Source of the DNA: a virus | Direction: 5' to 3' (one strand) | IMG/VR virus record: IMGVR_UViG_3300008055_000213 | Location: 1-31,408 of that record | Length of the DNA stretch: 31,408 bases | In this document: piece by piece, positions 1-31,408 of the stretch | Layout of the letters: the number at the start of each line of letters is the position of its first letter | How positions within the stretch are numbered: position 1 is the stretch's first letter | Notes under the pieces: generated by a model | Databases searched by the model: none | What the model saw: the letters and a program-made list of their open reading frames with translations, nothing else | What the model was told of the DNA's origin: nothing | Program-made: the position numbers and the translations under genes

Positions 1-6
1 CCTGCG

Positions 7-285
7 GTGCCTCCTATTGCGGCACTTGAAACTGGCCCGATAGAGAGCGCCGTGCTTGAGGACTTATCTGTGCATAACGAACCTGGGACCGCTGGGCTTC
101 GTGCGACCGCTTTGCGTTTGGCTCGCACGCTTGATGGTGATGCTGGTATTGCTACGGCAGCTGTTGCGCGTGAATTGAGGGCCACGCTTGAGGCTTTGAT
201 TGTGAAGGAGCCAGTGGGTGACAACGACGCTCTCGACCGACTCATCACTCGTATGTCTGCCCCGATTCAGCACGCCGCGGACTGA
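7..285 (+). CDS. terS: Terminase small subunit (possibly complete)
   Basis: Inferred DNA-recognition subunit of the packaging motor, acting with the large subunit that overlaps its 3' end by 68 bases. The protein is 92 residues from a GTG at 7. The sequence is helix-rich, with an Ala/Leu/Arg-rich middle (LRATALRLARTLD, then AVARELRATLEAL at about 30-65) typical of small actinophage TerS proteins. The frame is open to the left edge, so a few N-terminal residues may be missing. If the molecule is circular, the frame also stays open across the junction, but no better start was seen within about 40 bases. Function is assigned mainly from position and general pattern; no catalytic motif is expected. 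Confidence 0.7.
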   Translation: MPPIAALETGPIESAVLEDLSVHNEPGTAGLRATALRLARTLDGDAGIATAAVARELRATLEALIVKEPVGDNDALDRLITRMSAPIQHAAD

Positions 286-1660
286 TCGCGCAACGTTTGG
301 CCCGAACGTGGGTGAGATCGCTGCGGCCCTCGGTACGCCGTTGATGCCTTGGCAACAGCACGTGGTGGATGTCGCCCTTGAGGTCGATGACGCTGGCCGG
401 TTTGTTTATGACCAGGTTGTGCTGACTGTCCCTCGCCAGGCTGGTAAGACCACATTGATTTTGGCGTTGATGACGTGGCGTGCACTTGGTTGCGTTGAAC
501 GTCAGCACATCACCTATGCCGCGCAGTCTGGTGTGGCCGCGCGTGACAAGTTGTTGGATGAATACTTGCCCGTGTTGCAGGCATCGGCTTTGGGTGAATT
601 GTTTACAGCTCGCAAGACCAGCGGGCATGAGGCTTTCATGTTTAAGACTGGTTCACGGTTGACGATTACCGCGGCTACTGAGAAGGCCGGCCACGGTGGT
701 TCGCTTGATTTGCCTGTGATTGATGAGGCGTTTGCTTACACTGATGCCAGGCTTGAGCAGGCGTTGTTGCCGGCTATGCGTGCACGCCGTCGGTTCTTGC
801 CAGGTCCGCAGTTGTGGGTTGTGAGCACTGCCGGCAATGGTGGGTCAACGTATTTGCGTGGCAAGGTTGATGCTGGTCGCCAGTCGGTTACAGATAAATC
901 ACTTAGCGGCACCGCCTACTTTGAGTGGTCAGCGGACATCGATGATGACCCCGCGGACCCTGCAACGTGGTGGTCATGTATTCCCAGCATGGGCCAGACG
1001 GTTGATGAAACTGCGATTCGCGCGGAGTTTGAGACTTACACGGACATCAATGAGTGGCGCAGGGCTGGCCTGAATCAGTGGGTCACTGGCGCCGCTGAAC
1101 CTGTGTTTGCTGCGAACGTGTGGGAAGACTTATCTGATACTGCCTCGCAGATTAGTGGCGAGATGGTCTTTGGTTTGGACATTCCACGGGACCGCAGTGA
1201 AGCAGTGATTGCTTGCGCTGGTGTGCGTGATGATGGCTCGTACCACGTTGAGGTTGTTGATCAGCGCAACGGTACAAAGTGGGTCGTTAAGCGTGCTAAG
1301 GAATTGCAGGACAAGTGGGATGGCCAGCTCGTTATTGACGCTGGGTCTTCGGCTGGGTCTTTGATTCCTGATCTTGAGGCCGCTGGTGTGAACCTGCACT
1401 TGATGTCAACGCGCGATGTGGCTCGAGCGTGTGGCTTGTTTCGTGACTCCGTGACTGACTCCGTTCTGCATCACCTTGATCAGGCTGCACTTAATGAGGC
1501 TGTCAATGGTGCGGCTTTGCGTGACCTGGGTGATCAACAAGCCTGGAACCGCCGGTCTGCCACTAGCAACATCTCACCACTGATCGCTGCGACTAATGCG
1601 CTTTATGGCGTGCAGTCGCAGGCTGTTGCCTCTGGTGAGCCCGAGGTTTATTTCATCTAA
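218..1660 (+). CDS. terL: Terminase large subunit (ATPase/nuclease)
   Basis: Motor of DNA packaging: an N-terminal ATPase translocates DNA and a C-terminal RNase H-like nuclease cuts the concatemer. A Walker A-type motif PRQAGKTT lies at residues 72-79, Walker B VIDEA near 167-171, and a coupling motif VSTAGN near 202. Candidate nuclease acidic residues are D321 (GLDIPRD) and D374 (VIDAGSS). The length, 480 aa, is normal for HK97-like TerL. The GTG start at 218 is chosen because GAAGGAG lies at 204-210, seven bases upstream, inside the small-subunit gene. The N-terminal PRFSTPRTDRATFGPNVG and MPWQ pattern is typical of actinophage terminases. Confidence 0.95.
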   Translation: MTTTLSTDSSLVCLPRFSTPRTDRATFGPNVGEIAAALGTPLMPWQQHVVDVALEVDDAGRFVYDQVVLTVPRQAGKTTLILALMTWRALGCVERQHITYAAQSGVAARDKLLDEYLPVLQASALGELFTARKTSGHEAFMFKTGSRLTITAATEKAGHGGSLDLPVIDEAFAYTDARLEQALLPAMRARRRFLPGPQLWVVSTAGNGGSTYLRGKVDAGRQSVTDKSLSGTAYFEWSADIDDDPADPATWWSCIPSMGQTVDETAIRAEFETYTDINEWRRAGLNQWVTGAAEPVFAANVWEDLSDTASQISGEMVFGLDIPRDRSEAVIACAGVRDDGSYHVEVVDQRNGTKWVVKRAKELQDKWDGQLVIDAGSSAGSLIPDLEAAGVNLHLMSTRDVARACGLFRDSVTDSVLHHLDQAALNEAVNGAALRDLGDQQAWNRRSATSNISPLIAATNALYGVQSQAVASGEPEVYFI

Positions 1661-1668
1661 GGACCCAG

Positions 1669-2469
1669 ATGAGACTTGTTCCTGATTCTAAGCGTTATGT
1701 GTCAATGGCTGAGGGCCGTGGTGCGCCGCGACCGTTCTGCTATCGCTGGTTGTTGCCAGCGCTGTGTGGTGCGTCACTGGTGCGTTGGCGTGTGGCCACT
1801 GTCTTAGGTGTGTTGCTGACCTGCATTGGTATCGCCTCATTGTGCGGGTCGTGGTGGCAGGCCTTGGCTGGTGTCATTGTCTTTGTCGCGTTGCCAATGA
1901 CTGAGTTCAATCTGCGGAACCCTGTGCTGACTGATTCTTTAAGTTTGGGTTTGGCCACTGTGTCAGCTGCATTGTTTGTCAACGACCTGATCGTGCCTGC
2001 CGTGCTGGTTGCTTGTGTGGCTGGGATGGTGAAGGAGTCGGCGCCTGTGTTCGCGGCGTTGTTTGCTTTCACGCCTTGGCTGTTGCTTGGTTTGATTCCA
2101 GTGTTTTTGCACATGGTGATGGTTAAGCCTGGTGTGGATGTTGTGGTTGAGCCTGGCATTGAGGACACGTTGCGTCACCCGTTCCGTACTGGTGTGCGCT
2201 TTCACAAGGCAATGGTGCTCAAGCGTGACGCTTATCTGATCGCCCCGTGGGGTGGTCTGCTAATCGCCTTGACCGTCATCGATGTGCGTCTAGCCCTGTG
2301 TGTGGCTGTTGCCTACGGGCAGCTGTTGGTGGCCACTGACACGGTTCGCCTGTACCAGTGGTGCGCACCGTTGGTGATTGTTTATGCGGTTGCGTGTGTG
2401 CCTGCACCGTGGTTGTTGTTGCTGGTTTTGTCCGTTGTGTTTAACCCGTTCCGTGGGGATGGTGTCTAG
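1669..2469 (+). CDS. GT-C-like multi-pass membrane protein
   Basis: Not firmly identified. The 266-residue protein is strongly hydrophobic, with roughly seven or eight membrane segments. Its layout resembles GT-C fold, polyprenyl-phosphate-sugar-dependent glycosyltransferases: CYRWLLPAL near the start, NPVLTDSLSLGLA near 83-95, a KESAP loop near 122, and a terminal TDTVRLYQWCAPLV segment. It is shorter than most GT-C enzymes, and I see no clear acidic DD/DE pair in the first loop, so activity is uncertain. It lies between terL and the portal gene, an unusual place for a membrane enzyme. A second, soluble glycosyltransferase is encoded at 6088. Alternative: a non-enzymatic membrane or superinfection-exclusion protein. 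Confidence 0.6.
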   Translation: MRLVPDSKRYVSMAEGRGAPRPFCYRWLLPALCGASLVRWRVATVLGVLLTCIGIASLCGSWWQALAGVIVFVALPMTEFNLRNPVLTDSLSLGLATVSAALFVNDLIVPAVLVACVAGMVKESAPVFAALFAFTPWLLLGLIPVFLHMVMVKPGVDVVVEPGIEDTLRHPFRTGVRFHKAMVLKRDAYLIAPWGGLLIALTVIDVRLALCVAVAYGQLLVATDTVRLYQWCAPLVIVYAVACVPAPWLLLLVLSVVFNPFRGDGV

Positions 2470-2484
2470 TCGTGGAGGGTCGTT

Positions 2485-2625
2485 GTGTTTAAGTCGATCA
2501 TCCTGCTCGCTCTTGCTGGCGCGTTAATCGTTGCCGGCCTTGCATGGATTCTGCCCGCCCTTGGTCTTATTGCCGCGGGTGTGTGCGTGGGGTTCTTTGC
2601 TCTTACTCGTGAGGATGGTCAATGA
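2485..2625 (+). CDS. Small hydrophobic membrane protein
   Basis: A 46-residue protein starting at GTG 2485, with GGAGGG at 2474-2479 as ribosome binding site. It begins VFKSIILLALAGALIVAGL and is almost wholly hydrophobic, consistent with one or two membrane helices, with a short polar tail TREDGQ. The stop overlaps the portal ATG (ATGA at 2622-2625), so the two are probably translationally coupled. Function is unknown. It follows directly on the GT-C-like membrane protein and could be its partner. Confidence 0.65.
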   Translation: MFKSIILLALAGALIVAGLAWILPALGLIAAGVCVGFFALTREDGQ

Positions 2626-3848
2626 GGCTAATCGATTCCATCCTGGGGCGTGAACCCGAACGCGCTATCCAGTCGGCAATGGTGCTGTCTGAAACGTACA
2701 AGTCTGTGTCTCGTGAGCGCGTGGGTGACAACTTTACGTCGTGGGCCACCGATGGTGTCAGTGGCAATCCCATTGTCGCCGCCGTAATGAACGCTCGCCT
2801 GAACCTGTTCACTGAGGCTGAGTTTAAGTTTCGCAACCTGTCGGATAAAAAACTTTACGGGAACCCTGACCTGCTCAAGCTTGAGAAGCCGTGGCCTAAC
2901 GGCACCACTGGCGACTTGTTGGCCCGCATGGAGCAAGACGTGTTCCTGTCTGGTAACGCTTTCATTCGTGACGCTGGTACGCGCCTGGAGCGTTTGCGTC
3001 CTGACCGCGTTGAGATTGCCACGCTCTTTGACAATGAGACTGGTGTGGTTGAGGTCGTTGGTTACTTGTATCGCCGTGATGGTATTGGCGAGGAGTTTTA
3101 TCCCGTTGAGCAGGTAGCGCATTGGGCACCGTTGCCTGACCCGTTGGCTGAGTACCGTGGCATGAGTTGCCTGACTCCTGTGGTGCGTGAGATTAACGCT
3201 GACCACGCGATGACTGTGCACAAGCAGACGTTCTTTGATAATGCCGCTACCCCAAACCTTGTTATCAAGTACAACACGAAGCTGACGAAGGAAACGATTG
3301 ACCGCCTTCGTGATCGTTTCAATGCTCGTTATTCGGGTGCCACTGGTGAGAAGACGATGGTGCTCGATGAGGGCGCGGACATGACCATTGTTGGCAACAG
3401 TTTTGAGCAGATGGCTTTCACTGATGTGCAGAAGGCTGGTGAGGCGCGTATCGCTATGGCCGCTTCGGTGCCCCCGATTGTGGCTGGTTTGCAGGCCGGC
3501 CTTGACGCCGCCACGTACTCCAACTACGGCCAGGCATTGAAGGCTTTTGGCGATAACTTTATGCGCTCACATTGGCGCTCAGCGTGTGCAGCTCTTGAAC
3601 CTCTTGTCAACGTCCCTGATGGTGCACGCCTTTGGTATGACGTCACTGACATTGCGGCGTTGCAGGAGGGTGAGTCTCAGCGTGCTGAGGCTAACCGCAC
3701 CAGGGCCACTGCGATGGGTGAATTGATTCGTGCGGGTTACACGCCGGACTCTGTGACTAACGCTGTGAACGCTGATGACTTCTCGTTGCTCGCCCACACT
3801 GGCGCTATCCCGACAGCGCTTTACCCGAATGGTCAGGTCCCAGCATGA
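2622..3848 (+). CDS. Portal protein (HK97 family)
   Basis: Dodecameric portal at the unique capsid vertex, the gate for DNA entry and exit and docking site for the terminase and connector. The 408 residues fit the HK97 phage_portal family. Recognisable stretches are NPIVAAVMNARLNLFTEAEF (about 45-64), the GNAFIRDAG region near 110, HWAPLPDPLAEYRGMSCLTP near 165-185, and the helical VPPIVAGLQAGLDAATYSNY segment near 284-303. It sits between TerL and protease, as in HK97-like phages. It overlaps the upstream small gene by ATGA and the protease by four bases. Confidence 0.95.
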   Translation: MRLIDSILGREPERAIQSAMVLSETYKSVSRERVGDNFTSWATDGVSGNPIVAAVMNARLNLFTEAEFKFRNLSDKKLYGNPDLLKLEKPWPNGTTGDLLARMEQDVFLSGNAFIRDAGTRLERLRPDRVEIATLFDNETGVVEVVGYLYRRDGIGEEFYPVEQVAHWAPLPDPLAEYRGMSCLTPVVREINADHAMTVHKQTFFDNAATPNLVIKYNTKLTKETIDRLRDRFNARYSGATGEKTMVLDEGADMTIVGNSFEQMAFTDVQKAGEARIAMAASVPPIVAGLQAGLDAATYSNYGQALKAFGDNFMRSHWRSACAALEPLVNVPDGARLWYDVTDIAALQEGESQRAEANRTRATAMGELIRAGYTPDSVTNAVNADDFSLLAHTGAIPTALYPNGQVPA

Positions 3849-4618
3849 TTGAGTTTACTCGAGCGTATCCACTTGAGGACATCACTATTCGTAGTGGTGG
3901 CGATGGTCGCACCGTTGAGGCGTATGCCGCAGTGTTTAACGTTCCGCAGCGCATCGTTGATGGCAGTGGTCAGTACATGGAAGTTATTGACCGCGCGGCT
4001 TTCAATAAGACGCTGGCCGATAAGGGCACGCGCTTTGGTGTGTTTTACAACCACGGTCGCACAATCTGGGGCACACCATCGGACGCCTACTCAATGCCCA
4101 TTGGTACGCCGGAAAGCATTGTCGCTGATGAGCGTGGGCTGTTGACCGTTACTCGATACAACAACACTCCCGTGGCTGACCAGGTGCTTGAGGGTATTCG
4201 CACTGGTGCGATTACCGCTCAGTCCTTCAGTGGCTCGTTTGTGCGCTCGGACATTGCTACTCCCCGCGGTGGTTTCAGGCCTGCTGCCGATGGGTCCCTT
4301 AAGACTGTTACTCGAACGGAGATTGCTATGCGCGAATACGGACCTACTCCGTTCCCCGCTTATGAGACCGCAGCAATCCTTGGTGTGCGTGCCGAGGACG
4401 TTGCTCAGGTACTAGCGAACTTGGACGCTGACCAGCGTGCCGAAGTGGCCAGCCTTTTACAGATTCCCGTGATGCGACTTGACGAAGTCGCTGACACGGA
4501 TTCCAGCACGTCACTTGACGCCGCTGCCGAGGAGCCGGTCATTGATGACCACTCTGCGCGGACAAACCATTCATTTCAATCCTTGCGCAAACAAGCCAGG
4601 GAGAAGGGGGTCCTCTAA
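3845..4618 (+). CDS. Prohead protease (HK97 family, S78-like)
   Basis: Serine protease that cleaves the capsid-protein delta domain during head maturation. The 257-residue protein has the family pattern: GRTVEAYAAVFNVP near 21-34, candidate catalytic His70 in YNHG, and candidate Ser127 in TAQSFSGSF. The last 60 residues are acidic and likely disordered (DTDSSTSLDAAAEE), a possible scaffold-like tail. No separate scaffolding gene is seen. Its ATG overlaps the portal stop, and its own stop abuts the capsid start. Confidence 0.93.
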   Translation: MIEFTRAYPLEDITIRSGGDGRTVEAYAAVFNVPQRIVDGSGQYMEVIDRAAFNKTLADKGTRFGVFYNHGRTIWGTPSDAYSMPIGTPESIVADERGLLTVTRYNNTPVADQVLEGIRTGAITAQSFSGSFVRSDIATPRGGFRPAADGSLKTVTRTEIAMREYGPTPFPAYETAAILGVRAEDVAQVLANLDADQRAEVASLLQIPVMRLDEVADTDSSTSLDAAAEEPVIDDHSARTNHSFQSLRKQAREKGVL

Positions 4619-6001
4619 ATGAGCACCCGAATTGAAGGGCTGGCCGGCGAGCTGGACGCGTTGCGTCTTGAGATCACCGAGCTTGACGCCCTAGAAAACC
4701 CAACCGAGGAGCAAGCAGCTCGTTACGCTGAATGCATCACCGAGTGGGACAGCAAGAAAGCAGCACAGGATGACGCGATTGCTCGCGCCGCCAAGCTGGA
4801 AGAAATCAACGCCGCACCTACCACGTTCAAGCGTGAAGCCGGTTTCTCCGTTCCTAACGTGATCGTGCGTCAGGACCCATTTGAGAACGTCTCTGACCTT
4901 CGTGCCGATGACCGTAGTGACAACACTGTTGCTCGCGCCATCACCGCGTTTGAGACTTCAGGCCGCGGCGTTTCTGACGCTGAGCGTGCAGTCATCATTG
5001 ACAAGATTGAGAACGTACCAGGCGCCGCTGTGCACGCACTTGTTCACGGCTCACCTGCGTACCGTTCCGCTTTCGGTTCATGGATGAAGACACAGGGTCA
5101 AAACTCTTTCTTCAACGCTGAAGAAGTTGACGCGCTTCGTGCGTCGATGACCCTGACTGGTGCCAATGGTGGATTCACTTTGCCAACACTGCTTGACCCC
5201 ACGTTGATCAAGACTGGTACGGCAACACGTAACCCGATTCGTTCGGTGGCCCGCGTTGTTCAGGGTACGCAAAACGTGCTCAACTTGGTCACTGTCAATG
5301 GTGTGACCACGTACTTTGTTGCTGAAGGCACTGCCTTCACTGACGGTACTCCTGCGTTCACTAACCCACAGATCACGGCTGCGAAGCTGACCGCGTACCT
5401 CACTGGTTCATTTGAAATCTTTGAGGACTCCAACCTGCAAGCACAACTGCCAGGTCTGATTGCTGAAGCGTTTGATTACGCTGAAGGCACCGCGTTTATC
5501 AGTGGTTCCGGTTCGGGCGCACCAAAGGGAATCGTCACCGCGATCTCTGCGACTGCTGCCTCAACTGTCACCGCGACGACTCGTGGTTCCTACACCTCGG
5601 CTTCTGTTGCTGACGTGTTCGCCGTGGTCAACGCTGTTGCTCCTCGTTACGAAGACAACGCCACCTGGGTTGCTAACAAGGCGTGGTTCAACACGACTCG
5701 CCAGATTGCTAACCCATCGGCTGCTGGTCAGTTGCTCCCCGTTGGCTCCAACGAGCTGCTTGGTTCAGCAATTCTTAACAGCTCGGACATGAGCTCGGCC
5801 ACCACTTCAGGAACCGTTATGGCCATCCTGGGTGACTTCAGCCAGTTCGTGATCTACGACCGCCTGGGTACGACCGTTGAGTTTGTCTCTAACGTCGTCG
5901 ATGGTTCTGGTCTGCCTCTGGGTCAGCGTGGCTTGGTTGCTTACAAGCGCGTCGGCTCCAACGTTACCGACTTGAATGCCTTCCGCTTCTTGAAGGCCTA
6001 G
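4619..6001 (+). CDS. Major capsid protein (HK97 fold)
   Basis: Main shell protein, 460 residues. Residues 1 to about 75 are charged and coiled-coil-like (LAGELDALRLEITELDALE), typical of the removable delta domain that substitutes for scaffolding. The mature HK97-fold body follows: GGFTLPTLLDPTLIKTG near 184-200, an E-loop/FEIFEDSNLQAQLPGLIAEAF stretch near 266-287, GSGSGAPKGIV near 295-305, and the C-terminal GLVAYKRVG. The start follows AGAAGGGGG closely. A strong terminator lies 11 bases past the stop. It is likely the most highly expressed gene in the window. Confidence 0.96.
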   Translation: MSTRIEGLAGELDALRLEITELDALENPTEEQAARYAECITEWDSKKAAQDDAIARAAKLEEINAAPTTFKREAGFSVPNVIVRQDPFENVSDLRADDRSDNTVARAITAFETSGRGVSDAERAVIIDKIENVPGAAVHALVHGSPAYRSAFGSWMKTQGQNSFFNAEEVDALRASMTLTGANGGFTLPTLLDPTLIKTGTATRNPIRSVARVVQGTQNVLNLVTVNGVTTYFVAEGTAFTDGTPAFTNPQITAAKLTAYLTGSFEIFEDSNLQAQLPGLIAEAFDYAEGTAFISGSGSGAPKGIVTAISATAASTVTATTRGSYTSASVADVFAVVNAVAPRYEDNATWVANKAWFNTTRQIANPSAAGQLLPVGSNELLGSAILNSSDMSSATTSGTVMAILGDFSQFVIYDRLGTTVEFVSNVVDGSGLPLGQRGLVAYKRVGSNVTDLNAFRFLKA

Positions 6002-6011
6002 TCATCAACTG

Positions 6012-6061
6012 AAACTCACACCAAGGTCAGGCCACAAGCCATTGACCTTGGTGTGAGTTTT
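6012..6061 (+). terminator. Strong intrinsic terminator after the capsid gene
   Basis: Perfect 18-bp inverted repeat: left arm 6012-6029 (AACTCACACCAAGGTCA core), 13-base loop 6030-6042, right arm 6043-6060, with the arm ending in a TTTT run at 6058-6061. It lies 11 bases after the capsid stop and before the glycosyltransferase gene, so it probably lowers read-through into 6088 onward relative to capsid expression. Confidence 0.9.
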
Positions 6062-6087
6062 GGGACCAACAAAGTAGGGACCAAGTA

Positions 6088-6831
6088 ATGCCAACTAAAG
6101 CCAAAACAAATAAGGCCAAACTGACCAGCATTGATAACGTGGTCATTGGTTACATTCACCCAGGTCAAGTCTCAGCGTTCTTCACGCACTCGTTGATTAT
6201 GTCCCTGATGTCTGATCAGGGATTGCATCGGCGCATTGTCGGGATTGAGCAGGACTGGTCCTCGGCTAACGTGTCCGCCTCGCGCAACACTGTGACCCAG
6301 CGCTTCCTCGATGATTACACCGCGGACTGGTTGTGGTGGATTGACGCCGACATGGCATGGGAGCCCGAAGCTCTTGAGCAATTGCTCGCTGTTGCTGACC
6401 CTGTTAATGCCCCGATCGTGGGTGGCCTGTGCTTTGGTGCCAGCAATGGTGAGTTATTCCCCACGATCTACCAGCTCGCCGAGTTTGAGGGTGGGATCAC
6501 CACCGTCCGCATGCACGACTTTGAGCCAAACACTGTGATCCCTGTGGCCGCGACTGGTGCGGCGTTTCTGCTAATTCACCGCAGCGCACTTGAGGCGATC
6601 AGGACCCGCGCCTACAACAAGACTTTTACTTGGTTTCAGGAAACTGAGATGGGTGGCCGGCCAGTGGGCGAGGACATCACCTTTTGTCTGCGTGCACTGG
6701 AGTCAGGGTTCAGGACGTTTGTTCACACTGGTGTCGAGGTCGGGCACCACAAGTCACACCTGTTGACCGCTGACCTGCACCGCCAACAACGCGCGGCTGT
6801 GAAGGCTGATGAAGGGACTGAGGATGTCTGA
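6088..6831 (+). CDS. GT-A glycosyltransferase (family 2-like)
   Basis: Soluble nucleotide-sugar glycosyltransferase, 247 residues. It has an N-terminal Rossmann-like strand (VVIGYIHPGQVSAFF near 18-32), the metal-binding DAD motif at 86-88 (WWIDADMAWEP), a catalytic-type GEDITFCLRA near 194-203, and a late HH pair at 220-221 in VGHHKSHLL that could be a further metal ligand. The sugar and acceptor cannot be read from sequence. Placement between the capsid gene and a Ser/Thr-rich repeat protein suggests virion decoration; modification of host surface polymers is the alternative. AGGGACC precedes the ATG. Confidence 0.88.
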   Translation: MPTKAKTNKAKLTSIDNVVIGYIHPGQVSAFFTHSLIMSLMSDQGLHRRIVGIEQDWSSANVSASRNTVTQRFLDDYTADWLWWIDADMAWEPEALEQLLAVADPVNAPIVGGLCFGASNGELFPTIYQLAEFEGGITTVRMHDFEPNTVIPVAATGAAFLLIHRSALEAIRTRAYNKTFTWFQETEMGGRPVGEDITFCLRALESGFRTFVHTGVEVGHHKSHLLTADLHRQQRAAVKADEGTEDV

Positions 6832-6928
6832 CCCCAATGAGTTCACTGTTTTATCGCAGTTGGTTGCTACGGCAACGATGGAAGTTACACACGCTGAACC
6901 CACTACCGAGAATGAGGAAACGAAATGA
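6824..6928 (+). CDS. Small acidic hypothetical protein
   Basis: A 34-residue gene from ATG 6824, overlapping the glycosyltransferase stop by eight bases and the next gene by ATGA at 6925-6928. The product starts MSDPNEFTVLSQLVATATM and ends in a Glu/Thr-rich tail. No family is recognised. Double overlap on both sides supports real, coupled translation. Confidence 0.55.
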   Translation: MSDPNEFTVLSQLVATATMEVTHAEPTTENEETK

Positions 6929-7314
6929 CCGTTGGTCTTTCTGCCGCGAACACGGCTAATAAGTTGCTTAACACGATTGGCCGCACGGGCACCACGTTCA
7001 CTGCTGGTGTGTTGTATGTGGCTTTGCACACTGCTGACCCTGGGTCTGCTGGTACCGCTAATGCTTCAGCTGTGACCACACGCGTCTCACCCACGTTCAG
7101 TGCGGCATCTGCTGGGTCTATGGCGATGACATCTATGGCTTCAACGTGGTCGATGACTGCGACTGAGACGATTAGTCACATCAGTTTTTGGGATGCGTCA
7201 ACGGCCGGAAACTTCATGTGGTCTGTTGCGTTGACCGCAAGCAAGTCTGTGATCAATGGTGACACGTTGTCGATGAGCTCGTTGACTTTGGCCTTCACAC
7301 CAATCGCGGCCTAG
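6925..7314 (+). CDS. Virion structural protein of LHTADPG type
   Basis: A 129-residue, Ser/Thr/Ala-rich protein. The N-terminal pattern LSAANTANKLLNTIGRTG followed by LYVALHTADPG (about 30-40) is shared by many actinophage proteins near the head or tail genes, variously annotated as tail-fibre or decoration proteins. The rest looks all-beta (ISHISFWDASTAGNFMW, LTLAFTPIAA). It probably sits on the particle surface; capsid decoration is plausible given its position two genes after the capsid gene, but this is inference. Start overlaps the small gene upstream. Confidence 0.65.
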   Translation: MTVGLSAANTANKLLNTIGRTGTTFTAGVLYVALHTADPGSAGTANASAVTTRVSPTFSAASAGSMAMTSMASTWSMTATETISHISFWDASTAGNFMWSVALTASKSVINGDTLSMSSLTLAFTPIAA

Positions 7315-7316
7315 TC

Positions 7317-7613
7317 GTGGATGATGTAAACGCATCTGACATTGAGGCTTACGTTGCTGGTGTAATCAACCAGGATGCCCTTACTGTCGCCGATGTTGCG
7401 CCTGTGGCTGCGCAGGCAGCCGTTGAGATTAGCGGGCTAACAATGCCTCCATCCTCTGATGGCAAGGCGTTCATGGGTGCGTTGGGTTCGTACCGTCAAC
7501 AGACGATCACCGCGTATCTGAGTGTGGTGCTCCGCCAGTACGCGCAGGAATACGCTGGCGTGGATGCTGCCATTGCGTTTGTAGAGGTTGCGCAAATCAT
7601 TGAAGGGAATTAG
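7317..7613 (+). CDS. Hypothetical helical protein
   Basis: A 98-residue protein beginning at GTG 7317, two bases after the previous stop. It is acidic in its first part (DDVNASDIEAYVAGVINQD), Ala-rich, and predicted helical towards the end (AYLSVVLRQYAQEYAGVDAAIAFVEVAQIIEG). No family is recognised. It lies within virion genes in one run and is probably a minor structural or assembly factor. Confidence 0.6.
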   Translation: MDDVNASDIEAYVAGVINQDALTVADVAPVAAQAAVEISGLTMPPSSDGKAFMGALGSYRQQTITAYLSVVLRQYAQEYAGVDAAIAFVEVAQIIEGN

Positions 7614-7619
7614 CACAGC

Positions 7620-8909
7620 ATGGCTATTTCTCTTCGCACCACGGTTGCGCCGGTACTTAATACCGGAACATTGTCTGTCACAACCACGATTGCTTCAACG
7701 GCCTATCTGGCTGGCGATCTCATTCTTGTTGATTGCGTCTCGTATTGTGTAGGGCAAACCGCCGTTCTAGCCTCGCCAACTGGTTTGTCTGGTGTGACTT
7801 GGATTGAGTTAGGTTCACAGACCACAGCGGTCAGCGGGGAAGCCGTTCGCAAAATGTGGTATGCCAGGTTGGCCAGCAACGTCACAGGCTCAATTGCTGT
7901 TACTGGCACTGAAAGTGTTGGCACCTTTATTGGTGTTCAAATTGCAGCTGTTGCGCTAAGGCAAACCACTGCCTCACCTATTGGTGCAAGTGCTAGGGCC
8001 TCTGACGGCACGACCAACAATCTGACCACGACCGCAATAGTAACTACTGGCGCTAATTCGTGGGTGTTTGCGCAAGGCTATGAACCAACCGCTTCTGCAA
8101 GTGGCGATCCAACATCTTCCGACCTGACCATTGTTGCTACGCAAAACGCGGTCGGCAACATCCTTGGCTACAAAATTGTTGCAACATCTGGCACATCAAC
8201 TACCACAAACCTTGACGCTGTTGGTGTCGGGGCCGCCACTTGGGCTTACCAAGTCTTTGAGATTCTTGCGGACACTGCTGCTGCCGCTGGTAGCGCGACC
8301 GCTACTGGCACCGCGGCAATGTCTAATCGTAGGACGTTGCAGGCCACTGCCACGGGTACTGCTACTGGTACGGCTGCTGCATCTAACCAGCGCACACTAG
8401 CTGCAAGTGCATCAGCCACGGCTAGTGGTACGGCTGCTATGTCGAGCACGCAGGCAATGTCTGCGAGCGGAAGCGTTACCGCCACTGGTACAGCTGCTGC
8501 TGATGTTACGTCCCTAGTCACTGTTGATGCTTCGGCCACGGTCACTGCTTCTGGTACCGCGGCAATGGCGAGCACGCAGGCAATGTCTGCAAGTGCCACG
8601 ATCACCGCCACTGGTTTGGCTGACGGCAGTATCCGCCCATTGGTCACTGTTGATGGCGCCGGCACAATCACCGCAACCGGCTTGACGACCTTTAACAAGT
8701 CGCAGGCTTTGGCCGCGAGTGCGAGTGCGACGGCGAGCGCCACGGCTTCACTTATCGCAATCCAAACCATTGCCGCCACGGCGAGTGTGACCGCGACCGC
8801 GACCGCAACATTGTTGATCACCACACCAGGCAGCCTTTATGGCAACGCCACGAAGGTGGCTGGTCTTTACGGTTCTAGCACTAAACCAACTTTGACAACG
8901 AGGAGCTGA
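7620..8909 (+). CDS. Ser/Thr/Ala-repeat virion surface protein
   Basis: A 429-residue protein in two parts. Residues 1 to about 215 look like a beta-sandwich domain (TLSVTTTIASTAYLAGDLI, WYARLASNVTGSIAVTGTES, WAYQVFEIL). Residues about 225-400 are imperfect 20-24-residue repeats of the type ASATxTATGTAAMSSTQ, low in charge and dominated by Ala, Ser, Thr and Gly in an alternating pattern that suits extended beta structure or a glycosylated stalk. The tail carries two copies of a LYG(N/S)(A/S)TK motif. Function is unknown; a fibre, spike or decoration role is likely from composition and neighbours. Confidence 0.65.
   Translation: MAISLRTTVAPVLNTGTLSVTTTIASTAYLAGDLILVDCVSYCVGQTAVLASPTGLSGVTWIELGSQTTAVSGEAVRKMWYARLASNVTGSIAVTGTESVGTFIGVQIAAVALRQTTASPIGASARASDGTTNNLTTTAIVTTGANSWVFAQGYEPTASASGDPTSSDLTIVATQNAVGNILGYKIVATSGTSTTTNLDAVGVGAATWAYQVFEILADTAAAAGSATATGTAAMSNRRTLQATATGTATGTAAASNQRTLAASASATASGTAAMSSTQAMSASGSVTATGTAAADVTSLVTVDASATVTASGTAAMASTQAMSASATITATGLADGSIRPLVTVDGAGTITATGLTTFNKSQALAASASATASATASLIAIQTIAATASVTATATATLLITTPGSLYGNATKVAGLYGSSTKPTLTTRS
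8292..8816 (+). repeat. Coding tandem repeats, degenerate, 60-72 bases
   Basis: Within the preceding gene the DNA itself repeats, for example ACTGGTACGGCTGCT and GGTACAGCTGCTGCTG variants, and GCGAGCACGCAGGCAATGTC occurs twice (about 8441 and 8569). About eight degenerate units encode the Ala/Ser/Thr/Gly blocks. Such repeats can expand or contract by slippage or recombination, changing stalk length. Confidence 0.7.
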
Positions 8910-8911
8910 CG

Positions 8912-9745
8912 ATGCCGGTTTACGCAGGGGCTTCTGGCGTGAGCGGATACATCCGTTTGACGTTGAGCATTTACAACAGCGCGGGCACATTGCAAAACGC
9001 TACCGCTGTCGCCGCCACTGTCATCCTCCCAGATGGCACAACGGCAACGCCTGGCATCACGAACAGTGGTGCGGGCCTGTATCACTTTGATTACACGCCA
9101 TCAGATGTTGGTCACTACGGTGTGTATTGGGTGGCCACTGGCACGAACGCCGGCACCCTTGAGGAATCGTTCAACGTCGATGACTTGACGATCTCACCGC
9201 CCCTGCCTTTGTCCCAGGTCAAGTCGCACCTAAACATTGTGGAGTCCAGCGTTGTTGACGACGACGAGCTCCGTTACTACATCTTGGCCGCCACTGGTCT
9301 GATTGAGGGCGTCGTTGGGCCATTGTCTCGCAGGACTGTTACCGCGGAAACGCACAACGGTGGTCGCACCACTGTCCTGCTCAAGCAGGCACCGATCATC
9401 TCAATCACGTCGTGCTCTGAGAATGGGAGCGCCTTGGCCGCCACGTCTTACAGCGTGGACGAGGAGTCAGGTGTGCTCACGCGCACGAGCGGGTACACGG
9501 TTTACACGTGGGGTGGTGACGTGGACTTCGCAAACTTCAACAACATCAGCGTGACCTACGTTGCTGGTCGCACCATCATCCCAGCCGATCTTGCGCACGC
9601 GGTTCTCGAGCTGGTGCGCCACCTGTGGACCACACAGCGCGGGTCTATTCGCAGGTCAGGCACCGATGACTACGTACCTGGTGCGGGCTTTTCAATGCCT
9701 AACCGTGTGCGTGAAATGTTGAACCGCTACCAGCAGGTGAATTAA
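8912..9745 (+). CDS. Head-tail connector with N-terminal beta domain
   Basis: A 277-residue protein. The C-terminal part (about 95-277) matches the gp6-like head completion/connector pattern: LSQVKSHLNI, DDDELRYYILAATGLIEGVVG, a beta region with YVAGRTIIPADLAHAVLELVRHLW, and RVREMLNRYQ at the end. Such proteins form the ring below the portal. The first 90 residues are an additional beta-sandwich-like domain (GYIRLTLSIYNSAGTLQNATAVAATVILPDGT, VGHYGVYWVATG) resembling Ig/carboxypeptidase-regulatory folds. This fusion is larger than a plain gp6-like connector of roughly 100-200 residues. Confidence 0.8.
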   Translation: MPVYAGASGVSGYIRLTLSIYNSAGTLQNATAVAATVILPDGTTATPGITNSGAGLYHFDYTPSDVGHYGVYWVATGTNAGTLEESFNVDDLTISPPLPLSQVKSHLNIVESSVVDDDELRYYILAATGLIEGVVGPLSRRTVTAETHNGGRTTVLLKQAPIISITSCSENGSALAATSYSVDEESGVLTRTSGYTVYTWGGDVDFANFNNISVTYVAGRTIIPADLAHAVLELVRHLWTTQRGSIRRSGTDDYVPGAGFSMPNRVREMLNRYQQVN

Positions 9746-9746
9746 C

Positions 9747-10235
9747 GTGGCTGGCACACGCGCCTTTGACCTGATTGATTACATCGTGACAAGCCTGCAG
9801 GCCGGCACTGGTCTTTGTGCTCCTGGTGGGCTCACAATCCCTGTCTATGACGGCCCAGCCAGCACAAACTATGACCCGCCCGTTTACGTCATTGTGGGGG
9901 CCTACGGCTTCGCCGATGAGGACGAAGTTCCTGAGACAACCGTGGACGCACAATGGGCTTCACTACCCATCGGCGCAGGGCACCGCTCAGAGACCGTGAG
10001 CGTGCCGTGTGTGGTCACAGCGTGGTCCGGCAGTCAGGTATTCAGCACTACGCGTGGACAGGCTGAGACCGCCTTTGACGCCGTCTCAGCGGTACTCATG
10101 ACCAAGAGCACGTGGGATGGCTTGAGCAACATTGACCTAATCATTATGACGAACCTGCGCATGACGCAAACATCAACAGACCTGGGCATTCAGGTGATGA
10201 TGACGTTTGACGTCGAAGCCACGTTCCGTGTGTAA
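9747..10235 (+). CDS. Tail terminator (tail completion) protein
   Basis: A 162-residue protein from GTG 9747, one base after the connector stop. The pattern AFDLIDYIVTSLQAG, PVYVIVGAYG, then SETVSVPCVVTAWSG and a final MTFDVEATFRV is typical of tail terminator proteins that cap the tail tube and join it to the head. Its position between the connector and tail tube genes agrees. The gp10-like neck protein usually found beside it is instead encoded at 30548. Confidence 0.72.
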   Translation: MAGTRAFDLIDYIVTSLQAGTGLCAPGGLTIPVYDGPASTNYDPPVYVIVGAYGFADEDEVPETTVDAQWASLPIGAGHRSETVSVPCVVTAWSGSQVFSTTRGQAETAFDAVSAVLMTKSTWDGLSNIDLIIMTNLRMTQTSTDLGIQVMMTFDVEATFRV

Positions 10236-10291
10236 GGACCGCAATTAAGTGTGCCGCTGCCCAGTGGCCCAAACAATACCCAGGAGTGCAC

Positions 10292-10459
10292 ATGGCACGA
10301 GTGCGTCTAATCGCAAATGAGCCGCGCTGGATTCCACTGATTCAACGTCTCATTGACGTTGATGAAGCGTTTGAGGTGGACGACAAAGTCTTCGCTGAGC
10401 GCGTGTGGCCAGAGGACACCTTTGAGGTATTAACCGACATCAAGGAAGGCAAGGAATAA
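10292..10459 (+). CDS. Small hypothetical protein before tail tube
   Basis: A 55-residue gene from ATG 10292, with CAGGAG at 10281-10286 as a clear ribosome binding site. The product starts MARVRLIANEPRWIPLIQRL and is acidic in its second half (VDEAFEVDDKVFAERVWPEDTFEVL). No family is recognised. Small genes at this position, between tail terminator and tail tube, are common in actinophages. About 56 bases before it hold only the leader. Confidence 0.65.
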   Translation: MARVRLIANEPRWIPLIQRLIDVDEAFEVDDKVFAERVWPEDTFEVLTDIKEGKE

Positions 10460-10462
10460 ATC

Positions 10463-11497
10463 ATGGGTTTCGCATCAGGTTTGGTGTCGCAGCTGGGTTG
10501 GGCAGTGGAGACCACTGCTGGCACCGCTGTGGTGGTAAGTAAGTTTCAGCCTCACATCAGTGAGGGTGTCCAGTTTGAGGTTAACCGTGCACAAGGCGAA
10601 GGCCTGTATGGGTCCACTAATGGTGTGCCTTTGCTGTCGCGCCACGTCCTCACCACGAAGTCTGTCAGTGGTGACTTTGAGGTTGAGTTAACTGACAAGT
10701 CCCTTGGCACGTTGTGGCGTGCAGCTCTTGGAAGCACCACCACGGTCAGCACGTTGACCACTGGTGTGTATCAGTCAGTGTTCCAGCCAGGGGACCAGAA
10801 GTCCGCTGGCTCATCAATCACGCTACAAGTTGGCCGGCCACAAACTGACGGCACCGTGAAGCCGTTCACCTGGAATGGTGTCAAGATCAGTGGCTTCGAG
10901 TTCGGTGGCAACGTCACCGATCCAGTCACCGTCAAGTTTGACATTGACGGCTGGACACAAACCACCGCCACAGGCCTTGCCACCGCCTCGTACTCCAGCA
11001 CGCAAGAGCAGTTCACTGGTGCACAGTTGACCGTTGCACTCGGTGGCACCGCATCAACGACCGGCAGTGTTGTCAGCATCAGTGGCTCAACCGCGCTTGC
11101 TGGTGTGACATCAGCCAAGGTCAAGGGTGAGAACCCATTGGCCACTGACCGCTACTACGCCAACGCTTCAGGCATCAAGGCCGAACAGTTGATCAATGGC
11201 TACCGCACCTACGAGGTGGAGCTTGAAGTTGACTTCATTAGCCAGGCCACGCTGTATGACCTTTACGTTGCCAACACAACGACGGCAATCACGTTGACCT
11301 ACGCAACCGCCACATCGCTGACTGGTAGCAATAACCCCACGCTCGAGGTCATCATTCCCGCGGCGAAGATCACCAAGGCTGAAGTCAACGCTGAAGGTCC
11401 GGAAGTGCTTGCACAAAAGGTCACACTGCTGGCCTTGTTCGATGGCACAAATGCACCTATCCAAATCCGCACAGTCAACACTGACTCTGCACTGTAA
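10463..11497 (+). CDS. Major tail tube protein
   Basis: Forms the stacked hexameric rings of the tail. The 344 residues start with GLVSQLGWAVETTAGTAVVV, a typical tube-protein opening, followed by all-beta stretches such as VSGDFEVELTDKSLGTLWRAALG (about 72-94), NGVKISGFEFGGNVTDPVTVKFDIDG and a repeat-like second half ending in a domain with KITKAEVNAEGPEVLAQKVTLLALFDG. Location just before the tail chaperones is standard. Expected to be among the most abundant tail proteins. Confidence 0.88.
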   Translation: MGFASGLVSQLGWAVETTAGTAVVVSKFQPHISEGVQFEVNRAQGEGLYGSTNGVPLLSRHVLTTKSVSGDFEVELTDKSLGTLWRAALGSTTTVSTLTTGVYQSVFQPGDQKSAGSSITLQVGRPQTDGTVKPFTWNGVKISGFEFGGNVTDPVTVKFDIDGWTQTTATGLATASYSSTQEQFTGAQLTVALGGTASTTGSVVSISGSTALAGVTSAKVKGENPLATDRYYANASGIKAEQLINGYRTYEVELEVDFISQATLYDLYVANTTTAITLTYATATSLTGSNNPTLEVIIPAAKITKAEVNAEGPEVLAQKVTLLALFDGTNAPIQIRTVNTDSAL

Positions 11498-11515
11498 CTA
11501 GAAGGCTGGGACCAA

Positions 11516-11806
11516 ATGAACATCACCATTGCTGGTGTGAAGTATGAGTTTGATTCTGAGAAGTTGATGCTCTCTGAGGCTCGCTCCATTGAGAAGGTTT
11601 GCGGGTGCACATTCCAGGAATGGAGTGAACGCCTGCAAGCCGGCTCAATGGAGGCCTTGGCGGCTTTGGTGTGGATTGTGCAAAAGCGCGAGAACCCTGA
11701 GCTGCGTTTCAGTGAGGTTGACTTTGAGATTGGTTCGGTTGAGATCGATGAGGACGAAGTGGACGAAGCAAACCCCACGGTGCCCTCATCGGATACGACC
11801 GACTGA
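11516..11806 (+). CDS. Tail assembly chaperone, short form
   Basis: A 96-residue product that binds the tape measure protein during tail assembly but is absent from the virion (family knowledge). It begins MNITIAGVKYEFDSEKLMLSEARSIEKVCG, the usual chaperone layout, and ends with an acidic tail (EIDEDEVDEANP). A slippery heptamer near its 3' end yields the longer form described separately. SD-like GGCTGGGACC precedes the ATG. It lies between tail tube and tape measure, as expected. Confidence 0.9.
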   Translation: MNITIAGVKYEFDSEKLMLSEARSIEKVCGCTFQEWSERLQAGSMEALAALVWIVQKRENPELRFSEVDFEIGSVEIDEDEVDEANPTVPSSDTTD

Positions 11807-11937
11807 GGGCTCAGTACGAACCATTGTTCGGCCACTTGTTTGGTTTGCATCCTTGGGATGTGGACCGTTTAACGGTTGGCCAGTTTGAGGCATACAAGTC
11901 GTTCGCCGATTCGTGGCGCAAAAGTCAGGAAGGATGA
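11516..11937 (+). CDS. Tail assembly chaperone, -1 frameshift form
   Basis: Inferred fusion of the 11516 gene (first 87 codons) to the overlapping -1 frame from 11776 to the stop at 11935-11937, giving about 140 residues. The extension reads HGALIGYDRLRAQYEP and continues through HPWDVDRLTVGQFEAYKSF, a typical second chaperone half. The extension has no convincing start or ribosome site of its own. The frameshift ratio sets the balance of two chaperones in HK97/lambda-like phages. Confidence 0.85.
11770..11776 (+). promoter_or_regulatory. -1 ribosomal frameshift slippery site A_AAC_CCC
   Basis: Heptamer AAACCCC read as A AAC CCC in the chaperone frame, which fits the X XXY YYZ rule. Slipping back one base gives AAA CCC and moves ribosomes into the open frame that ends at 11937. 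It is the only good heptamer I found in the overlap, which ends at the zero-frame stop at 11804-11806. Confidence 0.8.
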
Positions 11938-11940
11938 TCA

Positions 11941-13881
11941 GTGGCAACGTCTAACCTGATGCTGAAAATCTTGGCGGTCGATAAAGCTTCTGGGACGCTG
12001 GGCAAAATCGGTGGCTCAATGGGTGGCCTTGGTAAGAAGGCTGGCGCAATGGGTGCTGCGCTTGGTGCCGCTTTGTCGGTCGGCGCCATAGCACAGTTCG
12101 CTGGTGATTCAGTTAAGGCGTTTGAGGCCACCGGTAAAGAAACAATGAAACTGCAACGTTTCATGGGTGGCACAGCTGAGGAAGCCTCTCGCCTTGGTCA
12201 CGCTTTCACAATGTCCGGTATTGATTCGGAAACTTCAGCAAAGAACATTGGTATTTTGTCTAAGCACCTTGTCGCTAACGATAAGGCCGCTAAGGGCATG
12301 GGCGTGGCTTACCGTGATGCCCACGGCAAACTCAAGCCGATGGACCAAATCCTGCCAGGGATTGCTGACAAGTTTAAGAACATGCCGAACGGTCCTGAGA
12401 AGACTGCGCTTGCGTTGAAGTTGTTCGGTCGTGGTGGCGCGGCAATGATTCCTATGCTGAACAAGGGTTCGGCTGGGTTGAAGGCCATGGCCGCGGAGTC
12501 AGACAAACTTGGCACCACGCTTTCGGGTAAGGACCTTGAGGCTGTCAAGCAGTCCACGATCAACAAGCGCAAGATGGCTGCAGCTGTTAAAGGATTGCAG
12601 ATTGCCATTGGCAAGAACCTGTTACCAATTATTCAGAAAATGGTGACGTGGTTTACCGAGCGCATTGTTCCAGCCATCGGCAGGGTTATTACTCTGATTG
12701 AGAAGAACAAAGACAAGCTCATTCCACTGGGTAAGGCCTTTGAGACTTTGGGCAAGTTTATTGGTGACAAGGTTGTGCCAGCGGTCGCCGCGTTCGGTGG
12801 CTGGCTGGTCAAGTACCAAGGCTGGCTAATCCCTATTGCCGGTGGTGTGCTGGCCATTGTTGTTGCGTTGAAGATTTATGCAATCTATGTGCGCATTGTT
12901 GCAGCTGTGACTAAGGCTTGGGCTGCGGTCCAGGCGGCGCTTAATGTTGTGATGACTGCTAACCCGATTGGGTTAATCATCCTGGCTGTCATTGGCTTGG
13001 TTGCCGCCTTTGTCATCGCCTACAAGCGCAGTGAAAAGTTTCGCAACATTGTTGATGGTGCGTTCAGGGCCATTAAGACTGTTGTGATGAACGTGATCAA
13101 CTTTCTCAAACCATTCATCACGACCGCGTTCAGTGTGCTCAAGACCGTGTTCACTGTTTACTTCAACATCTACAAGACCGTGTTCACTGTTGCCTTCCGT
13201 GTGATCAAGGCTGTTGTGGTGACCGCGTTCAACGCGATCAAGACTGCTGTGCTGTTTGTGTTCAACGTGTTAAAGACCGCGTTTACTATTTACTTGAACA
13301 TTTACAAGACAATCTTTAGCGTGGCGATTAGGGTAATCAAGGCCGTGTGGACCGCTGGCTTCAACTTCTTCAAGACCAAAGTGGTGGGCACATTCAACGG
13401 GATCAAGACCACAATCAGCAATGCCCTCAGCACAGTGTGGGGTTTCATCACTGACCTGAAAACAAAGATCACGGGCATTGGCTCTGGCCTTTGGGATGGC
13501 TTGAAGTCTGGCCTAACATCGGTCATCGGGTTCCTGCGTAACGGACTTAACACTTTGATCGGGCTGTTTAATAAGCCGATTGAGTTCTTTAACAACAACA
13601 ATGGGCCACTGCCTAACATCCCATTGATTCCAAACATCCCAGCGTTGGCGATGGGTGGCATTGTCACGCGCCCAACACTGGCCCTCATTGGTGAGGCTGG
13701 CCCCGAGGCTGTCGTGCCACTGAGCGGTGCTGGTGCCCGTGGCTTCGGTGGTGGCACCACGATCATTGTGAACACTGGTCAGTCCGTCAGCTCGAAGGAT
13801 GACATTGCACGTGAGATCAGGAAGATCATGCGTGAGGGTGCTCAGCGTGGGGCTGTGCCCGCGGCCTGGAACGTGGCGTAA
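11941..13881 (+). CDS. Tape measure protein
   Basis: Sets tail length and is threaded through the tail tube. The 646 residues start at GTG 11941 after CAGGAAGGA. Features in order: Gly-rich N-terminus (about 18-45), a helical body with FGRGGAAMIPMLNKG near 164-178, two strongly hydrophobic segments near 295-330 and 335-360 that may cross the host membrane, then an array of about 11-residue aromatic repeats (YKTVFTVAFRVIKAV type, about 375-490), and a C-terminal GEAGPEAVVPLSG motif common in tape measures. At about 1.5 angstrom per residue the tail would be roughly 95-100 nm. Confidence 0.93.
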   Translation: MATSNLMLKILAVDKASGTLGKIGGSMGGLGKKAGAMGAALGAALSVGAIAQFAGDSVKAFEATGKETMKLQRFMGGTAEEASRLGHAFTMSGIDSETSAKNIGILSKHLVANDKAAKGMGVAYRDAHGKLKPMDQILPGIADKFKNMPNGPEKTALALKLFGRGGAAMIPMLNKGSAGLKAMAAESDKLGTTLSGKDLEAVKQSTINKRKMAAAVKGLQIAIGKNLLPIIQKMVTWFTERIVPAIGRVITLIEKNKDKLIPLGKAFETLGKFIGDKVVPAVAAFGGWLVKYQGWLIPIAGGVLAIVVALKIYAIYVRIVAAVTKAWAAVQAALNVVMTANPIGLIILAVIGLVAAFVIAYKRSEKFRNIVDGAFRAIKTVVMNVINFLKPFITTAFSVLKTVFTVYFNIYKTVFTVAFRVIKAVVVTAFNAIKTAVLFVFNVLKTAFTIYLNIYKTIFSVAIRVIKAVWTAGFNFFKTKVVGTFNGIKTTISNALSTVWGFITDLKTKITGIGSGLWDGLKSGLTSVIGFLRNGLNTLIGLFNKPIEFFNNNNGPLPNIPLIPNIPALAMGGIVTRPTLALIGEAGPEAVVPLSGAGARGFGGGTTIIVNTGQSVSSKDDIAREIRKIMREGAQRGAVPAAWNVA

Positions 13882-15959
13882 TGGCAACGGGACTGCCTGA
13901 CTCCACGACCATTGAGATCGAGTTTACTGACGCTGTGTGGACTGATGTGACTAGCCTGGTCAATGTTGGTGCTGGTGCGATCACTCGCAAGGTGGGCCGC
14001 TCCACGCAACTGGACACGATCAGTGCTGGGTCGTTGTCGTTCACGCTCGATAACCCTGCCGGCACGTTCACACCAGACAATCCACTGAGCACGTACTACC
14101 CTAACGTTGTTGAGGGTAAGCGTGTGCGTTGGAAGGTCACTGAGGCCGCAACAACGTACACGCGCTTCAATGGCTACATCACGCAGTGGGTCCCTGACAT
14201 TGATGGTGTGTCCGCGTCCGTGGTCAATGTCAATGCCACTGACCTGCTCGGTCACTTGTCCACGCGCCAGGTGTGGAGTCTGCCTGAGACCGAGATTCGC
14301 TACGACTCACCCATTGTTTACTACACACTTGATCATCCCAGCGATCTGACCACGGACCCGTTTTATTCAGCTGTGGGTGGTGCGTCACTGCTGTATCAAA
14401 AGGCCCGCGTCGGTGGCTCACTAAACCTAAACGATGGTGTGGGTGCACCCTACGATGGTTTGACGTGTCCCACGTGGACCATTGACACAAACAGTGCTCC
14501 GTACCTTTACGCAAGAAACGTCAACGACACTGCGATGTCGTCGTACAGCATTGAGTTGTTGGCAAAGATGATTGAGGACACCACGCCAGGGTCCAATGAT
14601 TTGGGCCTGCTCAGGCTTGGTCAAGTCTCAATCTATTACGACTATGGCACTGGCGAATTGATTGTTACCGATGGTTCAACCACTCGTCTCTCTTACGCTG
14701 TGAACTTGTTTGCTGCTCAACATTTGATCAGTATGACTACCACTTCTGGTGGTTCTATTCTTTACGTTGATGGTGTGCAGGTTGATACTGGCACCGCGTG
14801 CACCACAATTCCTATTGGCTCAACCTTGCTTGTTGGCGCAGGGGCGTACACGCAGGGTGACCTTGCCTACTACAACGGTGAAATAAGTCACGTGGCTATT
14901 TACGACACTGTGTTGGCCGCCACCGCTATCGCGTTCCATGCATCAGCTGTTGACGCCTACTATGGCGAAACGATCAAGGTAGGCCTTGACGCTGTGGCTC
15001 GATGGTCTGGTGTGTCAATCACGCACGAAGGTGCTGGTAGCCCACAGCTCGTTGACGCCATTGACACCACAGACAAGAAGGCCCTTGACGCTTTGGCCTT
15101 GCTCAGTTCAGGTGATGGTGGCGTGCTGTATGACAATGGCGCTGGGCTGTATGCCCGCATCGGTTCACAGTTAAAGTCATCAACCGTTGAATTGTCGTTG
15201 GACGTTGAGGCTGACCTTAACGGGTCCGTGACTTTGACGCGCTCGATCACTGAGGACACTGCTGGCGCAACGGTTAGTTCTTATTCTCAGTCAGCCACCT
15301 ACGTTGACGCGGAGCAAGCGGCAGCCCTTGGCACCTACACCAGTGCTGACGCACCCAACCTGGCCCTCACTGATCTTGAAGCCATTGCCTCAAACATTGT
15401 GGCCGTGGCCAACAACAAGCGACTGTCCGCTGGCCAGGCATCCTTTGACCTAGCCAACGCCAACAGTGACAAGTATGCGGACACATTGACACTGAAGATC
15501 GGTGACAGGGTTCGCCTGACCAATCTGATCAGCACACAGTTTGGTCGCACCTACCTTGACACCTATGTGCAGGGCTGGTCCGAATCATTGAACGCCCAAG
15601 GCTACGTGTTCACCTTTGACTTTGACGCCGCTGATGTGCCATCTGAGGCCAAGTTTGATGATGACACCTATGGCCGGTTCGCCGCTGGTGATGGTGTGCT
15701 CACGTTGACTTCAACAATTGCTGACTCCGCGGTGTCAATCTCTGTGACATCAACCGGCCTACCGTTAACGGTCCTAGCTGGGTCTTACCCCTTGGACCTT
15801 GACCTCAATGGTGAGCGCATCACTGTTGCCTCGGCACCAGTGTCCGCAACGTCCCCACAAACTTTGACCGTGACCCGTGGTGTGGCACCGAGCATTGCTC
15901 GAGCACACACTGCTGGTGCAGCGGTTGATGTTTACCTGGCCGGCAAGTTCGCACTCTAA
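13881..15959 (+). CDS. Minor tail protein with LamG-like insertion
   Basis: A 692-residue protein starting in a TAATG overlap with the tape measure. Outer parts (about 1-135 and 370-570) have the pattern of actinophage minor tail/baseplate hub proteins: VNVNATDLLGHLS near 112-124, and later DRVRLTN, YVQGWSESLNAQGYVFTFDF near 560-580. Between them, about 140-365, is a concanavalin/LamG-like domain (IVYYTLDHPSDL, SYSIELLAKM, ILYVDGVQVDTG, GEISHVAIYDTVL) likely to bind sugar. A final beta domain ends in VYLAGKFAL. With only one further tip gene, it is likely the main host-contact tail protein. Confidence 0.85.
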   Translation: MATGLPDSTTIEIEFTDAVWTDVTSLVNVGAGAITRKVGRSTQLDTISAGSLSFTLDNPAGTFTPDNPLSTYYPNVVEGKRVRWKVTEAATTYTRFNGYITQWVPDIDGVSASVVNVNATDLLGHLSTRQVWSLPETEIRYDSPIVYYTLDHPSDLTTDPFYSAVGGASLLYQKARVGGSLNLNDGVGAPYDGLTCPTWTIDTNSAPYLYARNVNDTAMSSYSIELLAKMIEDTTPGSNDLGLLRLGQVSIYYDYGTGELIVTDGSTTRLSYAVNLFAAQHLISMTTTSGGSILYVDGVQVDTGTACTTIPIGSTLLVGAGAYTQGDLAYYNGEISHVAIYDTVLAATAIAFHASAVDAYYGETIKVGLDAVARWSGVSITHEGAGSPQLVDAIDTTDKKALDALALLSSGDGGVLYDNGAGLYARIGSQLKSSTVELSLDVEADLNGSVTLTRSITEDTAGATVSSYSQSATYVDAEQAAALGTYTSADAPNLALTDLEAIASNIVAVANNKRLSAGQASFDLANANSDKYADTLTLKIGDRVRLTNLISTQFGRTYLDTYVQGWSESLNAQGYVFTFDFDAADVPSEAKFDDDTYGRFAAGDGVLTLTSTIADSAVSISVTSTGLPLTVLAGSYPLDLDLNGERITVASAPVSATSPQTLTVTRGVAPSIARAHTAGAAVDVYLAGKFAL

Positions 15960-15974
15960 CTAGGAGCACCACTC

Positions 15975-16517
15975 ATGGCAGTACCATCGCAGGGAACCGT
16001 GGCAGTAGGGGACAAGATCACTGCTTCGCTTTGGAATGATGATGTGCGTGACGCTGTTAACTTCTTGATCAGTCCACCGCGTTGCAAACTTTACAGAACC
16101 ACCAACACATCAATCACCACGGGCACGTGGACCGCTGTTTCTTGGAACGCTGAAACCTTTGACACCGACACAATGCACGACAACACAACAAACAATCAGC
16201 GCATCACCTTTACCACAGCGGGCACGTACCAGATCACGTTCAACGCGATGTGGGCTAGTAGCGCCGCGGGTGGACGTTCTTTGGCTATTGAAAAGAACGG
16301 GACAACAACGCAAGGCTCAGGCACCGATGTTGTTACATCCTTTGCCACCGCCCCGATTGGTTCAACACACAACGGCATCAACGTAAACGTGATGGCAACT
16401 TTTGCCGCTAACGATTACATCATCGCTTTTGTAAACCAAACCAGTGGCGGCGGCTTGAACCTTAGCGGAACCAGCGACGCGCACTCATCGTTCTCGGCTC
16501 TTTGGGTTGCTTCATAA
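15975..16517 (+). CDS. C1q/TNF-like jelly-roll tail tip protein
   Basis: A 180-residue protein. The first 35 residues (VPSQGTVAVGDKITASLWNDDVRDAV) match an actinophage N-terminal anchoring segment. The rest is an all-beta domain with TNF/C1q character: INQ-type start YRTTNTSITTGTWTAVSW, RITFTTAGTYQITFNAMW, SLAIEKNG, GINVNVMATFAANDYIIAFVNQTSGGGLNL and SSFSALWV. Such trimeric domains often end receptor-binding tail proteins. It is the last virion gene before the lysis genes, which supports this role. The receptor is unknown. Confidence 0.75.
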   Translation: MAVPSQGTVAVGDKITASLWNDDVRDAVNFLISPPRCKLYRTTNTSITTGTWTAVSWNAETFDTDTMHDNTTNNQRITFTTAGTYQITFNAMWASSAAGGRSLAIEKNGTTTQGSGTDVVTSFATAPIGSTHNGINVNVMATFAANDYIIAFVNQTSGGGLNLSGTSDAHSSFSALWVAS

Positions 16518-16548
16518 AATTATGAACAGTAGAGGGGAAGCGACAATC

Positions 16549-16827
16549 ATGATGAGCGTGGTGGGGGCATTGGCTGCGGGTTCACCACTGGTCGCTGGCG
16601 TTGTGCTGACCAGTGACAACGTGGCTGGTGCGATGACGTTTGTTGTTGCCTTGATTGTTGGACTGATCAGCATTGGCACTGGTGTGGGCAAACTGTATGC
16701 ACGACTGAAGGCGCAGGTTGCTGCAAGTATTCGCCGTGACGAGCTGCTGGCTGAGATTGTTTCTCGCATGGACCGCATTGAGGTTCGACAGATAGAGATT
16801 CAGAAAAGGCTTGACCAGCCTCATTGA
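16549..16827 (+). CDS. Holin-like membrane protein with coiled-coil tail
   Basis: A 92-residue protein from ATG 16549, chosen because AGGGGAAG lies about nine bases upstream; the frame is open further left to 16507. It has a hydrophobic N-terminal stretch (VVGALAAGSPLVAGVVL), a clear membrane helix (AMTFVVALIVGLISIGTGVGKLY), and a charged heptad-rich C-terminus (ELLAEIVSRMDRIEVRQIEIQKRL). It may be a holin or accessory lysis protein. The endolysin lies two genes downstream. Confidence 0.6.
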   Translation: MMSVVGALAAGSPLVAGVVLTSDNVAGAMTFVVALIVGLISIGTGVGKLYARLKAQVAASIRRDELLAEIVSRMDRIEVRQIEIQKRLDQPH

Positions 16828-16851
16828 CCGGCAGGCCAGTTAAGGCTGGTC
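16813..16851 (+). terminator. Weak hairpin at the end of the first holin gene
   Basis: Inverted repeat GACCAGCCT (16813-16821) and AGGCTGGTC (16843-16851), nine perfect pairs with a 21-base loop, overlapping the upstream stop and followed by CCCCTTT. The long loop and short T run make it a poor terminator; it may instead be an RNA-processing or attenuation structure before the second holin gene. Confidence 0.35.
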
Positions 16852-16928
16852 CCCCTTTGACACTTCACCGTGTCCTGGCCTGCCTCATTTTGCACGACCA
16901 ATCAATCACATCGATGAAGGGATCACTC

Positions 16929-17177
16929 ATGCCTGCATGGGTTCGTTCAGCATTAACTACGTTCATTGTCACGTTCATTGGCCTTGTGCCTGTGACCGCG
17001 CTCGTGGGTGGGGACACCACATGGATCACAGCTGCTGTGACCGCGGCAGTCCTAGCCACACTGCGCACCATTGTCGCAGCCATTGACCCTGGCAATACTT
17101 CCTACGGCATCGGTGCCCCTGCCGATGTCCCTGAGTTGGACAGCGTTCAAGACGATGCCCCCATTGAGGGCGAGTAA
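16929..17177 (+). CDS. Holin (r1t-like)
   Basis: An 82-residue protein from ATG 16929; AAGGGA at 16917-16922 decides this start over the upstream TTG and ATG codons in frame. Two membrane helices (TTFIVTFIGLVPVTALVG and WITAAVTAAVLATLRTIVAAI) are separated by a short GGDTT turn and followed by an acidic soluble tail (DVPELDSVQDDAPIEGE). This matches r1t-type holins of actinophages, which release the endolysin across the membrane. It is directly followed by the endolysin (TAATG overlap). Confidence 0.8.
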   Translation: MPAWVRSALTTFIVTFIGLVPVTALVGGDTTWITAAVTAAVLATLRTIVAAIDPGNTSYGIGAPADVPELDSVQDDAPIEGE

Positions 17178-17821
17178 TGGCTTGGCACCTTGCACCATCA
17201 TTGGTGCAACTACGCAACGAGGTTAACGCTCGCTGGCCACATCGGCCTAAAGGCAGTGATGGCACCGTGGGCGATACGTCGCATTCGGCTCGAGCCAGTG
17301 ACCACAATCCAAACAACCGCGACAGCGTTAACGCGTTTGACATTACTTACCCAGGTGTTGACCCGAAGGTGATCATTGCCGCGGTGGCTAAGCACCCTGC
17401 TGGTAACTACGTGATCTTCAATCGCAAGATTTACAGGCGCAGTAATGGGTGGAAGCCTGAACCGTACAGCGGTCCAAGCCCTCACACGGAGCACCTACAC
17501 GTGAGCATTTTGCAGTCTGTGGCTGCCGAGCAGTCGAAGGCTAAGTGGCTGGCCACTGCCCCTGTGAGGCCTGTGCGCAAGCCGTTGCCTGCGTACCCAG
17601 GCAAGTCCGCGTTCCAGGTCCGTGACACGGGCGAGCACATCAAAGTGCTGCAACGCGGCGTGGGCAACAAGGTCACTGGCGTGATGAGTGTGGCCGACAA
17701 GAACAAGGTGAAGTCCTTCCAACGTGTGCGCCCATTGTTGTGGCCCGCTGATGGCGTCGTCGGCCCAAAGACCTACAAGGCATTGGCATCAACCAAAGCA
17801 AACAAGCGCGTTTACAAGTAG
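17177..17821 (+). CDS. Endolysin: M15-type peptidase plus PG-binding domain
   Basis: Cell-wall hydrolase of 214 residues. The N-terminal domain (about 1-115) resembles VanY/M15 D-Ala-D-Ala peptidases. Likely zinc ligands are His43 in SDHNP, Asp55 in NAFDIT, and His106/His108 in HTEHLHVS. After a Pro/Lys-rich linker, residues about 135-207 form a peptidoglycan-binding domain with the typical AFQVRDTGEHIKVLQRGVG start and DGVVGPKTYKAL end. No signal peptide is seen, so export depends on the adjacent holin. Confidence 0.9.
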   Translation: MAWHLAPSLVQLRNEVNARWPHRPKGSDGTVGDTSHSARASDHNPNNRDSVNAFDITYPGVDPKVIIAAVAKHPAGNYVIFNRKIYRRSNGWKPEPYSGPSPHTEHLHVSILQSVAAEQSKAKWLATAPVRPVRKPLPAYPGKSAFQVRDTGEHIKVLQRGVGNKVTGVMSVADKNKVKSFQRVRPLLWPADGVVGPKTYKALASTKANKRVYK

Positions 17822-17850
17822 GACCTAGTGCTCGATGAGAGTGGGACTGT

Positions 17851-18087
17851 ATGTCTTTACGTGATGATCTGCGAGACGATACAAACAAACCACCGTGGCA
17901 AATCTGCGGAGTGCGCTGGGCCTTAAGCCTGGCCACTGGCCCTGACCTGATCGCACTTGAGTCCGCGATTGAAGGGACCTTAAGTGGGGACAAGATCGCG
18001 CTGGCTGTGCGTGATCACCTGAACCTGTCCATCAGTGGGGAGTCGGTTCGCCGGCATCGCCGCGGATCGTGCCGGTGCCCACGATGA
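17851..18087 (+). CDS. Small conserved-type hypothetical protein
   Basis: A 78-residue protein starting MSLRDDLRDDTNKPPWQICGV. The middle is helical (GPDLIALESAIEGTLSGDKIALAVRDHL), and the end, SGESVRRHRRGSCRCPR, is very basic with two cysteines. The SGxSVRRH pattern recalls the recognition helix of small DNA-binding proteins in actinophages. It overlaps the following exonuclease by ATGA. A nucleic-acid-binding role is only inferred. Confidence 0.65.
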   Translation: MSLRDDLRDDTNKPPWQICGVRWALSLATGPDLIALESAIEGTLSGDKIALAVRDHLNLSISGESVRRHRRGSCRCPR

Positions 18088-18860
18088 GTCTTGCCGATGA
18101 GCTGAACAAGGCCAGCAAGAGTGCACGCATCCTGACCCTCGACATTGAGACCGCACCAATGCTGGTGCACTCGTGGGGATTATGGAATCAAAACCACAGC
18201 ATCAACCAGATCGTTGACCCAGGCAGAGTCTTATGCTTCGCCGGCAAATGGTACGACGAGCGAAAAGTCCACTTCTTCAGTGAGCACCACAACACACATG
18301 AGGAAATGATCAAGGCCGCGTGGACCATGCTCGATGAGTGCGACATCCTCGTGACCTACAACGGGCCAAGCTTTGATGTGAAGCACCTGCAACGTGAGTT
18401 TGTCCTGGCTGGGATGAGCCCACCATCAAAGTTTGAGAACGTGGACCTGCTCAAGGTTGCGCGTGCACAGTTCAAGTTCCCTTCCAACAAGCTCGACTAC
18501 GTGGCACAAGCCCTCGGACTCGGAAGCAAACTAGCCCACGAAGGTCAAGGCCTGTGGACTGCGTGCCTAGCAGGGGACAGCAAAGCGTGGGCCCGCATGC
18601 GCCGCTACAACAAACAAGACGTGATCCTGACTGAAGCCCTGTATGACCGCATGGGTGGCTGGATCAAGTCCCACCCACACATGGGCCTGTTCACCCACCA
18701 GGCACGCTCCTGCTTCCGCTGCGGGGGCACAGCCCTGAGTGCTAATGGTGTGAGCGTGTCCGCGGGCACAGCGTTCGCCTCGTTCACCTGTGACGCTTGT
18801 GGTGCACAGTCACGGGCGAGCACGCGCAAGCACGCCGTCACAATGCGTGGTGTGCGATGA
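18084..18860 (+). CDS. DEDD-type 3'-5' exonuclease with zinc ribbon
   Basis: RNase H-like (DnaQ/RNase_H_2 superfamily) nuclease of 258 residues. Motif I is LTLDIETAP (Asp20, Glu22), motif II is VTYNGPSFDVKHL near 94-106, and motif III is YNKQD near 178-182, a YxxxD arrangement typical of the DEDDy type. The C-terminus has a zinc ribbon (CFRCGG about 40 residues from the end, then CDACG). ATG 18084 is chosen over an upstream GTG because it forms an ATGA overlap with the previous gene. It likely processes DNA in replication or recombination. Confidence 0.8.
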   Translation: MSLADELNKASKSARILTLDIETAPMLVHSWGLWNQNHSINQIVDPGRVLCFAGKWYDERKVHFFSEHHNTHEEMIKAAWTMLDECDILVTYNGPSFDVKHLQREFVLAGMSPPSKFENVDLLKVARAQFKFPSNKLDYVAQALGLGSKLAHEGQGLWTACLAGDSKAWARMRRYNKQDVILTEALYDRMGGWIKSHPHMGLFTHQARSCFRCGGTALSANGVSVSAGTAFASFTCDACGAQSRASTRKHAVTMRGVR

Positions 18861-20071
18861 CGTTCACATTGCACCACGGAGACTGCATTGAGGTCATGCG
18901 TGGCATGGCTGGCGGCTCGGTGGACTCCATTGTCACTGACCCGCCTTACGAGCTCGGCTTCATGGGCAAGTCGTGGGACAGCACAGGCATCGCGTACAGC
19001 GTTGAGATGTGGACCGAAGCGTTGCGCGTGCTCAAGCCTGGCGGGCACCTGCTCGCGTTCAGTGGGTCACGCACCTATCACCGCATGGCAGTTGCCATTG
19101 AGGACGCGGGTTTCCAAATCCGCGACCAGATTATGTGGCTCTACGGGTCAGGGTTTCCAAAGTCGCACAACGTGAGCAAGGGCATTGACAAGGCGGCTGG
19201 GGCAGAGCGTGAGGTTGTGGGCAGTATCACTCGCGCACCGTTTGGCTACGAAGACCGGCCTTGGAAACACGCAGACAATGCCGCTCAGTCACCTATCACC
19301 ACCGCCGCCACTCCTGCCGCGCAACAGTGGGAAGGTTGGGGCACAGCGTTGAAGCCAGCGCACGAGCCGATTGTGTTGGCACGCAAACCCTTCGCCGGCA
19401 CAGTTGCCAACAACGTCCTGCAACACGGAACAGGTGCGCTCAACATTGACGGGTCACGGGTTGGGATTGATGGCCCCGACGACCGCGTTGCAGGCAGGCG
19501 CACCGCTACCTTTGGCACCGAGGGGACGATTAGTGGCGGCGACGGTAGCGGCGGTTGGACCGCGCCCGAAGGCAAAGGCCGTTGGCCCGCGAACGTAATC
19601 CACGACGGCAGTGACGAAGTAGTTGACGGGTTCCCCAACAGCAATGGTCGAGTAGGAAGTACGAAGTACGCAAGTGGCACTAATAGTATTTACGGAAAAT
19701 TTAGCAAAGAATCAAATCCAAATGGTTCAAACGGTGTTGCTGACTCAGGTTCAGCGGCCCGATTCTTCTATTGCGCGAAAGCCAACAAGCGTGACCGCAA
19801 CGAAGGGCTAGACGAAAACACGAACAATCACCCGACGGTCAAGCCTGTTGACCTAATGCGCTACCTCGTCAAACTGGTCACTCCACCTGGCGGCGTAGTC
19901 CTTGACCCGTTCATGGGTTCGGGCTCCACGGGCAAAGGCGCAGTCATTGAGGGCTTCAACTTCGTTGGCATTGAGCAGGACGCTGACTACCTTGACATAG
20001 CCCGCGCCCGTATCCAGTGGGCCCTTGACCAAGAGGTTCAGCTCACCATTGAGGAAGGCGGGGCGGCATGA
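18857..20071 (+). CDS. DNA amino-methyltransferase (N4/N6 type)
   Basis: SAM-dependent DNA methyltransferase of 404 residues from ATG 18857 (ATGA overlap with the exonuclease). The catalytic DPPY is at about 28-31 (VTDPPYELGFMGKSWD), and the SAM-binding motif DPFMGSGSTG is near 350-359, so the order is catalytic first, as in beta-class enzymes. A central NIDGSRVGI and SAARFFYCAKA pattern is common in phage enzymes. No restriction partner is nearby, so this is an orphan enzyme, probably shielding phage DNA. Bases about 19641-19740 are far more AT-rich than the rest. Confidence 0.92.
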   Translation: MTFTLHHGDCIEVMRGMAGGSVDSIVTDPPYELGFMGKSWDSTGIAYSVEMWTEALRVLKPGGHLLAFSGSRTYHRMAVAIEDAGFQIRDQIMWLYGSGFPKSHNVSKGIDKAAGAEREVVGSITRAPFGYEDRPWKHADNAAQSPITTAATPAAQQWEGWGTALKPAHEPIVLARKPFAGTVANNVLQHGTGALNIDGSRVGIDGPDDRVAGRRTATFGTEGTISGGDGSGGWTAPEGKGRWPANVIHDGSDEVVDGFPNSNGRVGSTKYASGTNSIYGKFSKESNPNGSNGVADSGSAARFFYCAKANKRDRNEGLDENTNNHPTVKPVDLMRYLVKLVTPPGGVVLDPFMGSGSTGKGAVIEGFNFVGIEQDADYLDIARARIQWALDQEVQLTIEEGGAA

Positions 20072-20196
20072 CGTTCACCGATGCGCAAATCGAGGCCGCG
20101 TGCCACGCGCTATGGGCACAGTTTAACTACACCCTGCCAACACTGCCCTACGTGATTGTTGGCATTGTGACCGACGCACTCATTGAGGCGTCATGA
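20068..20196 (+). CDS. Short hypothetical protein (42 aa)
   Basis: Starts at ATG 20068 inside the methyltransferase stop (ATGA) and ends in another ATGA with the next gene at 20193. The product MTFTDAQIEAACHALWAQF continues to a hydrophobic, possibly amphipathic segment (LPYVIVGIVTDALIEAS). The tight overlap on both sides supports translation. Function unknown. Confidence 0.55.
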   Translation: MTFTDAQIEAACHALWAQFNYTLPTLPYVIVGIVTDALIEAS

Positions 20197-20519
20197 GCAG
20201 GCCGAGGGTGATCAAGATCAGCCCCTACACCTGGTCAATCAAATGGTCCAAGCACGAGGTCCTGAAACATCACCCCAACGGAGATGCCTGCGGTGCCTGC
20301 GACATGGAGTCAATGAGCATCGCCGTGGACCCTGGCAAACACGAGGACTACGCGCGGGCCACACTCCTGCACGAAATCCTGCACGCCTGCATCCGCAGCT
20401 CGGACCCCACGCTCGATGACGAGCACGAGGAAACCGTGGTCGCCGCAATCACCGGCCCACTGCTGTCCATGCTCAGGGATAACCCTGACGTGCTGGACTA
20501 CCTGACGGAAGACGCATGA
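20193..20519 (+). CDS. Small HExxH zinc metalloprotease-like protein
   Basis: A 108-residue protein with HEILH at residues 60-64 inside LLHEILHACIR, the zincin signature, followed by a possible third ligand in DDEHEETVVAAI (Glu79 or Glu80). A CGAC pair lies near 33-36. The size and pattern recall phage ImmA/IrrE-like or SprT-like domains. It could cut a host or phage regulator, but the substrate is unknown. Coupled by ATGA overlaps to its neighbours on both sides. Confidence 0.75.
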   Translation: MSRPRVIKISPYTWSIKWSKHEVLKHHPNGDACGACDMESMSIAVDPGKHEDYARATLLHEILHACIRSSDPTLDDEHEETVVAAITGPLLSMLRDNPDVLDYLTEDA

Positions 20520-20722
20520 TGTGGGTGTCGTTCCTGTTGGCCGCGGGCAGTATCGCTGGGCTGTATTTTGTGAAACGTAATCCGCGCGTTGGTTGGGGTT
20601 GGTGTCTGATCATGGAAGTACCATGGGTGATCTACGCGCTCAGCATTGGTCAGCCAGCATTGGCCGTGTTGTGCGCGTTCTACGCAGCCGTTTACGCCAA
20701 CAACTTGCGAGGGACTAAATGA
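20516..20722 (+). CDS. Small membrane protein with three helices
   Basis: A 68-residue, highly hydrophobic protein: VSFLLAAGSIAGLYFV, then NPRVGWGWCLIMEVPWVIYALSIG, then ALAVLCAFYAAVYANNL. Arg/Lys residues between segments fit three membrane helices. No family is recognised. ATGA overlaps with both neighbours. A role in superinfection exclusion or membrane remodelling is possible but unproven. Confidence 0.65.
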   Translation: MMWVSFLLAAGSIAGLYFVKRNPRVGWGWCLIMEVPWVIYALSIGQPALAVLCAFYAAVYANNLRGTK

Positions 20723-20928
20723 AAAACATCATTGACTGTGTGCCTGATTTATCTGAGGCCGTGGACTATCGACCAATGATCACCCACGAATGCGTGTGTG
20801 GCTCACCACTGTTCAGGGTAATCTGCTCATTTGCTGACAACGAGATCGCCCAATACTTCCTAGACATGGAGTGCATTGCTTGCGGTTCTAGGTATCACGC
20901 CCCCACATTGGCTGACGCCGATGAGTGA
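20719..20928 (+). CDS. Zinc-ribbon protein
   Basis: A 69-residue protein with two cysteine pairs, ECVCG near 24-28 and ECIACG near 51-56, separated by a beta-like stretch (LFRVICSFADNEIAQYFLDM). This is a single zinc ribbon. The C-terminus is acidic. Similar small ribbons occur in the leftward cassette a few hundred bases on. Function unknown; protein or nucleic-acid binding is likely. Confidence 0.65.
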   Translation: MKNIIDCVPDLSEAVDYRPMITHECVCGSPLFRVICSFADNEIAQYFLDMECIACGSRYHAPTLADADE

Positions 20929-21232
20929 TTACGTGGGTGATGGTGGCCCAATCATTGGCCGGCCAGCAGAAGTGCTTGTGCCTGAGGCTGACATCGCTGG
21001 GCTACTGGCAGTGCGTGGCTCGGCCTACGGCAGCCCGCTGATCAATCACCAGCGCATCGCTGACCTGTGGTCCGCGTACCTGCGCACCGAGATCACACCT
21101 GAGCAGGCCGCGATGTGTATGGCCTTGGTCAAGGTTGCACGCCTGATTCAATCCCCTGACCACGCGGATTCAATTCACGACCTTGCCGGCTACGTCGAGG
21201 TGTACCGCCAGATCATTAACAAGAGTGATTAG
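20921..21232 (+). CDS. DUF6378-like phage protein
   Basis: A 103-residue protein from ATG 20921, overlapping the previous stop. The stretch GSAYGSPLINHQRIADLWSA, then TPEQAAMCMALVKVARLIQSPDHADSIHDLAGYVEVYRQI resembles a domain widespread in phages (recalled as DUF6378) with conserved YG, H, and D/L..YA..Y positions. The biochemical role is not known to me. Its stop overlaps the stop of the convergent ribbon-helix-helix gene by three bases. Confidence 0.7.
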   Translation: MSDYVGDGGPIIGRPAEVLVPEADIAGLLAVRGSAYGSPLINHQRIADLWSAYLRTEITPEQAAMCMALVKVARLIQSPDHADSIHDLAGYVEVYRQIINKSD

Positions 21233-21378
21233 CTCGACTTCATGATGAAGTCAGTCAGCGCGAGGCGTATTAGTTCACTGACGCTGAGTCCTGTCTGTTC
21301 ACCGATCTCACGTAAGGCATCCCACACATCGTCGTTGATTCGGACGGTGCGTGCAGGAGTCTTAGGTTGATTGGCCAT
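21229..21378 (-). CDS. Ribbon-helix-helix DNA-binding protein
   Basis: A 49-residue protein on the minus strand, too short for simple ORF filters. It reads MANQPKTPARTVRINDDVWD, then a helix-turn-helix pair ALREIGEQTGLSVSELIRLA and LTDFIMKSS. This is the Arc/MetJ layout: a basic beta-strand (TVRIND) followed by two helices. It is the last gene of the leftward operon and overlaps the upstream gene by TAATG. It is a candidate repressor of its own operon, whose promoter holds a perfect palindrome at 22531-22543. Confidence 0.8.
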   Translation of the reverse strand: MANQPKTPARTVRINDDVWDALREIGEQTGLSVSELIRLALTDFIMKSS

Positions 21379-21545
21379 TAGGCAATCCTATTGCCTGGCT
21401 TGACTGCTGCTCTCTCGGACATCTCAAGACCAAACGACTCACCACACTTAGGGCATTGCCACCACGTGTAATGACCGTTGCTCACCAGCTCAAACCGGCG
21501 GTACTGCTCACACTCACCACACTGCGTCCTGATCGTGTACGTCAT
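21378..21545 (-). CDS. Zinc-ribbon protein (CGEC/CPKC)
   Basis: A 55-residue protein from ATG 21545, chosen because it overlaps the stop of the upstream gene (ATGA at 21542-21545). It reads MTYTIRTQCGECEQYRRFEL, then HYTWWQCPKCGESFGLEM, a compact four-cysteine ribbon with a basic tail. Function unknown. It lies between an FmdB-like ribbon and the ribbon-helix-helix gene in one coupled leftward unit. Confidence 0.65.
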   Translation of the reverse strand: MTYTIRTQCGECEQYRRFELVSNGHYTWWQCPKCGESFGLEMSERAAVKPGNRIA

Positions 21546-21715
21546 GGCTTGCCTCCCCATCCTTCACCCTTGAACGACACACCAGGCGCCGAGTAAATAC
21601 GTGTTAATGATTCCTTGCACGTGTAGCACGTTCGCTGTTCGTCGCGTTGCTCAACTGGTACGCGCAAGATCGTGGTGTGTTCGCACCCACATTGATACTC
21701 ATAGGTCACTGGCAT
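21542..21715 (-). CDS. FmdB-like zinc-ribbon protein
   Basis: A 57-residue protein from ATG 21715 (MPVTYEYQCGCEHTTILRVP). The pattern MPxYEYxC, a second CYTC pair, then a terminal RIYSAPGVSFKGEGWGG closely matches the FmdB/CxxC_CxxC regulatory ribbon family, where the first motif usually reads CxxC; here it is CGC. In-frame codons further upstream exist, but this start gives the family N-terminus and has GGGATG upstream. Its start overlaps the end of the next upstream gene by 17 bases. Confidence 0.75.
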   Translation of the reverse strand: MPVTYEYQCGCEHTTILRVPVEQRDEQRTCYTCKESLTRIYSAPGVSFKGEGWGGKP

Positions 21716-21926
21716 TGTCATCCCATTCGTCAACGTGGTGGAACGGTCCGTTGGGTGTATCGCATTGCTTCCACTTATTCTTGCCACACATAGGGCAGTC
21801 ACCTAGTGGCTTGCGTGACTTCCTGAAACCTGATGGTGCATAAACAATGGTGCCACAGTTCGGGCACACTACGAGCCTGGCATGACCAGTGAGCATTGAT
21901 GGTGTTTGATACAAGTCGAGCTGCAT
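21699..21926 (-). CDS. Zinc-ribbon protein (CPNC/CPMC)
   Basis: A 75-residue protein with CPNCG near 21-25 and CPMCG near 44-48 flanking a basic segment (GFRKSRKPLGD), then KNKWKQCDTPNGPFHHVDEW with an extra Cys and two His. It starts MQLDLYQTPSML after AGGGGAACATT, giving a good ribosome binding site. Function unknown; together with the next two genes it makes three ribbons in a row. Confidence 0.65.
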   Translation of the reverse strand: MQLDLYQTPSMLTGHARLVVCPNCGTIVYAPSGFRKSRKPLGDCPMCGKNKWKQCDTPNGPFHHVDEWDDNASDL

Positions 21927-21945
21927 AATGTTCCCCTAATCTAGT

Positions 21946-21970
21946 GCCCCTCACCGACGTGGTGAGGGGC
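21946..21970 (-). terminator. GC-rich hairpin within the leftward operon
   Basis: Perfect 10-bp stem, arms GCCCCTCACC and GGTGAGGGGC at 21946-21955 and 21961-21970, with a five-base loop. It lies 12 bases beyond the stop of the 21982 gene. No T run follows on the minus strand, so it may act as an attenuator or RNA stabiliser rather than a full terminator. Confidence 0.5.
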
Positions 21971-21981
21971 CATTGTTGTGT

Positions 21982-22230
21982 CTAGGATTCGTCCTGAACA
22001 ACGATGTGCTCACACGTGGTGAGCCAATTCATAAGCACACCGACGAGGTCCTTGTGACCCTGCTCGTCACGCATCCACAAATCAAACTGGTCGTGGAGTG
22101 CGGTGAGCAGGCGTGCCACGTTCTTGTCCGTGGGGTTGTCCGCAGCGATCTGCTCGCAGTCCTCAAAGGCTTGACGCAGGTAGGTGATGATTGCCTTGTC
22201 GCCAGTGGTGGTGTCAATTGCTGTGTTCAT
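21982..22230 (-). CDS. Hypothetical helical protein, leftward operon
   Basis: An 82-residue protein from ATG 22230, with AAGGAG ideally placed in a leader that duplicates that of the upstream gene. It reads MNTAIDTTTGDKAIITYLRQ and then long charged helices (DKNVARLLTALHDQFDLWMRDEQ, LVGVLMNWLTTCEHIV). No family is recognised. The frame is open further upstream, but the ribosome site fixes the start here. Confidence 0.65.
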   Translation of the reverse strand: MNTAIDTTTGDKAIITYLRQAFEDCEQIAADNPTDKNVARLLTALHDQFDLWMRDEQGHKDLVGVLMNWLTTCEHIVVQDES

Positions 22231-22263
22231 TGTGCTTCTCCTTGTGTTGTGTGTGGGCTGGTT
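22228..22263 (-). repeat. Leader repeat copy A (second copy at 22484-22514)
   Basis: The 19 bases from start codon to ribosome site (plus strand CAT-T/C-GTGCTTCTCCTTGTG) occur at 22228-22246 and 22484-22502 with one mismatch. Similarity continues upstream through TGGGCTG and a final TT, after a five-base gap. The two first genes of the leftward operon thus share a duplicated translation leader. Confidence 0.75.
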
Positions 22264-22486
22264 AGTGTCCAAAGTGGCAGGTAAAACATGGCATTGGCTG
22301 ATCCATTTGTGTAACCCAAGCAACATGGTCACGCTTTGTGGCTTTTACCCAATGCGTTAAAGGTGTGCTAAATGATGTTGCCCCTGGGTAATGTGCAAGG
22401 TAAGACTCTGCCTCGTAGCCAACGTGATCGGTGCAGTAAACGCCACCGTTAGTGTCAATGTAAAGATCAACGGTCTTAGTGCTCAT
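22262..22486 (-). CDS. Hypothetical protein, first gene of leftward operon
   Basis: A 74-residue protein from ATG 22486 with AAGGAG seven to eight bases upstream. It begins MSTKTVDLYIDTNGGVYCTD, contains WVKATKRDHVAWVTQ and ends PMPCFTCHFGH, a Cys/His cluster (CFTCHFGH) suited to metal binding. No family is recognised. As the first gene after the operator-containing promoter it is probably the earliest and most strongly expressed of the cassette. Confidence 0.65.
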   Translation of the reverse strand: MSTKTVDLYIDTNGGVYCTDHVGYEAESYLAHYPGATSFSTPLTHWVKATKRDHVAWVTQMDQPMPCFTCHFGH

Positions 22487-22519
22487 CGTGCTTCTCCTTG
22501 TGTCTGGGCTGTTGAGATA

Positions 22520-22549
22520 AACCTAGTATGGGTGTAATACACCTGTCAA
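22520..22549 (-). promoter_or_regulatory. Leftward early promoter
   Basis: On the minus strand a perfect -35 box TTGACA (plus-strand 22544-22549) is followed after 18 bases by TAGGTT (plus-strand 22520-22525), which fits the actinobacterial TANNNT pattern. It lies 34 bases before the 22486 start codon. The same box geometry (N18, TAGGWT) recurs at 28093-28122. Confidence 0.7.
22531..22543. promoter_or_regulatory. Palindromic operator inside the leftward promoter
   Basis: GGTGTAATACACC: perfect 6-bp arms around one central base, placed between the -35 and -10 boxes and abutting the -35 box. A repressor bound here would block RNA polymerase. The ribbon-helix-helix protein encoded at the end of the same operon is the obvious candidate ligand, though this is inferred only. 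Confidence 0.65.
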
Positions 22550-22764
22550 CACTTGTGCCAAATAAAGTTTCTTGCGCGTGTCGCACACCCACGGCCCACG
22601 CCTAGTCAGGCACAGCAATGGCCCTCAGAGGGCACAGGAGCCGATCTAAGCCACTAACGCCCGACACGCCGTGTCCTAGGCACAGATTCCTCACTGTCCT
22701 TGCACGCGGTCACAGGGCAGGTCTAAGGTCAATCACATCAGCCCAGCACACATCGGAGGAAGCA

Positions 22765-23022
22765 ATGAGTTACATCATCCACCCGCGGAACATCGCGGTC
22801 TCGCAGCTCCTGGACGAAGGCGACGGCATCAACCAAGCCATCGTCATGATCGACCACCGCACCAACGACCCCTACATCGTGCACCTAAACGATGAGCAAG
22901 CCAGCGACCTTTACTACCAACTCCAGCGCATCCGCAACCTGAGTGTGCAGGCCGCACTCATGGACGTGAACGCCGAAGCAATGCGCATCATTCAAGGCAA
23001 AGTGTTTGGGGACTTCTCATGA
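22765..23022 (+). CDS. Hypothetical early protein
   Basis: An 85-residue protein from ATG 22765; GGAGGA at 22755-22760 decides this start. It begins MSYIIHPRNIAVSQLLDEGD, includes VMIDHRTNDPYIVHLNDEQA and ends in helices (DLYYQLQRIRNL, ALMDVNAEAMRIIQGKVFG). No family is recognised. It is the first gene of the rightward early unit; its stop overlaps the next ATG. Confidence 0.65.
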   Translation: MSYIIHPRNIAVSQLLDEGDGINQAIVMIDHRTNDPYIVHLNDEQASDLYYQLQRIRNLSVQAALMDVNAEAMRIIQGKVFGDFS

Positions 23023-23141
23023 CCGCGGACACCATCACCATCCTGCTCATGGTCGTTGCATCATCAGGCATGGCCTACTTCGCTGGCTACGTATCAGCCC
23101 TGCAGGACGAGCAACAACGCAGGAAGGCTGGTAAGCGATGA
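23019..23141 (+). CDS. Small single-pass membrane protein
   Basis: A 40-residue gene, ATG 23019 overlapping the previous stop (ATGA) and ending in an ATGA with whiB at 23138. The product MTADTITILLMVVASSGMAY continues to a short GYVSAL and a highly charged tail (QDEQQRRKAGKR): one N-terminal membrane helix with a basic cytoplasmic end. Function unknown. Confidence 0.6.
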   Translation: MTADTITILLMVVASSGMAYFAGYVSALQDEQQRRKAGKR

Positions 23142-23551
23142 CGTGGCACAACTCCGCGGCCTGCGCCGGATACAGCGACCCCGACGCGTTCGTTCCACAC
23201 ACCACGAGCGAACGTCAACAGTTGCGCGAGACGATCACGGCTCGAAGCATCTGCGCTGGGTGCCCTGTCAGTGACCAGTGCTTAAGTGATGCCATCAAAG
23301 AGCGTGACTTCTACACAGTGCGTGGTGGGACAGTACCCATCGCCCGCGTGCCAGGTAAGAAGCAACAGCGACCACTACTACCAAGATCAGGGGAGGAAGC
23401 CATGTGGTTGTGGGAAGGTGGACTCGGCCCTGAGCACATCGCCAAGGCGATGAACGTCAAGGTCGCCAGCATTGAACGCGCAATAATGCGAGCCGGCATC
23501 AAGATTCCCTGGACACAGATGGGCACTAACTTTGAGCGGGCCAGCGCATGA
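23138..23551 (+). CDS. WhiB-like iron-sulfur regulator with C-terminal HTH
   Basis: WhiB-like proteins are actinobacterial [4Fe-4S] transcription factors that bind sigma factor region 4. The 137-residue product has the four cluster cysteines C9, C39, C42 and C48 (CxxC then five residues then C). The usual GVWGG turn is changed to TVRGG near 60-64. Beyond the normal end it has a basic linker (PGKKQQRP) and a second part, LWEGGLGPEHIAKAMNVKVA then SIERAIMRAGI, that looks like a helix-turn-helix. It probably reprograms host or phage transcription and points strongly to an actinobacterial host. Confidence 0.9.
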   Translation: MTWHNSAACAGYSDPDAFVPHTTSERQQLRETITARSICAGCPVSDQCLSDAIKERDFYTVRGGTVPIARVPGKKQQRPLLPRSGEEAMWLWEGGLGPEHIAKAMNVKVASIERAIMRAGIKIPWTQMGTNFERASA

Positions 23552-23739
23552 CCGCGGTGTGGCCAGAAGGTGAAACCTACAACGCGGACTTTGAGGACGG
23601 TTGGAAAGTGGAGCTCCTCGCCGTTTACCTGCGCAACCGCATCGCACTGGAATCACCGGTGTGGCACTTCATGCCAATGGCTAAAGAGGCCTGGTACTTC
23701 ATTAACAACGACAACAACAACGGAAGGCAATACGAATGA
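23548..23739 (+). CDS. Small hypothetical protein
   Basis: A 63-residue protein between WhiB and the Cas4-like nuclease, coupled to both by four-base overlaps. It is rich in aromatic residues (VWPEGETYNADFEDGWKVEL, SPVWHFMPMAKEAWYFI) and ends in an Asn-rich NNDNNNGRQYE. No family is recognised. Its aromatic and acidic character could suit protein binding or a DNA-mimic role, which is speculation. Confidence 0.6.
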   Translation: MTAVWPEGETYNADFEDGWKVELLAVYLRNRIALESPVWHFMPMAKEAWYFINNDNNNGRQYE

Positions 23740-24674
23740 CTGACATCGCTAGGGATCACTACGGCCGCCCACTCATCGTTCCACTCGGCGGCGGTAAGCC
23801 CGTTGGCTACACACGCACCACCACCTACGTCAGTGCGCTCGAGGACACCTACAACCTTGAGCAATGGAAGTGCCGCCAGGTTGCTCTCGGCCTTGCCTCA
23901 CGATCAGACCTGCTCGCCCTGGTGCACTCCAAGGGTGATGACAAGGATGAGATGAACCGCATTGTCAAGGACGCACTTGAGGCATCTAACAGCTCTGGTG
24001 CGGCCAACCTTGGCACCGCAATCCACGGCATGACCGAACTTGTGGACGCAGGTGCCAGCGTTGACTCCATCCCCGCGGATCATCGAGCAGACATTGAGGC
24101 GTACTTGGACGCAACGAAAGACATCATGCACACGTGGATTGAAACATTGACTGTGCTGGACTCGCACAAAATCGCCGGCACACCAGACCGAATCAGCACA
24201 CTGCCCACAGGTCAGCGCGTCATCTTTGACCTGAAAACGGGAAGCATTGATTACGGCATTGGCAAGATCGCCATGCAACTCGCGGTCTATGCACACTCCG
24301 CGATCTACAACGTGGACACACACGAACGCACAGCACACAACGCTGACAAAACCATTGGCATAATCGCTCACCTACCAGCGGGCAGTGGCACCTGCGAACT
24401 TGTTGAAGTGGACCTTGTTGCCGGCTGGGAAGCAGTGCAGCTGGCCAAGGAAGTGCGTGAGTGGCGCACACGCAAGGGCCTGAGTAAGCCCTACGTGGCA
24501 CGCACCATTGTCCCTGAACCAGATCACTCCGCAAAGTTTGATCTCATCATTGACATGATCCACGCTTGCGACACCATCGATGCCCTTGAAGGTGTGTATG
24601 AACTACACATCGGTGAGTGGAAGAATGAGCACACAGCCGCCGCCGCTGAACGTAAAGCGCAGCTGGTGTCATGA
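23736..24674 (+). CDS. Cas4/RecB-like PD-(D/E)XK exonuclease
   Basis: A 312-residue nuclease of the type common in actinophages. The catalytic core shows GTAIHG (His97), AGTPDRI (Asp151), VIFDLKTGS (Asp165 with Lys167) and a following MQLAVYA helix near 190-196. The family-type Cys residues that bind an iron-sulfur cluster in true Cas4 are not obvious. It probably resects DNA ends for recombination, working with the single-strand-binding candidate at 25423 and RusA at 28483. It shares an operon with WhiB upstream. Confidence 0.85.
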   Translation: MTDIARDHYGRPLIVPLGGGKPVGYTRTTTYVSALEDTYNLEQWKCRQVALGLASRSDLLALVHSKGDDKDEMNRIVKDALEASNSSGAANLGTAIHGMTELVDAGASVDSIPADHRADIEAYLDATKDIMHTWIETLTVLDSHKIAGTPDRISTLPTGQRVIFDLKTGSIDYGIGKIAMQLAVYAHSAIYNVDTHERTAHNADKTIGIIAHLPAGSGTCELVEVDLVAGWEAVQLAKEVREWRTRKGLSKPYVARTIVPEPDHSAKFDLIIDMIHACDTIDALEGVYELHIGEWKNEHTAAAAERKAQLVS

Positions 24675-24931
24675 TTATTCTTGATTATGGTGTTTCGTGT
24701 TACAGCGAAGACGCGATGAACGGTCACGCAATCGTGACGGACATTGACAACGGGTACAACGTTGAAGTCCTCGTAAAAGATGGCAGCGTGGTCGGTTTAA
24801 ACTGGATGACTGTGATGCCTCCTGGAATGGAAGGCTACGACTACTTTCTTACATACGAGGATCAAGTCAAAGTCGCCGCGCAAACCATTTGGACTGATGG
24901 TCCCCATGTCTGGTCTGACGGTCCGCAATGA
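24671..24931 (+). CDS. Hypothetical protein
   Basis: An 86-residue acidic protein starting MIILDYGVSCYSEDAMNGHA. It looks like a small beta-rich domain (AIVTDIDNGYNVEVLVKDGS, VVGLNWMTVMPPG) with an unusual C-terminal near-repeat, TDGPHVWSDGPQ. Four-base overlaps to both neighbours show it is a coupled member of the early operon. No family is recognised. Confidence 0.6.
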   Translation: MIILDYGVSCYSEDAMNGHAIVTDIDNGYNVEVLVKDGSVVGLNWMTVMPPGMEGYDYFLTYEDQVKVAAQTIWTDGPHVWSDGPQ

Positions 24932-25113
24932 GCAGCGACCTGGCGGACATGATCCGCGCACGCTTCACACCATTCGCCTTCACGTGTGAGTGCGAAGGCA
25001 CTGACCCAGAATGCTTCACAACGCGCCGAATGCCGACAATGATCGCCACCCACGAAACCATTGAACGCATCGCAACGTTTATCGAGGACTACTACGCGAT
25101 GAGTGCCGAGTGA
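24928..25113 (+). CDS. Small cysteine-containing hypothetical protein
   Basis: A 61-residue protein, ATG 24928 overlapping the previous stop. It has a helical start (MSSDLADMIRARFTPFAF), a cysteine cluster CECEGTDPEC near 20-29 and a helical end (THETIERIATFIEDYYAM). The three cysteines may bind metal. It overlaps the next GTG start by four bases. Function unknown. Confidence 0.6.
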   Translation: MSSDLADMIRARFTPFAFTCECEGTDPECFTTRRMPTMIATHETIERIATFIEDYYAMSAE

Positions 25114-25415
25114 GCGCGTGGGATGTGAAAGGCACCGATGTGATCAAGAGCTGTAAGCGGTGCCACGAACCAGTCTTCATTGTCCACACTGAGGCACCAG
25201 GACCAATCCTGCGCGTCCCAGTGGACATTGAACCAGTCAGCGGCCCAGCCGTCGGGCTCATGTTTGAGCACTGCGGTGATGGTTACTGGCTGGAACAAAC
25301 AGCAGTGCGACCTGGCATGGACCCAATCCACGTCACGCACCACTGCGCACCACCTGCTCGATGCAAGTGGTGCGAGCAGGTACACACAACAACAATAACA
25401 ACAACCAGAAAGTAG
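25110..25415 (+). CDS. Zinc-binding hypothetical protein
   Basis: A 101-residue protein from GTG 25110 (GTGA overlap). A first pair CKRCH near 15-19 and a second cluster THHCAPPARCKWC near 76-88 frame a beta-like core (ILRVPVDIEPVSGPAVGLMF). The tail is a Thr-run (HTTTITTTRK) encoded by repetitive ACAACAACA. It resembles small actinophage zinc-finger proteins that precede single-strand-binding proteins, but the role is unknown. Confidence 0.65.
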   Translation: MSAWDVKGTDVIKSCKRCHEPVFIVHTEAPGPILRVPVDIEPVSGPAVGLMFEHCGDGYWLEQTAVRPGMDPIHVTHHCAPPARCKWCEQVHTTTITTTRK

Positions 25416-25422
25416 GACCATC

Positions 25423-25746
25423 ATGAGTGACATCCAATGGGATGAGTTCGGTGCAAGTGAATTCGTCAAGTTTGGCGCAGTAGGCGACACGATCAGTGGC
25501 AAGATCACGAACATCCGCATCGGCCAGGACTTCAATGGCAACCCATGCCCCGTGCTCGACCTCGACACAGGCAACGGCTCACGAACAGTGACCGCTGGTC
25601 AAGCCAACCTGAAGTCACAGATCGTGCAGCTCCGCCCAAGTGTCGGCGACGCCATTAGCATTACCTATGATCGGGATGAGAAGGCTGAGAAGGGCATGAA
25701 GAAGGTGTTCGCCATTAAGGTGGACTCCAACACAGCACCCTTCTAG
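25423..25746 (+). CDS. OB-fold single-stranded DNA-binding candidate
   Basis: A 107-residue acidic protein. The pattern AVGDTISGKITNIRIGQDFN, PCPVLDLDTGNGSRTVTAGQ, LRPSVGDAISITYDRDE and KKVFAIKVD is that of a five-strand OB-fold as seen in small actinophage ssDNA-binding proteins. Lack of a long disordered acidic tail differs from classical bacterial SSB. Position between the exonuclease and the primase-helicase genes supports a role in replication or recombination. Confidence 0.6.
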   Translation: MSDIQWDEFGASEFVKFGAVGDTISGKITNIRIGQDFNGNPCPVLDLDTGNGSRTVTAGQANLKSQIVQLRPSVGDAISITYDRDEKAEKGMKKVFAIKVDSNTAPF

Positions 25747-25921
25747 CAAGACTTGTCGCGCTGGGCTGCGTTGACAAACGCCTCCCTGCTCTATTCTACG
25801 GAGCAGGGGGGCACCACCCTCCCAGGTGAAAAGCCCACACAACTGAATAGCACCGGCCTCACGTGGGGAAGCGTGGGGCCGGCGCCACAGTGACAAGCAG
25901 CCCACGATCAAGGAGTCACAC
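25747..25921 (+). ncRNA. Structured leader with two long stem-loops
   Basis: A 175-base non-coding gap. Hairpin 1 pairs 25780-25791 (GCCTCCCTGCTC) with 25801-25812 (GAGCAGGGGGGC): 12 pairs, one of them T-G, nine-base loop. Hairpin 2 pairs 25853-25863 (CCGGCCTCACG) with 25872-25882 (CGTGGGGCCGG): 11 pairs, one T-G, eight-base loop TGGGGAAG. A weaker CACC/GGTG pair lies between. AAGGAG at 25910-25915 then serves the primase start. No U run follows either stem, so they are not ordinary terminators. A structured RNA, cis-regulator or replication origin is possible. Confidence 0.5.
25771..25797 (+). promoter_or_regulatory. Possible rightward promoter
   Basis: TTGACA at 25771-25776 and TATTCT at 25792-25797, with a short spacer of 15 bases. 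The -35 box is perfect and the -10 fits TANNNT, but the spacer is suboptimal and the -10 lies in the loop of the hairpin at 25780-25812. It would drive the primase-helicase genes. Confidence 0.4.
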
Positions 25922-26521
25922 ATGAACATCGCTTCAATGAACGACCAGCAGCTCATCGATGCTTACGACGATGTCGTGGCCGATGAGCCAGCACGCATCA
26001 GGTTCCTAGAATTACTTGACCAGGTGGATGCGGACAAGCACGCATTCCTGCGACGACCACAGGCCCTCGCCGAGTCCGCGAAGTGGTACGCCGAACAAGG
26101 CATTGCAGTATTCCCACTCCAGCCACGGAGCAAGGTCCCCATGCGTGGATCAAGTGGGTGCAAGGACGCCACCACGGACGTTGACAAGGTCACGTCCTGG
26201 TGGACACAAATGCCGAACGCGAACATTGGCATGGTCACAGGGTTCCAGTTTGATGTCATTGACGTGGACGGACCAGATGGGTTCGAGTCACTGTCCCACC
26301 TGAAACCGATAGCCAATGTGCTTGCATCGGTGATCACTCCACGGGGGCGACACATCTACGTCAAAGCAAAGCCTGAACGCAAGAACGGCACGAACCTTAA
26401 ACTTGGTGTGGACTTCCGCGCCAGTGGTGGATACGTTGTCGCGCCACCATCAATCAACGCCGAGGGTAAGATTTACACCTGGCTGATCACACCAGAGCAC
26501 TTGGTGAAGCATTGTGAGTGA
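25922..26521 (+). CDS. Bifunctional DNA primase/polymerase (prim-pol)
   Basis: A 199-residue archaeo-eukaryotic-type primase domain that makes primers and may extend them. After about 45 helical residues it shows AKWYAEQGIAVFPLQPRSKV (53-72), the metal-binding DVIDVDG (Asp114 and Asp116), TPRGRHIYVKAK with a likely catalytic His, and VDFRASGGYVVAPPS near 164-178. All are characteristic of the prim-pol family. It is encoded separately from, but overlapping by eight bases with, the helicase. As no DNA polymerase gene is present, this is central to replication start. Confidence 0.9.
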   Translation: MNIASMNDQQLIDAYDDVVADEPARIRFLELLDQVDADKHAFLRRPQALAESAKWYAEQGIAVFPLQPRSKVPMRGSSGCKDATTDVDKVTSWWTQMPNANIGMVTGFQFDVIDVDGPDGFESLSHLKPIANVLASVITPRGRHIYVKAKPERKNGTNLKLGVDFRASGGYVVAPPSINAEGKIYTWLITPEHLVKHCE

Positions 26522-28058
26522 TGATGGGCTAGACGATTGGGAACGCAAACTCTTTGGTGACAAGCCACAGCAAGCACCAGATGCAGTGTTCAACAATGTG
26601 GTGAACATCAACAAGAATCAAGACATTCGCGCGTACTCGCTTAAAGCGTTAGGCGAGGAACTCCACGACGTTGCCAACGCACCAGAGGGAACACGAAACC
26701 ACACACTGAACAATGCCGCGCTCAAACTTGGCACCCTTGTTGCTGCTGGTGGACTGACACAGCTCGAAGTGATCCAACCATTACTTGATGCCGCCATGGG
26801 TAATGGGTTGCCGGAGTCTGAGGCCGTGGGCACAACACGCTCAGGGTACGAGTTTGGGCTACTGAACCCGCGAGAGATACCAAACAGCGTTGACCTGTTA
26901 GACGCCTTCATACGCGAATACACCGACATTACCCCCACACCTAGCCCAATTACCCCAGAACAGGGGCAACGTGCCTTAGAAGGGCACACAGAGCCTCTAA
27001 AGGGCATTGAGCCTGACGAGGACGATGAGCCGGCCTTACCCTACGCCGATCTCACCTGGGCAGCCAATGGGGAAGTGCGACCACCCACCCTGCCCAGCGT
27101 AGGTGAACGCAACGACGGTGCACACATCCTCTACGCCGGCAAGATCAATGGCATCTATGGCGACCCTGAAACCGCAAAGACGTGGTTCGCCCTACACCTC
27201 GCACAGCAGGTACTCAGCGCTGGTGGCACAGTCGCACTCATCGACATTGACCACAACGGTGAAAACGACACAGTGGACCGGTTACGCAAACTTGGTGTCA
27301 GTAATCAGCTCATCGGCGACCCAGCACACTTCCGTTATTACATCCCAGAGACACCAGCCGAACTCCTAGCCACCCGCGATGACATCATTGAGCAGCACCC
27401 CACGTTGTGCATCCTGGACAGCATCGGTGAACTCATCCCCATGCTCGGACTGGACAGCAACAGCAACGACGACATCAGCCGCGGATACCGCGCGATGCTC
27501 ACACCACTAGCACAAGAACACACCGCGGTCCTGACCATTGACCACCTCGCCAAAGCAGGCAAATCAGATCACGGCTACGCCATCGGCGGCATCGCCAAGA
27601 AACGAATCATCAACGGTGCCTACTACCACGCCGAAGCACTAACCATTCCCGCACCAGGCATCGTGGGCAAAGTGCGCATCATGGTCACAAAAGACCGACC
27701 AGGAGGAATCCGCGAACACGCACCACAAGGCTCACTCGGCAACTTCATCATCGACTCCAGCGCCAGCGACGGACACGTCAACGCACTCATCGCTAACGTC
27801 ATCGGCAGCCCACTACGACCAACAAACGCAATGGAACGAATTTCTCGCCTACTCGCCGGCAACGACGGGATGCATAAGACCACGATTGGCAAGGATGCCG
27901 ACGTAACCAAAGCAGTCACATTGAACCAAGCCCTCCTCGTCCTTGTGCAAGAGGAATACGTGCGCACTGGCCAAGTCGCCGGCAAGACGATCTACTACCA
28001 CGAGCGCGATTATCGTCAGCTCGACGAGGAACTTAACAGCCTGAACAAAGCGGACTAA
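26514..28058 (+). CDS. Replicative helicase-like ATPase (RepA/AAA_25)
   Basis: A 514-residue protein from GTG 26514. The N-terminal 110 residues include a helical domain (RNHTLNNAALKLGTLVAAG) typical of primase-associated C-terminal domains, followed by an acidic linker. The RecA-like core has Walker A GDPETAKT at 216-223 (Ala instead of the second Gly), ALIDIDHNG near 241-249, Walker B LCILDSIGE near 298-306 and a TIDHLAKAG segment near 341. A C-terminal winged-helix-like part follows (SRLLAGNDGMHKTTIGKDAD). Likely a hexameric helicase working with the prim-pol. Confidence 0.87.
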   Translation: MSDDGLDDWERKLFGDKPQQAPDAVFNNVVNINKNQDIRAYSLKALGEELHDVANAPEGTRNHTLNNAALKLGTLVAAGGLTQLEVIQPLLDAAMGNGLPESEAVGTTRSGYEFGLLNPREIPNSVDLLDAFIREYTDITPTPSPITPEQGQRALEGHTEPLKGIEPDEDDEPALPYADLTWAANGEVRPPTLPSVGERNDGAHILYAGKINGIYGDPETAKTWFALHLAQQVLSAGGTVALIDIDHNGENDTVDRLRKLGVSNQLIGDPAHFRYYIPETPAELLATRDDIIEQHPTLCILDSIGELIPMLGLDSNSNDDISRGYRAMLTPLAQEHTAVLTIDHLAKAGKSDHGYAIGGIAKKRIINGAYYHAEALTIPAPGIVGKVRIMVTKDRPGGIREHAPQGSLGNFIIDSSASDGHVNALIANVIGSPLRPTNAMERISRLLAGNDGMHKTTIGKDADVTKAVTLNQALLVLVQEEYVRTGQVAGKTIYYHERDYRQLDEELNSLNKAD

Positions 28059-28092
28059 ATCGTGCCAAAACACTCCACACATAAACCCCGAT

Positions 28093-28122
28093 TTGACGGT
28101 CGCTTGCCGCGACTGCTAGGAT
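28093..28122 (+). promoter_or_regulatory. Rightward promoter with palindrome at start site
   Basis: TTGACG (28093-28098), 18-base spacer, TAGGAT (28117-28122). Right after it lies a palindrome TCGGAC/GTCCGA at 28122-28127 and 28133-28138 with a five-base gap, covering the expected transcription start near 28129, which suits an operator. The box geometry matches the leftward promoter at 22520-22549. It lies in a 124-base gap after the helicase gene. Confidence 0.7.
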
Positions 28123-28182
28123 CGGACCTTGCGTCCGACCCAGCCGGAGCGAGGGTCAAGGCCTGCGGACATGGAGCGCCTA

Positions 28183-28380
28183 ATGGATAGCCTCCAACAA
28201 GTCATCGACAAACTCATAGACCTCAGCGTGAACCTTCTCTACGCGATCAGCGAGATCACAGCGATGCACCTCCCTGACAGCGACCTGGGATGCTGCAAAG
28301 AATGCTTCCAATCGTGGCCATGCCAAACAGTCAACGCACTTACCGAGGCGTTTTGTGGAATGGAGGATGACGATGAGTGA
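28183..28380 (+). CDS. Small cysteine-rich hypothetical protein
   Basis: A 65-residue protein from ATG 28183 (GGAG at 28173-28176, six-base spacing); ATG 28171 is an in-frame alternative. The N-terminal half is an amphipathic helix (MDSLQQVIDKLIDLSVNLLY), and the second half holds CCKECFQSWPC near 37-47, a compact metal-binding-type cluster, then an acidic end. First gene after the promoter at 28093. No family is recognised. Confidence 0.6.
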   Translation: MDSLQQVIDKLIDLSVNLLYAISEITAMHLPDSDLGCCKECFQSWPCQTVNALTEAFCGMEDDDE

Positions 28381-28480
28381 TCAACCATGCACAGCTTGTG
28401 GACAGGAATGGGGACAAGTCGATGCCACCCTGCCAAGTGGCGAGATTGTGACCTTGTGCATCACGTGTGCGACAATGTGA
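28373..28480 (+). CDS. Mini zinc-ribbon protein (35 aa)
   Basis: A 35-residue gene, ATG 28373 overlapping the previous stop by eight bases. The product is MSDQPCTACGQEWGQVDATL, a short turn, then VTLCITCATM: two CxxC pairs with a 20-residue spacer, a minimal zinc ribbon. Similar tiny ribbons are common before resolvase genes in actinophages. It ends two bases before the RusA start codon. Confidence 0.6.
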   Translation: MSDQPCTACGQEWGQVDATLPSGEIVTLCITCATM

Positions 28481-28482
28481 GC

Positions 28483-28908
28483 ATGAGACTCGCATTCACC
28501 ATGCAAGGCACACCAGTGTCACAAGGGTCAATGGTGCGAACCTCATACGGAATGCGACACAGCAAACCAATGGCCATCAACGTATTTCGGGACCAGGTGG
28601 CACAGGCAGTATCAAAGACCGGCATTGATGAACTCCCCCTGGCAGGGGCACTCACAATGTCGGTCACATTCGTTTTACCTCGTCCCAAGTCCGCACCTAA
28701 GCGGAGAATGTGGCCAGAAGTTAAGCCAGATTTGGACAAACTCGTTCGCGCCCTGTGCGATGCCCTCACCCAATGTGGTGCCTGGGGCGATGACGCACAG
28801 CTCATCCACCTAACAGCGACAAAGCGCTACGTGGGAACCAGTGACGTGCTTGATGTCCCTGGTGTGGTGGTTGACATTGGCCCTGTTGAAGTGGGCACTT
28901 TTGTCTGA
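28483..28908 (+). CDS. rusA: RusA-like Holliday junction resolvase
   Basis: Dimeric endonuclease that cuts four-way junctions before packaging. The 141 residues from ATG 28483 carry the family core KPDLDKLVRALCDALTQCGA with acidic catalytic residues Asp83, Asp85 and Asp93, then WGDDAQLIHLTATKRY with Asp103/Asp104. The N-terminal VSQGSMVRT and PRPKSAPKR segments suit DNA binding. It likely acts with the exonucleases at 18084 and 23736. Confidence 0.88.
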   Translation: MRLAFTMQGTPVSQGSMVRTSYGMRHSKPMAINVFRDQVAQAVSKTGIDELPLAGALTMSVTFVLPRPKSAPKRRMWPEVKPDLDKLVRALCDALTQCGAWGDDAQLIHLTATKRYVGTSDVLDVPGVVVDIGPVEVGTFV

Positions 28909-29425
28909 AAAGAAACTAACCATCATCCTTGTTGTCATAACAGCGTTGCTGATCACAGGTGTTTGGGCTGTTGAATACCGTGACCGCGGCACGAGCGTTG
29001 TGCCGGCACCGATCACAGCAACGGACAAGGCCACCGTCAAAGCAAAGCCAGCAGTCAAGGCCAAGGTCAAGAAGCACAAGCGCGTGAGCCGATCACGTGC
29101 ATACGGATTCACTGCACCACAGACCGGCTCAAACCGGAGCATTGGCAGGAAGATGGCCGCGGCACACGGCTGGACCGGCGTGCAATGGGACTGCCTGAAC
29201 AACCTTTGGCAAAAGGAATCAGGGTGGAGCACGCGCAGTAGCAACAGCTCAGGGTCAGCGTGGGGAATACCGCAGGCCCTACCAGGCTCAAAGATGAAGT
29301 CAGCCGGCAGTGACTGGCGCACAAACCCTGCCACACAAATAACGTGGGGCATTGGGTACATCGATAACCGATACGGCACAGCTTGCAAAGCGTGGGGGCA
29401 CTGGCAGTCCCATAACTGGTACTGA
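28901..29425 (+). CDS. Secreted lysozyme/transglycosylase-like protein
   Basis: A 174-residue protein. TTG 28901 overlaps the RusA stop and gives a clean signal-anchor (LSEKKLTIILVVITALLITG); an earlier in-frame start at 28841 is possible. A Lys/Ala/Val-rich linker (KATVKAKPAVKAKVKKHKR) leads to a lysozyme-fold domain: WDCLNNLWQKESGW with a likely catalytic Glu, SAWGIPQALPGSKM, NPATQITWGIGYI and RYGTACKAW, as in actinobacterial secreted transglycosylases. It lies far from the lysis cassette, so it may remodel the wall from outside or aid superinfection control. Confidence 0.75.
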   Translation: MSEKKLTIILVVITALLITGVWAVEYRDRGTSVVPAPITATDKATVKAKPAVKAKVKKHKRVSRSRAYGFTAPQTGSNRSIGRKMAAAHGWTGVQWDCLNNLWQKESGWSTRSSNSSGSAWGIPQALPGSKMKSAGSDWRTNPATQITWGIGYIDNRYGTACKAWGHWQSHNWY

Positions 29426-29436
29426 GGAGCACGTCA

Positions 29437-30267
29437 ATGATTGATGAGTCAACGAGCAAGTGCCTGGTATGTGGTAAAGACTCTAACCGCCTTGCGTGCG
29501 TGGAGTGCTTCGTCATCATGCATCGGCAGCTCGGCGAGATACCTGAGTATTACGCGCTGGCCAGTGGCGAGTATTGGTCACAAGGCACGAGCAATAACAG
29601 TGGTGGGAGCAATGAGCGCTCACTTGGCTTGCGCGTGGAGGCCCTTGATGCTCGATCACCGCGGCATGCGATTAGCGCCCTTGAGGAGTGGGAACGGGAC
29701 TGGCGCGAGACCTTAGACGTGTTTGGCAATGAGCAGCATTCTTTACGTGCGCAACGCTCACGTAAAGCCGGCGAGTGGAATAGGGCTGACACGCGCGACC
29801 TAATGGGCACCAGCCTGGTAGGGGTCACACGGTTCCTGCTCAAGCACCTTAACTCAGCGTGCCTGGAGCACCCTGCCATTGATGACTTCGCCCAAGAGCT
29901 GCACCAGATACATCGCAAGATCAAGGCCGCGGCTCGTGAGCCAAGCGAGCAGGTCAGCATCATTGAGTGCCCCGCGGATTACCAGCAAGGCATTTGCAAG
30001 GCCGAGCTGCGCTTGAGCAAGGCTGACATTGAGTGCCCCCGATGTGGCACGACGTGGGACCAGTCACGCTTACTGATGGTGGCCAAGTCTGCCGGCACTA
30101 ATACCTGGCAGCCTGCTGGTGTGATCAGTGAGCACCTTGGTGTGCCACCGAGCACGCTGTCATCGTGGGCTAGGCAGGGCCACGTTAGGCGTAAGGGAAC
30201 GTCCTACTTGTGGTCTTCGGTTGTGGCTCACCTTGAGGCTAGGGCCACCCACGTTGACACGGCTTGA
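29437..30267 (+). CDS. Zinc-finger/helix-turn-helix DNA-binding protein
   Basis: A 276-residue protein. The N-terminus has CLVCG and CVECF (C9, C12, C21, C24), a first zinc site. A long helical centre follows (HAISALEEWERDWRETLDVF, GVTRFLLKHLN). A second zinc site is formed by ECPADYQQGIC and ECPRCG near 184-210. The end, WQPAGVISEHLGVPPSTLSS then WARQGHVRRKGTSYLWS, is a MerR/excisionase-type winged helix. This domain order is common in actinophage HTH proteins. It is a candidate late-gene regulator, since the virion genes restart soon after. Confidence 0.75.
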   Translation: MIDESTSKCLVCGKDSNRLACVECFVIMHRQLGEIPEYYALASGEYWSQGTSNNSGGSNERSLGLRVEALDARSPRHAISALEEWERDWRETLDVFGNEQHSLRAQRSRKAGEWNRADTRDLMGTSLVGVTRFLLKHLNSACLEHPAIDDFAQELHQIHRKIKAAAREPSEQVSIIECPADYQQGICKAELRLSKADIECPRCGTTWDQSRLLMVAKSAGTNTWQPAGVISEHLGVPPSTLSSWARQGHVRRKGTSYLWSSVVAHLEARATHVDTA

Positions 30268-30380
30268 CATGGTATGAGACACTAGCGATTGACTACGGGA
30301 CCATTGTGTCCAACAGTCAGCGAAGCCCGCTAATACTCCCCCGAGTTAGCGGGCTTTCGCATGCCCACCGAGGAGGTGGT
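30268..30380. other. Intergenic gap before the neck/HNH genes
   Basis: About 113 bases with no supported gene. It contains the terminator at 30322-30357 and, just upstream of the gap, tandem TTGACA elements (30254 and 30264) without a convincing -10 box at normal spacing. The frame of the following gene is open through the gap, but the ribosome site at 30370-30376 places its start later. Confidence 0.5.
30322..30357 (+). terminator. Intrinsic terminator before the neck/HNH genes
   Basis: Perfect 11-bp stem, AAGCCCGCTAA (30323-30333) with TTAGCGGGCTT (30346-30356), 12-base loop and a TTT run at 30355-30357. It ends the early transcript that includes the zinc-finger/HTH gene and separates it from the late-type genes downstream. 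Confidence 0.8.
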
Positions 30381-30548
30381 GTGATCGTGTTGCCGATTGA
30401 ACAAAACCGCTCAGAGCTTGTTGAAGCGTGGCTTGCTGCCGCGCTCTCATACAGCCAGCGAAAATCCGATGGACTTCCCATAGACGGCACACGGTCATAC
30501 CTCGACTCGTTGATGGATGAATACCTTGAAACTGTTAGGGGTATGTGA
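30381..30548 (+). CDS. Small hypothetical protein before neck gene
   Basis: A 55-residue protein from GTG 30381, four bases after GAGGAGG (30370-30376); GTG 30387 is an alternative with ten-base spacing. It begins with VIVLPIEQNRSELVEAWLAA and is helical throughout (LAAALSYSQRKSD, RSYLDSLMDEYLETV). No family is recognised. It is the first gene after the terminator and overlaps the neck gene by one base (TGATG). Confidence 0.6.
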   Translation: MIVLPIEQNRSELVEAWLAAALSYSQRKSDGLPIDGTRSYLDSLMDEYLETVRGM

Positions 30549-31120
30549 TGGCTGCCAAAGACCTTATGTACGTTGAAGAAGCTGGCCTTAAGGCATTGCA
30601 GCACGCGCAAAACGAATTAAAGAAATCAGCTGAGTCAAGACAATTGACTGCGATGTTGAACAAACGCATCAGGGTTGCGGCTGACCCAATTAAGACTGAC
30701 ATTAAGAACAGCGCAAAGCATTTGACATTTACTAGCACTTCACGCCAGGGCGGTTCACGCGGCAACCGTTACAGCAAGAAGTCGAAGAAGACTGGTAAGT
30801 GGAAGAAGGCCCGTGGTCTTCGTGAGGAAATGTCTTTTGGAATTAAGATTCGTATTGACAAGGGTGCGAACACTGCTGGTGTGCGCATTCTTGAAGATCA
30901 TCCTAAGACTGAGATCAACCGTCTTGCTCGAGCAATCAACAGCAAGGGGCGAATACGTCACCCGCTGTTTGGTAACAAGGATCGCTGGTACATGACCAAG
31001 ACACAGAATGGTCAGGGCTGGTTCGATAAGCCTGGTCAAAGTCATTTGCCAGGGGTAACCGCTGACATCAACGCTGTTGTCGTTCAGTTCACTAACGACC
31101 TAGCACGCAAGATCAAGTGA
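30548..31120 (+). CDS. HK97 gp10-like head-tail joining protein
   Basis: A 190-residue, very basic protein from ATG 30548 (TTAGGGG upstream). It starts MAAKDLMYVEEAGLKALQHA, has helical and Lys/Ser-rich parts (RYSKKSKKTGKWKKARGLR), then the family-type GRIRHPLFGNKDRWYMT with GQGWFDKPGQ, and ends in ADINAVVVQFTNDLARKI. The RHPLFGN and W pattern marks the HK97 gp10/minor-tail neck family. It is normally found between connector and tail terminator; here it is beside the HNH gene at the right end. Confidence 0.78.
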   Translation: MAAKDLMYVEEAGLKALQHAQNELKKSAESRQLTAMLNKRIRVAADPIKTDIKNSAKHLTFTSTSRQGGSRGNRYSKKSKKTGKWKKARGLREEMSFGIKIRIDKGANTAGVRILEDHPKTEINRLARAINSKGRIRHPLFGNKDRWYMTKTQNGQGWFDKPGQSHLPGVTADINAVVVQFTNDLARKIK

Positions 31121-31386
31121 GCATCAGCTACCGCTCGGCTTCTTGGAAGCGTGCCGCCGCCCAGGTACTTGCTGAGGAAACGATCTGCCACCTGTGTGGT
31201 CACCCTATTGACTTTGATGCACCAGCTCGAACGCGTTACTCACCGAGCGTTGATCACGTCGTGCCACTGAGCAAAGGTGGCGAGATGCTTGCTCGCGAGA
31301 ACCTACGTGCCGCGCACTTTGGCTGCAACAGCAGTAAGCGTGAAGGCCGCGGCATCAAGAAACCGCGCACATCACGCATGTGGTGA
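31117..31386 (+). CDS. HNH endonuclease
   Basis: An 89-residue nuclease from GTG 31117 (GTGA overlap). It has CHLCG near 24-28 and a late HFGCN pair forming the zinc site, the HNH core VDHVVPLSKGG near 46-56, then ENLRAAHFGCNSSKR. Such proteins beside terminases assist TerL cleavage in HK97-like phages with defined ends. If the window is one circular molecule, the gene lies about 30 bases before terS, exactly the expected place. Confidence 0.92.
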   Translation: MSISYRSASWKRAAAQVLAEETICHLCGHPIDFDAPARTRYSPSVDHVVPLSKGGEMLARENLRAAHFGCNSSKREGRGIKKPRTSRMW

Positions 31387-31408
31387 ACACACATTTGCAT
31401 TAACACAC

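Follow-up and report, generated by a model that had tools for sequence, protein, structure and literature searches.

What does a 175-nt gap do inside an otherwise compact replication operon? The window, by which we mean the complete 31,408-base IMG/VR virus record, carries the gene order protein P3 (SSB-like), gap, prim-pol and helicase. An initial annotation described two long stem-loops in the gap and offered a regulatory leader for the replication genes, a separate small RNA or a replication origin as explanations. Our analysis confirms and extends that observation, and partly supports the interpretation.

Genomic context

The features of the locus are as follows.

25423..25746, + strand: protein P3, SSB-like gene located 5' of the candidate leader (open reading frame; family alignment with PF C-terminus)
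25747..25921, + strand: structured gap, candidate leader of prim-pol (RNA fold z -6.1; consensus fold kept in relatives)
25910..25915, + strand: Shine-Dalgarno (SD) of prim-pol, AAGGAG (read from the sequence)
25922..26521, + strand: prim-pol gene, P0001 (PF09250, E 3.8e-34)
26514..28058, + strand: RecA/AAA-type helicase gene (PF13481, phrog_97, phrog_6012)

We call protein P3 SSB-like on the basis of its PF tail, its gene position and a low-confidence OB-like structural model, for which the best structural matches were not significant. About 400 actinophage records contain relatives of the SSB-like family with the PF tail (L053:3027-3407; L059:2984-3361), annotated there as hypothetical proteins. 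The window's terminase finds its closest counterparts in Arthrobacter phages, although at 34% identity, and the host is likely actinobacterial. The gap had seemed to stand out in a genome where genes otherwise overlap, but overlap turns out to be local to this operon and long gaps occur elsewhere (e.g. 10236-10462).

A conserved RNA fold with compensatory changes

Folded as + strand RNA, the gap reaches -87.9 kcal/mol compared with -62.3 +/- 4.2 for shuffled sequences (z -6.1), and no shuffle equals it. This exceeds the values for the - strand RNA (z -3.5) and for the + strand folded as DNA (z -3.4), a difference that we count in favor of a leader acting as RNA. Two further gaps in the window, folded as controls, give z -1.0 and -0.2. 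Both strong stem-loops are present, with 13 and 12 pairs rather than the 12 and 11 reported earlier. Hairpin P3 has the stem 25780-25792/25800-25812 (13 pairs) and the loop ATTCTAC, and hairpin P5 has the stem 25853-25864/25871-25882 (12 pairs) and the loop GGGGAA with a U-G closing pair. The initial annotation had found these two main hairpins but missed another at 25815-25828 and the closing helix 25752-25769/25897-25912.

Scanning IMG/VR for relatives with prim-pol, helicase and DNA-pattern queries yielded seven more contigs with the full element. Six distinct leaders (the window, L002, L003, L006, L009 and L012) were aligned and examined with RNAalifold and by pair counting. A single consensus fold of 53 pairs fits all six, with 98.1% of cells occupied by standard pairs, and its elements lie in the window as follows.

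25752..25769, + strand: helix P1 (closing), 5' side (consensus; two G-U changes in L006, rest invariant)
25770..25779, + strand: mini-hairpin P2 over TTGACA (consensus fold; invariant)
25780..25812, + strand: hairpin P3, 13 bp (one double change and one inserted A-U pair in L006)
25815..25828, + strand: hairpin P4, loop CUCCYA (C-G to U-A in L003 and L006)
25850..25886, + strand: hairpin P5 (double changes at three pairs)
25864..25871, + strand: invariant P5 loop TGGGGAAG, which with the G before it gives GTGGGGAAG (hairpin and motif scans)
25897..25912, + strand: helix P1, 3' side, overlapping the start of the SD (consensus fold)

Five pairs have changed on both sides, all in hairpins P3, P4 and P5 and including both main stems, whereas slid partners give 0-1 such pairs and shuffled alignments a mean of 1.9, with 3 of 500 shuffles reaching the observed five; the sample is small, the sequences are related and the structure was derived from the same six leaders. 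These compensatory changes, which rise above both controls, support a conserved structured RNA, the outcome that the alignment of related phages proposed at the outset was meant to detect. G-U states outnumber A-C states 6 to 1, an excess that is partly circular as evidence because the fold allows G-U. Helix P1 is near-invariant, with only two pairs varying (both to G-U in L006), so most of its pairs are uninformative, and mini-hairpin P2 is without covariation support because it is invariant as well.

By eye, the P4 loop UCCCA could possibly form a kissing contact with the P5 loop UGGGG. We set aside a pseudoknot between CUAUUC in the P3 loop and GAAUAG (25845-25850), which are complementary in the window, since L003 carries GAACAG and the loop is shifted in L006, leaving the pairing without covariation support. 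A second conserved word, CACAGTGA..GCAGCCCA, was sought outside the known family and discarded because its additional matches are due to chance.

The SD of prim-pol is paired in the consensus and lies partly inside helix P1. Its accessibility varies among the relatives, and placing a ribosome at the SSB stop in simulation produces a non-uniform response. Given these mixed simulation results, we rejected translational coupling through a ribosome at that stop codon.

The leaders of L002 and L009/L012 are 97-99% identical, and yet the prim-pol behind the L009-L012 leader differs (41% DNA identity across the initial 300 nt; the proteins are 47% identical where they match). The leader has thus been retained through an exchange of the replication module. 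The regions L009:652-3031 and L012:10037-13082 hold this divergent prim-pol together with a different next gene. Between the window and L006, the leader is 76% identical and the third codon positions of protein P3 are 56% identical.

An invariant loop at a fixed distance from the prim-pol start

The apex of hairpin P5 is an eight-letter loop, UGGGGAAG, that is invariant in all nine leaders. Three of these come from further lineages (L030, L053 and L059) that were recovered by a hairpin scan of the collected loci. There the hairpin is on the sense strand between the SSB-like gene, with its PF end, and prim-pol, but the stems differ in build and show no sequence relationship. These three loci have the hairpin only, with no clear SD sequestration, and prim-pols across the lineages are 37-47% identical. 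Only four independent lineages carry the loop before prim-pol.

From the end of the loop to the prim-pol start is 50-53 nt in eight of the nine leaders (the exception, L059, has 39 nt), whereas the distance from the SSB stop to the loop ranges from 25 to 124 nt. This near-constant spacing on one side and variable spacing on the other indicates that the hairpin's position is set by where prim-pol begins. Comparison of the sequences thus shows the pairing, the constancy of the loop, the start-codon spacing and the position of the SD inside P1.

The 9-mer GTGGGGAAG, which is at the hairpin apex in 9/9 leaders so that the loop begins with GTG, is present just once in every one of 10 carrier records, always at this site. 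Its 10 copies in 42 other prim-pol phage records include none in a hairpin. We also examined stretches of ten annotated phages, chosen for their related prim-pol or SSB-like genes (WXIN, Bobby, Nebkiss, Rabbitrun, Peas, Dagobah, TPA2, prophiFSQJ01-1, phiGD17-1 and Dulem virus 32), and none of these stretches showed the loop on a hairpin. In TPA2, a 14-bp stem on the opposite strand carries CGGGGAAG. In the M. abscessus prophage prophiFSQJ01-1 (L126:997-1175), long hairpins occur in the 179-nt gap after the SSB-like gene.

The same loop in other settings

Among the matches listed, UGGGGAAG also caps 15-17 bp hairpins with U-runs in another phage group, where they lie between the genes for prohead protease and major capsid protein; the nearest annotated relative of this group is Pontimonas phage phiPsal1.

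L226:6770, L235:7189, L241:629, L247:549, L249:825, L255:2403, L274:164(-), L280:1169: U-run terminators with the UGGGGAAG loop, among the matches listed
L249:2186, L247:1908, L241:1989, L274:1528(-), L280:2529: terminators with the AGCGCAGG loop

The L280 terminator has a different stem and keeps the UGGGGAAG loop. The second set of terminators lies 3' of the major capsid gene, where the 8-nt loop AGCGCAGG is kept and the stem varies. The UGGGGAAG terminators weaken any argument for a prim-pol-specific loop. Their presence in other phages means that the loop may be favored for stability and not for a binder.

We considered whether UGGGGAAG could be a general terminator loop of hosts. The word GTGGGGAAGC shows no enrichment relative to its reversed control in sets of 16 and 297 bacterial genomes, and its contexts in 20 small actinobacterial genomes include no convincing hairpin. 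Therefore, the loop does not appear to be one that hosts commonly use for termination, and we dropped this idea. The reversed control word, CGAAGGGGTG, has 386 copies in one actinobacterial genome (G203), suggesting a dispersed repeat. Two actinobacterial genomes (L371:1502 and L375:1502) contain a hairpin with the TGGGGAAG loop in closely similar surroundings.

Searches for known RNA families

An Rfam covariance search at the gathering threshold gave no matches in the window, L006, L030, L053, L059 or L249; under permissive settings, the sole match in the gap was a chance lncRNA (E 2.8). A resemblance to cobalamin riboswitches had been suggested earlier, but it amounts to a few short shared words, and neither this nor any other known riboswitch class receives support from Rfam. 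Our searches of the literature and Rfam yielded neither a report of an mRNA operator controlling a phage prim-pol nor an RNA family that fits the leader.

A candidate operator hairpin for prim-pol

Our best explanation, to which we give about an even chance of being correct, is that the gap acts in cis as an mRNA leader for the prim-pol/helicase part of the operon, with an operator hairpin that would control prim-pol translation in the manner of T4 gp43. The + strand transcript is predicted to fold into a closed multi-branch structure in which P1 closes around hairpins P3, P4 and P5. Hairpin P5 would present the UGGGGAAG loop about 50 nt 5' of the prim-pol start codon, and helix P1, which covers part of the SD, could add occlusion. 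A protein on the P5 loop, P1 hiding the ribosome site, or both might limit prim-pol synthesis to what is needed. We infer action as RNA, translation as the controlled step and the identity of the binder, which by analogy with T4/RB69 gp43 is probably prim-pol itself in an autogenous arrangement. One point against a leader of this kind is that very different prim-pols would all have to read one loop. The regulatory reading in the initial annotation nevertheless gains support from the compensatory changes, the closing helix containing the SD and the hairpin locked to the start codon.

In T4, the operator hairpin precedes the start of the polymerase gene by about 40 nt, and the T4 and RB69 operators have identical top 10 bases but differ in hairpin length (PMC3014915). 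The candidate operator is likewise a hairpin tens of nucleotides 5' of a replicative polymerase start, with a loop or top that is constant among relatives and a lower stem that varies. However, the regulated protein here would be an AEP prim-pol (PF09250) rather than a gp43-family DNA polymerase, the loop is UGGGGAAG rather than the UAAC type, and the hairpin of the window family is embedded in a 175-nt multi-branch leader. Because P0001 is a PF09250 Prim-Pol, the element can only work like the gp43 operator and does not belong to its class. The autogenous pseudoknot operator of T4 gene 32 (SSB) is also a structured leader of a phage replication protein, but it precedes the SSB gene itself, whereas the structure described here follows an SSB-like gene and precedes prim-pol.

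Competing explanations

The main rival holds that hairpin P5 acts in single-stranded phage DNA as the site where prim-pol starts a primer, which would make the gap a replication origin. We consider this unlikely, and at the same time a serious alternative because the invariant loop starts with GTG, as it does in all nine leaders. For priming, the Prim-Pol of pRN1 requires a template GTG, and synthesis begins opposite the two bases that lie 5' of this motif (PMC8076596). The pRN1 origin forms a stem-loop whose loop carries GTG (PMC3869888, PMC4234260), and RSF1010 RepB' recognizes a hairpin with an adjacent GTG (PMC4434180). Like the pRN1 origin and RSF1010 ssiA/ssiB, the gap combines a hairpin and a GTG motif near a gene for a prim-pol-type primase, the motif has one copy per genome, and the neighboring genes encode SSB-like, prim-pol and helicase proteins. 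In contrast, the pRN1 stem-loop is 3' of its gene with a 58-nt loop and tolerates GTG point mutations, and the ssiA GTG is outside the hairpin, while here the loop is an invariant octamer and the position is locked to the start codon. The hairpin is always in the sense orientation and upstream of prim-pol, and relative to shuffles the + strand folds better as RNA than as DNA. A skew turning point had been put forward as a sign of an origin, but cumulative GC skew has its minimum near 28-29 kb and makes no turn at 25.8 kb, although skew has little power when a genome is read in a single direction. Thus, of the origin proposal, the GTG likeness to prim-pol priming sites stands, and the skew and the fixed spacing argue against it. 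We regard it as quite doubtful, but conceivable, that prim-pol reads the UGGGGAAG hairpin in both ways, as an mRNA operator and as a single-stranded DNA priming site through GTG.

Alternatively, the element might be an operon-internal processing or attenuation hairpin that stabilizes or cuts the SSB-like mRNA or attenuates transcription before prim-pol, with UGGGGAAG being merely a stable loop. Hairpins are common after the SSB-like genes of other actinophages, and the U-run terminators described above use the same loop, but we find this explanation unlikely. The gap contains no terminator-like sites and no U-run after its GC-rich hairpins, in agreement with the earlier view that ordinary termination is improbable; moreover, the loop position tracks the prim-pol start and not the SSB stop, and the loop word is unenriched in bacterial genomes. 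A separate small RNA with its own promoter at TTGACA (25771-25776) could draw on this box and on the strong structure, but it is very improbable. The box was correctly reported, but it sits inside the structured region rather than upstream of it, in mini-hairpin P2, and transcription starting downstream would cut hairpin P3. No -10 match is found at 16-18 nt spacing, which led us to reject the promoter, and the gap offers no terminator match for such a transcript.

Implications

The invariant octamer loop is a precise and cheap target for separating operator from origin. If hairpin P5 is an operator, it would show how small phages that swap the prim-pol module keep one control element. If prim-pol instead uses the hairpin in both RNA and DNA, enzyme supply would be tied to origin use, and the loop would represent a new family of RNA/DNA signals kept across phages with exchanged prim-pol modules.
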